Assembly: GCA_003331625.1 (NCBI GenBank)
Contig: QOPF01000003.1
Span: 1 to 64,000 of the forward strand
Direction of reading: 5' to 3'
DNA: 64,000 nt
Source: Gammaproteobacteria bacterium
Lineage (GTDB): Bacteria; Pseudomonadota; Gammaproteobacteria; Magnimaribacterales; AG-339-G14
Shown in pieces: positions 1-64,000 of the stretch; the stretch's first letter is position 1; each line of letters starts with the position of its first letter. The notes beneath the pieces were generated by a model. That model saw nothing but the letters and a program-made list of their open reading frames with translations. It ran no database searches and was not told the origin of the DNA. Both the position numbers and the translations under genes were made by a program.

Positions 1-70
1 CTTCAGAAAAAGAATTAAGACTGAAAAGTGCTAAGAAAATTAAATATTTAAACATGTCTTAAATATACTT

Positions 71-117
71 ACCTCTTGCGTGCCATGCAAGTCCTCTCCC
101 AGCTGAGCTATAGCCCC
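71..117 (-). pseudogene. 5' portion of a tRNA-Ala(GGC); T arm and 3' acceptor strand absent
   Basis: Minus strand GGGGCTATAGCTCAGCTGGGAGAGGACTTGCATGGCACGCAAGAGGT matches acceptor-5', D arm and anticodon arm (CTTGC-ATGGCAC-GCAAG, anticodon GGC). It then diverges into AT-rich sequence with no TTCGA T-loop. Confidence 0.7.
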
Positions 118-118
118 A

Positions 119-526
119 TTAATTTCTTTGTTTACAATCAAAATAAGAATAGGAATTTACACTGATTGTTTTGTCATCCCAAACATTTTTATTTAAAGAA
201 GCCTGAAGATTTTTTTTATTAATCACTAATTTATTTTCAATAGCGAAGGTTTTTTTATTACCTTTAAAATATCTTCCTTCGTAAACTTTTATTTTATTCC
301 TTAACTTATAGGGAATTGCTTCTGCGCCAAAGAAAATAGTTTTTGCCTTTAGGTTAATATCTATGACTTCAGTATTATCTGAAGCCATGTCTTTACCTTC
401 TATTCCAACTAAAGTTACATCGCAATCAAGGATTATATTTTTTGTAAATAGCTGTGAAGAAAAGAAGATACTCATTATTAATATCTTAAGAAGAAATAGA
501 GGTACCAGATTCATAGAGGATTTCAA
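119..526 (-). CDS. hypothetical protein with N-terminal hydrophobic signal-like segment
   Basis: ORF; hydrophobic N-terminus (LVPLFLLKILIMSIFFSS); no family recognised. Confidence 0.5.
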   Translation of the reverse strand: MKSSMNLVPLFLLKILIMSIFFSSQLFTKNIILDCDVTLVGIEGKDMASDNTEVIDINLKAKTIFFGAEAIPYKLRNKIKVYEGRYFKGNKKTFAIENKLVINKKNLQASLNKNVWDDKTISVNSYSYFDCKQRN

Positions 527-1217
527 TCTTATCGTCTAGAGAATCAATATCAAGTTTTTTTAATTTTAAAAAATTATTAATAAAGCCAGAATTTTTAGCA
601 GGGTTTGATCCAGTGATGAATAACTTTTTTGCTCCTAATAAATTACAAGAGCTAATTGCATTTTTTAAGGTCATGCTTAGGGTTAAAAATCCAAAAAATT
701 TAACTTCTTCTGCAGTAAGAATAGCTAGATCTGCTTTAATTTTATTTCTTTTAATAATTTTTTTGTTCACTACATGTCCTTCATGAAAGACTTTGTAGTC
801 TTCGTCATTAGAAATGAGCAGGCAATGCGCTGTGGTGTTGTATGGAAAGCCTGCTGGATAAACTAAAACTTTTAAATTTCCAATTAAATTTGTATCAGAT
901 GAAAACTCATGGATTTTATTTTTGAAATTCTTTTTTAATAAAATTGATTTAACCTGGTTTGAACACCATATATTGGCATCAGGAAATTCTTTTAAAGTCT
1001 TAAAATGAAGGTGGTCTTCAAATGGCGCGGTAATAATAATGTTGGTAACTAAAGAAAGTTCTCTAATCGATAAGTCTGATTTTTTATCTTTTTTTCTTTG
1101 TAAAAACCATCCGCTACCTTCTACTAAAGATTGATCGAACCAAGGATCTATCAGCAATGCTTCTCTGCCCTCTCTTATAAACCAAGATTGATAATCATCT
1201 GCTTTTTTTACTTCCAT
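486..1217 (-). CDS. metallo-beta-lactamase-fold-like protein with degenerate metal motif
   Basis: ALLIDPWFDQS and IIITAPFEDHLH resemble the MBL fold, but HxHxDH is only partly kept. Confidence 0.5.
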   Translation of the reverse strand: MEVKKADDYQSWFIREGREALLIDPWFDQSLVEGSGWFLQRKKDKKSDLSIRELSLVTNIIITAPFEDHLHFKTLKEFPDANIWCSNQVKSILLKKNFKNKIHEFSSDTNLIGNLKVLVYPAGFPYNTTAHCLLISNDEDYKVFHEGHVVNKKIIKRNKIKADLAILTAEEVKFFGFLTLSMTLKNAISSCNLLGAKKLFITGSNPAKNSGFINNFLKLKKLDIDSLDDKIEILYESGTSISS

Positions 1218-1264
1218 TTTTCTGTCAATATAAAAATGTTATTCTAACTTTTTTGGGAGAAAAA

Positions 1265-2470
1265 ATGATTAATGGTTACTGTGATGAAAAATTCTCTTCT
1301 GCTAGAGAATTGTTCGAAAAAAACATTGAATCTGGCTTTGAGAGAGGAGCCGCAATCACTGTTGAAATTGAAGGAGAAAAAGTTGTAGATCTATGGGGAG
1401 GCATTGATTCAGAAGAAAAAAATACTACTTGGCAAGAAGATACGATTGTTAATGTTTTTTCTACTACTAAAGGTTTTGCGGCAGTGTGTCTTTTACAGTT
1501 AATCGAAGAAGGAAAGGTTAATTTAGACGATCCAGTTGCTAAATATTGGCCAGAATTTGCTCAAGAAGGAAAAGAGAATATTCCTGTAAGATATTTATTT
1601 TGTCATAAATCGGGTTTGTGTGGCGTAACAAAGCCATTACCTGAGGATGCCTATTACAATTGGGATGTTATGGTTGATGCTTTAGCAGCTCAAAAACCCC
1701 AATGGGAACCGGGATCAAGACATGGTTATCATGCTCTGACTTATGGTCACTTAATTGGGGAGATGGTCAGAAGAGTCTCAGGAAAAACAATAGGACAATA
1801 TTTTAATGAAAAAATTGCAGTTCCTTTAAATCTTGATTTTTGGATTGGCTTGCCAGATGAACAGTTTGGTAGAGTAACTGATATTCAACCTAGTCTTTTT
1901 CCTATGTGGACTAGAATTGTTTCTCCAATATTTAAAATCATTCCAAAGAGCCTTTTGAGAGGCGATCTTGCTCTAATAAAGGATTTTGAAGATCCTTCAA
2001 CCATTGCCGGCTCAGCATTTAATAATCCAAAAATGGAAATAAAAAATCCTTTTTATGCTAATACAAGAGAATGGCGAAAAGCTGAAATACCTGCAGCTAA
2101 TGGTCATGGTAGTGCGAGAGCAATTGCAAAATTTTACGGGGTATTGGCTAATGGTGGTGAACGGGATGGCGTACATCTATTGAATAAAGAAACAATTGAA
2201 ATGGCTAGACAAACTGAATCAGAAGGTTCTGATTTAGTTCTGGGAAATCTTCAAACTCGATTTGGTTTAGGTTTTATGCTCGGTTCAAAAGATGTCTCAA
2301 TGGGTCCTGCTGAAGGTGCTTTTGGGCATGGTGGAGCTGGCGGATCTTTGGGTTTTGGAGATCCAGACAATCATGTTTCAATAGGTTTTGTAATGAATCA
2401 AATGCATCCTGGAATAACTGCCTGGGAAACGGCAACCTCATTTATTGAAAAAGTTTATGAGAGTAAGTGA
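1265..2470 (+). CDS. serine hydrolase, class C beta-lactamase/esterase family
   Basis: SxxK motif in NVFSTTKGFAAV, HGYHALTYG, HGGAGGS; start chosen after GGGAG SD. Confidence 0.8.
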   Translation: MINGYCDEKFSSARELFEKNIESGFERGAAITVEIEGEKVVDLWGGIDSEEKNTTWQEDTIVNVFSTTKGFAAVCLLQLIEEGKVNLDDPVAKYWPEFAQEGKENIPVRYLFCHKSGLCGVTKPLPEDAYYNWDVMVDALAAQKPQWEPGSRHGYHALTYGHLIGEMVRRVSGKTIGQYFNEKIAVPLNLDFWIGLPDEQFGRVTDIQPSLFPMWTRIVSPIFKIIPKSLLRGDLALIKDFEDPSTIAGSAFNNPKMEIKNPFYANTREWRKAEIPAANGHGSARAIAKFYGVLANGGERDGVHLLNKETIEMARQTESEGSDLVLGNLQTRFGLGFMLGSKDVSMGPAEGAFGHGGAGGSLGFGDPDNHVSIGFVMNQMHPGITAWETATSFIEKVYESK

Positions 2471-3290
2471 AAATCTATCAAAAAAAGGTATCGGGGTAGA
2501 GGTTTCTGATTTTTCTCTTAAAGACCTAACAAAAGAAAATATATCTTTCTTAAGATCGAAATGGACTGAATATGGTCTCATTGTTTTTCCAAATCTTCCT
2601 CTGTCGCATGAAGAATTTAAGGAATTTGCTCTTAGTTTTGGTAACTTTGGAGATGATCCATTTATCTCGTCTCTACCGGATCATCCTAATATAGCTGAAA
2701 TTAAAAGAAGTGCTGATGAGAAAGCTACTCCTTTTGGAGGAACTTGGCATTCTGATTGGTCGTTTATGAAAAATCCCCCTTCTGCTACTTTGCTCCATTC
2801 AAAAGTTATACCTCCTGTTGGCGGTAATACCGTATTTGCAAATACTGAAAAATCTTTTGCTGCGCTACCAGAAACCATGAAAAGTAAATTAAGAAAACTC
2901 AATGTTATTCATTCGGCTAAAATTCCATATGCAGATGATGGTTTTTATGCTCTTGAAAAAGAAGAACGCTCTATGAAAATCTTGCCTTCTAAGGAGGCAA
3001 AGGCTTCTTTCAGTCATCCTATGATAAAAATTCATCCTGAAACTGGAAAAGAATGTTTATTTATTAATCCCGTTTACACCATCAGCATTGAAGATTTTTC
3101 GGAAGATGCATCGCAAGAATTATTGTGGGAATTGTATGAACATATGATTCAAGATAATTTTATTTATGAACATGTTTGGAATGAAAATATGCTAATTATG
3201 TGGGACAACAGAACTGTAATGCACCAAGCAAATGGAGGTTATGATGGATATGACAGACTCCTTCATAGGATTACTCTAGCTGCCATTTAA
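2457..3290 (+). CDS. TauD/TfdA-family Fe(II)/2-oxoglutarate dioxygenase
   Basis: WHSDWSF (HxD) and distal MWDNRTVMHQA...DRLLHRI motifs. Confidence 0.85.
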   Translation: MRVSENLSKKGIGVEVSDFSLKDLTKENISFLRSKWTEYGLIVFPNLPLSHEEFKEFALSFGNFGDDPFISSLPDHPNIAEIKRSADEKATPFGGTWHSDWSFMKNPPSATLLHSKVIPPVGGNTVFANTEKSFAALPETMKSKLRKLNVIHSAKIPYADDGFYALEKEERSMKILPSKEAKASFSHPMIKIHPETGKECLFINPVYTISIEDFSEDASQELLWELYEHMIQDNFIYEHVWNENMLIMWDNRTVMHQANGGYDGYDRLLHRITLAAI

Positions 3291-3293
3291 ATA

Positions 3294-5282
3294 CTAACTA
3301 CCTTCTTCTAAATATCTTAGATCTTTTGCTGTTAAATGAATGTTTGCAGCTTTTATACAACTATCTAATTCGAAAAAATTTCTCGGCCCTACTAATGGAT
3401 AGGTCGAAACTTTGTGATTCACTACATAAGATAGAGCTATTTGAATTGGTTCGCAATTTTTATCTTTAGCTAATTTAATAGCCCTATTTCTACGTGCAAG
3501 ATTTAAGTCATCATGCCAAACTCTTTTTTCTTCTTCATCTGTTGGATTAGCAAAGTGTTCATTTGCTGCAAATTCAACTTTATTAACAAAAAACCCTCTA
3601 GCTTGAGAAGACCAAGGAAATAAATGGATATTTTTTTCATTTAAGTATGAAAGGTATTCTTCATCACAAGAAATGCATCCTGGCCAAACAGGCTCTATCA
3701 TTCGAGCTAAACTAAAATTATTACTCAGTACTTTAAAACCAGTTATTCCTCTGTTATCAGCATAATCATTGGCTGCCTTAAATCTTTCCAATTCCCAATT
3801 TGAAGCGCCCAATACATCTATCAAACCTAGATTTTTACATTCATTTAAAGCATCAATAAATTCGGTTACAGGAACATCTAGATTATCTCTATGAAGACAA
3901 TAGATATCTAACTTATCGATGCCTCCTCTAGATAAAGACTCTTCAATTTGAGGTTTTATTTTTTCCGGAAAACAATCAGGTGTGTGAGCCCCTTTACCTA
4001 AAACAACAACGTCACTTAAACTTCTAGAATTGATCCAATTTCCTAAGTACCTATCACTAAGCCCGTTATTATAAATAAAGGCAGTATCGAAAACCTTGCC
4101 TCCCTTGCTGTAGTAATAATCAAACATTGCAAAAGCATGAACTTCATTAATTTGATTATCGCAACCAAAAACAATTGGTGAGATGTCTTTTGAAAGTTCT
4201 GGAAATTTGATAGATTTTAAATCTTCAGAATTTTTTAGAAAAGGTGACTTGCTTAGTGATGATGTCTCTATTTTATTTGCTGGGTATATTACTTGTAGCT
4301 CGTTCAGCCATTTATCTAACCAAATAGAATTACTCAATGAATCAGCATGAGACATAAATGGAGATTCTATTTGATTATCTAAAATACACTGACTAGCCTC
4401 ATCAATTTCCCGCGTAAACAATCCTACTTCATCATTAATTTTAAATACTTGCTCATCATCATTTTCAATAACCTTTATTTCTGCTTTTTGACCTTGGAAT
4501 TGGCCACAGTGCCAGGGTTCTTTAATAAAAACTTCTTTATTATTGAGTTTTATTCTTAAAGAATTTTCATATTCTTCATTTATTGCTGACTTAATAATAG
4601 CTTTAATTTTTGAATTAAATCTAATCTCAGCTTTAGCATTTAAATCTATATTTTCAGAAGATAGATTTCCAGAAGCTGAAATACTTATTGGATCAGAGAA
4701 AGATTTGCCCATTAAATTACCAGCTATAAGTCTTGCCATAGATAATGGATAACAACCTATATCTAAAATGGAGCCGCCACCCAAAGTAGGATTTTTGAGT
4801 CGATGATCTTCGGTTACATCAGCCGTAAAACCGAAGGATGATTCTATTAAAACCTCTTGGTCTGAGAATTCCTGTTTTACAATTTCAAGCATTTTATGTG
4901 TTAAAGGATGACATCGATACATGAAAGCTTCCATGAAGAATAAATTATTTACCCTTGCCTCATTCAACAAAATCATTGCTTCTGTGGAGTTCATTGTCAT
5001 TGGTTTTTCGCATAGCAAATGTTTTCCACTTCTTAGAGTTTTAAGACTCAATTCATAATGACTATTATGTGGAGTACCAATATAAACGGCATCTATAGAT
5101 GAATCATCTAACAAGGCATCATATGAATCAAAAGTATTAACTTGATACTTATCAGTGAATTTTTTTAAATTTTTTGAGGATCTACTAGCAACTGCAGATA
5201 ACTTTCCCTGTTTTGAATACTTTATAGAATCACAAAAAGCTGTAGAAATTGAACCTGTTCCAATGACGCCCCACCTAATCAT
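3294..5282 (-). CDS. fused Gfo/Idh/MocA oxidoreductase (N) + aldo/keto reductase (C)
   Basis: N-term GVIGTGSIS Rossmann and HLLCEKPMTMN; C-term FDTAFIYNNG, VVLGKGAH, YCLHRDN (AKR D-Y-K-H tetrad) and PLVGPRNFFEL. Confidence 0.85.
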   Translation of the reverse strand: MIRWGVIGTGSISTAFCDSIKYSKQGKLSAVASRSSKNLKKFTDKYQVNTFDSYDALLDDSSIDAVYIGTPHNSHYELSLKTLRSGKHLLCEKPMTMNSTEAMILLNEARVNNLFFMEAFMYRCHPLTHKMLEIVKQEFSDQEVLIESSFGFTADVTEDHRLKNPTLGGGSILDIGCYPLSMARLIAGNLMGKSFSDPISISASGNLSSENIDLNAKAEIRFNSKIKAIIKSAINEEYENSLRIKLNNKEVFIKEPWHCGQFQGQKAEIKVIENDDEQVFKINDEVGLFTREIDEASQCILDNQIESPFMSHADSLSNSIWLDKWLNELQVIYPANKIETSSLSKSPFLKNSEDLKSIKFPELSKDISPIVFGCDNQINEVHAFAMFDYYYSKGGKVFDTAFIYNNGLSDRYLGNWINSRSLSDVVVLGKGAHTPDCFPEKIKPQIEESLSRGGIDKLDIYCLHRDNLDVPVTEFIDALNECKNLGLIDVLGASNWELERFKAANDYADNRGITGFKVLSNNFSLARMIEPVWPGCISCDEEYLSYLNEKNIHLFPWSSQARGFFVNKVEFAANEHFANPTDEEEKRVWHDDLNLARRNRAIKLAKDKNCEPIQIALSYVVNHKVSTYPLVGPRNFFELDSCIKAANIHLTAKDLRYLEEGS

Positions 5283-6615
5283 TTTTTCTTGCCTCAATAT
5301 TGATAAGTAATTCTTTGTGATATTTAGAATTGATTGGATAAAAATACATTAAGAAGATAGAAATAGCGATACCTGAAGCGGGTATTAAAGACATAATATT
5401 TTTCAAGCCATTTAAAGTTTCAGGAGTTTGAACTTCATTTGGAGTAAAGCTTATTGACGTCAATAATACTCCTAGAACTAAGGCAGCAACAGCAATAGAT
5501 GATTTTTGAGCAAATGTCATAAATCCATATAAAGAGGATTCACTTCTAATTCCTGATTTCCATTCGCCATATTCAATGGTATCGGGCAACATTGACCAAA
5601 ATAATACACCTCCTGCTCCTGATGCTAAGCCTATCAAACAAACTATGATGATTAATTCTTGCAATGAGTTGATTTGATAATAATAAAATATTGTAAATGC
5701 AAGAAGCAGTAAAGACATTGAAATTTGCCATGTATTTCTTTTACCTATTCTCAAAGATAAGTACGACCAAAAAGGTATTGATGCAAAACTACTCAGCCCG
5801 CTCAAGCCTAAAACTAATCCTTGATAACTATGTAAGTCCAAAGCATATTTGATGTAATAAATTAAATTTTTATTAAACATTATTGTAGTAGAACCTAAGA
5901 TTAGAATTGAAGAAAAGACAATCCAAAAGGGATAATTTTTTAAAATCGATAAAATTAGTTTTGATATCGAAGGATAAATTTCCTCAACTTCTTCTGTAGA
6001 GGATTCATTAACAGATGCATATGTAATATATAGAATAAAGATGGCAAAAAAAGCGGCGAAGCTTGCTAAATAAATTATTCCAAGAGATTCGTCATTTTGA
6101 CCAAAGTAATTGATTATTGGAAAACCCAAAGATGACATTAATAACGTTCCAAATGATGCTCCAATCATTCTTGCTGTAGTCAACTTAGTTCTTTCTTCGC
6201 TATCTGAAGTTATTCTTGGAGTTAAAGAAGAATAGGGAACACTTACAATCGTAAAACATGTTCGATGAAAAACATTAACAAGCAATAAACATAAAAATAG
6301 AGATAATCCTGAAAAAGGAGGTACCCAAAATAATAAAACAAAAGATAGAGCTAAAGGAATCGTTCCAAAAAAAATATATGATCGATATTTACCTCTCTTA
6401 GAAGAAGTTCTTTCTGCTAAATAACCCATTAAAGGATCGGTAACAGCATCCCAAGCAATTCCAAGTGCATATATCCAACCTGCTAAATATGGGCTGATAC
6501 CCACAATATCTGTATAGAAATATAAAAGGTAAAGACCAACTCCTGACCAATAAAAGCAAATAGCTATATCGCCAACTCCGTAGCCGATTCTTTGTCTATT
6601 GGATAAAGAGCTCAA
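5275..6615 (-). CDS. MFS transporter, glycoside-pentoside-hexuronide (MelB-like) family
   Basis: Polytopic; GYGVGDIAICFYW...AWDAVTDPLMGYLAERTSSKRGKYR. Confidence 0.8.
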   Translation of the reverse strand: MSSLSNRQRIGYGVGDIAICFYWSGVGLYLLYFYTDIVGISPYLAGWIYALGIAWDAVTDPLMGYLAERTSSKRGKYRSYIFFGTIPLALSFVLLFWVPPFSGLSLFLCLLLVNVFHRTCFTIVSVPYSSLTPRITSDSEERTKLTTARMIGASFGTLLMSSLGFPIINYFGQNDESLGIIYLASFAAFFAIFILYITYASVNESSTEEVEEIYPSISKLILSILKNYPFWIVFSSILILGSTTIMFNKNLIYYIKYALDLHSYQGLVLGLSGLSSFASIPFWSYLSLRIGKRNTWQISMSLLLLAFTIFYYYQINSLQELIIIVCLIGLASGAGGVLFWSMLPDTIEYGEWKSGIRSESSLYGFMTFAQKSSIAVAALVLGVLLTSISFTPNEVQTPETLNGLKNIMSLIPASGIAISIFLMYFYPINSKYHKELLINIEARKND

Positions 6616-7748
6616 TTACTTAAAGATTCTATAATCTCTTGTTTGTGTTCGCCCAATGCTGGAGCGGGTTTATCATTGAACATTTCATTGCCATCAAATT
6701 TAGTTGGATATCTTAATGCTCGAACCCTACCCTGCGAAATACTATTTATGGATTGGAAGAGATTATTTGCTTCAATTTGAGGATGTGTCATCAATTCATC
6801 TAAGGAGATTGTTTTAGAGCAAGGGACATCTTCATTCTGTAATTTTTGAAGAGCATCATCTACTGTTAATGATTCAAAAATTGTTAAAGATTTAACTAAC
6901 TCAACCATGTTTTCGCTTCGAGCAAAGGCGTTATTGAATCTTTCATCTTCAATGAAATCTGGTAAACCCAAAGCTCTAAAAATTCCAAACCATTGAGCAT
7001 CTGATAAAGCTGCAATAGAAAGAAATCCATCTTTGCATTTATAAAGATTATAAGACTTAGTTAATGGTGGTAACGTAATCACGTCGTCATCTAATAAAGT
7101 ATGATTCATCATGCCATCTGGCCAGAGAAAAAAAACTGCTGCATCAATCATGGATAAGTTCAAACGATCAGCGATACCAGTTCTTTCTCTTTTAAAAAGT
7201 GCAGATGATAAAGACTGACAAACTGTATAAGCAGTAATTTTATCGCATAAAAGCGTTTTTATGTATGCTGGTTCATCAAGATCAGATTGAATATCTGTGG
7301 CTCCTGCCATAGCCTGCACAACGTGATCGTATGCAGGAGCACTAGAGTAAGGACCTGAATCACCAAAACCATTTATGGAAGCATAAATTAATTGATCATT
7401 TATTTTTTTACAATCACTCTCCCCGAGGCCTATTTTATTCATTACCCCGGGCCTAAAGTTATTAATCAAAATATCTGACTTAGAAATCAATTTTTTTACA
7501 ATTTCTAGATCTTCTTTTTCTTTTAAATTTAAATCTATAGATCTTTTGCCTCTGTTGCAGTTGGCAAATAAAGCAGAAACCCCACCTTTTTGAGTTCCCA
7601 AATATCGCATTGGATCTCCTATGCCAGATTGTTCAATTTTTATAACTTCTGCACCTTGATCTGCCATCATCATAGTTGCTAATGAAGCTGTAACAATTGT
7701 GGAAATTTCAACTATTTTTACCCCTTCTAGAGGTTTGGCGTAACTCAT
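6612..7748 (-). CDS. CaiB/BaiF family III CoA-transferase
   Basis: LEGVKIVEISTIVTASLATMMMADQGAEVIKIE; GVSALFANCNRGKRSIDLNLK. Confidence 0.9.
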   Translation of the reverse strand: MSYAKPLEGVKIVEISTIVTASLATMMMADQGAEVIKIEQSGIGDPMRYLGTQKGGVSALFANCNRGKRSIDLNLKEKEDLEIVKKLISKSDILINNFRPGVMNKIGLGESDCKKINDQLIYASINGFGDSGPYSSAPAYDHVVQAMAGATDIQSDLDEPAYIKTLLCDKITAYTVCQSLSSALFKRERTGIADRLNLSMIDAAVFFLWPDGMMNHTLLDDDVITLPPLTKSYNLYKCKDGFLSIAALSDAQWFGIFRALGLPDFIEDERFNNAFARSENMVELVKSLTIFESLTVDDALQKLQNEDVPCSKTISLDELMTHPQIEANNLFQSINSISQGRVRALRYPTKFDGNEMFNDKPAPALGEHKQEIIESLSN

Positions 7749-7817
7749 TCTCTCCTCCTAAAAAATTATCTATAATTAAGATACTTCGTCTTGCAAACAT
7801 ATTCAATGGGAGAAATA

Positions 7818-9107
7818 ATGAACGACTTAAAAGAATTATCTGAACTTGCTTGGTTGGGAGAATTAGATACCAAGTTTGAGCATCATCCAGTACATACCTT
7901 TTATGAGGGTTCAACCGAACTTGCTGATAATTTGTTAGGACTCAAAGGTATTGGAGGATTTTACGTTGTTGACACAAATGACGGATTAGTGATGATAGAT
8001 GCTGGAAGTCACTTAGATATAGATTCTGCATATGATGAAATAAAGAAATGGAGACCGAAAAGTAATGTTAAAGCAGCTGTTTTTACCCACCATCACGTTG
8101 ATCATATATTTGCTACTAAAAAATTTGATGAAGATGCCGATAAATCTAATCAAAAGAGACCAGTAGTTTATAGCCATAAATTATTACCTGATCATTTTGA
8201 TAGATATAAAAAAACACTTGGATGGAATACCGCAATAAATAAAAGACAATTTGCGATTAATGTTCCTCATTTTAATTGGCCAGAAGAATATCGCTATCCA
8301 GACATAACTTACGATGACGAATATACCTTTAAAGTGGGAGAATGTACTTTTGAACTTTTTCATGGTCGTGGAGAAACAGATGATCATACTTGGGTATATA
8401 TTCCTGAAAGAAGGATTTTAGCGCCAGGAGATTTATTCATTTGGGCAGTGCCAAATGGCGGTAATCCACAAAAAGTTCAAAGATATATAAGCGACTGGTC
8501 GAAGGCTTTAAGATTAATGATGAAAAAAGATGCAGAAATTATGATTCCAGGTCATGGTTTACCTATATATGGAAAAGATAGAATTCAGGAAGCTTTATCA
8601 ACAACAGCAGATTTTTTACAAGATATCGAAGAACAAACTCTAATACTAATGAATCAAGGTAAATCCTTAAACGAGGTTTTTCATAAAGTAAAAATATCCT
8701 CTGAAATTTTAAATAAACCATGGTTAAGACCTGTTTATGATGATCCTAAATTTTTAATAAAAATGATTTGGAGGAGATATGGTGGTTGGTGGGATGGTGA
8801 ATACGATAGATTATTACCAGATACTAGAGAGAATGAAGCTAAAGAATGGGTTGAATTAAGCGGCGGAATCGATGCAATCATCAATAAAGCTTTAGATAAT
8901 TTAAATAATAAAAAATATAAATTAGCAGCTCATCTAATTGAAGTAGCCTATTACGCAGATAAAAAGAATAAAAAATTGCACGGTGCCAGAAAAGAAATTT
9001 ATGTGGCTCTTTCTAAAGAACAAGATTCTTCGATGGCCAGAAATATTTTTAATCATGCAAACTTAGCTTCAAACGAATTAAAGAGGGATTTAGCTTCAGA
9101 AGATTAA
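7818..9107 (+). CDS. MBL-fold alkyl sulfatase-like hydrolase
   Basis: [15 protein letters not shown] motif; alkyl-sulfatase-like C-terminus; start after GGGAGAAATA. Confidence 0.75.
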
Positions 9108-9286
9108 ATCTTTGAAAGCTCTTCTTGAGACAATTCTCGAGCTTCGTTTATAAGCATAATAGGGATTCCATCTCTAATTGGATAAGCTAATTTAGCTTCT
9201 TTGCTTATAAGTTCGTTTCCCTGATGAATCAATAAAGAATGTGTTTTTGGACAAACTAGAATTTCTAATAATTTTTTATTAATCAT
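9104..9286 (-). CDS. Trm112/YcaR-like (UPF0434) small protein
   Basis: [15 protein letters not shown]...[13 protein letters not shown]. Confidence 0.8.
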
Positions 9287-10640
9287 TTAGAGAGTATTCT
9301 ATCCTTTTTAAAGAGGTTTCTTTACCTAATATAAATAAAAGTTCTGAAATAGACGGAGCGTTTTCTTTCCCAGTTAGAATGACTCGTAAAGGTTTGCCTA
9401 ATTCAGGAAACTTAAGATTATTAGATTTTAAAAAGTTTTTAATAAACTCTTCTATTGTCTTCTTATCAAAATCTATCTTTTTTAATTGACTTACAAAATC
9501 AAGAAGTAATGCTTTTTTACTAGGATCTTTATTAAATGAACCTAACTTTATTAGAGGTTCCTCAAAAAAATAAGTTGATTCCTCATTAATTTGACTAAGA
9601 GAATTTGCTCCTTTTGCTAGCAAAGAAATTGCTAAATTTCCTTTATCTATTTTATTGAAATCTACTCCCGAATTTTCTTTAACTTTTAACATCAATTCAT
9701 CTGAGGTTAAAAAATTTAAATATTTATTGTTATACCAATCCAATAAATCACGAGAATACCTTGATGGAGAGGAATTTACATCAGCTAAGTTAAAGATTTT
9801 TACAAGTTCACTTAAAGAAAATATTTCTTCTTCTCCATAAGACCATCCCAATCTAACAAGATAATTAATCAAGGCATCATTTAAATAGCCATTCTTTTTA
9901 TAATCTAGGATATCTTCAGCACCATCTCTTTTGGAAAGTCTTTTACCTGACTCACCCAAAACCATGGGTAAATGAGCATAATTAGGTATTTTTGCACTTA
10001 ATGCATCTAGAACATTTATTTGTTTGAGAGTATTTGTTATGTGATCGTCTCCTCTTATTACTGTCGTAATCCCCATATCCATGTCATCAACAGCTGCAGA
10101 AAAATTATAGGTTGGTGAGCCATCGCTTCTAAGGATTATAAAATCATCAAATTCTTTATTACTTACAGAAATATCTCCTAAAATTAAATCTTTAAATCTT
10201 GACTCACCATCTAATGGGAATTTAAATCTTAAAACCATACCTTCAGAAAAATCTATACCCTTATCTCTGTTAAATCCGTCGTACATGGGTTTTTGTTTTT
10301 TTATTATTTGTTCTTCTCTCATTTTAGAAAGAGCTATTTCACTGCAATCACAAGCATACGCAAAACCTTTTTCGTATAGTTCAAAGGCAAGTTCTTTATG
10401 TTGTAATGTTTTATGTGATTGATATACAGGATCAGAATCAGGTTTAATTTTCATCCAATCAAGAGAATTAAGAATAGACTTAACGTATTCCTCTTTTGAG
10501 CGCTCTTGATCTGTATCCTCAAACCTAAGAAGAAATTTACCATTGTTTGCTTTCGCAAATAAGTATGAAAAAAGAGCTGTTCTAGCTCCACCCAAATGTA
10601 AGTTACCTGTTGGACTTGGGGCAAATCTAGTTATCTCCAT
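9279..10640 (-). CDS. gltX: glutamyl-tRNA synthetase
   Basis: [20 protein letters not shown] and [10 protein letters not shown] signatures. Confidence 0.95.
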
Positions 10641-10641
10641 C

Positions 10642-11310
10642 TTAATTATTTCTTATGGATTTAAGATAATCTTCATGCAAATTATTATCGTTTTCGGAAG
10701 AAGCTATTTTGAGAATCTGAAAGTTTTCTTTGGAATCGTTTGAAATTGAATTTTCTGTTGTATTTGAAGAGTGACTTTCGAAACCAAGATCTTTTTGACC
10801 GCCAGTCATAGCAAGATAAACATCCGCAAGTATTTCTGAATCTATTAATGCTCCATGATAACTTCGATCATAACCAGTGATTTGATATCTATCCGTTAAG
10901 ACTTCTAAACTATTTCTTTGTCCTGGATGCTTTTCTCTAGCTAAAGCTAAAGTATCAGTTATTTTTGATACATGATCTTCTACACGAAAATCTAAACCAG
11001 CCAGTTTTAATTCATTGTTTAAGAAGCCAATATCAAATTCTGCATTATGAATTAACAGCTCAGCATCAGAAATAAACTTCAAAAAATCTACATAAACCTC
11101 ATTAAAAAGTGGTTTATCAGATAAAAATTCATCAGAAAGGCCATGAATTTTAAAAGAAGGACCTACAGCCCTTTCAGGATTCAAATAAACTTGGTAAGTT
11201 TTTTTTGTTAACTTTCGGTTTATCATTTCAACACCGGCTATTTCTATAATTCTATGATCATTTGCAATATCTAAACCTGTCGTTTCAGTATCTAAAATAA
11301 TTTGTCTCAT
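10642..11310 (-). CDS. dnaQ: DNA polymerase III epsilon subunit
   Basis: MRQIILDTETTGLD exonuclease motif; next to rnhA. Confidence 0.9.
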   Translation of the reverse strand: MRQIILDTETTGLDIANDHRIIEIAGVEMINRKLTKKTYQVYLNPERAVGPSFKIHGLSDEFLSDKPLFNEVYVDFLKFISDAELLIHNAEFDIGFLNNELKLAGLDFRVEDHVSKITDTLALAREKHPGQRNSLEVLTDRYQITGYDRSYHGALIDSEILADVYLAMTGGQKDLGFESHSSNTTENSISNDSKENFQILKIASSENDNNLHEDYLKSIRNN

Positions 11311-11747
11311 AATAAATCTCTTATACCCCTATTTGCGAGTTCATCAGCTATATCGTTTTCCCTGTGATTACTGTGCCCTTTAACCCAAAACCACTCTACT
11401 TTGTGAACAGAAACAAGTTTATCAAGCTCTTTCCAAAGGCTAGCATTTTTTACCGGTTTTTTTGAAGCATTAACCCAGCCATTTATTTTCCATTTATTTA
11501 TCCAATCAGTTATTCCATCCTTCACGTATTTTGAATCTGTATACAGTTCAATTTCTTTTGGTTCAGAAAAGAATTCTAAAGCTTTAATTGTTGCTTTAAG
11601 TTCCATTTGATTGTTAGTGGTATTTAAACTTCCGCCAAAAATTTCAGTTTCTAAACTATTTTCAATGATAAGAGCTCCCCAACCGCCTATTCCAGGATTG
11701 CCTTTACAGGCACCATCTGTAAAAATCTTAATTATATTTTCAGACAT
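11307..11747 (-). CDS. rnhA: ribonuclease HI
   Basis: IFTDGACKGNPGIGGWG...NQMELKA...YTDSKYV. Confidence 0.95.
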   Translation of the reverse strand: MSENIIKIFTDGACKGNPGIGGWGALIIENSLETEIFGGSLNTTNNQMELKATIKALEFFSEPKEIELYTDSKYVKDGITDWINKWKINGWVNASKKPVKNASLWKELDKLVSVHKVEWFWVKGHSNHRENDIADELANRGIRDLL

Positions 11748-11786
11748 CTAATAGAAAAGTTGATAGATGATAATATTACTTTAAAA

Positions 11787-12554
11787 ATGATTTCTTATAT
11801 AGAAGCTATCCCTGCGTTTTCAGATAATTATATTTGGATAATAGTTAAAAATGACGAAGCTGCCATTGTGGATCCTGGTGACGCTTCCGTTGTAGAAGAT
11901 TTTCTGAAAAAAAAGAACCTCAAATTAAAAAATATACTGATCACTCACCATCATTTTGATCACACTGGAGGAGTTTTAGAACTAATAAAAAATTGGAATC
12001 CTGAAGTTTTTGGCCCAAAGGGAGGACACATAAAAGGTATTGATAATGCGCTTGAAGAAAATGATTCCTTAAAGATCTTAGATTCAAATTTTATTGTTTA
12101 TGAGACACCCGGACATACTTTAGACCATATTGCCTTTTACTCTAAAGATTTAGACGCCTTATTCTGTGGCGATACTCTCTTCTCAGGAGGATGTGGAAGA
12201 TTGTTTGAAGGTACGCCTAATCAAATGTTTGAATCTCTGAAAAAATTTTCAGATCTTCCCGATGAAACCAAAGTTTTTTGTGCGCATGAATATACTCTTA
12301 GCAATTTAAAATTTGCTCTTGAAGTAGAGCCAAATAACAATGATCTATTGAATTATTACAAGAAAGTAACCGAGCTTAGGAAATCAGAAAAAATTTCACT
12401 CCCTTCCACTATAGATTTAGAAAAAAAGATTAATCCATTTCTCAGAACTTCTATTGACCAAATAGTCATTAATGCTCAAAATTATACTCATAAAAATGAT
12501 CTTAACTCTTTGGAAGTTTTAACAGCCATAAGAGAGTGGAAAGATAATTACTAA
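11787..12554 (+). CDS. gloB: hydroxyacylglutathione hydrolase
   Basis: IPAFSDNYIWI, ITHHHFDHTGG, FCGDTLFSGGCGRLFEGT, AHEYTLSN. Confidence 0.93.
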   Translation: MISYIEAIPAFSDNYIWIIVKNDEAAIVDPGDASVVEDFLKKKNLKLKNILITHHHFDHTGGVLELIKNWNPEVFGPKGGHIKGIDNALEENDSLKILDSNFIVYETPGHTLDHIAFYSKDLDALFCGDTLFSGGCGRLFEGTPNQMFESLKKFSDLPDETKVFCAHEYTLSNLKFALEVEPNNNDLLNYYKKVTELRKSEKISLPSTIDLEKKINPFLRTSIDQIVINAQNYTHKNDLNSLEVLTAIREWKDNY

Positions 12555-12562
12555 TTACAATA

Positions 12563-13960
12563 ATGCGCTTTAATTTATTACTATTATTTTCCATAAGTTT
12601 TTACTCTTTATCTGATCCATCGGCTGATCTTTGGAGTGAAATTAGGGAAAAAATGGTTTTTGATTACCCTTTAGATCATCCTTCCGTTGAATATCAGCTA
12701 GAAAAGTATACTGATAATCAATATGTTATAAATAGACTTGCTAAAAATGGACAAAGATATCTTTTTTATACAGTAAATGAATCAATAAAAAGAAATCTTC
12801 CTGTTGAACTAGCTCTTTTACCATTTATTGAAAGCCAATTCGATCCATATGCTCAGTCTGCTACGGGAGCATCAGGAATTTGGCAATTTATTTTAAGTAC
12901 TGCGCGCGAACAAAAACTAAAAAAAAATTGGTGGTACGACGGCAGGAGAGATATCGTCGCATCAACTGGTGCTGCATATGATTATCTCATTAAACTTCAC
13001 TCCAAATATGATAACTGGCTTCTTGCGATAGCTGCCTACAATGCAGGTCCAAATAGGATTTCAAAAGAGATAAGAAAAAATAAAGAGAAAGGATTAAAAA
13101 CTGATTTTTGGTCTTTAAATCTTCCTAGAGAAACCAAAGCATACGTGCCTAAACTTTTATCGTTGGTGGAAGTAATAAAAAATCCTGAAAAATTTAGTGT
13201 TTCAATTCCTTACTTACCAAATCGACCATATTTTCAATTAGTCACATTGCCTTCTCAAGTAGATTTGATGCAAGTTGCTAATATTTCTGGGTTAAAGCTC
13301 GAAGTGATATATGAACTCAACCCAGGTTTTAATCAATGGGCAACTGATCCAAATGGTCCATTTCATATACTCCTGCCCGTAGGAATAGCAGATAGATTTC
13401 AGATTATTCTTGATAATACAGACCCTACAGAGCTCGTACAGTGGGATAAATATTTAGTTCAAAAAGGAGATACATTAACTTCAATTGCTAAAAAATATTT
13501 AATAGATTTTGCTTTGTTAAAAGAAATAAATGGGTTTAAAGACAATACCATATATGAAAATGAAGAACTCATTGTTCCAAGAGGTCCAAGCTGGATTAAA
13601 GACTATTTAAATAAGCCAGATATTTACTATGTCAAAGCTGGAGATAGTTTTTGGTCAATTGCAAAAAAGTTTAACGTCACTATAAGAGATCTTTCAATTT
13701 GGAATGATCTTAATCCTCAAAAATTTCTTTTAACTGATACAAAAATTTTAATCTATCCAAAATATTTTAAAGAAATTAAGAAAAAACCTATTCCAAAAAA
13801 TGATATTGCCTATCCAGTAAAAAGAGGTGACAGCATCAGTAAGATTTCGAACAAATTTGGCATTCCGAAAGAATGGATTCTTAAATGGAATCAAATCCCT
13901 GATGAAAGATTAATTTATCCAGGTCAAATCATAGAATTGAAACTTTCTGAAATAAATTAA
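12563..13960 (+). CDS. mltD: membrane-bound lytic murein transglycosylase D with LysM repeats
   Basis: ALLPFIESQFDPYAQSATGASGIWQF SLT motif; three LysM-like C-terminal repeats. Confidence 0.9.
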   Translation: MRFNLLLLFSISFYSLSDPSADLWSEIREKMVFDYPLDHPSVEYQLEKYTDNQYVINRLAKNGQRYLFYTVNESIKRNLPVELALLPFIESQFDPYAQSATGASGIWQFILSTAREQKLKKNWWYDGRRDIVASTGAAYDYLIKLHSKYDNWLLAIAAYNAGPNRISKEIRKNKEKGLKTDFWSLNLPRETKAYVPKLLSLVEVIKNPEKFSVSIPYLPNRPYFQLVTLPSQVDLMQVANISGLKLEVIYELNPGFNQWATDPNGPFHILLPVGIADRFQIILDNTDPTELVQWDKYLVQKGDTLTSIAKKYLIDFALLKEINGFKDNTIYENEELIVPRGPSWIKDYLNKPDIYYVKAGDSFWSIAKKFNVTIRDLSIWNDLNPQKFLLTDTKILIYPKYFKEIKKKPIPKNDIAYPVKRGDSISKISNKFGIPKEWILKWNQIPDERLIYPGQIIELKLSEIN

Positions 13961-14817
13961 TTTTCTAATTTTTGAGTATCTCTAGGATCTAAGATATCTC
14001 TCAAACCATCTCCTAAAAAATTTAAAGCAAATAAAGTTAAAGAAAATAATAAGGCTGGAAATATTAAAAGCCACCAGTACTCTTCCATAGTATTTGCTCC
14101 TTCTCTAATAAGAATCCCCCATGAACTTTCAGGAGGCTGTACTCCTAAACCTAAAAAACTTAAAAAAGCTTCCAGTAACATAAATTGTGGAACTAATAAT
14201 GTGGAATAAACAATTACCGTTCCAAGGACATTAGGAATAATGTGTTTAAGTAAAACTCTTGCTGAACTAGCTCCCATAATTTGAGCAGAGATGACAAATT
14301 CTTTTTTTCTTAGACCAAGTACCTGAATACGTACTATCCGAGCCATTGATAACCATCCAAAAGCTCCGATAGAGATAAATAAAAAATAAATATCTCTACC
14401 AAAAATAACTAAAATTAAAATTATAAATATTACAAAAGGTAATCCATCTAAAATATCTACAAGCCTCATCATCATAGAATCAATTTTTCCTCCAAAATAG
14501 CCAGAAATAGCGCCGTATGCCAAACCCAAAGTAATTGCTACAAATGTTGCTAAAAAACCAACCATCAAAGAAATTCTACTTCCGTATAAAATTCTTGAAA
14601 AAAGATCTCTTCCTAAAACGTCTGTTCCTAAAATATAGTTAGCCGAGGGTGCTGATGCTCCTAAAATTAAATTTTGTTCAGATACTGCGTAAGGAGATAT
14701 TAGCGGAGCTAAAATTGAAATAAATATTAATAAAAAAGTAAAAATAAATGAAAAAAACAAAATCTTTTTTTGATATATTTCTTTTAATAACTCCCCCCGC
14801 ATATTCATATTATTCAA
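13957..14817 (-). CDS. oppC: oligopeptide ABC transporter permease (OppC-like)
   Basis: YILGTDVLGRDLFSRILYGSRISL; DppC/OppC family. Confidence 0.85.
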   Translation of the reverse strand: MNNMNMRGELLKEIYQKKILFFSFIFTFLLIFISILAPLISPYAVSEQNLILGASAPSANYILGTDVLGRDLFSRILYGSRISLMVGFLATFVAITLGLAYGAISGYFGGKIDSMMMRLVDILDGLPFVIFIILILVIFGRDIYFLFISIGAFGWLSMARIVRIQVLGLRKKEFVISAQIMGASSARVLLKHIIPNVLGTVIVYSTLLVPQFMLLEAFLSFLGLGVQPPESSWGILIREGANTMEEYWWLLIFPALLFSLTLFALNFLGDGLRDILDPRDTQKLEN

Positions 14818-15742
14818 GCCCTCCAGAATCTCTTAAAGTGGGATTCAAAAAGGAAGCTAAAATATCTGATAAAAGAACAAAAGTTAATGTCATAAAAGTA
14901 AATAATATAGATGTACCTAAAATCATTGTGTAATCTCTATTGAAAGCAGCTTGAATATAAAAGCGACCTACGCCATTTATTTGAAAAATTGTTTCCACTA
15001 CGAAAGAGCCTGCTAGTAATCCAGCAATAGCAGGACCCAGAAAACTTATTACAGGTAGAATTCCAGCTCTTAAAGCATGAACTAAGACAATCCGTATTTC
15101 AGTTAAACCTTTTGCTCTAGCTGTTCTTATAAAATCTTGACCTAAAACTTCTAACATTCCGCCTCTAGTTAAGCGTGCAAAAATTGCAGCATAAGCCGTA
15201 CCTAGAGTAATTGTAGGAAGTATTTTATCTCCTGGATTATCTCCCCATCCATAAACGGGCAATATTTCATACCAAATACCAAAAATCAAAACTAAAACTG
15301 GCCCTAGTATTATGGATGGAATGCATATACCCAATAGTGATATTGACATGGGTATGACATCTAGTAACTTTCCTGGATATAAAGAGGCTAATAAACCGGA
15401 ACTTACTCCAAGAAAAATTGCAAAAAGGATAGAATAAAATGCCAACTCTATTGTTGTTGGAAGACCTGACATAATTAATTCAGCTACGGATCTTCCTGGA
15501 TACTTAAATGATGGACCAAAATCTCCCTGAGCTGCGCTTACTAAATATTTCGTAATTTGAACATATAAGGGTTTATCGAGATCGTAAGCTTCATTTAATT
15601 TGTCTAAAATTTCTGGAGAAGCAACCCTTTCCGCATCAAAAGGGCCTCCAGGTGCTGCGTGAATCATTAAAAATGTAATGATTACAACTATTAACAAAAC
15701 TGGAATATAAGTAAGTAACCTTTTAAAGATCAGTTGAATCAA
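14810..15742 (-). CDS. oppB: oligopeptide ABC transporter permease (OppB-like)
   Basis: GDFGPSFKYPGRSV, FIRTARAKGLTE. Confidence 0.88.
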   Translation of the reverse strand: MIQLIFKRLLTYIPVLLIVVIITFLMIHAAPGGPFDAERVASPEILDKLNEAYDLDKPLYVQITKYLVSAAQGDFGPSFKYPGRSVAELIMSGLPTTIELAFYSILFAIFLGVSSGLLASLYPGKLLDVIPMSISLLGICIPSIILGPVLVLIFGIWYEILPVYGWGDNPGDKILPTITLGTAYAAIFARLTRGGMLEVLGQDFIRTARAKGLTEIRIVLVHALRAGILPVISFLGPAIAGLLAGSFVVETIFQINGVGRFYIQAAFNRDYTMILGTSILFTFMTLTFVLLSDILASFLNPTLRDSGGLE

Positions 15743-15746
15743 AATA

Positions 15747-17342
15747 CTATTCCAAGCTTAAGAATTGATAAGGATTGGTATCCAAAATATTTTTTTGCCA
15801 ATTTTTTACTTTTTGGCTAAGGAGATAAGTTCTTGTGTAGGTATAAATAGGAATAATTGGAAGTTCTTCAATGAGAATCTTTTCAGCTTGCTCATAGAGC
15901 TTATACCTACTGTCATTATTTATTTTAGCAGAGGCTAGTTTTAAAAATTTATCGTACTCTTTACTACTCCAGCCAGTTTTGTTATTACCTCTGTCAGTAA
16001 CCATCATATCTAAAAAAGTAAAGGGATCTGGATAATCTCCTATCCACCCTGCTCTTGAAATGTCATATTCTCCTTGGGTTTCTCTAGATAAGTAAACTTT
16101 CCAATCTACGTTTGTCAAAACAATATTCAAACCAAGATATTTTTTCCACATTTCTTGGATAGCTTGAGCAATTTTTTGATGTCCTTCAGAAGTATTATAA
16201 AGAAGTTCTATTGGAGGACTTTCAGTGTCGTACCCTGAATTGTCTAAAAGTAATTTAGCTTTTTTAGGATTAAATTCTAGTTGAGTTTTAGGATCATAGC
16301 CTTGCGGATTAGGAGGGGTAAATGAGTATGAAGCTATTTGATTCCCCTTTAAAATGCTTTTTATTAAAAGTTCTCTATCGATTGACAAAGAAAGAGCTTT
16401 TCTAAAACTTATGTTATTTAAAGGGTATTTAGTAGTGTTAATTCTGTAATAATAAGTTCCAAAATAATTATGCTCAAATAGAACATCAGGTCTGTTCTCT
16501 CTATAGCCTTTTATCTTTTCTGTCGGAACTGTATTTGCTAAATGAATTCCTCCTGATCTAAAAAGACGATCTTGTGTTAACTCATTATCAATCGGAATAA
16601 ACTCTATTCCATTAATCTTATTTTTGGAATTTCCCCAATAAAGTTCATTTCTTTTTACTTTTAATGATTTATTAATTTCCCACGACTCAAGAACAAAAGG
16701 TCCGTTGCCGACAAAGTTTTCTTTTTTCGTCCACTGATTACTTCTGCTAAGCATTCCCCCATGTTTTTCAACAGTATCGGGATGAACTGGCCAAGTAGCA
16801 TAATGAGTTAAAATATTAAGAAAATATGGCGTAGGATTCTCTAATACTACTTTTAGTTTATTTCCTGTTGAGCTAACACCGACTTCACTAAAATTATTTA
16901 TTTTTCCTTTATGGTAGTTTTCTGCATTTTTTATAACATAAAGCATGTCTGCATATTGAGCTCCTAATTCAGAGGACAATATTCTCTTCCAAGAATATTC
17001 AAAATCACTTGGCAAAACATTATCGCCATTAGTCCATCTAGCGTTTTTATTAAAGGTAAATGTATATTCAAGACCATCTTCACTTATTTCCCAATTGGAA
17101 GCTACTCCAGGAAGAACGCCATTATCTTGTGGATTAAATATGACCAATCCTTCCAAGAGAGCCAGTAAAATTTTATGTTCTGGAACACCAGTAACAATAT
17201 GAGGATCAATTCCAGATGGTTCAGTTCCATTTCCAAGTAATAATATTCCTTTTTTTGAATATTCATCTACTTTAGATATTTTATTATCATCTACTGAGCA
17301 GTTGTAGAGAAAAAAAACTATTAATATTATTATTCTCATCAA
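15747..17342 (-). CDS. oppA: oligopeptide-binding protein (OppA-like), likely lipoprotein
   Basis: GNGTEPSGIDPHIVTGVPEHKILLALLEGL; lipobox-like FLYNC. Confidence 0.85.
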   Translation of the reverse strand: MMRIIILIVFFLYNCSVDDNKISKVDEYSKKGILLLGNGTEPSGIDPHIVTGVPEHKILLALLEGLVIFNPQDNGVLPGVASNWEISEDGLEYTFTFNKNARWTNGDNVLPSDFEYSWKRILSSELGAQYADMLYVIKNAENYHKGKINNFSEVGVSSTGNKLKVVLENPTPYFLNILTHYATWPVHPDTVEKHGGMLSRSNQWTKKENFVGNGPFVLESWEINKSLKVKRNELYWGNSKNKINGIEFIPIDNELTQDRLFRSGGIHLANTVPTEKIKGYRENRPDVLFEHNYFGTYYYRINTTKYPLNNISFRKALSLSIDRELLIKSILKGNQIASYSFTPPNPQGYDPKTQLEFNPKKAKLLLDNSGYDTESPPIELLYNTSEGHQKIAQAIQEMWKKYLGLNIVLTNVDWKVYLSRETQGEYDISRAGWIGDYPDPFTFLDMMVTDRGNNKTGWSSKEYDKFLKLASAKINNDSRYKLYEQAEKILIEELPIIPIYTYTRTYLLSQKVKNWQKNILDTNPYQFLSLE

Positions 17343-20125
17343 TTTATTCTCTTTGAAATATTAAGATAAATATATCTTCCTAGAGGGTCATAATATGAAG
17401 GATAAGTATTTGCATTTCCGGGAACATAATTAATAGATTTTCCATTAAGAGGAGGATTTTTATCTAAAATATTATTCATACCAAAAGAAAAATTTATATC
17501 TCTAACTAGATCAATTGAAAAATTCATATCTAAATAATTATAACTGCCAAAATTTACGGGATTTATTGAATTGGTATCTTTTACGCTATCTATATACCGC
17601 ACAGATAAACTTGAAGATGCATCAAAAGAAGAAATTCTATATAAGAAATTTAAAGAGAAGATATTTTGTATTTCAGGAGATGGTAGACCACAGTTATTTT
17701 CATAATTTCCTTTACAATTTTCTACAGGTAAAGATGATCTTAGCTGCACATCATTTTTAACCAAGAAAGAGAAAAAATTGTTAATTCTCAATTCGCCAAA
17801 ATCAAGTAGAAAACTTTTTACGATATTAAAATCTATTCCTGAAATTTTTTGACTAGCTACATTTAAAAGGGGTGACGCTATTTTTCCAGTGCCTTCATAA
17901 AAAGTTCCCGTTGTAGGATTTCTTTCTATTAAATTACAAAAGTAAGATTCTCCGGTTTCTAGACACCTATTTAGGATAAAAGACGCATCTGCTGATCCAA
18001 TCTTGTCTTTTAGGGAAATAGAATAAAAATCTATTTCTAAATCAATGTCATCAGAATAAAAAAAGCTCAGACTATTTGTAATTGCAGTCTCAGGACGTAA
18101 ATTTAAATTTCCGCCTATTAATGAATTTATTTGATCTTCAGTGTTTGAAATATTTCCATATAAAGCATCGCTAACTCCGGTTCTGCTGCATTCAATTTTA
18201 GAGTTGATAGGGTTACTACCGGAGCAAGGATCTACATCTAGAAAAGTTTGATTAACTTTTGAAGGGCTATATAGATCACTTATGTCAGGCATTCTTATAG
18301 CTTTTTGTTGAGAAAATTTTAATGTAAATTTATTTTTTAAAGTTTGAACTATGCCAAAATCATAGCTCAGAGCATTTTTTCCTAGAGAATAGTCAGAATA
18401 TCTAAGACTAAAATTTAAACTTGTGTTGGTTTCAAAGGGTAAATATAGCTCAGTAAATAACTCCTTTACTTGCAAATCTCCATATAAACTTGTTTGGGGA
18501 TATTGTTGTCCTGCACCGTCAGAAAAATCTTCAGCACTTTTCTTCAGCGCTAACTGCCTATATTCAATTCCGAAAGCTGTATCTAGAGTTGGTAAAACTT
18601 TATTATTAATGTCGAAAGATTTTGATGAAACAAATCTTAGTTGATTTTCAGATAATTCGGCATCTACATTTAAATTAATAGAGATATAATTTAAAGCTTC
18701 TTTTGTGACGCCTAATGATGAGAGGTTTTTTAACTTACCATCGCTGGTAGAGAAAATATTCCAAGGCTTACACTCACCTCCTGAAATACAAGAGGGATTC
18801 AAAGAAGTTCCAGATATCTTCAACGCATTAATTGCTCTTGATTTAGAAATATCATTCAAATAAGTAAAATCCGCAGTTGTCCTAGAATTTTGCAAGCTTA
18901 TGTTATAAAACCAATCATTAGATATTTCTCCTTCAGCATCAAATACAAATCTATCAGTAGTATGTTTAAAGCTTTGCTGTCTTGGACTTCCTTCAATATT
19001 TCGTCTACTAATATAAAGTGGAACAATATCGGATGAAGACAAACCATTAGATGCACATATTGTTTGAAATTGCTGATCAGACAAAAAAGGGTTACTGCAA
19101 GGAAGATCGACAGATAATCTAAAAACTCCAGAGTAATCTAATTGGCCAGTTGTCTTATTAGAGGATTTAAAATAATCAATGTTAAAAGTATGGTTTTCTA
19201 GGTTTTCAAAAGTAAAAAGTATCCCAATATCATTTTTCTTATCTGGACGAAGTAAATGGTTTTTTGAAGCAAAATTGTATCTTGTTGTGCCTTCAATAAA
19301 TTCATTATTCTGTACATAAAAATTCTTACCGCCTATCTTATTTTCACTAAACTTCCCTTCCGGAGAAGTACTTGAACCCCGACAAGTATTATTACCACTT
19401 AAGGCGCAAACACTTATGTCTCTCTGAGACCAATTTACTTCATCGACAGATCTATAATTAAAGTAAGAAGTTAGATAAATATCTGGAGAGATTTCAAACC
19501 CTAAAGTAAGTTGTAATGAATTTTTATGTCCGTCAGAAACTGAATTTGGAGATAAATTAAAATTATTTGACGTATGAATAGATCTTAAATTTGCATCATT
19601 ATTTTTATGATTATAAAAAGAATGATAATAACTAAGATTGATGCCTGAAAATTTTCTATCTAATTGAAAATTTATAACTCCTCCGATTGCATCTGAGCCA
19701 TAAATCGTAGATTTTCCTCCTGTAAGTACATCTACTTTTTTAATTAAAGATAGAGGAATTTGACTTAAATCTTGTTCAGAAGTTCCGCTCATAGGCGTTC
19801 CAGGAGAAAGTCTTTTCCCATTCATCAAGATTAAAGTTCTACTACCTCCCAAGCCTCTTAAACTTACTGATGCTGTTCCTGAAGCTTTATTTGAGTGAAA
19901 TGAAGAATTGCTGGGATTAATTTGTGGTAAGTGACTTAAAAAGTTTTCTAGATGAAGCGTGCCTCTTTTTTTTAAATCATTCTGGTCAAAAGAATATATG
20001 GGGTTTGCTATTTTTACTGAAGAACTTTTTAACAAACTACCAGTGACATATACATCTTCTAAAACAATATCATCAAGATATCCATACGAGGAAAATAGAA
20101 AAATGATTAATACTGAAAATCTCAT
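17339..20125 (-). CDS. TonB-dependent outer membrane receptor
   Basis: Plug: LRGLGGSRTLILMNGKRL...GKSTIYGSDAIGGVINF; beta-strand-rich barrel. Confidence 0.92.
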   Translation of the reverse strand: MRFSVLIIFLFSSYGYLDDIVLEDVYVTGSLLKSSSVKIANPIYSFDQNDLKKRGTLHLENFLSHLPQINPSNSSFHSNKASGTASVSLRGLGGSRTLILMNGKRLSPGTPMSGTSEQDLSQIPLSLIKKVDVLTGGKSTIYGSDAIGGVINFQLDRKFSGINLSYYHSFYNHKNNDANLRSIHTSNNFNLSPNSVSDGHKNSLQLTLGFEISPDIYLTSYFNYRSVDEVNWSQRDISVCALSGNNTCRGSSTSPEGKFSENKIGGKNFYVQNNEFIEGTTRYNFASKNHLLRPDKKNDIGILFTFENLENHTFNIDYFKSSNKTTGQLDYSGVFRLSVDLPCSNPFLSDQQFQTICASNGLSSSDIVPLYISRRNIEGSPRQQSFKHTTDRFVFDAEGEISNDWFYNISLQNSRTTADFTYLNDISKSRAINALKISGTSLNPSCISGGECKPWNIFSTSDGKLKNLSSLGVTKEALNYISINLNVDAELSENQLRFVSSKSFDINNKVLPTLDTAFGIEYRQLALKKSAEDFSDGAGQQYPQTSLYGDLQVKELFTELYLPFETNTSLNFSLRYSDYSLGKNALSYDFGIVQTLKNKFTLKFSQQKAIRMPDISDLYSPSKVNQTFLDVDPCSGSNPINSKIECSRTGVSDALYGNISNTEDQINSLIGGNLNLRPETAITNSLSFFYSDDIDLEIDFYSISLKDKIGSADASFILNRCLETGESYFCNLIERNPTTGTFYEGTGKIASPLLNVASQKISGIDFNIVKSFLLDFGELRINNFFSFLVKNDVQLRSSLPVENCKGNYENNCGLPSPEIQNIFSLNFLYRISSFDASSSLSVRYIDSVKDTNSINPVNFGSYNYLDMNFSIDLVRDINFSFGMNNILDKNPPLNGKSINYVPGNANTYPSYYDPLGRYIYLNISKRIN

Positions 20126-20199
20126 GGAAGAACATGATTATATTTGATTTAAATAACGATAAAAAATATTTTTTTCATTTGAAATGATAAAATTAAATA

Positions 20200-20994
20200 A
20201 TGTCTTTTCTTAAAGGAAAAAAATTTCTCATAGTTGGAGTAGCAAATAAGTTTTCCATTGCTTCAGGTATTGCCAAAGCTATGTCAGATCAAGGGGCAGA
20301 ACTTTATTTGTCTTACCAAAATGAACGGCTACTAAAAAAAGTAATGCAGGTGGGCGATCCATTGGGATGTAAAAATTATTTTGAATGCGATGTAAGTAAC
20401 GATAATTCCATAGACCTTCTTATCAGTGATATTGAAAATAAATGGGGATGTTTAGATGGGATTGTTCATGCTGTGGGTTTTGCTCCAGCAAATGAATTAG
20501 ATGGTAATTTTGTTGATGTAGCAACAAGAGAAGGCTTTAAAATAGCGCATGATATAAGCGTTTATAGTTTTACAGCTTTAGCACAAAGAGCAAAAAAACT
20601 AATGCTAAATAGAAATGCTGCTCTTCTTACATTGTCTTATCTTGGATCACAGAGAACACTTCCTAACTATAACGTCATGGGAATAGCAAAAGCTGCTTTG
20701 GAGTCATCTACAAGGTACTTAGCGAATAGCATGGGTGTTGATCAAATTAGGGTAAATGCAATTTCTGCTGGCCCTGTAAAAACTCTAGCGGCCTCCGGAG
20801 TAAAGAGTTTTAAAAAAATGCTTTCATATAATGCATCTAGAGCACCGCTTAAAAGAAATATTACTACAGAAGAAGTTGGAAATGCTGCAGCTTTTTTATG
20901 TTCAGATCTTGCAAGTGGTATAACAGGAGAAATTTTATACGTTGATGCAGGATTTAATATAACTGCAATGGGTGACTTATCTGAGGTTAATTAA
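20200..20994 (+). CDS. fabI: enoyl-[acyl-carrier-protein] reductase
   Basis: FabI-type [19 protein letters not shown]...[12 protein letters not shown]. Confidence 0.92.
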
Positions 20995-22783
20995 TATAAG
21001 CCTTTTCTTCTAATTCTTTAAAAATTGTATCTAGATAGACTCTGCTATTTAAAGTTTTCAAAGATTCTTTAGCTGAATTAATTTCATCTCTCTTTGCAAG
21101 ATTAGTAGAGTTTTTTACCTTAGTTAGTTTAACTACATATATGTCACCATTATCCTGAGTGGAAACAAAAATTGGCTTAACTAAATCAATTGAAAATAAG
21201 TCTGTTAATAGATTATTAGGAAGTAAACTACTATCTCTTTTAATTAACGAATAAGAATTAAACTCTGAAAGATCATTGTTTTGAGCTTTAATTTCATATG
21301 TAGCGGATTTCTCAAGAATAGATTTTCTAGCCTTCTCTAGCTGTAAGATTTCTTTAATTTCTTGGGTAGCCTCTGCTTGAGATAATAAAGACTCTTCTTG
21401 TATCTCTTTTAATTCAAATAGCAAGAAAGAACCGTTTTCATTCTCATAAGGACCAAAAAACTGATCACCCGTATCAGTTTGACTAAATATTTCATTAGAG
21501 ACATTAAAAGATTTAAGGTTATTCGGAAGATTATTTTCACTAATTAGTTCAGTTGATTTAATTGAAAAAGAAAAGTCTGAGAATAATTTATCCAAGCTTT
21601 CGCCAAAATAATTATCTTCAATTTCAATTAAAGATTGATTTAATCTTTCTGAAGATTTAGTTAATATAATTTGATTTTTAATATCTTCTTTTGAAAAAAT
21701 TTGTTCATTCTTTTCAGTTATTTTAAGTATATGAAGTGAATTACTCATCTCAATAACTTCTGATACTTCATTAACTTGTAAATTAATAATTTCCGATTCA
21801 AATTCTTCAGGAAGAATTGAGCCATCTGTATAGCCTAGATCTCCACCATTCGTACTACTTCCAAAATCATCAGAGAATTCTTCGGCTAGTTTTTCAAATG
21901 CAACATCTTTAGTTTTCTCTAGAATTGATGATGCAATTAAAAATTTCTCATTTTTTTCTTCCTCATTACTAAAACTTAATTGAATGTGACTAACTCTGGT
22001 TTGAGAATTTTCAGTCCCATTTTCTAAAAAGGTCATTTCCTCTAGAACCTCTTCTTCGCTTACTTGAATATCCTTTTTAAATAATTCATCCGTCAAAACT
22101 ATATAGTTTAAGGAAACTTTCTTCGGGTCAATAAATCTAAATTGATTTTGCTGGTAGAAGTTTAAAATATCTGTTTCGGGAATAGCTTCTTCTTTAGAAA
22201 TCTTTTCTAAATCTAGTTTTATAAAACTTAAAGACCTTTGCTGATTTGTTGCCCTTATAAATTTCAATGCGTCTGTTTCAAGAGAAAATTCTGATCGGGA
22301 AATAAAATCGCTTAAGTTATTAGCAAGATACTTTGATTTAACTAAATTTCTATAATCATTTATTGTGAACCCCAATCTAGCCATATACCCTGAAAATAAA
22401 GCTGTATCAAATTCTCCATTTATAACAAATGATGAATCACTGGCTATTAACTTATTTAAAAATTCTTCTGATAAGTCCATATTTAATTCTGTGGCTCTTT
22501 GAAAAAGTAATTCTTTAGAAATGATTGAATTTCTAGTGATTTCATTAATTATTTCCTCCGATACATCGCTATCAGAAAACATAGAAGAGAGCCTACTGAA
22601 TTCTAGGTTAAATTCACCAAAAGAAATATCCTTTGAGTTTACCTTCATCGCTGATGAAGAAGGAGCTGAAGGATCAGTTAAAAAGCCGCCAAAAGTAGCA
22701 ACTAGTCCAAATATTAGAATAGCTACAATTATGGATGATCCTGTAGAAGAAAGTCCTGTTCTTATATTTTGAAGAGCTGACAT
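20987..22783 (-). CDS. ppiD: peptidyl-prolyl isomerase D-like periplasmic chaperone
   Basis: N-terminal TM, SurA-like domain, parvulin core (THIQLSF...[10 protein letters not shown]); next to hupB/lon. Confidence 0.85.
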
Positions 22784-22800
22784 ATTGTAATTATAAAATA

Positions 22801-22832
22801 AAAACGCGCCCTATAAGTATAGAGCGCGTTTT
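22801..22832 (-). terminator. rho-independent terminator after hupB
   Basis: Minus-strand hairpin AAAACGCGC.CTATA/TATAG.GCGCGTTTT followed by T-rich tract. Confidence 0.8.
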
Positions 22833-22842
22833 AAAAAAAAGT

Positions 22843-23112
22843 TTATAAGCTGTCTTTAAGACTTTTACCAGCTTTAAAGCCTACGCCTTTGGAAGCTGCT
22901 ATCTGAATAGTTTCTCCAGTTGCAGGATTTCTTCCCATTCTTGCTGCTCTTTCTCTTACATTAAAAGTTCCAAATCCAACAAGTGCAACAGAATCTCCTG
23001 TGCTCAAAGCTCCTGAAATTGAATCAAGCACAGCATCTAATGTTCTGCTGGCTTCTGCTTTTGAAGTGTCAGTTGCATTAGCAACTGATTCTATTAGTTC
23101 GGCTTTATTCAC
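22843..23112 (-). CDS. hupB: DNA-binding protein HU
   Basis: [11 protein letters not shown]...[22 protein letters not shown]. Confidence 0.97.
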
Positions 23113-23155
23113 TATTCTCTCTCCTAAATAAAGTAGTTAAAATCTTTAGACATAA

Positions 23156-23197
23156 TGTCAATAAGCTGATTTAGACATGTAGATATATATCTGTCAA
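23156..23197 (-). promoter_or_regulatory. two TTGACA boxes upstream of hupB (possible tandem promoters)
   Basis: TTGACA on minus strand at 23197-23192 and 23161-23156, with ATGTCTAAA repeated twice. Confidence 0.5.
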
Positions 23198-23225
23198 GCA
23201 GGTTTTTGAGGCTGAAACACCTTTT

Positions 23226-25610
23226 TTAATGGGTTTCAAGCTTATCTTTTCTAGATTTTTTTCTTGTAGAAGATTTGGATGAATTTTCAGACTTATCGTC
23301 CCATGATTTAGGTTTTTCAGTAAGAACTAGCTCAAAAACTTCGTCTATCCATTTAACTGGACGAATTTCTAATTTAGATTTTATCTTATCTGGAATCTCT
23401 CTTAAGTCTCCAACGTTACCTTCTGGTATTAAGACGGTTTTAATTCCTCCTCTTTTAGCAGCAAGTAACTTTTCTTTTAGGCCTCCAATCTTTAAAACTT
23501 CGCCTCTCAAAGTAATTTCTCCTGTCATCGCTACGTCAGCTCTAACTGGTATCTCTGATAAAACTGATGCAACTGCAGTGCACATTCCTATTCCAGCGCT
23601 AGGACCATCTTTAGGAGTTGCTCCTTCAGGCACGTGAATATGAAGATCTCTTAATTCATGAAAATCAGGATTTATACCCAGAGATTCAGCTCTTGCTCTA
23701 ATTACGGATATTGCTGCTTGAATAGACTCTTGCATAACCTCTCCCAATTTACCGGTTTTGATTATTTTTCCTTTCCCTTTAAACGCAGAAGCTTCAATAG
23801 TTAGAAGTTCGCCGCCTACTTGGGTCCAAGCTAATCCTGTTACTTGACCTATTCTGTCTTTATCTTTAGCTTCACCATAATCATATTTTTTTACACCAAG
23901 GATATCTTCAAGAATCTTTGGAGATACTTTTATTAATTTTTTTGTCTTTAAATCAGCAATTTTCTTTATAGTCTTTCTACAGATTTTTGCTATTTCACGT
24001 TCTAATGATCTAACCCCTGCTTCTCTCGTATAATATCTAATTACATCCAGAATAGAATTGTCAGAAATACTTATTTCTTTCTCATCTAAACCATTATTCT
24101 TAAGTTGTTTTTTTACCAAGTAATCCTTAGCAATGCTTAGTTTTTCATCCTCTGTGTATCCAGGTAGTCTAATTATTTCCATTCTGTCTAACAATGGAGC
24201 TGGGATATCCAATGAGTTTGCGGTACAAACGAACATTACATCTGATAAGTCATAATCTACTTCTAAATAATGATCATTAAATGTGTGATTTTGTTCTGGA
24301 TCTAAAACCTCGAGAAGTGCAGAAGATGGATCTCCTCTATAATCCATTCCCATTTTATCTATTTCATCTAAAAGAAATAAAGGGTTTTTTACTCCAACTT
24401 TTGACATTTTTTGAAGAATTTTTCCTGGCATTGATCCAATGTATGTTCTTCTGTGACCTCTAATTTCTGCCTCATCTCTTACACCTCCAAGAGATACTCT
24501 AGTGAATTTTCTTCCTGTAGCTCTGGCAATTGATTCGCCTAAAGAGGTTTTTCCAACACCTGGAGGTCCTACTAAGCATAAAACCGGTCCTTTTAGTTTT
24601 GAGACTCTTTTTTGAACTGCAAGATATTCTAAGATCCTTTCTTTGACTTCTTCTAAACCATGATGATCGGTCTCTAAGACTTTACTTGCATTTTCTATAC
24701 TCTTTTGAATTTTTGATTTCTTTTTCCAAGGAATACTTGTCATCCAATCTATATAGCCTCTAACTACTGAAGCTTCAGCTGACATTGGAGGCATCAATTT
24801 AAATTTGTTTAACTCTGTATTTACTTTTTCTTCAGCATCTTTGGGCATTCCTGAATCAGCTATTTTTTTCTCGAGAATCTCTACTTCGTCATCAAGATCT
24901 TCTCCCTCGCCCATTTCTTTTTTTAGTGCCTTCATTTGCTCACTTAAGTAATACTCTTTTTGGCTTTTTTCCATCTGTTTTTTAACTCTATTCCTGATTT
25001 TCTTTTCCATTTGTGTTAAATCTAATTGAGTTTCTAATAAGTTGACTAAATTTTTTGATCTTTCTTCAAGATCAAGTTCTTCCAAAAGGATTTGTCTATC
25101 AGCAATTGATATTGATAGATGTCCAACTAATGTATCTATTAATTTCTCTAGTCTTTCGACGGATCTAACTTGATTTGCAATTTCTGCTCTGATTTTTTGG
25201 GAGCTTTTAGAGAGTTCTCTAAACTGCGATTGCAAAGTATTTACATAACTTTTCTTTAAATCTTCGTCCATTTCAGAATCTTCAAGAATATCTACTTCTG
25301 CTTCTAAAATATCTTTTTTTGAAACCAACTCTTGAAGTCTTGCTCTTTTAATACCCTCAACAAGAACTTTGTATGTACCATCCGGTAATTTTATAAGTTG
25401 TAAGATAGTTGAAACGGTGCCTATTTCGTATAAATCTTTTTTTTCTGGATTTTCAGTATTTGCTTCTCTCTGAGCTATCAACATAACTGATTTGTCATCT
25501 GACATAGCTTTTTGCAAAGAGTTGATAGAAGTATCTCTACCGACAAATAATGGAGTTACAACTCCTGGAAAAATAACTACATCTCTAAGTGGAACTAATG
25601 GAATATTCAT
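23226..25610 (-). CDS. lon: ATP-dependent protease Lon
   Basis: [30 protein letters not shown] catalytic serine. Confidence 0.98.
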
Positions 25611-25654
25611 AATTACCTCTAAATTTATATGAGGACTTCATTAAAAAAAACAAG

Positions 25655-26917
25655 TTAATGAGATTTTTTTGAGTCTAACTCTGTTTTGTATACCAAAAGC
25701 GGATTAGAATCACCTTTAATAGAGGAGCCATCTAAAACCACTTTTTCTAGATTTTCCAGGGAAGGTATTTCGTACATCGTATCTAAAAGAGAATTTTCTA
25801 GAATTGATCTCAAACCCCTTGCTCCAGTTTTCATCTTAATAGCTAATTTTGCTATTTCGAGTAAAGCGTCGTCTCTAATATCTAGTTCCACATCTTCCAT
25901 CTCAAAAAGTTTCTTAAATTGTTTGGCTAAAGAGTTTTTTGGCTCAGTTAAAATTGTAATCAATGATTCTTCATCAAGCTCCTCTAAAGTTGCCATTACG
26001 GGTAATCTCCCAACAAATTCAGGAATAAGGCCGTATTTAATTAAATCTTCAGGCTGAGAATTTTTTATTACTTCAGAATCAAACCCTCTTGTCTTCTTAG
26101 AAACTGAAGCTTCAAAGCCCATTCCTCTCTCCTCCGATCTTGCTTTGATTATTTCTTCTAGACCCGAAAATGCTCCTCCACAAATAAATAATATATTTGA
26201 GGTATCGACCTGTAAAAATTCTTGTTGTGGATGCTTTCTTCCACCTTGAGGTGGAACAGAGGCCGTTGTGCCTTCTACTAATTTAAGAAGAGCTTGTTGT
26301 ACTCCTTCTCCAGATACATCTCTTGTTATAGATGGGTTATCAGATTTTCTAGAAATCTTATCTATTTCATCAATATAAACTATTCCTACTTGAGCCTTTT
26401 CAACATCATAGTCACATTTCTGTAAAAGCTTCTGGATTATATTTTCTACATCTTCTCCAACGTATCCGGCCTCAGTAAGGGTAGTCGCATCAGCAATTGT
26501 AAATGGAACGTCTAGAAGTCTTGCTAAGGTCTGTGCTAGAAGAGTTTTACCGCTACCAGTAGGTCCTAAAAGAAGAATATTACTTTTTCCTAATTCAACG
26601 TCATCAGATGATGTTTTAGAATTTTTAAGTTTTTTATAGTGGTTATATACAGCTACAGATAATGTCTTTTTTGCAGATTCCTGTCCAATAACGTAATCAT
26701 CTAAAATAGATTTTATTTCTTCCGGTATAGGGAGTTTGTCTTCTTCGACATCTTTAGGCGATTCTGCTAAATCTTCTTTAATAATATCATTACAAAGAGA
26801 AACACATTCATCACAAATATAAACAGATGGTCCTGCAATTAACTTTTTTACTTCAGATTGATTCTTTCCACAAAAAGAACAAAATAGTTTTTTATCAGCT
26901 TCCTGTTTCTCAGACAT
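25655..26917 (-). CDS. clpX: ATP-dependent Clp protease ATP-binding subunit ClpX
   Basis: Zinc-binding [26 protein letters not shown]. Confidence 0.98.
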
Positions 26918-26919
26918 TT

Positions 26920-27522
26920 TTATTTTTCTCTTTTTTCTATTACCTTATCTATTAAACCATATTTAGCAGCTTCTTCGCCGCTCATAAAATTATCTCTTTC
27001 TGTGTCTTTTATAACTTGGTCGATTTTTTGTCCACTATGTAGAGACAGTATTTCATTCAATTTAGTTTTTATTTTTAAAATTTCTTGGGCATGTATCTCA
27101 ATATCTGTTGCTTGACCTTGGAATCCTCCAAGAGGCTGATGAATCATAACTCGTGAATTAGGAAGAGCAAACCTCTTGCCTTTCGTTCCTCCAGTTAAAA
27201 GAATTGCTCCCATACTTGAAGCTTGACCGATACACAAAGTGCTAATATCAGGTTTTATATAAGACATAGTATCGTAAATGGACATTCCTGATGTAACGGA
27301 GCCTCCAGGAGAATTAATGTATATGTTGATATCTTTTTCAGGATTTTCAGCTTCTAAAAAAAGAAGTTGAGCAACTATAAGATTTGCCATGTAGTCCTCT
27401 ATTGGACCTGTGATAAAAATTACTCTTTCCTTCAAAAGTCTTGAATATATGTCAAAGGCTCTTTCTCCTCTCGGAGTTTGCTCCACAACCATTGGAACTA
27501 ATTGATTTTTAATTTCACTCAT
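26920..27522 (-). CDS. clpP: ATP-dependent Clp protease proteolytic subunit
   Basis: [34 protein letters not shown]. Confidence 0.98.
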
Positions 27523-27531
27523 AAATATAAT

Positions 27532-28827
27532 TTAACCCATTGAAACAACTTCTTCAAAACTTAACTCTTCTTCATCAATCTTTGATTTAATTTCTAAATA
27601 CTCTGCTACTTTATCTTCTAACACAAGAGACTCAACATTTTTTAGCTGTTCTTCATTACCATATATCCAATTGACATATTGATCAGGATCTTTAAAGGAC
27701 TTTGCTTTAGCTTCTACTTCTTTTTTTAAAGAATCACTGTCGACCTTGATATCATTTTCTTCAATTAATTTATTGATTAAGACTCCTAGTCTTACTCTTT
27801 TGAGTGCATTTTCTTTAAAACCATCTATGGGTAATTGTCCTTCTTCAAGTTTTTCATGATCCATACCCATTTGCTGAGCTGAGCTTTTTCTCAAATTATT
27901 AGCCTCTGCTATTATCATGCTATTAGGAATATCAATTTTATTTGAACTTTCAAAAGCATCGAAAATTCTTTGCTTCGTTTTAGATTTTAAATTCGCTTCT
28001 AAGTCATTTTGAAGTTGCTCTTTAATTTTTGTCTCAAATTCATCTTTAGTTTTAACTTCCATTCCAATGGATTTAAAAAATTCTTCATTTAATTCTGGCA
28101 TTACCATTTTAGAAACTTCTGTAACCGTAATATTAAAAATTACTTTTTTTCCTTTCAAATTTTCAGCTTGATAGTCTTCTGGGAAAGTTACTTCTATCTC
28201 TTTAAAATCATCTGCCTTCATTCCTACTATTTGATCTTCAAAACCCGGGATCATAGTATTTGAACCCAACTCAAGAGAATAATCCTTTGCTTCACCGCCA
28301 TCAAATTTCTCACCATCTAAAAAGCCTTCAAAATCAATTTTAACAAAATCTCCATCTTTGCTTATCTCATTTACCGGTTCAGCTTTTCCATATCTTTTTC
28401 TTACAAGATCAGTAGCTTTTTCGATATCTTTTTTGTCTAGTTTCGAAATTGGTTTTTTAAACGAAAGTGGTCCCATTTTTGTCAAAGAAAAATCTGGATA
28501 TACCTCATAGGAAACCTCAAATTTTATATCTTTTTTAAAATCAAAAGATTCTGGAGAAAAACTTGGCTGTCCAACGACAGGGATTTTTTCATCTGTAATT
28601 TTTTTATAAAAAAGATCGCCCATTTTATCCATAATTAGTCTTTGCGTAATTTGATCTCCATAATAATTTTCTATTACTTCTAGAGGAGCTTTTCCCTTTC
28701 TAAAACCTTTCAAATCTGATTTGGATTGTTGTTCTACAAGTCTTTTTTGAAAATCGTTTTTTAACTCATTTTTATCGATTTTAAGTTTTACTTTCTTTTC
28801 TAGATTATTTTTTTTTGTTCCAAACAT
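27532..28827 (-). CDS. tig: trigger factor
   Basis: FRKGKAPLEVIENYYG; PPIase and C-terminal domains; next to clpP. Confidence 0.95.
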   Translation of the reverse strand: MFGTKKNNLEKKVKLKIDKNELKNDFQKRLVEQQSKSDLKGFRKGKAPLEVIENYYGDQITQRLIMDKMGDLFYKKITDEKIPVVGQPSFSPESFDFKKDIKFEVSYEVYPDFSLTKMGPLSFKKPISKLDKKDIEKATDLVRKRYGKAEPVNEISKDGDFVKIDFEGFLDGEKFDGGEAKDYSLELGSNTMIPGFEDQIVGMKADDFKEIEVTFPEDYQAENLKGKKVIFNITVTEVSKMVMPELNEEFFKSIGMEVKTKDEFETKIKEQLQNDLEANLKSKTKQRIFDAFESSNKIDIPNSMIIAEANNLRKSSAQQMGMDHEKLEEGQLPIDGFKENALKRVRLGVLINKLIEENDIKVDSDSLKKEVEAKAKSFKDPDQYVNWIYGNEEQLKNVESLVLEDKVAEYLEIKSKIDEEELSFEEVVSMG

Positions 28828-28844
28828 ATCTTCCTTCTAATAAT

Positions 28845-28921
28845 TGGGGTGGGCGATGGGGCTCGAACCCACGACAACCGGTACCACAAACCAGTGCTCT
28901 ACCAACTGAGCTACGCCCACC
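28845..28921 (-). tRNA. tRNA-His(GTG), G-1 and CCA encoded
   Basis: Cloverleaf G-GTGGGCGTAGCTC...TTGTGGT...GGTTCGAGCC...CGCCCACCCCA. Confidence 0.95.
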
Positions 28922-28926
28922 ATTAA

Positions 28927-29003
28927 TGGCCTCCCGGGCAGGATTCGAACCTGCGACCCTCTGCTTAGAAGGCAGATGCTCTATCCAGCTGAGCTACCGG
29001 GAG
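28927..29003 (-). tRNA. tRNA-Arg(TCT), CCA encoded
   Basis: CTCCCGGTAGCTC...TCTGC CTTCTAA GCAGA...GGTTCGAATCC...CCGGGAGGCCA. Confidence 0.95.
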
Positions 29004-29045
29004 TTAATTTTTTTGCTATTGTATAAAAATACTAACGAATAGTCT

Positions 29046-29852
29046 TTATTTACCAAAATCTACTGCTTTACCAAATAAAAATCTTAATATTTTGTTTGGT
29101 ATAAATTTTGAGATAAAAATCATTGTTCGATTAAAGCCGCCTCTCACAACAAAGATTTCTTTTCCGTTTAAACATGCATCGACACCTTGTTTTGCAACGT
29201 CTTTTCCAGACATTAAAAATAGTGACGGCACATCAGAATACTGCATTTTGAATCCTGCTCTTTTATTAAAACCAGTTTCAGTGAATCCTGGACAAAGAGC
29301 GCAAGTATGAACATTGTGCTTCTTATAAGTACTATTTAGAGTAATTGTGAATTCATTCACAAAGTTTTTAATATTTCCATAAATACCAATAGCCCCGCTT
29401 CCGCTTGGAATAATTCCCGCAATAGAAGACACCTGAAGTATTTTTCCTGATTTCCTTACCTTCATGTCTTGAATGAATAACCTAGTTAATTTCACTAAAG
29501 AATTCATTAAAACATTCAAAAAATCATCTAATTTTTCTAAATCATAAGTATCGAAATCTTCAGTAAAGCCATACCCTGCGTTGTTTACTAAAAAATCAAT
29601 ACTTAAATTTTTTTCTTTACAATAATTATAAATTTCTTGTGGACTTTTTGGGTCAGATAAATCTTTAATCAAAATTAAAACGGTAGACTTGGAATTGCTT
29701 TCTATTTCATCTTTTAATTTTTTTAGATTCTCTTCTCTTCTAGCAGAAACAATAATTCTCATATCAAATTGTGAAATATACTTAACAATCTCATATCCAA
29801 TACCAGAAGAAGCACCAGTTACTAGTGCGGTTTTATTATATAAATAAGTCAT
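29046..29852 (-). CDS. short-chain dehydrogenase/reductase
   Basis: TALVTGASSGIGYEIV, NNAGYG, YGNIK; start corrected to MTYLYNK (the track start lies inside tRNA-Pro). Confidence 0.85.
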   Translation of the reverse strand: MTYLYNKTALVTGASSGIGYEIVKYISQFDMRIIVSARREENLKKLKDEIESNSKSTVLILIKDLSDPKSPQEIYNYCKEKNLSIDFLVNNAGYGFTEDFDTYDLEKLDDFLNVLMNSLVKLTRLFIQDMKVRKSGKILQVSSIAGIIPSGSGAIGIYGNIKNFVNEFTITLNSTYKKHNVHTCALCPGFTETGFNKRAGFKMQYSDVPSLFLMSGKDVAKQGVDACLNGKEIFVVRGGFNRTMIFISKFIPNKILRFLFGKAVDFGK

Positions 29853-29859
29853 AACTTTT

Positions 29860-29936
29860 TGGTCGGGGTGGAGGGATTTGAACCCCCGACATCCTGCTCC
29901 CAAAGCAGGCGCGCTACCAGGCTGCGCTACACCCCG
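29860..29936 (-). tRNA. tRNA-Pro(TGG), CCA encoded
   Basis: CGGGGTGTAGCGCAGCCTGGTAGCGCG CCTGC TTTGGGA GCAGG...GGTTCAAATCC...CACCCCGACCA. Confidence 0.95.
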
Positions 29937-29959
29937 TTAATTTTTTTTTAAGGGGTGGT

Positions 29960-29965
29960 ATCATA
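29960..29965 (-). promoter_or_regulatory. possible extended -10 (TGTTATGAT) for the tRNA-Pro-SDR-tRNA-tig unit
   Basis: Minus strand TGTTATGAT ~24 nt upstream of tRNA-Pro, between it and divergent folD. Confidence 0.35.
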
Positions 29966-29975
29966 ACAAATAACA

Positions 29976-30821
29976 ATGACGATAGTACTTGATGGAAAAA
30001 AATTATCTTTAGAATCAGAAAAAGATTTTTCTTCTCGCGTAAAAAAAATTCATTTAAATACAAACTCCATACCGATACTTGCGACCATTCTTGTAGGTAA
30101 TGATCCTGCCTCAAATACATATGTAAAAATGAAAGGAAATGCTTGCAAAAGAATTGGAATGGACTCTCTTAAAATAGAACTAGAAGAAAAAACAACAACC
30201 GATGAGTTAAGGGAAAAAATAATTGAACTTAATAATAATGATGATGTACATGGAATTTTGTTACAACATCCTGTTCCAGATCATATCGATGAGAGATCTT
30301 GTTTTGATGCGATAGATATTCGAAAAGACGTAGATGGCGTTACCAGTTTAGGATTTGGTAGGATGAGCATGCAAGAAAGGGCTTTTGGATCTTGTACCCC
30401 GTTTGGAATAATGCGTCTTTTGAAGGAATATAAAATTGATATAGAAGGTAAATCTGCTGTTGTAGTTGGAAGAAGCCCTATTCTAGGAAAGCCAATGGCA
30501 ATGATGTTACTTAATGAGAATGCTACTGTGACAATTTGTCATTCAAAGACACAAAAACTATCTGAAAAAGTTTCAGAGGCAGATATTATTGTTGGTGCCG
30601 TTGGCATACCAAAATTCATTAAAGGAGAATGGATTAAAGATGGTGCTGTAGTAATTGATGCAGGTTATCATCCAGAGAAATGTGGAGATATTGATCTAGA
30701 AAATATAATTCCAAGATGTTCTGCTTATACCCCAGTTCCAGGTGGTGTGGGTCCAATGACCATTAATACTCTTATTATGCAAACTCTCCAAAGTTGTGAA
30801 AACTATTTAGAGCTTGATTGA
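29976..30821 (+). CDS. folD: methylenetetrahydrofolate dehydrogenase/cyclohydrolase
   Basis: [39 protein letters not shown]. Confidence 0.97.
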
Positions 30822-32359
30822 TCTTTCCAATATTCGTCTTTTAAAAGTCTCTTATAAAGTTTTCCTGTTGGGTGTCTAGGTAATTCTTCTCTAAAATCTA
30901 TCGATTTAGGACACTTAACATGAGAAATGTTATCTCTGCAGTAAGCCATCAATTCAGCCTCAAGATCATCTCCAATAGAGCTCATATCAGCTGGCTGAAC
31001 TACTGCCTTTACTTCTTCACCCATTTCTTCATTTGGAACTCCAAAAACGGCTACATCTGATACCTTAGGATGCATGATAAGAGTATCTTCTGTTTCCTTT
31101 GGATAAATATTTACACCTCCAGAAATAATCATAAATGCTTTTCTGTCTGTTAAGTAAAGGTAACCTTCATCATCTAGATAGCCAATATCTCCTAGCGTCG
31201 TATAACCTTGTTTTGATGTAGCGCCTTTAGTCTTTTCTTTATCGTTATGATAAGAAAAGCCGTTAGCTGTAGGACCTTCAAAATAAATAGTGCCCTCTTC
31301 TCCCATAGGGACTTCATTTTGATCATCATCTAAAATATGAATTGGGCCAAGAAGAGATTTACCTACTGTTCCCTTATGACCAAGCCACTCTTCGGAATTG
31401 CAAGCTACAAAACCATTAAATTCAGTTCCAGCATAATATTCATGAATTATCGGCCCCCACCAATCAATCATCTTTTCTTTGACTTCTACTGGACATGGTG
31501 CTGCTGCATGGATAGCAATTTGATGAGAAGATAAATCATATTTGCTATAGATTTCAGAATCACTTTTAAGGAAACGAACAAACATTGTAGGTACCCACTG
31601 GCTATGAGTGACCTTATATTTTTCTATGGCTGACAAAGCAACATCCGGGTCGAATTTTTCTAAAATTATACTGGTTGCTCCTAAAGCTAAAAAACCTGTA
31701 TTAAAACCCATTGGGGCTGAATGATACAAAGGAGCTGGTGATAAATAAATTGAATCTTCGTTAGCTGAATACAAACCCTGTACTACTCTTGTGAGTCCCA
31801 AGTCATCATCTTCTGCTTTGTAAGGTAATGGACTTAAATTTATTTCTCTGCTGACACCTTTAGGTTTTCCAGTAGTTCCTGAAGAATAGAGCATTGCAGC
31901 TCCTTGACATTCATCTTCAATCGCACTGACTGGCATTTTACTAATTTCTGTTTCAAAAGATTTAAAGTCATCGGTCGACCCATCAAGCATGAACTTATGA
32001 ACTCCTTGTAATGATTTAGACAAAGATTTAGCAGATTCTTCTAAAAATTTACTAGTTATGAAAACTTTAGCATTACAATCACTGACGATATATTCTACTT
32101 CGCTAGGCTGTAGCCTCCAGCTTATAGCGGTATATTTCAATCCACTTCTATAGGCAGCAAAAGCAATTGGGAAAAAAAGCTTATGGTTTTCCATCATAAA
32201 AGCGAGGCTATCTCCTGGTTTTAAGCCAAGAGATCTAAATAATTGTGCTCCCTGATTTGAAAGTTCATTCAACTCTTGATGAGTTATAACTTCCCCACTT
32301 CCAGCCATGATAATTGCCGGTTTATCTTTAAATTTTGGTCCGTTTATTCCTGGATGCAT
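30803..32359 (-). CDS. AMP-dependent acyl-CoA synthetase/ligase
   Basis: [34 protein letters not shown]. Confidence 0.9.
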
Positions 32360-32416
32360 GTCCTCTCCTATAAATAATGTAAAATTAAAGCATAGTTTTA
32401 TTTAAATAAAAATTAG

Positions 32417-34066
32417 ATGCTAGATTTAAAAAGGTTTCCAGTTATTTGCAGTGTCGGAGGAATTAATTCAGCCGGACGCTCATCTTTTAATTTTTCTTAC
32501 AAAAGATTGATTATAGAAAACCTTAATAAAGAAAAAAAAATAGAATTATTAAAAGATTTAAATAATCTCACAAATGGAAAAATAACATCAGAAATAGATA
32601 TTTTAAATAAAACATTGGTTAGAAAAATTAATTCTGATCTTTATGATCCTGAACTTTTAATGGCAGATGTTATGAAAGTTAACGCTGCAGGACAATTACC
32701 GGAAGGCATTGATATATCTAGGATGTACAACTCGAGACAGCATCCTAAAGGTATTCAAATGACCATCTTTGGAGTAACCGACTGCCTAAAAAATATTGGA
32801 AAAGATTGGGATAATGAAATCAAGCCTTATATAAACCCAAAAAGAATAGGAGTATTTTCTGGACCTGCTATTGGGCAATTAGACTATGAAGGTATGGGCG
32901 GCCTTCTTCAATCAAGAAAAATTGGTAAAAGGGCTACTTCTAAACACTTATCTATGTCACTTATTGGGATGTCTGCTGATTTTATTAATGCATATATTTT
33001 AGGTTCCTTAGGAAAAACTGGAACTGTTGCTGGAGCTTGCGCTACCTTTCTTTACAATTTGGATCTTGCTCTTAAAGGTATTAAAAATAATGAATTAGAT
33101 TTTACTATTGTTGGTTCTTCTGAGGCTCCAATTAATCCAGAAATTACTGATGGGTTTCTTGCCACAACTGGAATTGCAGATGATAAAAAAATACTTGAAA
33201 TGCAAAAAAGAAATGGTGAAGGTGATAATGAAATTAATTACAGGAATTCTTGTAGGCCCTTTGGAGATAATGCTGGAATGATTTTAGGAGAAGGAGCACA
33301 ATTTGTTGCAGTAACTACTTTGGAATTTGCACTGGAAAAAGGGTTGCAAATTTTAGGAGGATTTACAGACGTTGCAATAAATGCTGATGGGTTTAAAAAA
33401 TCGATAAGTTCACCCGGAATTGGAAATTATTTAACGATGGCACAATCGCTATCAAATACGATGAAAATTGGATGTTCATTAAAAAATTCTATGGTTGTAG
33501 CTCATGGAACTGGTACCTTCCAAAATAGAAGTACCGAATCTGATGTACTGAATAAAGTTGCAGAAGGCTTTGAATTAAAAGATTGGAAAGTTACTGCACT
33601 TAAAGGAATGTTGGGTCACACAATGGGTCCTGCAGCTGGGGATGAGCTAATGGTTGCACTAGGAATATGGAATCAAGGAATAATTCCTGGTATTAATACA
33701 ACTAATAAACTTGCTCAGGATGTATCTTCAGAAAATTTAAAATTCTGCTTAGAAAATACTGAGGTTGAAAAAGAAACAATTGATACTATCTTTCTAAACG
33801 CTAAAGGTTTTGGAGGAAACAATGGTTCCTGTGGAGTGGTTAGTCCTTATTTTATTGAATCTCTGCTTGATAAAAAAACTTTAGACAAGCATAAGACAAT
33901 GGTTTCAGAAACAAATTATGCTAGGGAAGAATACTTTGAACAAAGTATAAATGGCTCATATGAGTTAATTTATAAATCCAATGAGGAAATTCTTGATCCT
34001 GATATCGATATGACAATATCAAAAGATAGAGTTACTTTAAAAAACTTTAAAGATATTGATCTTTAA
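32417..34066 (+). CDS. beta-ketoacyl synthase (FabY-like)
   Basis: GACATFLYNLDLALKGI active-site Cys region, VAHGTGTFQNRSTESD, KGMLGHTMGPAAGDE; N-term GGINSAGRSSF. Confidence 0.75.
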   Translation: MLDLKRFPVICSVGGINSAGRSSFNFSYKRLIIENLNKEKKIELLKDLNNLTNGKITSEIDILNKTLVRKINSDLYDPELLMADVMKVNAAGQLPEGIDISRMYNSRQHPKGIQMTIFGVTDCLKNIGKDWDNEIKPYINPKRIGVFSGPAIGQLDYEGMGGLLQSRKIGKRATSKHLSMSLIGMSADFINAYILGSLGKTGTVAGACATFLYNLDLALKGIKNNELDFTIVGSSEAPINPEITDGFLATTGIADDKKILEMQKRNGEGDNEINYRNSCRPFGDNAGMILGEGAQFVAVTTLEFALEKGLQILGGFTDVAINADGFKKSISSPGIGNYLTMAQSLSNTMKIGCSLKNSMVVAHGTGTFQNRSTESDVLNKVAEGFELKDWKVTALKGMLGHTMGPAAGDELMVALGIWNQGIIPGINTTNKLAQDVSSENLKFCLENTEVEKETIDTIFLNAKGFGGNNGSCGVVSPYFIESLLDKKTLDKHKTMVSETNYAREEYFEQSINGSYELIYKSNEEILDPDIDMTISKDRVTLKNFKDIDL

Positions 34067-34067
34067 T

Positions 34068-34970
34068 TTATCTGTCTAAAGGCTTGTCTTTTGGAAATAG
34101 CCTTCTTATTAATGGTATTAAAGGTAGGAGATAGATATATTTTTTCGGAAAAAACCTTTGTATCCTGTCATACCATTTGGCATCTGCTCCAACTAAAATT
34201 CTTTTATTCTTTTTTCTAATATTATTTAAAATAATTTTTGCAGCTGTATTTGCATTTACAGGAGCCTGATTCTTGAATAATTGTCCTACTTCTTCTTTAG
34301 TTTGAGCTTTTGGACCAAATATATTTGGTCTCTCATCTTGTTGATCAAGATCAATGTCTAACTTATCATTTTCTACTCCGTAGTTAGCTATATTTGTTCC
34401 TATATGACCTGGATGCACTGAGTAAACCTCAACTGGAGAATTTTCCATTTTCATCTCTAAAGCCAATGATTCTGTAAAAGCTCGAACTCCATATTTTCCA
34501 ACATGATAAATAGACTGTGTTGGAACTGCTAAGAGACCAAAAATAGAGGATGTATTAACAATTGCAGCTTCAGGTCTTTCTTTTAAGTGTGGCAAAAAAG
34601 CTCTTGTTCCATTTATTACCCCATGAAGAAGAACACCCAAACCCCAATCCCAATCTTCATCAGTTGAATTTTCTACCGTTTGAGATAAGGCAACTCCTGC
34701 ATTATTAAAAACCATGTCTACAGCACCATGTTCATCAATCACCTTTTGGGGTAATGCAAAGATTGCCTGTTTATCACTAACATCAATAACATGTTTAGAA
34801 ACACCAACATTATATTTTTTTAGTAATTCAGCAGTTTCGTTTAATGTGTCTTCATTCCACTCGGCTAGTGCAATATTTGCTCCTGACTGAGCAAGTTCAA
34901 TTGCTAGCTCTCTACCCATTCCTGATCCAGCACCAGTAATAACAGCTACTTTCCCTGTAAAATCTTTCAT
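34068..34970 (-). CDS. short-chain dehydrogenase/reductase
   Basis: KVAVITGAGSGMGRELA, NNAGVAL, YHVGK. Confidence 0.88.
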   Translation of the reverse strand: MKDFTGKVAVITGAGSGMGRELAIELAQSGANIALAEWNEDTLNETAELLKKYNVGVSKHVIDVSDKQAIFALPQKVIDEHGAVDMVFNNAGVALSQTVENSTDEDWDWGLGVLLHGVINGTRAFLPHLKERPEAAIVNTSSIFGLLAVPTQSIYHVGKYGVRAFTESLALEMKMENSPVEVYSVHPGHIGTNIANYGVENDKLDIDLDQQDERPNIFGPKAQTKEEVGQLFKNQAPVNANTAAKIILNNIRKKNKRILVGADAKWYDRIQRFFPKKYIYLLPLIPLIRRLFPKDKPLDR

Positions 34971-34993
34971 AAAATTCTCCCTATGAAGATAGA

Positions 34994-35617
34994 TTAGTTT
35001 TTTTCTGCAGAAAATTCAATTACGTTTTTTGAATTTAAGAAATTTAAAATTGGATCGAGAGTTAGGCCTTTAATAGTGGAATCATCTCCTTCGATTTCTT
35101 CGAAAAGAGAACTTCCTTGAGATTCAAATTTATAAGCCCCACATGCCATAAGTGGTTCATCAAGATCAATATAGCTATTTATTTCATTATCAGATAAAAC
35201 TTTCATAGATAAAGCTGCCTGATCGTAATTCTGCCAAATTTCTTTGCCATCCAAACAAATACTAATCCCGCAATTTTGATGATGTGTATTTCCTGAAAGC
35301 TTAGATAAAGTTTTAAAACAATTTTCTTTTGTTTTAGGTTTGCTGAAAATTTCATTTTCAAAACAACATATTTGGTCAGAACCAATCACATAAGAATCGG
35401 GATTTTTTATACTCACTGCAATGGCTTTTGCTTTTGCCAAAGAAAGACAAATAAGTTTTAAATCACTTGTCTGAAGAGATTTTTTAATTTCAGACTCGTC
35501 CACATCAGAAAGTACGATATCGAAAATCATACCAGAATCGTCTAATATCTTTTTTCGTATGGAGGACCCAGACGCAAGAATTATGGATTTTAAAGTTCGA
35601 AAATTTCTTTTGTTCAA
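34994..35617 (-). CDS. maf: Maf-like nucleotide pyrophosphatase
   Basis: IILASGSSIRKKIL; VIGSDQICCFE. Confidence 0.85.
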   Translation of the reverse strand: MNKRNFRTLKSIILASGSSIRKKILDDSGMIFDIVLSDVDESEIKKSLQTSDLKLICLSLAKAKAIAVSIKNPDSYVIGSDQICCFENEIFSKPKTKENCFKTLSKLSGNTHHQNCGISICLDGKEIWQNYDQAALSMKVLSDNEINSYIDLDEPLMACGAYKFESQGSSLFEEIEGDDSTIKGLTLDPILNFLNSKNVIEFSAEKN

Positions 35618-36228
35618 GCTTGGTTTGGCTTTATAAGATTCATAAATTCTGATCTCGTAGTAGGATTTTCTTTAAAAGCTCCTAACATTCTACTGGTAAC
35701 AGTACTGGTTTCAGTTTTATGAATACCTCTTGTAGTCATGCATTGATGTGCTGCATCAATAACAACGGCTACGCCTTTTGGCTTTAATACATCATTAATT
35801 GTGTCTGCGACTTGAGCAGTCATAGTTTCTTGAGTTTGAAGTCTTTTACCAAAAATATCTATGATCCTTGCGAGTTTACTTATTCCAACAACTCTTTTGT
35901 TCGGAATATAGCCAACATGAGCAACTCCTAAAATCGGAACCATGTGATGTTCGCAATGAGATTCGACTCTAATTCCCTTTACTATTACCATCTCATCATA
36001 TCCTTCTACCTGCTCAAAAGTTTTTGATAAAGCTTCAACAGGATCTTCGTCATATCCCGCGAAAAATTCACCATAAGCTTTGATAACTCTTTTGGGAGTC
36101 TCAATAAGGCCTTCTCTTGAAGGGTCATCTCCAGCAAAAGCTAATAGCGTTTTAACTGCCGCCATAGCTTCTTCTTCTGAGGGCCTGATTACTGGAATAG
36201 GTTTACTTGCGAAATTCTTTTTTGTCAT
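35614..36228 (-). CDS. folE: GTP cyclohydrolase I
   Basis: SHCEHHMVPILGVAHVGYIP; AHQCMTTRGI. Confidence 0.97.
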   Translation of the reverse strand: MTKKNFASKPIPVIRPSEEEAMAAVKTLLAFAGDDPSREGLIETPKRVIKAYGEFFAGYDEDPVEALSKTFEQVEGYDEMVIVKGIRVESHCEHHMVPILGVAHVGYIPNKRVVGISKLARIIDIFGKRLQTQETMTAQVADTINDVLKPKGVAVVIDAAHQCMTTRGIHKTETSTVTSRMLGAFKENPTTRSEFMNLIKPNQA

Positions 36229-36280
36229 AATTATTTATAAGTTTTGAATTAAGGATATTTATAATACAGATATTTAAATA

Positions 36281-36628
36281 TTATTCATCATCTTCGCTTG
36301 GCAAAGAGTTGAAAGGAAAAGGCCTTTCTGAACTGCTATAAGTAACGAAATCAATTATTTGAACGATGTAATTTCTTAATTTTATTGAAAACTTAGATAA
36401 ATGAGCACTAGGTTCTTTAGTAAATACCGAAAAGAGAAACTGAGCGGCAGCAATAATCCATAAGATAAAATCTAAGAAACCTAATAAAAACAAATAAAGT
36501 ATTACTAAACCGGCTGTAATCCAAGTAGATGGGTGCTTTACCTTATCAGGAATTACATCCCTAAAAGTATTGGTTTCTTCCGTTGATGCTTCTGCTTCAT
36601 CAGGTTGTTTTTTTTTATCCTCAGTCAT
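36281..36628 (-). CDS. DUF4389-like membrane protein
   Basis: HPSTWITAGLVILYLFLLGFLDFILWIIAAAQFLF...ERPFPF. Confidence 0.65.
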   Translation of the reverse strand: MTEDKKKQPDEAEASTEETNTFRDVIPDKVKHPSTWITAGLVILYLFLLGFLDFILWIIAAAQFLFSVFTKEPSAHLSKFSIKLRNYIVQIIDFVTYSSSERPFPFNSLPSEDDE

Positions 36629-37623
36629 TAGGTATCAATGTTACCACTTTCATTAAGAAAGTTTAAAAAACATTTTTTTGGGTTTTTATTTAAATAAATA
36701 ATTTGATACAAAACATCAACTATAGGCATTTTTATTCTAAAATTATTTTTTTTTTGATAAATAACTTTTAAAGTGCCAAAACCTTCCACGGATTGGTCAA
36801 TTTTATCTAATGCTTCCTTTGGGGAAATACCCTGGCCTAAAAAAAAACCAAAGGAATAATTTCTACTTTTAGTTGAGCTACTAGTAGCAATCAAATCTCC
36901 AACTCCTGATAATCCTAACAGGGTTTTTGGATTAGCTTTTATTTCTTGAAATAAATTAGACATTTCTTTAAGAGCCCTGGTTAAAAGCATTGCCTTAGTA
37001 TTAGACTCAAAGCCCAAACCATCTGAAAGCCCTGAACAAATAGCATAAAGATTTTTAAGAGCACCAGACATCTCTACTCCTTTTATATCTTGAGAAATAA
37101 AAGTCTTGAAATATTTAGTATTAAATAATTGTGATACTTTTTCTAATGTACTTAAATTCTTTCCTGCAATAACCGATGCAGATATATTTTTTCGCATTAT
37201 TTCATCTGCAATATTTGGTCCTGATAAAACCATCACGCTCTTTTTTGGAAATTTAGTTTCTTGAATGAAAACTTCACTCATTGTCATAAAAGATTTTTTC
37301 TCTATCCCTTTTGTAAGAATTAATACTTTTTGATTTGTTAAGTATTTAGAAATTTTTCTAGAAAATTCCTTAAAGTATTTTGATGGAATTGCAATTATTA
37401 ATAATTGCGATGAATTTATTGCTTTCTCAAGATTATTTTGAATTAACAAATTTTTTGATAATTCATAATCAGGAAGGTATTTTTTATTGTAAAGCTTATT
37501 TTTTCTTTTGATAAAAATATTTGAATTTCTATTCCAAAGAGAAACATCAAGTCCTTTTTCTGCCAATAAATTTGCTAAAGTTGTTCCCCAAGATCCTCCG
37601 CCTAAAATAGCTATTTTCTTCAT
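36628..37623 (-). CDS. gpsA: NAD(P)-dependent glycerol-3-phosphate dehydrogenase
   Basis: IAILGGGSWGTTLANLLA; GVEMSGALKNLYAICSGLSDGLGFESN. Confidence 0.95.
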   Translation of the reverse strand: MKKIAILGGGSWGTTLANLLAEKGLDVSLWNRNSNIFIKRKNKLYNKKYLPDYELSKNLLIQNNLEKAINSSQLLIIAIPSKYFKEFSRKISKYLTNQKVLILTKGIEKKSFMTMSEVFIQETKFPKKSVMVLSGPNIADEIMRKNISASVIAGKNLSTLEKVSQLFNTKYFKTFISQDIKGVEMSGALKNLYAICSGLSDGLGFESNTKAMLLTRALKEMSNLFQEIKANPKTLLGLSGVGDLIATSSSTKSRNYSFGFFLGQGISPKEALDKIDQSVEGFGTLKVIYQKKNNFRIKMPIVDVLYQIIYLNKNPKKCFLNFLNESGNIDT

Positions 37624-37628
37624 AATAG

Positions 37629-38498
37629 TTAAGAAGAAATGAATTCTTCAGCTTTTTTTCCATAAAGATCCCACCACCTATCTCCAAGGGCTTTGATAGA
37701 GTCTAAATTTCTTTTAGATGTATTATCAAATGAAGATTCAATTCCAGAAAGTTCTGAGTCTACTCTTAAATAATTTTCTTCAAATAAAGATTGTGCAATA
37801 ACGTGTTCAATATTCGACTCCATAAGAATCTGTATTATCCCAGCGTTTAGCCAAGCTAAAGATCCCCATTTTCTAGCTCTCCTTCCATCAAGTCTTTTTG
37901 AGTTATATCCTGTTCCAATACTGAGAATTTTAATATCTTCATTTGGCCACAGTTTTTTTGCTTCTGAGTAGGCAATCAATACAGGGTTATTTGTAGAAAC
38001 TGCTCCATCAAGATACCACTTGCCTTCTATGGACTCAGCAGGAAAATATGTAGGTGCTGCTGATGTCGCAGCGGCAACTCTTCTTGCAGGAAGATATCCT
38101 TCTTTCCAAGACTTAAACATTTTGACTCTTCTTTTTTCTAAATCAAAAGCTGTAATAATTAAAGGAACTTTTGAGGAGCCTAAATCTTCAGCACCAAAAT
38201 ATTCATCAAAAGTTTTTCTTTTTATTTTACCTGCATATTTAGATCCTAATATTCTGTATCTAAAAGGAGAAAAGATTTTTTTTAGATTTTCTTTTGAATA
38301 AATTTTAACTAAATCTTCGCCTTCGAGATCTAAAATAGAAATGGCTAAAGAAATAATACCTCCTGTAGAAGTACCAACTAGTAAGTCAAAACTCTCAGAT
38401 AGCTTTTTTGGTATTTTTTTATCAAGTTTGCTCAGAAAATTTGCTGATGCTAAACCTCTTACTCCGCCTCCGTCTATAGACAAAACATATTTAGTCAT
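37629..38498 (-). CDS. patatin-like phospholipase
   Basis: SIDGGGVRGL oxyanion motif, GTSTGG nucleophile, YLDGAVSTNNP. Confidence 0.88.
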   Translation of the reverse strand: MTKYVLSIDGGGVRGLASANFLSKLDKKIPKKLSESFDLLVGTSTGGIISLAISILDLEGEDLVKIYSKENLKKIFSPFRYRILGSKYAGKIKRKTFDEYFGAEDLGSSKVPLIITAFDLEKRRVKMFKSWKEGYLPARRVAAATSAAPTYFPAESIEGKWYLDGAVSTNNPVLIAYSEAKKLWPNEDIKILSIGTGYNSKRLDGRRARKWGSLAWLNAGIIQILMESNIEHVIAQSLFEENYLRVDSELSGIESSFDNTSKRNLDSIKALGDRWWDLYGKKAEEFISS

Positions 38499-38554
38499 TG
38501 TTATTTATAGGTAAATTAAGCATATTATCATCGAAACTATACTTACTATTTAAA

Positions 38555-39994
38555 ATGAATTCATTGAGTGCTAAAAAAATAGGGTTTTGGGTAGGTTTGA
38601 TTATTTTTATAGTCATTTATTTTTTACCTTCACCTTCTGATCTTTCTAACGAAGGCAAGCTAACCGCTGCGATATTCTTATTGATGGGGATATGGTGGGC
38701 TACTGAAGCAATGCCTTTATATGCTACGGCATTATTGCCCTTAATTTTTTTTCCTCTCTTGGGTATTGATCCTATTGGTATTGTAAGCAAAGAATATATG
38801 AATAAAGTCCAATTTTTATTCGCTGGTGGATTTATGATTGGAATTGCAATGCAAAAATGGGATTTACATAAAAGAATTGCACTTAACATTTTAAAATTCA
38901 GTGGGTTGCAAGCTAAAAATATAGTAGCAGCATTCATGTTAACGAGTGCAATTTTAAGTATGTGGGTTATGAATACTTCTACGGCAATAATGCTTTTACC
39001 AATAGGGATATCTGTAATTGCAGTGATAAATGAAACGGTTAAAGATATTGCACCCAAAGAAAGTAAAAACTTTCAATTTGCTCTTTTACTAGGAATTGCT
39101 TATGCAGCATCATTAGGAGGTATTTCAACTCCAATAGGAACTTCGCCGAATGGATACTTGATTCAATATGCAAACGATAACTTTAATCAAGACATTGGCT
39201 TTATAAGCTGGCTTGCAATAGGTTTACCAGTTACTTTGGTGATGGTTCCTTTAGTTTGGTATATTTTGACCTCTTTAATTTTTCCTATCAATTTTAAAGC
39301 TTCGCCAGAAACAAACGATAAATTAAAGAGCATGCTTAAAGAACTAGGACAAATTACTTCTGAGCAAAAAAGAGTTGCAATAATTTTTTCCATTACAGCC
39401 TTTTGCTGGGTTTTTAGAAAATTGTTAGATGACCTCCCTGGTTTATATTTTTTAGAAGACGCCGTAATAGCAATGATAGGTGGCATTTCATTATTTTTCG
39501 TAAGCTCTTCTTCTAAATCAGACTATTTACTCAATTGGGATGACTTGCAGCAAAAATTTCCCTGGGGGCTTATTTTTTTATTTGGTGGAGGTATGGCTTT
39601 AGCCTTTGAAGTAAATTCAACTGGATTAGCGTCTTGGCTTGCTAATTTGATTCCATCTGATATCAACCCTATTTTAGTAACGGCAATGATTATTTTATTA
39701 GTTTTACTGCTAACTGAATTGACAAGCAATTTAACTACTACTATTACTTTTATGCCTGTCATTGCAAGTGTGGGATTCAACTTAGATATAAATCCTCTTC
39801 TATTAACCCTGCCTCTAACAATTGTTGCAAGTTGTGCCTTTATGTTGCCTGTAGCAACGCCGCCAAATTCAATTATTTATGCATCAAATTTAGTACCTGT
39901 TCAACAAATGGTTAGGGCTGGAATTTTTATAAACATAATTTCATTTGCATATATTCTTCTTCTTTCAGTCTTTTATTACCCCCTAGTTATGTAG
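38555..39994 (+). CDS. DASS (SLC13/CitT-like) anion:sodium symporter
   Basis: WATEAMPLYATALLPLIFFPLLGI; LGGISTPIGTSPNG; polytopic. Confidence 0.85.
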   Translation: MNSLSAKKIGFWVGLIIFIVIYFLPSPSDLSNEGKLTAAIFLLMGIWWATEAMPLYATALLPLIFFPLLGIDPIGIVSKEYMNKVQFLFAGGFMIGIAMQKWDLHKRIALNILKFSGLQAKNIVAAFMLTSAILSMWVMNTSTAIMLLPIGISVIAVINETVKDIAPKESKNFQFALLLGIAYAASLGGISTPIGTSPNGYLIQYANDNFNQDIGFISWLAIGLPVTLVMVPLVWYILTSLIFPINFKASPETNDKLKSMLKELGQITSEQKRVAIIFSITAFCWVFRKLLDDLPGLYFLEDAVIAMIGGISLFFVSSSSKSDYLLNWDDLQQKFPWGLIFLFGGGMALAFEVNSTGLASWLANLIPSDINPILVTAMIILLVLLLTELTSNLTTTITFMPVIASVGFNLDINPLLLTLPLTIVASCAFMLPVATPPNSIIYASNLVPVQQMVRAGIFINIISFAYILLLSVFYYPLVM

Positions 39995-40011
39995 TAAAAT
40001 TTTGAAATAGT

Positions 40012-40236
40012 GTTGCACTAGGTTCAGCATCAGGGGTGCCTATAAAGTGCGTTTAATTATTACCCTGTGAAGGAGGTGGTCCAAATTAGTATTAACAAAT
40101 TAGCAGGAATTTCAGGGGATGCCTCTTGACAACGGGTTAAACCGATTCCGACCTTTTGCCGGTTCGCCCGCATAAGGTAAGAACAAAGTTGAAATACTTT
40201 TTCTTAAGCCCCGTCAGTAATGGCGGGGTTTTTTTA
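40012..40236 (+). ncRNA. candidate structured small RNA, family not identified
   Basis: GC-richer intergenic; three predicted stems (40015-40050, 40051-40142, 40151-40178) plus intrinsic terminator; no recognised RNA family. Confidence 0.7.
40206..40236 (+). terminator. rho-independent terminator of the candidate sRNA
   Basis: AAGCCCCGTC-AGTAAT-GGCGGGGTTTTTTTA, 7-bp GC-rich stem plus 7 T. Confidence 0.9.
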
Positions 40237-41034
40237 TTCGCTTAAATCGTGCCCCGAAGAAGATATGGTTCCACCATCGCAAGTGATAGTTTCACCAACT
40301 GTATAAGATCCTGCTTTAGAAGATAAATATATAGCCAAGCCACCAACATCCTCTGCTCTTCCCATTCTATGAACTGGATTTCTAGAAATTATTCCTTCAT
40401 AGTTATGTTCGACCGCTGCTCCAAGCATATCACTAGGAAATGGACCAGGAGCAATAGCATTCACTAGAATGTTTTCTTTTACAAGGCGGGCAGCAAGTAC
40501 CCTGGTCATGTGATGAACTGAAGCTTTTGATGCGCTGTATGGATAAGTTTCAAAAACTGGAGTTCCAATACCGTCTATAGATCCAATATTAATAACTCTT
40601 GCAGGATCATCCTGTGAAGCCGACTTTCTTAGTAAAGGAAGAAATTTTTGAGTTGAAAAAAATACACTTTTTACGTTTAAATCCATAACTTTATCCCAGC
40701 CTCTTTCTGTAAATTTGTCAATTGGTTCGGCCCAAGCTGCTCCAGCATTGTTCACTAAAATATCAATACTTTCTTCTAGAGACTCAACATCTCTAACGAA
40801 AGAATCAATTCCTTCTACAGACGACAAGTCAGATGGCAAGGAAATACATTGAGCATCATATCTTTCGGATAATTCTATTGCTTTGGCATCACAAATATCT
40901 GCTTTTCTAGATGTTATATAAACTCTTGCTCCATTTGCTAAATATGCTGAGGCTATCATTTCTCCTATACCTCTTGATCCGCCCGTAACTACAGCAACTT
41001 TATTTTTAACTGAAAAAATCTCATCAATTTTCAT
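40234..41034 (-). CDS. short-chain dehydrogenase/reductase
   Basis: VAVVTGGSRGIGEMIA, NNAGAAW, YPYSASKASV. Confidence 0.9.
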   Translation of the reverse strand: MKIDEIFSVKNKVAVVTGGSRGIGEMIASAYLANGARVYITSRKADICDAKAIELSERYDAQCISLPSDLSSVEGIDSFVRDVESLEESIDILVNNAGAAWAEPIDKFTERGWDKVMDLNVKSVFFSTQKFLPLLRKSASQDDPARVINIGSIDGIGTPVFETYPYSASKASVHHMTRVLAARLVKENILVNAIAPGPFPSDMLGAAVEHNYEGIISRNPVHRMGRAEDVGGLAIYLSSKAGSYTVGETITCDGGTISSSGHDLSE

Positions 41035-41042
41035 TGTTTCTC

Positions 41043-41372
41043 CTAATTATTGATTTTTATAATTTTTGGCTGAACAAATTTATCATCTTTATCACAAATC
41101 ATGTAACTACAAATTATAACTAGATCGCCAGCTTTTGCTTTATGAGCTGCGGCTCCATTAAGGGATATTTCTTTCTTACCTTTTTCTTCTGAAAAAGCAT
41201 AGGTAATGAATCTATTGCCATTTGTAATGTTATAAATGTGTACTTGCTCAAATTCCTTTATGCCTAATTCTTCCATCCAGTTCAAATCAATTCCACAAGA
41301 ACCATCGTAATCAGGATTTGTTGACGTTACTTTAACTCTGTGTAACTTAGATTTAAGAACGGTTATGAACAT
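41043..41372 (-). CDS. panD: aspartate 1-decarboxylase
   Basis: [45 protein letters not shown]. Confidence 0.93.
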
Positions 41373-41380
41373 AATATTAA

Positions 41381-41459
41381 TGGCGGACCGGACGGGGCTC
41401 GAACCCGCGACCTCCGCCGTGACAGGGCGGCGTTCTAACCAGAACTGAACTACCGGTCC
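41381..41459 (-). tRNA. tRNA-Asp(GTC), CCA encoded
   Basis: GGACCGGTAGTTC...CCGCC CTGTCAC GGCGG...GGTTCGAGCC...CCGGTCCGCCA; 11-nt D loop. Confidence 0.93.
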
Positions 41460-41473
41460 AATTTAGGAAAACA

Positions 41474-41479
41474 ATTATA
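41474..41479 (-). promoter_or_regulatory. -10 box (TATAAT) upstream of tRNA-Asp
   Basis: Exact TATAAT on minus strand 14 nt before the tRNA 5' end; -35 not clear. Confidence 0.45.
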
Positions 41480-41528
41480 CATAGTATGAAAAGAAAGTAA
41501 CTTACAAAAATGAAATCAGATAATTGTT

Positions 41529-43124
41529 TTAAATCAAAACCTTTTGATGATTTATCCTAAATGAAATTGGTTCTAGATTTGTGTAGTTTTTTGATTTAAC
41601 AGATGAGACGTACTTGAATTTTACATCAACGTAATCTGAATATATTTCGAGTTCTACATACCCTTTATTTTTTCCATCTGTCCAGACAAGATCTTTGTTA
41701 GATTCAATAGATGATTTATCGATAGCATCAGTAAATTGTCCAAAAGTATCTATAAAATTTGGCGAGGTTATTGAAGGAGCACCTATTTCAATACCTTTGA
41801 AATTTTTTTCTTTATCGAACAAATTTGAAATCCAAGAATTATGAGAATCTCCTGCAAGAACAAGATTAGATTGAGAGTTGTTTATGGCCTTATAAAACTT
41901 TTCTCTATCTTTGGGATATCCATCCCAAGAATCAGTGTTGTAGGGAATATTCTTACCAGCCAATGATAAATATTTGTGTAAAAATTTTGGAAAATTTTCC
42001 TTATCTGCAGCTTTTAAAATATGAGGTAAGTATTTTGGTCCAATTAAAATTTGTTGGCCAAATATAGACCACTTAAAAGATTTATTAACTTTTGACCTTA
42101 TCCAGTTAAATTGTTCCTTGCCGAGTAATTTTCTTGGCTTATTAAGATCTTTTAAAAAATTTACTTGGTCAAAAGAATTTTCTTTAAAATAATTTTCTAT
42201 ATCTAATTGTTTGTTTCTTTCATATGATCTCGTATCTAACATCATAAGATTGATAAGATTTCCTACTTTGAAATTACGCCATATTTTGTCTTTACGACCC
42301 TTTTCACGAATTGGCATCCATTCATAATATGCCTGCAGCGCATTTTTTTTTCTCTTTGCGAAAGACCCTTCTTCATATGAATGGTTTTGAGCACCCTTCT
42401 TCCAACTATCATTTGTGAACTCATGATCATCCCAAACCGAAATCATAGGTTTTCTTTGATGTAATAGTTTTAGATCGGCATCAGATCTATATGTTGCGTA
42501 CCTTTTTCTATAATCATCTAGTGATAGCATTTCATGCCTGGGGTTTACTATCCTGCCCATTTTTTCTGCATCCTTTGAACCATATCCTCCATGACCATAC
42601 TCATAAAGGTAATCTCCAAGATGCAGAACTAGATTAATTTTTTCATTATTAGCTATTTCTTTATAAGCATTAAAATATCCTGCTGGATAGTTTGAGCAAC
42701 TGCAAAAAGCAATATTAAAGTTTGTTGGATTTTCTATAGGTAAAGTTGATGTCGTTCCAATTTCTGAATTTTTTCCATCAGCCAAGAATCGATAGTAAAG
42801 TTTTTTACCGTTATATTGCCTAGGAATTTTTGCATCAACTTTGACAGTATAATCGTTTTTTGAATTTGTTCTTGCATGACCAAAAGTAACCAAATTTGAA
42901 AAATTACTTAAAGTAGATACTTCCCATCTAACTCTAATTTCGGGATTGCCTATTGGTAGAATTTTTGTCCATAAAATAACGTTAGTGTTGGTCGGATCGC
43001 CACTTGCAACTCCATATTTAAAAGATATAACAGTATCTTTTTTAAAGGATGGAAAAATACGTAAGGGTAAAAATAATAAAAGTAACGCTAAGCTCTTTAA
43101 AAATTTTCTTCTGTATCTATTCAC
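41529..43124 (-). CDS. phoD: PhoD-family alkaline phosphatase, Tat signal
   Basis: Twin-arginine RRKFLK plus hydrophobic run; GVASGDPTNTNVILWT, HLGDYLYEYG, SVWDDHEFTNDSW. Confidence 0.88.
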   Translation of the reverse strand: MNRYRRKFLKSLALLLLFLPLRIFPSFKKDTVISFKYGVASGDPTNTNVILWTKILPIGNPEIRVRWEVSTLSNFSNLVTFGHARTNSKNDYTVKVDAKIPRQYNGKKLYYRFLADGKNSEIGTTSTLPIENPTNFNIAFCSCSNYPAGYFNAYKEIANNEKINLVLHLGDYLYEYGHGGYGSKDAEKMGRIVNPRHEMLSLDDYRKRYATYRSDADLKLLHQRKPMISVWDDHEFTNDSWKKGAQNHSYEEGSFAKRKKNALQAYYEWMPIREKGRKDKIWRNFKVGNLINLMMLDTRSYERNKQLDIENYFKENSFDQVNFLKDLNKPRKLLGKEQFNWIRSKVNKSFKWSIFGQQILIGPKYLPHILKAADKENFPKFLHKYLSLAGKNIPYNTDSWDGYPKDREKFYKAINNSQSNLVLAGDSHNSWISNLFDKEKNFKGIEIGAPSITSPNFIDTFGQFTDAIDKSSIESNKDLVWTDGKNKGYVELEIYSDYVDVKFKYVSSVKSKNYTNLEPISFRINHQKVLI

Positions 43125-43170
43125 TAAACAAATTTAGCATTAATAAATGTTTTTGGATAAGAGATTTTTT

Positions 43171-43246
43171 TGGTGGGCGACACAGGACTTGAACCTGTAA
43201 CTTCCACCTTGTAAGGGTGGCACTCTACCAATTGAGTTAGTCGCCC
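43171..43246 (-). tRNA. tRNA-Val(TAC), CCA encoded
   Basis: GGGCGACTAACTC...CCACC CTTACAA GGTGG...GGTTCAAGTCC...GTCGCCCACCA. Confidence 0.95.
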
Positions 43247-43257
43247 GAGGAAAAAGT

Positions 43258-43263
43258 ATTATA
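43258..43263 (-). promoter_or_regulatory. -10 box (TATAAT) upstream of tRNA-Val
   Basis: Exact TATAAT on minus strand 11 nt before the tRNA 5' end. Confidence 0.5.
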
Positions 43264-43328
43264 CCCAAATTGAATTTAATCAAAATGGACATTGAGAAGA
43301 AATTAGTGCATATTTTTTTTAACTAATT

Positions 43329-44960
43329 ATGAAACAACTAGAATCACAACCTTTTCAATCCAAGCTTGACTTGAATTCTGAAGAATTCAAAAAAAATAAA
43401 GATTCTATGTTAAGTATGATTTCTGAGCTTGATGAACTTCTAGATGAAGCAGAAGCTGGTGGTGGTCCAGATCATCATAAGAGACTTGCTGCCCGTGGAA
43501 AACTTCCTGTAAGAGAAAGAGTTTTTCATTTTTTAGATCCAGACAGTCCTTTTTTAGAAATAAGCGGTTTAGCTGCCTATAAATCTGAATATCCTGTTGG
43601 CGGAGGAGCATTTGCAGGTATTGGAGTATCCTCTGGAATTGAGTGTGTAATTTTTGCTAATGACCCCACTGTTCTAGCTGGCGCTATGCATTTTTATTCT
43701 GTAAAAAAATGGATGAGATGTATGCAGATTGCTAGAGACTGTCGAATTCCATTTATTCAGTTTGTTGAGTCTGCAGGTGGAGATTTAAGACCAAGAGCAG
43801 GAGCCTCTGTTGGAGGCGTCGGACATTTTGCTGAATCAGGAAGACAATTTTATGAAATTACTGAACTCTCAAAATTAAATATTCCAACTGTTACTGTTGC
43901 TTTTGGAACAGCAACAGCAGGTGGAGCTTATCAACCTGGTATGTCTGACTATAATATCTTTGTAAAGAATCAAGCAGATGTGGCACTTGCAGGGCCACCG
44001 TTAGTACAAATGGCAACAGGTGAAATTTCCTCGAGGGAGGATATTGGTGGAGCAAAAATGCATGCTGAAAAATCAGGTTTAGCGGAATATTTAGCTGAAG
44101 ATGATTTAGACGGAATTAGAATTGCCCGAGAAGTGATGTCGCATTTGAATTGGAATAAACATGGCGATGGCCCAAGATTTTTAATTGATCCTCCCTTGTA
44201 CAATCAAGATGATCTTCTCGGAATAATTGAGCCGGGTCTTAAAACACCTTTTGACATTAGAGAGATTATTGGTCGTATTTCTGACGGTTCAAAATTTGAA
44301 GAATTCAAACCCCTTTTTGGTCCAACAATAATTTGTGGATTTATTTCAATACATGGTTATCCAGTCGGAGTATTAGGGAATAATGGAATGCTTTTTCCAG
44401 ATGCTTCGCAGAAAGCTGCTCACTTTATTCAACTTTGTAATAAAAGAAATCTTCCTTTAATTTTTCTTCAAAATATTACTGGCTTCATGGTTGGAAAAGA
44501 TTACGAACAAGATGGTTCCATAAAAAAAGGAGCTCAAATGTTAAATGCTGTATCGAATTCCAACGTACCGCATTTGACTGTAATTGTTGGAAATTCTTAT
44601 GGAGCAGGGACATACGCAATGTCTGGAAGAGAATTTGGAAATTCATTTACCTTTATTTGGCCAACAGCAAAAATTGCAGTAATGGGTGGTGAAGTGATTG
44701 CTGGAGTAATGTCAATTGTTAGAAGAGGACAGGCAGCTAGAAAAGGTATCAAATTTAATGAAAAAGAAGATGCTGAAATTGTAAAAAATCAGCAAATTTC
44801 ACACGATAAAGGATCAAAAGCACTTAGAGCAACGAGTGTAATAAGTGATGATGGCATCATTGATCCAAGAGATACAAGAAGTGTTCTGGGGATGTGTCTT
44901 TCTATAGTAAATAATAAAGAAATTAAAGGCTCAGACGGCTTTGGAGTTTTTAGGCTGTGA
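43329..44960 (+). CDS. acyl-CoA carboxylase carboxyltransferase (beta) subunit
   Basis: GGGAFAGIGVSSGIECV; GTATAGGAYQPGMSDYNIFV; NITGFMVGKDYE; MCC/GCC-like. Confidence 0.9.
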   Translation: MKQLESQPFQSKLDLNSEEFKKNKDSMLSMISELDELLDEAEAGGGPDHHKRLAARGKLPVRERVFHFLDPDSPFLEISGLAAYKSEYPVGGGAFAGIGVSSGIECVIFANDPTVLAGAMHFYSVKKWMRCMQIARDCRIPFIQFVESAGGDLRPRAGASVGGVGHFAESGRQFYEITELSKLNIPTVTVAFGTATAGGAYQPGMSDYNIFVKNQADVALAGPPLVQMATGEISSREDIGGAKMHAEKSGLAEYLAEDDLDGIRIAREVMSHLNWNKHGDGPRFLIDPPLYNQDDLLGIIEPGLKTPFDIREIIGRISDGSKFEEFKPLFGPTIICGFISIHGYPVGVLGNNGMLFPDASQKAAHFIQLCNKRNLPLIFLQNITGFMVGKDYEQDGSIKKGAQMLNAVSNSNVPHLTVIVGNSYGAGTYAMSGREFGNSFTFIWPTAKIAVMGGEVIAGVMSIVRRGQAARKGIKFNEKEDAEIVKNQQISHDKGSKALRATSVISDDGIIDPRDTRSVLGMCLSIVNNKEIKGSDGFGVFRL

Positions 44961-46876
44961 TTATACGAAAACTACTTATTTCTAACAGAGGAGAAATAGC
45001 CAGTAGGATTATAAGAAGTGCACACGATATGGGTATTAGCTGTGTAGCTATATATACAGAAGCAGACACAAATACTCCTTACGTAAGAGAAGCAGATCAA
45101 GCATTCAAACTAAGTGATACTTATTTAAACGCAAAAGAAATTTTAGAGATTGCAAAAAAAAATGACGTAGATGCAATACATCCTGGTTATGGCTTTTTAT
45201 CTGAGAACGCAAATTTTGCTAATAGCGTTAAAAAGGCCGGAATTAAATGGGTTGGGCCTTCAGCAAATGCAATTAAAAAAATGGGAGACAAACTTACAGC
45301 TAAAACCTTAGCTGAAAAAGTCGGAGTTCCTACTTTGCCTATGGGAACTTCTTCAAAAGATGCAAAAAACATAGGTTATCCAATTTTAGTTAAAGCTGCG
45401 GCAGGCGGTGGTGGAAAAGGCATGCGTATTGTTGAAGACGCTAAAGATCTCAAAGAGTCAATTGCCTCTGCAGAACGTGAGGCTGAAGGAGGTTTTGGAG
45501 ATAAAAGAGTTTTCCTTGAAAGATATATTGAAAGATCAAGGCATATTGAGGTACAAATTCTTGGAGATTCACATGGAAATCTTGTGCATTTAGGTGAAAG
45601 AGAATGTTCAATTCAAAGAAGACATCAAAAAATTATTGAAGAGTCCCCTTCTCCAATGGTAAGTGATTCTATGCGTCGCGAAATGGGAGCAGCAGCTTTG
45701 AAATTAGCTTCAAAATTAAAATATGAATCCGCAGGAACAGTAGAATTTTTAGTCGACGAAAAAACCAAAGAATTTTGGTTTTTAGAAGTTAATACAAGAT
45801 TGCAAGTTGAGCATCCAGTTACGGAAGAAGTTACGGGTATTGACCTTGTAAAAGAACAATTGAGAATAGCTGATGGTGAAGAGCTAGGATTTGATCAATC
45901 TGATGTAGATTGGTTTGGAAGCTCCATTGAAGTAAGACTTTATGCTGAAGATCCAGGAAATGATTTTTTACCAGTTACAGGAAAACTAATAAGATTTGAA
46001 CCTGCTAATAATCCCGTGGTGAGATGGGATGTAGGTATTGAGACAGGTTCAATAATTACTTCTGACTTTGATCCTATGCTTGCCAAAGTAATATCATATG
46101 GAGAGACAAGAATAGAAGCTGCTAACAAACTTGTCTTAGCTCTTAAAAATAGTCATTTTGGAGGTATGAAAACTAATAGAGAGTTTTTAATATCAATACT
46201 TGAATCAAAAGAATTTTTAAAAGGGGCAACAACGACTGACTTTATAAAAAAAGTTAAATTAAATACTGAATTAGGTCTTTCTGAAGATGAAATAAATGAT
46301 TATGCCAAGTTAGCAGCTCTTTGGATTCAAGGAAAAAATAGAAATGAAGCTTCAGTATTAACTAATATGGAATCTGGATGGAATAATGCCAGACTGCCCT
46401 TCCAGGAAGTAAAGCTAAAGATGAATGAATTAGAAACTTCAATAAAATATAAAAATACTAGAAATAATATTTTTAAATTTTCTGATAAAAAAAATGGAGT
46501 AGTTTTTGAATGGAAAAACAATTTCATTGATGCTGAAATTTCTGGATCTCGTTATAGATCTAAAGTATCCAAGGATAAAGATCTATTATTGCTGCACACT
46601 TATAAAGGCGATGTTCTATTTAAAATTTTGCCTAAGTTTAAAATTCAAGAGATAGGAATAGTGGAAGGAGGATTGAATGCTCCCATGCCTGGAAAAGTTG
46701 TAGAGGTCAAAATCAAAAAAGGATCTTCCGTAAAAAAAGGAGATACTTTGGTTATTCTTGAAGCAATGAAAATGGAACATAAAGTTAGCGCTCCTGCAAA
46801 TGGAAAAATTTCAAAAGTACTCATTTCTCAGGGAGACCAAGTAGAAAATGGTCAAACTTTAATTGTCTTAGATTAA
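44957..46876 (+). CDS. acyl-CoA carboxylase biotin-containing (alpha) subunit
   Basis: ISNRGEIASRIIRSA; VKAAAGGGGKGMRIV; biotinyl motif EAMKMEHKV; GTG start overlapping the beta-subunit stop. Confidence 0.93.
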   Translation: MIIRKLLISNRGEIASRIIRSAHDMGISCVAIYTEADTNTPYVREADQAFKLSDTYLNAKEILEIAKKNDVDAIHPGYGFLSENANFANSVKKAGIKWVGPSANAIKKMGDKLTAKTLAEKVGVPTLPMGTSSKDAKNIGYPILVKAAAGGGGKGMRIVEDAKDLKESIASAEREAEGGFGDKRVFLERYIERSRHIEVQILGDSHGNLVHLGERECSIQRRHQKIIEESPSPMVSDSMRREMGAAALKLASKLKYESAGTVEFLVDEKTKEFWFLEVNTRLQVEHPVTEEVTGIDLVKEQLRIADGEELGFDQSDVDWFGSSIEVRLYAEDPGNDFLPVTGKLIRFEPANNPVVRWDVGIETGSIITSDFDPMLAKVISYGETRIEAANKLVLALKNSHFGGMKTNREFLISILESKEFLKGATTTDFIKKVKLNTELGLSEDEINDYAKLAALWIQGKNRNEASVLTNMESGWNNARLPFQEVKLKMNELETSIKYKNTRNNIFKFSDKKNGVVFEWKNNFIDAEISGSRYRSKVSKDKDLLLLHTYKGDVLFKILPKFKIQEIGIVEGGLNAPMPGKVVEVKIKKGSSVKKGDTLVILEAMKMEHKVSAPANGKISKVLISQGDQVENGQTLIVLD

Positions 46877-47664
46877 TCCCATTTAGGTTTTCTTTTTTCT
46901 AAAAAAGCAGCAATTCCCTCTTGAGCATCTGGACCAGCAAATGTTTCAGCGCTTTTTTTTCCAAGGTATGGAAGGGCTTCATCAAAATTCATATCATCTT
47001 GAATGACATATGCTTCAAGACCAAATTGCATGGTACCAGGAGCTAGATTAGCTAAATCATTTGCTAACTTGTTAACTGCTTCATCCAACATGTCGATTGA
47101 AACTGATTCATTTATTAGTCCCCATTCCTGCGCTTTTTTAGCATCGATTGCTTGTCCGCGCATACAAAAATCTAAACCAGCCCTTTTTGGCATCACTCTA
47201 AATAGCCCAGCCATAACCATATGAGGCCAAACTCCTCTTAAAATTTCAGGAGCTGAAAACTTTGCATTCTCAACAGCAATGGCGTGGGTACAATTTGTAA
47301 CCATAAGAAGTGCTCCGGCATGAACTGATCCTTGAATCTTACAGATGACTGGCTTATAGAGGTGCCTGATTGATAGACTTATATCGTCTGATCCTTCTAT
47401 TTTAGGAACGTCTGATTCTATTTGCTTTCTATTTAAGTCAGCTCCAGCACAAAAGACATCTCCCTCTGCGCCAATTACTACAACTCTAATGCTTCTCTCT
47501 TGTTTTGCATAAGCAAGAGCATAATTAATTTCATTCATCATGACATTGTTGAGCGCGTTTTTCTTTTCTGGCCTATTTAAAGTAATGGTCAATATATGAT
47601 CAGAGATATTGATTTTTGTAGCTTGGAAGTTTAGGTTCTCTAAAGAGAGTTTTTTAGTATTCAT
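46873..47664 (-). CDS. enoyl-CoA hydratase/isomerase family protein
   Basis: ITLNRPEKKNALN; GAEGDVFCAGADL. Confidence 0.9.
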   Translation of the reverse strand: MNTKKLSLENLNFQATKINISDHILTITLNRPEKKNALNNVMMNEINYALAYAKQERSIRVVVIGAEGDVFCAGADLNRKQIESDVPKIEGSDDISLSIRHLYKPVICKIQGSVHAGALLMVTNCTHAIAVENAKFSAPEILRGVWPHMVMAGLFRVMPKRAGLDFCMRGQAIDAKKAQEWGLINESVSIDMLDEAVNKLANDLANLAPGTMQFGLEAYVIQDDMNFDEALPYLGKKSAETFAGPDAQEGIAAFLEKRKPKWD

Positions 47665-47670
47665 TTTTAT

Positions 47671-49434
47671 TTATCCTAAAATAGTTTTTGGTATGGATAT
47701 CTTTTTCGCTCTTAAGTACTCGCCCAAAGACTTTGCTTGGCCATCCATTCTCGTTGAAGAGGAGACTCCATCTTGTAAAATTCCATGAATATAAAAGTTT
47801 AAAGATAAAATATTTGGTAAATCAAATCTATCAATTTCAAAAGGTTCTAGGTCTGGGAGTAATTCTTTAAGTTTTTTTACAGTTAAAAAATCATATAAAA
47901 ATCCATAAGTATCAATATTTTTGCTCCATACTCCAAGATTTGCGCAACCGCCTTTGTCTCCTGATCTTGTACCAAAAATTTCACCAAAAAATATCTCTTT
48001 ATCTGGTTTCTCAGTTATTTTCTTTACTTCGGTTGGTTCTTTTTGATAATAAACTTCTTCAAAATCTAATTGACTAGTCGGGAGGATCTCTAAAACTTTA
48101 CCGTCAACGAATATCTTTTCTTTTATATGCTTACTATCAACTAAAGCTGGCCAGTACTCTATGTAAGGACCATTTGGAACAACTCCACTTCTTCCCGTCC
48201 ATCCAGGAAAGTTAGCAAGAGCTAATTCTATAATTTTTGCGCTAAATAGCCGACCTACCAAATCAGAATCCTTTGACATTACATCAATTCTCAAAAAAGC
48301 TTGAGCTTGTTCGTTTGTTTCAGGATTTTCTTTATCCGTTCTATGAAGTTGTATATCAACTTTATCAAATTGATCTTTTCCTCCTACTGATTCAAAAATA
48401 GTTTCTGAAATTAAATTAGCTTTTTCTTCAATATCTAAACCTGTAATAAGTAATTCTGTACCATTTCTAAATCCACCAGCTAAATTAATACAAACTTTAT
48501 GATTTTTTGGAGGACTACTTCCTCTACATCCAGAGACATAAACTCTATCTTCTGACTCTTGCTCTATTTTTAGGGTATCGAAATGTGAAATGACATCTGG
48601 GTTTGCATATGCAGGCGAGCCAATTTCATATAGTAATTGGGCTGTAACAGTTCCCACAGAAACCAAACCTCCTGTGCCGGGGTGTTTTGTAACTACAAAA
48701 CTTCCATCTTCATTAATTTCTGCAATTGGATATCCTATATCCTTGAATGATGGTACCTCTTTAAAAAAAGCATAGTTTCCCCCAGTTGCTTGAGCTCCAC
48801 ATTCTATAATATGACCGGCTGCTAAAGCGCCTGCTAATTTATCAAAATCATTTCTTGCCCAATTAAATTTCCAAGCTGCTGGTCCTATTACTACTGCAGC
48901 ATCTGTTACTCTTGGGCAAATTACGACATCTGCCCCTTCATCCAGAGCCTCTTTTATTCCCCAAGCTCCTAAGTAAGCATTAGCAGTCAAAGGTTTTTTT
49001 TCATATGAGAACAAATCATTTTTTTTATCTATATTTTTTAGTAATTCTCCTGCCGAAGAAAGTTCTTCAAGCCTTGGCATAAGGTCATCGCCTTCTATGT
49101 AAGCTACTTTTAAATTTAAATTTAGTTCTTTAATTATTTTTTCTACTTCTTTAGCCATTGAAGCGGGATTAAGTCCTCCGGCATTGGAAACTATTTTAAT
49201 TTTTTTATCTTCACAAAGTTTTGCCACTTCCTTGAATTGTTTTAAAAAAGTTCCAACGTAACCAAAATCCTCGCCTCTTTTTAACTTTTGATTGTATAAA
49301 ATTGTCATGGTTAATTCGGCTAAATAATCTCCTGTAAGGACATCAATAGGACCCCCTTCAACCATTTTTCTTGCTATGGAAAGATTATCTCCATAAAAAC
49401 CACTACAGTTAGCTATTTTGATATTTTGTGTCAT
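47671..49434 (-). CDS. acyclic terpene utilization AtuA family (DUF1446) protein
   Basis: IANCSGFYGDNLSIARKMVEGGPIDVLTGDYLAELTM; start corrected to MTQNIKI. Confidence 0.8.
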   Translation of the reverse strand: MTQNIKIANCSGFYGDNLSIARKMVEGGPIDVLTGDYLAELTMTILYNQKLKRGEDFGYVGTFLKQFKEVAKLCEDKKIKIVSNAGGLNPASMAKEVEKIIKELNLNLKVAYIEGDDLMPRLEELSSAGELLKNIDKKNDLFSYEKKPLTANAYLGAWGIKEALDEGADVVICPRVTDAAVVIGPAAWKFNWARNDFDKLAGALAAGHIIECGAQATGGNYAFFKEVPSFKDIGYPIAEINEDGSFVVTKHPGTGGLVSVGTVTAQLLYEIGSPAYANPDVISHFDTLKIEQESEDRVYVSGCRGSSPPKNHKVCINLAGGFRNGTELLITGLDIEEKANLISETIFESVGGKDQFDKVDIQLHRTDKENPETNEQAQAFLRIDVMSKDSDLVGRLFSAKIIELALANFPGWTGRSGVVPNGPYIEYWPALVDSKHIKEKIFVDGKVLEILPTSQLDFEEVYYQKEPTEVKKITEKPDKEIFFGEIFGTRSGDKGGCANLGVWSKNIDTYGFLYDFLTVKKLKELLPDLEPFEIDRFDLPNILSLNFYIHGILQDGVSSSTRMDGQAKSLGEYLRAKKISIPKTILG

Positions 49435-50311
49435 CTTTATTTCTAATTTTTTTATCGGATATACCTGCAAGATAGATACCAACTAGAAGAATGATAGCAC
49501 CGAAAATCTGTTGATTTAAGAACATTTCTCCAAAAAAAATTATTGCTAGTAGTGCCGCAGTAAGAGGTTGTAATAAAAGAATTAAGGAAGAAAATTGAAC
49601 TCTCAATAATGATAAGCCAAAAATAATACTGCCTTGTCCGGCGATTTGAATAAATAAACCCTGAAAAATTAAATTTATCCATCCATTATAAGAATATGGA
49701 ACAAGCGCTCCTGATTCAACAAAGCTTCCTGCTAATAATGGAATACATCCAAATAAAGCAGAAAAAAACATCAAAAGAAAAATATCATATGTTTTTGAAA
49801 ATCTTTTTATAGAAATTAAATATCCTGAATAAAAAAGTGCCGCTAGCAAAGAAAGAAAATCTCCTTTAAGGCTTTGAAATTCATTTTGCTCAAAAAGAAT
49901 TAAAAAAACTCCCAACAAACAAAAAGATCCAGCAAAATAAAAAAATAAATCTAGTTTCTCTTTGAATATAAAAAATGAAATTATGGCTACATATATTGGA
50001 GCCGTATTAACAAAAAGAGATGCGTTTGCGATGGAAGTTTCATTGATTGACCAGTGCCAAAGAGTTATATCTGTTCCAAAAAAAAGACCAGGAATTGATA
50101 GATAAAAAATATCTTTTATTTTTATGTTTTTGAATTTTTTTTTAATTATGCCAAAAAGAAATAAAACAAATGTGGCTATAAGAAATCTATAAAAGCCAGT
50201 AAGAGACGGTGTTACTTCACTAGTCCGTACCAATATAGGAGCTATGCCAATAAGAAAAGCACCTATACTTGTTGATAAAATACCTATAGTTCTTAAGCTT
50301 AGAGTAGTCAT
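49409..50311 (-). CDS. EamA/DMT-family transporter
   Basis: ~10 TM, two EamA-like repeats. Confidence 0.85.
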   Translation of the reverse strand: MTTLSLRTIGILSTSIGAFLIGIAPILVRTSEVTPSLTGFYRFLIATFVLFLFGIIKKKFKNIKIKDIFYLSIPGLFFGTDITLWHWSINETSIANASLFVNTAPIYVAIISFFIFKEKLDLFFYFAGSFCLLGVFLILFEQNEFQSLKGDFLSLLAALFYSGYLISIKRFSKTYDIFLLMFFSALFGCIPLLAGSFVESGALVPYSYNGWINLIFQGLFIQIAGQGSIIFGLSLLRVQFSSLILLLQPLTAALLAIIFFGEMFLNQQIFGAIILLVGIYLAGISDKKIRNKDDTKYQNS

Positions 50312-50341
50312 AATAATTTGAAGTAAAGATATACTGTATCA

Positions 50342-51700
50342 ATGTTGAATAAAGAGCAAAAAAATTCTCCAGCCATTCTTTCTGTTTCTCAATTAAATAA
50401 AAATGCGAAATTATCACTGGAAAAGAAATTTAATAATGTCTGGGTAAAAGGGGAAATTTCTGAGTTTACAAACTATAAACAGTCTGGACATTGGTATTTC
50501 ACTTTAAAGGACGAAAATGCATCCATAAACTGCGTCATGTTTAAGTTTAAGAATTCATATCTTAAAAACATTCCTGAAATAGGAGATGAAATTATTTTGA
50601 AAGGAAATATTTCTTTATTTGAAGCCCAAGGTAGATTTCAATTTATAGCAGAAGCATTAGAATATTCAGGAGAAGGAGATTTACTAAAAGCTTATGAAAA
50701 TTTAAAAAAAAAGCTTCTACTAGAAGGTCTTTTTGAAGAGAGTTTTAAAAAAGTAATCCCAAGTAAACCAATGCATATTGGTGTTGTATCTTCACCTTCT
50801 GGAGCAGTTATTCAAGATATAAGAAATATACTAGAGAGGCGAGCACCGTTATCTAAAGTGACTTTATCTCCAAGTCTTGTTCAAGGTGAAAAAGCAGATG
50901 ATCAGATAATTAAAGCGCTAGAAATGTTAACCACATTTAACGAATCTTATAAAATTGATTTAATTATAATTGCTAGGGGTGGAGGATCTCTTGAAGATCT
51001 TTGGTGCTTTAATAGTGAAAAGTTAGCGAGAAAAATTTATTCGCTAGAAATACCAATTATTAGCGCCATTGGTCATGAAACAGATTTTACTATTTGCGAC
51101 TTAGTATCAGATTTAAGAGCCCCTACTCCATCTTCTGCAGCTGAGATAATAAGTCAAGAACACTCAAATTTTTTTGATCGACTAATTGATCTTAAAAGGA
51201 ATGGATTATTTTCTCTTCAGAAAAATTTTTCGAATAAAAAAAACTTTCTTAAACAAAATCTAAACATTTTTAACAAGGTTGATCTTAATTTAGACCAAAA
51301 AAGTTTAAGACTCGACGAGAATCAAAATAGATTTACTTATTTACAAAAAGAAAACTTGAATTCAAAAAATCTTTTACTATCAAAATTTATTTTAAATTTA
51401 AAAGATAAAAATCCATTTTCTAAACTTTCGAGTCAAAAAGCGGATTTATCAAACATGGTCTTAATTTATAAAAATAGTTTTTTTACTAATTTTTCTGAAA
51501 AGAGAAATATTATTAAAACTTTGATATCTAAATTAAATGCTTTTAGTCCTTTAGCAGTCTTATCAAGAGGCTACACAGTTACAACAAAAAATGATGAACT
51601 ATTAGAAAGTTCAATATTAACAAAAGGAGATGAGATTAAAACTCGTACCGAAAAAACAATAATCTCCTCTGAGATAATTGATATCAATGAAATTGATTAA
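50342..51700 (+). CDS. xseA: exodeoxyribonuclease VII large subunit
   Basis: VWVKGEISEFTNYKQSGHWYFTLKD; RGGGSLEDLWCFN; GHETDFTICD. Confidence 0.95.
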   Translation: MLNKEQKNSPAILSVSQLNKNAKLSLEKKFNNVWVKGEISEFTNYKQSGHWYFTLKDENASINCVMFKFKNSYLKNIPEIGDEIILKGNISLFEAQGRFQFIAEALEYSGEGDLLKAYENLKKKLLLEGLFEESFKKVIPSKPMHIGVVSSPSGAVIQDIRNILERRAPLSKVTLSPSLVQGEKADDQIIKALEMLTTFNESYKIDLIIIARGGGSLEDLWCFNSEKLARKIYSLEIPIISAIGHETDFTICDLVSDLRAPTPSSAAEIISQEHSNFFDRLIDLKRNGLFSLQKNFSNKKNFLKQNLNIFNKVDLNLDQKSLRLDENQNRFTYLQKENLNSKNLLLSKFILNLKDKNPFSKLSSQKADLSNMVLIYKNSFFTNFSEKRNIIKTLISKLNAFSPLAVLSRGYTVTTKNDELLESSILTKGDEIKTRTEKTIISSEIIDINEID

Positions 51701-52481
51701 AAATACTTTTTTTATTTTTTTATCATTTTTAATAAGTTGCAGTACTTTAGAAAATCAAATGTCTCCTAAATGCTTGTATCCTAAAGAGATGTTAGAAAAA
51801 GGCGGTATTATTAACAGAGAATATACTGGCAATATAGATAAAGAACTTAATAAATATATTTGTAAAGATAATAAAAATTCCTATCTCGTATATCCCATAC
51901 CGTATGACTCACCAAGTGAGTTTTTGCTTTTAGGAAATAAGATTAGGATAAATAAAAAAAATTTTAGAGAATCTAGAATTGTAATAAAGGACAAAAAGTT
52001 TAATGAAATATCCAAGATAAACCTTAAAAGAATTAGTGAAGAAAAAAAAATATTTGATAAATACATAAAGCTAATTACAGAAAAAAAATATTTGAGTATA
52101 AATTTTAAGATGCCTTCAGAAGGAATTATTTCTAGTGAATATGGAGTGAAAAGATTTATTAATAATATTCCAAGAAATCCTCATTTAGGTTTGGATATTG
52201 CTGCAGACAAAGGAACGCTTATTGTTGCTCCAGAAAATGGAAAAATTGTATTCTCAGGGAATTTTTTTTACAGGGGAAATCTTCTTATCATCGATCATGG
52301 CAATGGAATTATCACTACCTATTCTCATTTAGATGAAATTTTAAAAATAAAAGGTGATTTTGTAAAAAGAGGACAAAAAATTGCATCCATTGGATCATCA
52401 GGTCGAGTAACCGGACCTCATTTACATTTTGAAACTATCGTATATGGAATAAAAATTAATCCTTTAATATTTTTAAAGTGA
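51687..52481 (+). CDS. M23-family peptidase, probable lipoprotein
   Basis: Lipobox LISC; PRNPHLGLDIAADKGT; GPHLHFE. Confidence 0.9.
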   Translation: MKLIKNTFFIFLSFLISCSTLENQMSPKCLYPKEMLEKGGIINREYTGNIDKELNKYICKDNKNSYLVYPIPYDSPSEFLLLGNKIRINKKNFRESRIVIKDKKFNEISKINLKRISEEKKIFDKYIKLITEKKYLSINFKMPSEGIISSEYGVKRFINNIPRNPHLGLDIAADKGTLIVAPENGKIVFSGNFFYRGNLLIIDHGNGIITTYSHLDEILKIKGDFVKRGQKIASIGSSGRVTGPHLHFETIVYGIKINPLIFLK

Positions 52482-52913
52482 CAATAAATCTATTATTTCT
52501 TTCTCAGTTTGTGGGCCTATTAAGGTATGTTCTAATTCTCCTTCTTTATTAACAATGAATGTCACCGGAAGATTTTCTGGAACAATCCATTTAAAAATTT
52601 CTGAAGGATCAGATAATAAAGAATCTACTGATACATTAAATCTCTCTAGTTGTTGTTTCAATTCTTCTCCTTCAAGTAAATCAAAATTTATTAAAAAAAC
52701 TTTTAAATCTTTAGAGAAATTCTTATCAAGATTATTTAATTCTGGAATTTCTTTGATGCATGGCGGACACCAATCTGCCCAATAATTAAAAATTATCCAT
52801 TTACCCTTTAAATCTTCTAAATGAAAGTTCTTACCTTCGAAAACTTTAAGATCATAGTTTGAACAAGAACATAAAAAAAGGATAAAAAATATTTTTATGA
52901 TATTTGTCTTCAT
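52473..52913 (-). CDS. TlpA-like thioredoxin lipoprotein
   Basis: Lipobox LCSC; NYWADWCPPCIKEIPEL. Confidence 0.88.
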   Translation of the reverse strand: MKTNIIKIFFILFLCSCSNYDLKVFEGKNFHLEDLKGKWIIFNYWADWCPPCIKEIPELNNLDKNFSKDLKVFLINFDLLEGEELKQQLERFNVSVDSLLSDPSEIFKWIVPENLPVTFIVNKEGELEHTLIGPQTEKEIIDLLSL

Positions 52914-52937
52914 AATCTTTATATAATACTGTTTAAA

Positions 52938-54686
52938 ATGAACTTTCTAAAAAAATTATTTAATTTTGTAGACTTCACAAGAAGGTTTGCGATAAATATT
53001 TTATTTTTATTATTAGTTTTATTTGTCCTTATAAGTTTCTTTTCTTTTGATACAAAAATTGATTCATATAGTTCCGTAGTAACATTATCACCAAAAAAAG
53101 TAAGCGAGACTACGAATACAAGCTATCCTTTTTTCGAAGATGATATTTATCCTTTAAATTTATTTGAAATAATTTCAGCAATAAATACTGCTAGCAAAGC
53201 AGACAATGTAAAGGTTCTGTTCATGGATTTATCTTATTTAAATGTTTCGTATACGGGGATAATTGAGATAGGTGAAGCGCTTAATAAATTTAAATTGGCT
53301 GGTAAAAAAGTAGTATCTTATGCAGATTTTTACGATCAAAAAAATTACCTTCTAGCTTCATATGCAAATGAGATTATTCTTAATAAAAATGGAATGGTTT
53401 TATTAGAAGGATTCTCATCTGAAAAGTTTTTTATAAAACAACTATTAGAAAAACTAAAAATTAATGTAAATACTTACATTTCAGGTAGTTACAAATCAGC
53501 TCTAGACGCTTTTACTAGAGATGGTTTTTCAGAAGCAGATGCTAATCAAACTTCATTTTTTATTTCACAAATATGGTCTGAATGGAAAACAATAATTTCA
53601 AAAAATAGAAAAGATAATTTATCTATTGAGATTGATGATTACATAAATAATTTAGGAAGATTCACTAAAGAGTTTCTTGGGGATACTGCTAATCTAGCTG
53701 TATCAAAGGGTTTGGTGGATAAAATTTTATACAGGCCTGATTTAAATAATTTTTTATCTTCGATGGTGGATGAAGATAAAATTTCTTTAAAAGATAATCT
53801 TTATTCGTATTCAAAACCTTCAGTATCAGAAAATAAATTTGGGGTGCTGGTAGCTTCTGGAGACATAATAGATGGTGAGTATGTAGAAGGTTCGATATCA
53901 AGTGAAAATTTCTCAAGAGTTCTTGAAAAAATAGAGAAAAATAATTCTATAAAAGGTCTTTTTCTAAGAATAGTATCTCCAGGAGGAAGTGGCTTTGCAT
54001 CTGAAAGAATCAGACAGAGATTAAAAATATTATCAGAAAAAATTCCGGTAGTGATATCTATGGGTGATATAGCCGCCTCAGGAGGTTATTGGATTTCAAT
54101 GAATGACAATGAAATTTTAGCCAGCCCTTTTACTTTGACAGGATCAATTGGTGTTTGGGCTGCAATTCCAAATTTTAAAAAATCTTTTGAAGGTATAGGT
54201 GTTTTAGTAGATAAAATTTCAACTAATGATCTAAGTCTGTCTTTGACAACTCCTCCTAATAAAAATTTTTCTGATTTTATGCAGAGTTATGTAGAAGGTT
54301 CATACAATAGATTTATTTCACTTGTTTCTACAACTAGAAATCTTGGAATTGATGAAGTGAATAATGTAGCCCAGGGAAGAATATGGCCTGGTCAGGCAGC
54401 AGTTGATAACAAACTTGTAGATTCTCTGGGAATTTTTCAAGATGGTATGAAACTTCTGGAAGACAAAACTGGAATAAGTTCCTATGAGATTGAATATATA
54501 AATCCGTCTCCTGGATTATTTAACAATATATCTTCAAGATTATCTTCATTTGTTCAAATAAATTTTGATTTTTTACAATTTCTCCCTTTTTCTAAAATAG
54601 AATCTATAGGCAGCAAAAGAACAATTGATACTAATTTGATTTGCCTGCTTTGTTTAAACTCGCCGTATAAAGAATTTATTAAATAA
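52938..54686 (+). CDS. sppA: signal peptide peptidase SppA
   Basis: VISMGDIAASGGYWIS; tandem S49-like halves. Confidence 0.9.
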   Translation: MNFLKKLFNFVDFTRRFAINILFLLLVLFVLISFFSFDTKIDSYSSVVTLSPKKVSETTNTSYPFFEDDIYPLNLFEIISAINTASKADNVKVLFMDLSYLNVSYTGIIEIGEALNKFKLAGKKVVSYADFYDQKNYLLASYANEIILNKNGMVLLEGFSSEKFFIKQLLEKLKINVNTYISGSYKSALDAFTRDGFSEADANQTSFFISQIWSEWKTIISKNRKDNLSIEIDDYINNLGRFTKEFLGDTANLAVSKGLVDKILYRPDLNNFLSSMVDEDKISLKDNLYSYSKPSVSENKFGVLVASGDIIDGEYVEGSISSENFSRVLEKIEKNNSIKGLFLRIVSPGGSGFASERIRQRLKILSEKIPVVISMGDIAASGGYWISMNDNEILASPFTLTGSIGVWAAIPNFKKSFEGIGVLVDKISTNDLSLSLTTPPNKNFSDFMQSYVEGSYNRFISLVSTTRNLGIDEVNNVAQGRIWPGQAAVDNKLVDSLGIFQDGMKLLEDKTGISSYEIEYINPSPGLFNNISSRLSSFVQINFDFLQFLPFSKIESIGSKRTIDTNLICLLCLNSPYKEFIK

Positions 54687-55338
54687 TTTCCTTAATTAGA
54701 TTTGTAGTTATAGATTTCTTTTGTTCTAAAGAGACTTTATCTAATTGATTAGCAAGCTTTAGCAGGCTATCTAGATCTCTAGAGTGGTAATTAAAAATAT
54801 AGTTAAGTTCTCTTTTGCCTATTTTCAATCCTCTTTGATTGAGTTCAAAGGTTATTAGTGCAATTTTTTCTTCTTCTGAAGGGTCTTTAATTTCAGTTGG
54901 AGCGATTGTATTAAGCCTTGATTCTAAATCTGGAAGAGTAATATTTAAATTTTTAACAAAATCACTACAAGAAAAAATGATTTTAATTTTATTATTTAAA
55001 CAAAAGTTAAAGACATTAAATAAGAAAACCTCAGTTTTAGCGTTAAGATTCTCCTTTGTAATATTATCTATAAAAATAAAAGAAGAATTAAATTCCATAT
55101 TGAAATTTTTAAAATCATTTAAATGAATTAATAGTGAAGATGATGAGAATGAATTATATGAGGCCTGAATTAAATAATTTCTAATTAAATCTTCACTGAC
55201 TTTAAATAAAAAAAATTTATCTTTATGAGAAAGAAATGTCTCTATTTCAGAAATAAAATTTGTAAACAGACCAAATTTTTTCAATTCCTCAAAAGATCTT
55301 TCCTGGGGAAGATTAATATTTAATATTTTTTGATTCAT
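54679..55338 (-). CDS. hda: Hda-like DnaA-homologous regulator, P-loop degenerate
   Basis: Hda/DnaA AAA+ pattern (FIDNITK, LPDLESRL) and synteny with purM/DUF2066/CDP-alcohol transferase; no GxxGxGKS. Confidence 0.7.
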   Translation of the reverse strand: MNQKILNINLPQERSFEELKKFGLFTNFISEIETFLSHKDKFFLFKVSEDLIRNYLIQASYNSFSSSSLLIHLNDFKNFNMEFNSSFIFIDNITKENLNAKTEVFLFNVFNFCLNNKIKIIFSCSDFVKNLNITLPDLESRLNTIAPTEIKDPSEEEKIALITFELNQRGLKIGKRELNYIFNYHSRDLDSLLKLANQLDKVSLEQKKSITTNLIKEII

Positions 55339-55889
55339 TAAAAAAAGATTTGAGAAATAACTTTTCTACCTGGATTATTCAAATATTGAAGTGAGCTATA
55401 GACTGATGTAATGAGCAGAAAAATCAATAAAAAATTAAGAAAAATCTCAGGCACAAGTTTAAAAGATACGTTTAATATTATAAATCCTAAATAAGCTATG
55501 AGTACAAAGGTATTAATTTTTCCTGAGACATATGGTTTTATCTCGTATTCATCTAAAAGCAATGAAGACAATATTACCCCAACCACAATAAATAAATCTC
55601 TGCTAAGCAAAAACATTGTTACGTAAATATTTATTTCTCCCACTAAAGATAATGAAAACAAAGTTGCTATAACTAAAGCTTTATCTGAAATAGGGTCAAA
55701 GATTTTTCCAAAACGACTCTCCCAGGAATATTTTCTTGCTAAAAAGCCATCCAAAAAATCAGAAATTCCAGCTAAAAAAAAGAAGAAAAGAGAAGCATGA
55801 TAATTTTGCTCTAAAATACTTATTACTATTGGATAAACTAAAAAAAAACGAAATACAGTAAGAAAATTTGGAATGGCTGACATTATCAT
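55338..55889 (-). CDS. CDP-alcohol phosphatidyltransferase family protein
   Basis: GISDFLDGFLARKYSWESRFGKIFDPISDK (DGx2ARx8Gx3Dx3D). Confidence 0.92.
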   Translation of the reverse strand: MIMSAIPNFLTVFRFFLVYPIVISILEQNYHASLFFFFLAGISDFLDGFLARKYSWESRFGKIFDPISDKALVIATLFSLSLVGEINIYVTMFLLSRDLFIVVGVILSSLLLDEYEIKPYVSGKINTFVLIAYLGFIILNVSFKLVPEIFLNFLLIFLLITSVYSSLQYLNNPGRKVISQIFF

Positions 55890-56893
55890 TTAGAAGCTTT
55901 TAAATAAATTGTATCTCTTTCCATGCTTACTAAGTCTATATTTTCTGTATTTTCTATAAAATTAAATAGATTCTTTTCACTTGAAAGAAGAAAAAAGCTA
56001 TAGCTAGCGGTATTGTCCTCCAAAGAAATTAAATTAAAGTCTTTTATAAATAAAACATTTTCAAAAATTTCTTTAAAAGCTAAATGGTTTGAATAATCTA
56101 ATAAACCAGTGACTTTTACTTCATAAGGAATATTAATTTTTTCCTCTAGATTTAGTCTTTCATTGCTTAAGAGATTGTCTATTAAAACATTTAAGCCAAT
56201 TGCTGGTTTATATTTTGAATTTATATCAAGAGTTGATAAATTTTTATTAAAATCTAAAGGGAGGTAACACCAATCAGATGTTCTAGAAATCTCACAAAAA
56301 AACCAACTATCTGTTGGATAACGATCATTAAAAAAAGTCAGCTCGTTTAAATTTATATCGCTTTCTAAACTAAACAAGCTAATATCTTTTGCATCTAGAA
56401 TAGGATAAATGATAGATACTCCCCTTTCATTAGTAATTTCTTTAAATTCTTTCTTAACAGATTTACACTTTTGTTCCAAAGCTTTAGCAGCTTCTATTGA
56501 TGAAAAATCAGACTTGCATAAAACCCATGCTGAAATTTTTGGATCTCTCTTAAATGAAATCCCTAGATTCAGGTCAAGAAGTTTTTTTTGTAAGCTTCTC
56601 AAATTAATTATTACTTCAATAGCTTCTTCACCTTCAAAATCTATAAATTGATATTCTTTTATATATTTTTCAGTTTCGAGCTCTCTAATTTTTTTTTCAT
56701 TCAAATTAAACTCTCTTTTGCTACCAAGAACTTTTAAGATAGTTTGGTTGAGTGCTTTTTTAAGCAAGGAAGGTACATCCTCTCCTGAACTTTTTACAAT
56801 GGATTGATATTCTGCTGAATAAGAATTACTTAATGAGCTCATGCTAAATATAAGCGCATAAATAAAAATCAATAGTTTAATAATTTTTGTCAT
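55886..56893 (-). CDS. DUF2066 domain protein
   Basis: Conserved position upstream of hda-type locus, divergent from purM; secreted N-terminus. Confidence 0.65.
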   Translation of the reverse strand: MTKIIKLLIFIYALIFSMSSLSNSYSAEYQSIVKSSGEDVPSLLKKALNQTILKVLGSKREFNLNEKKIRELETEKYIKEYQFIDFEGEEAIEVIINLRSLQKKLLDLNLGISFKRDPKISAWVLCKSDFSSIEAAKALEQKCKSVKKEFKEITNERGVSIIYPILDAKDISLFSLESDINLNELTFFNDRYPTDSWFFCEISRTSDWCYLPLDFNKNLSTLDINSKYKPAIGLNVLIDNLLSNERLNLEEKINIPYEVKVTGLLDYSNHLAFKEIFENVLFIKDFNLISLEDNTASYSFFLLSSEKNLFNFIENTENIDLVSMERDTIYLKASK

Positions 56894-56943
56894 GAAAAAT
56901 GATTATAATATGATTGTTTAAAAGAATTTAAATTCAAAATCTA

Positions 56944-57990
56944 TTGTCAAAATTAAATAAAACTTCTTATGCCTCTTCTGGTGTTAGCATAAAGAGAGGA
57001 GATGATTTGGTTAGTCTAATTAAGCCTCTAGCCAAAACTACTTATAGAAAAGAAATTCTGGGTTCAATTGGAGGATTTGCTGCTGCATCTTTGGTACCGA
57101 AAAAATATAAAAATCCGGTTTTAATAAGTTGTACAGATGGGGTTGGTACTAAAATAGAAATTGCTCGAAAACTTAAAAAGTATGACACCATTGGTATTGA
57201 CCTTGTTGCTATGTGCGTCAATGACTTAGTTACACTTCAGGCTGAGCCTTTATTTTTTTTAGATTATCTCGTAACCGATAAGATAAATTTAAAAAAATCT
57301 AAAGAAATCTTTAAGGGAATTGCTAAGGGATGTAAAAAATCAAGTTGTGCCCTAATAGGAGGAGAGACAGCTGAACATCCAAACGCTTTTCCAAAAGATA
57401 ACTTTGATTTAGCTGGATTTTGTGTAGGTGTGTTAGAAAAAGATTCTAAAATGCTTAAAAATATGTCAAAAAAAAATGATGTATTAATTGGGCTAAAATC
57501 AAATGGTCTTCATTCAAATGGCTTTTCTTTGATTAGAAAACTAATAGATAAAAAGAAAATTAGTCTAGATGAAAAAATAAAAAAAAGTTCATTAGGTAGG
57601 GTTATTCTCAAACCAACAAAAATATATGTAAAAGAAATTCTGTCTTTAAAAGAAGTGGTAAGCATAAATGCTCTTAGCCATATAACTGGTGGAGGTTTTA
57701 TTGGAAATTTAGAAAGAATTATCCCTGATAATCTTTCAGCTAGTGTTTCATTAATGTCTAAATATCATTTTCATAAAGAGCTATTTACCTTAATAGAAGA
57801 AAGGTCAAATTTAACTCATGAAGAAATGTTATCTACTTTTAATTGTGGGATAGGAATGATTCTTTCTGTTCCTAAAGATGAATTAGACAAAACTTCAAAA
57901 AAACTTAAAACATTAAATATGCCTCATTTAATTCTTGGAAAAGTTCAATCTAAGGGTTCCAACAAAAAAATTAATTTTTTAAATGGCTAA
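56944..57990 (+). CDS. purM: phosphoribosylformylglycinamidine cyclo-ligase
   Basis: SCTDGVGTKIEIA; GIDLVAMCVNDL; ALIGGETAEHP; TTG start. Confidence 0.95.
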   Translation: MSKLNKTSYASSGVSIKRGDDLVSLIKPLAKTTYRKEILGSIGGFAAASLVPKKYKNPVLISCTDGVGTKIEIARKLKKYDTIGIDLVAMCVNDLVTLQAEPLFFLDYLVTDKINLKKSKEIFKGIAKGCKKSSCALIGGETAEHPNAFPKDNFDLAGFCVGVLEKDSKMLKNMSKKNDVLIGLKSNGLHSNGFSLIRKLIDKKKISLDEKIKKSSLGRVILKPTKIYVKEILSLKEVVSINALSHITGGGFIGNLERIIPDNLSASVSLMSKYHFHKELFTLIEERSNLTHEEMLSTFNCGIGMILSVPKDELDKTSKKLKTLNMPHLILGKVQSKGSNKKINFLNG

Positions 57991-58627
57991 TAAAATTTCT
58001 TTAGCTGTTTTAATATCTGGAAACGGATCTAACCTACAAGCAATCATTGATAATATAAAAAATCAAAAGCTTAAGGCAGATATAAAAATAGTTATATCTA
58101 ATAATATAGACGCTCCAGGATTAGAAAAAGCAAAAGCTAGTAATATAAAAACTACTTGTATTAATCATAAGAATTTTAAAAGTAGAGAGTTGTTCGATGA
58201 TGAGATAATTAAGGAGATAGAAGATCAGGATGTTGATTTAATAGTCTTAGCAGGATTTATGAGGGTCTTAAGCTCAAAATTTGTGAATAAATACAAAAGA
58301 AAGATAATTAATATTCACCCTTCATTACTTCCAAAATATCCTGGCTTAAATACACATGAAAAAGTCATTGAAAATAATGATATAGAACATGGAGTAACAG
58401 TTCATTTAGTTGAAGAAGGTTTGGATAGTGGACCCATTATTGGCTTTGCTAAACTAAAAATACATGAAAATGAAGACGAAGAAAGTTTAAAAAAACGCAT
58501 TCATAAGTTAGAACATTTTATTTATCCTAAAATTATTTCTGAAATCCAAGAAAAAAAAATAAAAATTGAAAATAAAATTTATCACGAAGGTAATATATAT
58601 AAGCATGGTAAAGAGTTTTTTATTTAA
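57983..58627 (+). CDS. purN: phosphoribosylglycinamide formyltransferase
   Basis: LISGNGSNLQAII; LAGFMRVLS; NIHPSLLPKYPGL. Confidence 0.96.
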   Translation: MANKISLAVLISGNGSNLQAIIDNIKNQKLKADIKIVISNNIDAPGLEKAKASNIKTTCINHKNFKSRELFDDEIIKEIEDQDVDLIVLAGFMRVLSSKFVNKYKRKIINIHPSLLPKYPGLNTHEKVIENNDIEHGVTVHLVEEGLDSGPIIGFAKLKIHENEDEESLKKRIHKLEHFIYPKIISEIQEKKIKIENKIYHEGNIYKHGKEFFI

Positions 58628-59267
58628 ATCGTTTCTCTTAATTTTTTCTCATCAAATATTGTTATTTGAATTGGAACCCTATGAGAATACTTATACAGAA
58701 AATTTAGGAACTGGAAAAGTAGTAGAAAAATTAGAAGAAATTTCCGATGGTATTTGGAAAATTTCATCTAAAGCAAAGCATCCTTTATTCGCCATGAATC
58801 AAGAATCTTTTTTTAAAATTGATAATAAAAAAGTAATTTTAATTTCGGGTTTTAGAAATTTAGATATTTTAGGTGGGCTTCGAAAAGATTATCAAGCATA
58901 TAAAATATACAGCATAGATAATAAAAAGATGATGGATTATTCCTATGGTAAAAAAAAGGGATCGTCAGAAATACCATTTAATGTATTTGATAATTTAACT
59001 CTTCAGATACAAATAAAGTTAAATATTCCAAATGAAGAAAAATTTAAAATTAATTACATTGACAAAGGTTCTGTAAAAGAAAAAATCTTTTCAAGAGAGA
59101 CTAAAAATATTTTATTCAAGTCTATTGAAAGAGAAATTTTTGAGATAACTGAATTAAGAAAAGATAAAATATATTTTAAATTCTGGGTACAGAAGAATTT
59201 AAACCAAAAAACTATAAAAGTTTTTCAAGGAGGCAGAGGCTTTAATATCGAGTGGCTTTTAAATTAA
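58605..59267 (+). CDS. DUF3108-like protein
   Basis: Downstream of purN; secreted N-terminus; start adjusted to MVKSFLFK. Confidence 0.6.
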
Positions 59268-59836
59268 GCTTTGGGAAGAGTTACCCCTTTTTGACCTTGA
59301 TACTTGCCATTTCTATCTTTATAGCTTGTTTCACAAGCCTGATCAGATTGAAAAAATAACATTTGGGCTACCCCTTCATTAGCATATATCTTTGCAGGTA
59401 AGCTAGTTGTGTTTGAGAACTCAAGTGTTACGTGACCTTCCCACTCGGGTTCTAGAGGAGTAACATTTACTATGATTCCACATCTTGCGTAAGTAGATTT
59501 CCCCAAACAAATTGTAAGAACATCTCGTGGAATTTTAAAATATTCTATTGTTCTCGCTAAAGCAAAAGAATTAGGAGGAATGATACATTCATCTTTCTTT
59601 ATATCTATAAAACTAGAGTTATCGAAGAATTTAGGGTCAACCGTAGCCGAATGAATATTAGTAAAAACTTTAAATTCATCGGCACATCTAACGTCATATC
59701 CATAACTAGAGAGGCCATAAGATATTAGTTTATGATCTGAACCTTTTTTTTCTTTGATTTGATTTGATTCAAAAGGAGTAATCATGCCTTTTTTTTGAGA
59801 CATTTCTTTTATCCAACTATCTGATTTAATTGTCAT
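59264..59836 (-). CDS. dcd: dCTP deaminase
   Basis: [49 protein letters not shown]. Confidence 0.96.
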
Positions 59837-59845
59837 TGTTTACTT

Positions 59846-60445
59846 TTATTTTAATTCTGTTCTAAAAGATAAAGCTTTTCTTAAAGTATTATTATCTACG
59901 TAATTAAGATCTCCTCCAGAAGGAACTCCTTGGGCAATTCTTGAAATTACAATATTTTCTTTTTTTAACTTTTCTAAAAGAAAATAGGATGTTGCTTCGC
60001 CTTCTAAAGTAGAGTTTAGAGCAATAATAATTTCTTTTGAATCATATTCGCCTATTAATTCTAATAAACTCCCTATATTTAATTCTTCTGCTCCAATATT
60101 ATCTATTGGGGACAATAAGCCATTTAACACGAAATACTTTCCTTTAAACTCAGAAGTTTCTTCAATTGAATAAAGATCTGAAGTAGACTCTACAACACAA
60201 ATAGAATCATTCCTCCTTTCAGGTGATCGACATATTTCACATATTTCTTGATCATTTAAAACAAAACATTTTGAGCAGAATTTAATATTTAAAACTGCCT
60301 CTTCAATTGATTTAGACAAAGATAGTGCCGTATCTTTATTTGAACTTAAAAGTGACAAAGCCATTCTTTTTGCTGATTTTGGGCCAATTCCTGGGAGAAC
60401 TTTTAAAGCATCTATCAAAGCAGATATTTTCGAACTAAGTTTCAT
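59846..60445 (-). CDS. recR: recombination protein RecR
   Basis: LPGIGPKSAKRMA; zinc finger CSKC...CEICRSPER; toprim VVES. Confidence 0.95.
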   Translation of the reverse strand: MKLSSKISALIDALKVLPGIGPKSAKRMALSLLSSNKDTALSLSKSIEEAVLNIKFCSKCFVLNDQEICEICRSPERRNDSICVVESTSDLYSIEETSEFKGKYFVLNGLLSPIDNIGAEELNIGSLLELIGEYDSKEIIIALNSTLEGEATSYFLLEKLKKENIVISRIAQGVPSGGDLNYVDNNTLRKALSFRTELK

Positions 60446-61922
60446 TTTTTTTATTAAACTTTACTTTTTCAATTTTTAAACCGCCGACTATCTCTTTATA
60501 ACTGCTATCTTTTTCAATACTATTTTTTATATTTTTTTTTAACCCTTTATCTTTAATTTGATCTTCATTTTCTGGAGTTAAAGAAGAATCAACTTTAGTG
60601 TCGTAAGAGAATTTAAGTTCTTCCTTAAAGTAGTCATTAAAACAAATTTCTATATCTTTTTTTTGATTGTCATTTAAGATCGAAAACATCTTTTCTGGTA
60701 GAGATATTAAAAGTTTTTTATTAGATTTTTGAACGCTGGCTTGCCTTAATATTTTTTTAGGCATCCCATTGATATTTAGTTCATTGAAAATTTTTGGCCA
60801 GGATAGATCTTCAGTTTGAGTAGACTCATTATCTGAGGGTTTAGAATTTTTTTTTTGGTGTTCTTTGCTGAATGCAACCATTTTTAATAAAGTCATTTTA
60901 ATGATTGAGTATGAATCATACCCGGTAGAAAAATGATTTAAATTAGATAGGCCTATTTGATAGAGAAACTGTAGTTTTGATGGATCAATACTTATAAAAT
61001 TATCATTTATTTCATTATCTTTTTTGTTTTCAAATTGATTGACTGCGATGACTTGTATTAAATCCATTAAACCCTGAAGCAAGGATTCATGGTCTTCATA
61101 TTCTCCGTAAGATTCCAATTGCTTCAAAAGCTCTTCTGGATCTTCATCTATAATAGACGTCAATAGATTAGATAATATTTTTGGCTCAGGTATACCTAAA
61201 ATATTTCGAACATCCTTTTCATTTAAATTTTTATTACAATAAGAAATTACTTTTTCTGATATCGATAAAGCATCTCTAATACTTCCTTTTGCAGCTTCAG
61301 CAATTAGCAATAGAGAACCTTCATCATGAGAAATTTTTTCCATTTTAAAGATCTTTTTTAAATGCTCTAAAATTGTATTGGTGCCTACAGAACTTAAATT
61401 TACTTGTAAGCATCTAGAAATAATAGTTGGGAGAATCTTTTTATATTCTGTGGTAGCAAACATGAAAATAACGTGCGCCGGCGGCTCTTCTAAGTTCTTT
61501 AAAAGAGCATTAAAACTTTCGGGAGTTAGCATGTGAACTTCATCTATTAGGTAAATTTTATATTTTGAAGAAGCTGGTAAGTATGAAATGGTCTCTAAAA
61601 GATTTTTTGTATCTTCAATACCCCTTCTTGATGCTGCGTCAATTTCAATAAAATCGATTGATGCGCCATTATTTATAGAATTACAAGAATCACATTCATT
61701 ACAAGGCTCGCCATTCTCATTAATGTCCGAACAATTCAATGCTTTTGCTAGAATTCTTGCAATGCTTGTTTTTCCAACTCCTCTTGTTCCTGTAAAAAGA
61801 TATGCGTGATGAGAAGATTTCGAAGAGATTGAATTTCTGAGAGCTTCTACTGCATGATCTTGACCAACTACTTCTGAAAAATTTTTAGGTCTCCATTTTC
61901 TCGCTAAAACTAAGTAACTCAT
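60435..61922 (-). CDS. dnaX: DNA polymerase III gamma/tau subunit
   Basis: YLVLARKWRPKNFSEVVGQDHAV; GTRGVGKTSIARILAKALNC. Confidence 0.96.
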   Translation of the reverse strand: MSYLVLARKWRPKNFSEVVGQDHAVEALRNSISSKSSHHAYLFTGTRGVGKTSIARILAKALNCSDINENGEPCNECDSCNSINNGASIDFIEIDAASRRGIEDTKNLLETISYLPASSKYKIYLIDEVHMLTPESFNALLKNLEEPPAHVIFMFATTEYKKILPTIISRCLQVNLSSVGTNTILEHLKKIFKMEKISHDEGSLLLIAEAAKGSIRDALSISEKVISYCNKNLNEKDVRNILGIPEPKILSNLLTSIIDEDPEELLKQLESYGEYEDHESLLQGLMDLIQVIAVNQFENKKDNEINDNFISIDPSKLQFLYQIGLSNLNHFSTGYDSYSIIKMTLLKMVAFSKEHQKKNSKPSDNESTQTEDLSWPKIFNELNINGMPKKILRQASVQKSNKKLLISLPEKMFSILNDNQKKDIEICFNDYFKEELKFSYDTKVDSSLTPENEDQIKDKGLKKNIKNSIEKDSSYKEIVGGLKIEKVKFNKKNET

Positions 61923-61924
61923 TT

Positions 61925-62377
61925 TTAAAGTAGTTTATTTATTTGATCAAAAGTAAAGCCCCTTTGCGAGAAAAATTTTTTTATCTTTAAAATATCTTTG
62001 CTAGATAAATCTTCGATAATGGAATATTTCTTAATCAACTCTTTTCTTAAAATCATAATCCAATCTATTTCTTCAGAATATACTATTTTTTTAATTAAAG
62101 AATCTTCAATTCCTTTAGAGTTTAATTCATAAGATATTTTTTCTGGACCAAAGCCTTTTAAGGTCCTAGATCTTGTATAGGATTCTGAAAATCTTTCATC
62201 AGATTGTAAGTTTTCTTTTTTTAGCAAGTTTATTTCTTCAAGCAATCTTTCTTTTGAGTCTACCCTATCTTTCAATTTATGATAAAGCTCTTTAAAAGAG
62301 TGCTCTCTTCTTGATAATAAATCTAAAGCTTTAATACGAATATTTTTTTCTTCAATAAAGGATTTTTTAAAGGTCAA
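61925..62377 (-). CDS. recX: regulatory protein RecX
   Basis: ALDLLSRREHSFKELYHKL; tri-helical RecX repeat pattern. Confidence 0.8.
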   Translation of the reverse strand: MTFKKSFIEEKNIRIKALDLLSRREHSFKELYHKLKDRVDSKERLLEEINLLKKENLQSDERFSESYTRSRTLKGFGPEKISYELNSKGIEDSLIKKIVYSEEIDWIMILRKELIKKYSIIEDLSSKDILKIKKFFSQRGFTFDQINKLL

Positions 62378-63647
62378 GAGCTTTATAAACTAATTTTTCT
62401 ATTTTGTTACCTATTTCTGGACTTCCAAGGACTTGTGACATATTCACAAAAACAAGATTATTGATTGGGTCAACCCAAAATGAAGTTCTTGCAGCTCCAC
62501 CCCAAAAAAATGAATCATTGCCTCTTTTCATTCTCATTTTTTTTGAGTCCAAAGCTATCCCAACTGTTACTCCCATACCAAAGGAATCGAATTTAAAAGG
62601 CTTAGCTTTCTTTTCAACTTGATTAGAAGTCATGATGGAAACAGTTTCTGGTTTAAGAACTTCTTTTCCGTTTAATGATCCTTTGTTTAGAAGCATAGTT
62701 GCAAACTTTAGATAATCACTAGCTGTTGAGACCAAGCCTGAACCACCATCCTCAATTGAAGCTTTTTGAAAGAAAAAGCTTTTTTCCTTAGGGTCAATTA
62801 AAAATAGTTTATTTTTTTTTGATTTGCTTTCTGGAGTATTTAATCCATATTCTTTAAAACCTTTTTTATGGGCATAGAGATCTATCATCCTATCCTGCTT
62901 CGACTCAGGCACCTCAAAGAAAGTATCATTCATGCCTAAGGGATCAAAAATATTTGCTTTTAAAAAAGAGCCAAAGCTTTGGTTTGAAGCTCGTTCAATA
63001 ACGCAACCTAAAATATCCATTCCTATAGAATACGTCCATTTATCTCCTGGTTGATGTACTAAAGGCAGAGATGCGACTTTTTCAGAAAAAGAACAAACGC
63101 TTGGATAACTTTTTATAGCAGGTCTTTCTAAGGAAACATTATCTAAAAAATAATAGGGATATATTTCCTCTTGATCATATATTTCTTTAATTTTTCCTTT
63201 ATCAACGAAAGAATATGTAAGTCCTGATGAGTGTGTTGCTAAGTCTAAAAGAGTTATTGGTCTTTCAAGATCTTCAAATGATTTATTCTTCTTATTGAAA
63301 ACTTTTGTATTTTTAAACTCAGGAATGTATTTTTCTACTGGATCAAATAGTGAAACTTTTCCTTCTTCAACTAAGATCATTAATGCTGCGCCGGTAATTG
63401 GTTTTGACATTGAGTAGATTCTAAATAAAGAATCCTCTTTTAATGGTGTTTGGTTCTCAATGTCTGAAAATCCTCTAGTATCGGAGAAAATTATCTCACC
63501 ATCTTTATAAATTAAAGTAACAAAACCAGGATAGTTACCTTTTGATATTTCTTTAGAAAGATAACTTGTATATTTAGAAAAATCTAAATCTTCAGAGTAA
63601 ATAAAACCTGAAAGAATAATGGCACATAGACAGATAATTTTTTTCAA
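62367..63647 (-). CDS. serine hydrolase, class C beta-lactamase family
   Basis: IYSMSKPITGAALMILVEEG (SxxK); signal peptide; YSIG. Confidence 0.88.
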   Translation of the reverse strand: MKKIICLCAIILSGFIYSEDLDFSKYTSYLSKEISKGNYPGFVTLIYKDGEIIFSDTRGFSDIENQTPLKEDSLFRIYSMSKPITGAALMILVEEGKVSLFDPVEKYIPEFKNTKVFNKKNKSFEDLERPITLLDLATHSSGLTYSFVDKGKIKEIYDQEEIYPYYFLDNVSLERPAIKSYPSVCSFSEKVASLPLVHQPGDKWTYSIGMDILGCVIERASNQSFGSFLKANIFDPLGMNDTFFEVPESKQDRMIDLYAHKKGFKEYGLNTPESKSKKNKLFLIDPKEKSFFFQKASIEDGGSGLVSTASDYLKFATMLLNKGSLNGKEVLKPETVSIMTSNQVEKKAKPFKFDSFGMGVTVGIALDSKKMRMKRGNDSFFWGGAARTSFWVDPINNLVFVNMSQVLGSPEIGNKIEKLVYKALDL

Positions 63648-63664
63648 TTTATCTCCTTATAAGT

Positions 63665-64000
63665 TTAATCAATTAAATAAGTGTTAAATAATAAACTATT
63701 TGATGCAAAGTTTTTATACTCTTCGCAATGATTAATGAACTTATTTTCCTTAATTATATTAAGATCTTTAGAAAAAAAGTCAGTCTCTACCAAAATAACA
63801 AAATCAAAATCCATATTCTTAAACAAGGGAATTAGTAAATTTCTGTTATAGAACTTTTCAGAAAATAAAGATGAATTCTTTATCCTTTCTTGTAAATAAT
63901 TTAAGTCAAAACCGTCTTTTATTTTGCAAAAACCTATATAGGTCTGATCGCCATCAGAGAAAGAATAATCACTATTAACATTTATCTCATAAAATCTTTG
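63665..64000 (-). CDS. partial CDS, 3' end of unidentified protein running off the window
   Basis: Open minus frame with no stop from 64000 to TAA at 63665 (QRFYEINVNSDYSFSDGDQTYIGF...LLFNTYLID*). Confidence 0.6.
   Translation of the reverse strand, partial: QRFYEINVNSDYSFSDGDQTYIGFCKIKDGFDLNYLQERIKNSSLFSEKFYNRNLLIPLFKNMDFDFVILVETDFFSKDLNIIKENKFINHCEEYKNFASNSLLFNTYLID

Follow-up and report, generated by a model that had tools for sequence, protein, structure and literature searches.

A small structured RNA encoded in the window (the whole 64,000-nucleotide stretch of contig QOPF01000003.1 that was analyzed) is best explained as a translation-coupled regulatory RNA, which would recruit ribosomes and in which the act of translation, and not the peptide produced, would matter. 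A probability of roughly 0.55 is given to this reading as a whole, which includes an RNA that appears to be specific to SAR86, independently transcribed and structured. The sequence supports the RNA family, its structure, the strength and conservation of its Shine-Dalgarno (SD) sequence, the open frame and the neighboring genes. From 5′ to 3′, the RNA is composed of a pseudoknot, an extended SD, a micro-ORF, a three-way junction, two hairpins and a terminator (Table 1).

Table 1. Positions of the RNA gene, its parts and its neighbors in the window
Feature	Position	Strand	Remarks
Na+:sulfate-symporter-type gene (PF00939)	38498-39994	+	upstream neighbor of the RNA
Candidate -10 box TAAAAT	39995..40000	+	RNA's own promoter, inferred from position only
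RNA gene	40008..40235	+	about 225 nt, 5′ end approximate; basis: conservation across genus, family and order, plus terminator
P1 hairpin	40015..40050	+	GCAC-UAGG (40015-40022) with CCUA (40039-40042) and GUGC (40047-40050)
Pseudoknot 5′ strand CAGGG	40031..40035	+	in P1 loop; covaries with 3′ strand across the order
Pseudoknot 3′ strand CCCUG	40063..40067	+	few nt 5′ of the SD; covaries with 5′ strand
Extended SD AGGAGGUGGUCCA	40071..40083	+	13-nt complement of the 16S 3′ tail, one G·U
Micro-ORF	40085..40129	+	opens with AUU; 14 sense codons (plain reading: ISINKLAGISGDAS); UGA then C
P3, closing helix of three-way junction	40106..40149	+	GGAAU (40106-40110) with AUUCC (40145-40149)
P3a hairpin UCAGGGG...CUCUUGA	40112..40129	+	codons 10 to stop; helix 2 of the model, 68% paired
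P3b hairpin CGGGUUAAACCG	40133..40144	+	helix 3 of the model and alignment
P4 hairpin	40151..40178	+	UUCG-type (UNCG) loop; helix 4, both-side changes in 9/10 pairs
P5 hairpin, loop UGAAAU	40179..40205	+	families f1 and f3 only, where the RNA stands alone
Rho-independent terminator, strong	40206..40235	+	aligned there in all family f1 copies
Short-chain dehydrogenase (SDR) gene (PF13561/PF00106)	40234-41034	-	downstream neighbor of the RNA

The earlier note had drawn attention to a 15-nt complement of the 16S rRNA 3′ end, AAGGAGGTGGTCCAA, located on the plus strand at 40070-40084. The location holds and the match is far above chance, but the true complementarity spans 13 nt, because the 15-mer ends on both sides in a base that does not pair (an A facing A and an A facing C); the single-base difference said to give a G·U pair was recovered within these 13 nt. 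It had also been proposed that the complement be compared with the genome's own 16S 3′ end and among homologs. The own 16S 3′ end is absent from the assembly and the tail was taken from the nearest relatives (...CUGGAUCACCUCCUA), so the 13-nt complementarity to the 16S tail of the lineage is stated on their sequence. The 16S ends in ...CTGGATCACCTCCTA in 32/32 genomes of the family where the 3′ end was found, all giving the 13-nt match, and CTGGATCACCTCCT is invariant in the 16S of all four families of the order; over the core, the anti-SD of E. coli is the same. Among homologs no drift was observed: all 65 SAR86 copies found with the model and read (46 first and 19 more), from four families, retain the core GGAGGUGRUC, in which a single base varies, between A and G, and pairs in either form with a U of the 16S, so that pairing is never lost.

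It was further verified that this complement is far longer than an ordinary SD. Its duplex energy reaches -24.2 kcal/mol, while the 918 predicted ORF starts of this genome have a median of -2.9 kcal/mol and reach -15.8 kcal/mol at best, so that the complement is the strongest SD in the genome by a margin of 8 kcal/mol; with the 13-nt tail, 12 contiguous pairs are formed, against a maximum of 9 at any ORF start. Additionally, AAGGAGGTGRTCCAA occurs only once on both strands of the 1.09-Mb assembly, and the same is true of AGGAGGTGRTC. Judged by its complementarity and by the start codon and open frame described below, the 13-nt stretch is a translation-initiation site, to which ribosomes would be expected to bind.

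SAR86 is an abundant and mostly uncultured marine group with genomes of approximately 1 Mb. The block containing the RNA is 91-93% identical in 13 of the 16 genomes of the genus and was found in the four genera of its family (4/4). A covariance model built from these genus and family copies (R1) traced the RNA through the whole order, and a second one built from a wider copy set (R2), used for the genome counts, identified it in 138 of 203 SAR86 genomes, one copy each, corresponding to 35/40 high-quality genomes and 21/22 genera; the two weakest of these 138 matches were a false positive (L273, genome G188) and a copy truncated where its contig stops (L274, genome G110). With R2, none of 365 other Gammaproteobacteria carried the RNA (0/365; 369 genomes were sampled from the class). 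A scan for the core pattern covered 84,980 species, and 99 of the 100 stretches recovered came from SAR86-named records or unlabelled proteobacterial MAGs, the remaining one, from a Rikenellaceae (L270), being a chance match. As far as these searches reached, the RNA is restricted to SAR86.

The RNA is an independent gene with its own terminator. A candidate -10 box lies directly 3′ of the stop codon of the upstream transporter gene, and the corresponding position in family f2 reads TATATAAT. The genomic context differs among the four families. In f1, the family of the window, the next gene is an antisense SDR in the loci read, without EamA; in f3, the neighbors vary between loci and no EamA gene lies downstream; every f2 and f4 locus read has an EamA transporter gene that begins past the terminator. 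A same-strand downstream gene is present in f2 and f4 (EamA) and absent in f1 and in several f3 loci. In f4, the EamA ATG comes after the U-tract, and its likely SD is part of the 3′ half of the terminator hairpin (L140-L145), an arrangement by which this hairpin could place both termination and translation of EamA under one control.

The candidate small RNA of the earlier note was confirmed as a structured small RNA gene, conserved, covarying and endowed with its own terminator. The stem pairs of P1 covary between genera (GCAC/GUGC, GCAG/CUGC, GCUA/UAGC, GCAAA/UUUGC), and at least 7 bp around its G-rich strand are formed in 98% of 100 distinct 5′ regions, compared with 67% of shuffles. The P1 loop likely forms a 5′ pseudoknot with the stretch upstream of the SD, since both strands change together, as CAGGG/CCCUG, AAGGG/CCCUU, GAGGG/CCCUC or CAGAGAG/UUCUCUG depending on the lineage; a pairing of CCCUG with the terminator, suggested by RNAalifold, was ruled out by the covariation of CCCUG with the P1 loop. 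The 5′ strand of P3 lies inside the ORF (codons 8-9) and its 3′ strand past the stop codon; this helix, helix 1 of the model, is paired in 99.5% of cells, with four of its five pairs changed on both sides, and the hairpin P3a is weaker outside family f1. Over 48 distinct sequences, the covariation score was 0.555 against 0.212 with shuffled partners and was destroyed by sliding the partners, in an alignment that was fitted to the structure of the model and therefore leans towards it. The P5 loop is UGAGAU in most relatives, and P5 of f1 and f3 contains a near-invariant AGUUGAGAUACU, a candidate interaction site; helices 5-6 of the model align P5 of f1 and f3 with the terminator hairpin of f2 and f4. 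The earlier suggestion that the SD is partly hidden by pairing with CCTCTTGACA corresponds to one option in a single-sequence fold, but the conserved structure pairs CCTCTTGA in P3a and leaves the SD between the 5′ pseudoknot and the three-way junction.

The near-cognate start codon AUU is used by infC and pcnB. It had been claimed that no ATG, GTG or TTG lies at SD spacing downstream of the complement, which is correct; nevertheless, an AUU occurs at 40085-40087, 8 nt past GGAGG, the normal SD spacing for a near-cognate start. The start is AUU in 57 and AUC in 8 of the 65 model-found copies, and never AUG, GUG or UUG; these start-codon statements rest on the model-found copies, given that the pattern-scan loci were selected for ATTAGTATT. 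In every SAR86 copy read, AUU or AUC stands 7-9 nt from GGAGG, within the 5-10 nt expected of a start. A GTG inside the SD was discarded as start codon, being out of frame at most spacings. In the infC gene of this genome, the conserved start region contains an ATG (ATT ATG GCA TTA GCA...; minus strand of G000 C4:120001-140000, L073, near 13419), for which reason the classical AUU start of IF3 is not evident and AUU initiation has no other documented case in the genome.

The length and end of the frame are equally constant. Exactly 14 sense codons were found in 113 of 114 distinct SAR86 loci (115 found, minus the chance match L270) and 13 in the other one, and all 114 end in UGA followed by C, a stop context that just 17 of the 778 long ORFs of this genome share. 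Pairing does not explain the UGA, because its outer P3a pairs open in many lineages. RF2-type frameshifting at UGA-C was rejected, as no conserved continuing frame was apparent by eye and the canonical prfB site lies elsewhere. A canonical RF2-type programmed frameshift site, AAGGGGGTATCTTTGAC, occurs on the plus strand of G000 C9:60001-79931 (L093, near 8690), in a gene that is presumably prfB.

No in-frame premature stop occurs in 69 distinct ORFs, although 26 stops on average, and at least 15, were expected from column shuffling (2000 trials), and 52 on average, never zero in 1000, from a simulation in which the observed changes were placed at random on a tree built from the sequence outside the ORF; neither null allows for dependence between sites or for constraints from dinucleotides and structure. 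In the real sequences, 61 and 126 stops occur in the two alternative frames. On the other hand, substitutions are distributed evenly over codon positions 1, 2 and 3 (84/82/76), and no pattern of amino-acid conservation was detected in the peptide. This equality indicates that the peptide is not what is conserved, the lack of a third-position excess speaks against purifying selection on it, and the evidence for coding therefore rests on the openness of the frame, its length and its stop. Selection would thus act on ribosome passage rather than on the peptide, or the fixed distance from SD to UGAC could instead serve as a structural ruler.

In the proposed mechanism, the 30S subunit would dock via the extended SD, and the 13-nt anti-16S stretch would set the weak AUU/AUC codon in the P site. 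The ribosome would then translate the 14-codon frame up to UGA-C, a weak stop context, so that the near-cognate start and the weak stop would impose slow initiation and slow termination, with pausing on the RNA, while transit would melt the three-way junction at P3, whose two strands lie on either side of the stop codon. The state of the RNA, free and folded or occupied by a ribosome, would in this case depend on free 30S, IF3 stringency and RF2, and the RNA would report or buffer ribosome availability, or IF3/RF2 activity. The presence of EamA after the terminator in every f2 and f4 locus suggests that the output there probably acts in cis on this gene, whereas in f1 and f3, where no EamA gene follows, it would have to act in trans, the RNA being either a regulator or a ribosome-holding reservoir; what the output regulates, and any target in trans, is speculative. 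A broader idea, advanced here only tentatively, is that of a housekeeping RNA shared by the order, on which ribosomes would be parked or by which they would be gauged: a minimal mRNA that combines the strongest SD with a near-cognate start and a weak stop, and in which translation itself, and not its product, would be the signal. When its three-way junction melts, such an RNA would read out free 30S, the stringency of IF3, and RF2. To our knowledge, no RNA of this type has been described.

The earlier note had seen no start codon at the complement and had suggested, as speculation, a switchable ribosome-binding or anti-SD-sequestering RNA such as a decoy or hibernation RNA. A start-less decoy is argued against by the AUU or AUC present in every copy and by the frame that it opens, with 14 codons in all copies but one (13) and UGA-C at its end. 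A decoy in a modified form, as a ribosome reservoir that titrates 30S by anti-SD pairing while translation is incidental or abortive, would agree with a pairing far stronger than at any gene, with the longer occupancy to be expected from a weak start and stop, and with a covarying pseudoknot a few nt upstream of the SD, which recalls 30S-trapping mRNAs such as rpsO/S15. This explanation is considered rather unlikely, given that a decoy needs neither a fixed-length open frame, nor stop avoidance, nor UGA-C in every copy, and that titration of 30S requires very high RNA abundance.

An improbable alternative is that the RNA is a cis-acting leader (attenuator) of EamA, retained after loss of the gene in f1 and f3. 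In the loci read, the gene following the RNA in f1 is antisense and the f3 neighbors differ, and the SD, ORF and structure are as conserved in these two families as elsewhere, with P5 in addition, whereas a relic would decay; the presence of EamA past the terminator in every f2 and f4 locus read, and the position of its ATG and SD in f4, are what such a leader would predict. Even less probable is a micro-protein gene, with the peptide itself as product and the RNA folds secondary: a frame kept open at fixed length and partly constant positions (I-S-I, G8, G-G and F14) are opposed by amino acids that change freely at most internal codons, by the absence of a third-position excess and by covarying helices that run through the ORF. 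A CsrA-titrating RNA of the CsrB/RsmY/RsmZ type is highly doubtful, for although this reduced genome encodes CsrA (G000 C7:83541-83690, L170) and GGA motifs are found within the SD, at codon 8 and frequently at codons 10-11, these are about three sites, the SD one unpaired, instead of many in hairpin loops, they leave GGAGGUGRUC beyond GGA, the frame, UGA-C and the pseudoknot unexplained, and Rfam gave no CsrB/RsmY-type match to the RNA apart from one RsmY match, far below cut-off, in one relative.

Known families were also searched with cmscan over the window and 20 distant homologs: no Rfam 15 family was found over the RNA at the gathering cut-off, and permissive searches returned only terminator-like or chance matches. 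6S RNA was discarded as identity, its match lying elsewhere (G000 C6:12494-12665, L015), and so was tmRNA (G000 C1:120490-120841; L060 490-841). The 6S-like RNA is divergent, with 42.5 bits, just under the Rfam cut-off of 46.4, and the tmRNA encodes the tag peptide GNKANYALAA. No paper on SAR86 small RNAs was found in the literature searched, and as far as Rfam and this literature show, the family is undescribed. An order-wide, single-copy RNA of SAR86 missing from Rfam is valuable in itself. If it is translated as read here, it would show that translation of a short frame can be selected for as such while the peptide drifts, with an extreme SD over a weak start and a weak stop; if true, it would offer a natural case for RNA sensing of ribosome availability or of the quality of initiation and termination.

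Several known systems share part of these features with the translation-coupled RNA proposed here. Dual-function sRNAs with a small ORF, such as SgrS/SgrT, RNAIII/hld and Spot 42/SpfP, are likewise standalone small RNAs with their own terminator and a short frame, which in the SAR86 RNA is predicted to be translated; they differ in that the SAR86 peptide is not conserved, its start is AUU/AUC, and the ORF is framed by the SD and the structure. Attenuators and translated leaders of the trp/phe type also combine a short ORF, transit-sensitive structures and a terminator, and f2 and f4 have the downstream gene; however, the SAR86 RNA contains no regulatory codon run and no downstream gene follows in f1 and f3, and Rfam leader models matched it only far below cut-offs (cmscan, 20 distant homologs). 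The 30S-trapping pseudoknot mRNAs, rpsO/S15 and alpha operon/S4, likewise combine an initiation site with a pseudoknot at its SD, but the SAR86 pseudoknot is located upstream of the SD and not around it, and no ribosomal protein gene follows. Ribosome-associated noncoding RNAs (rancRNAs; reviewed in PMC8938821) are similar in being small RNAs expected to act on the ribosome, an association that is predicted for the SAR86 RNA. We know of no rancRNA defined by anti-SD pairing and a conserved ORF. The closest details are found in genes with non-canonical starts: in Staphylococcus aureus, cvfC1 has an AUU start with a conserved extended SD, and ccpN and infC have AUA starts with an extended SD (PMC13009471), while infC and pcnB of E. 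coli start with AUU (PMC9410913). In cvfC1, ccpN and infC, as proposed for the SAR86 RNA, long SD-anti-SD pairing compensates a near-cognate start and both are conserved together (PMC13009471), but the starts of cvfC1, ccpN, infC and pcnB open real proteins, whereas that of the SAR86 RNA opens a 14-codon frame with a UGA-C stop in an independent structured RNA.
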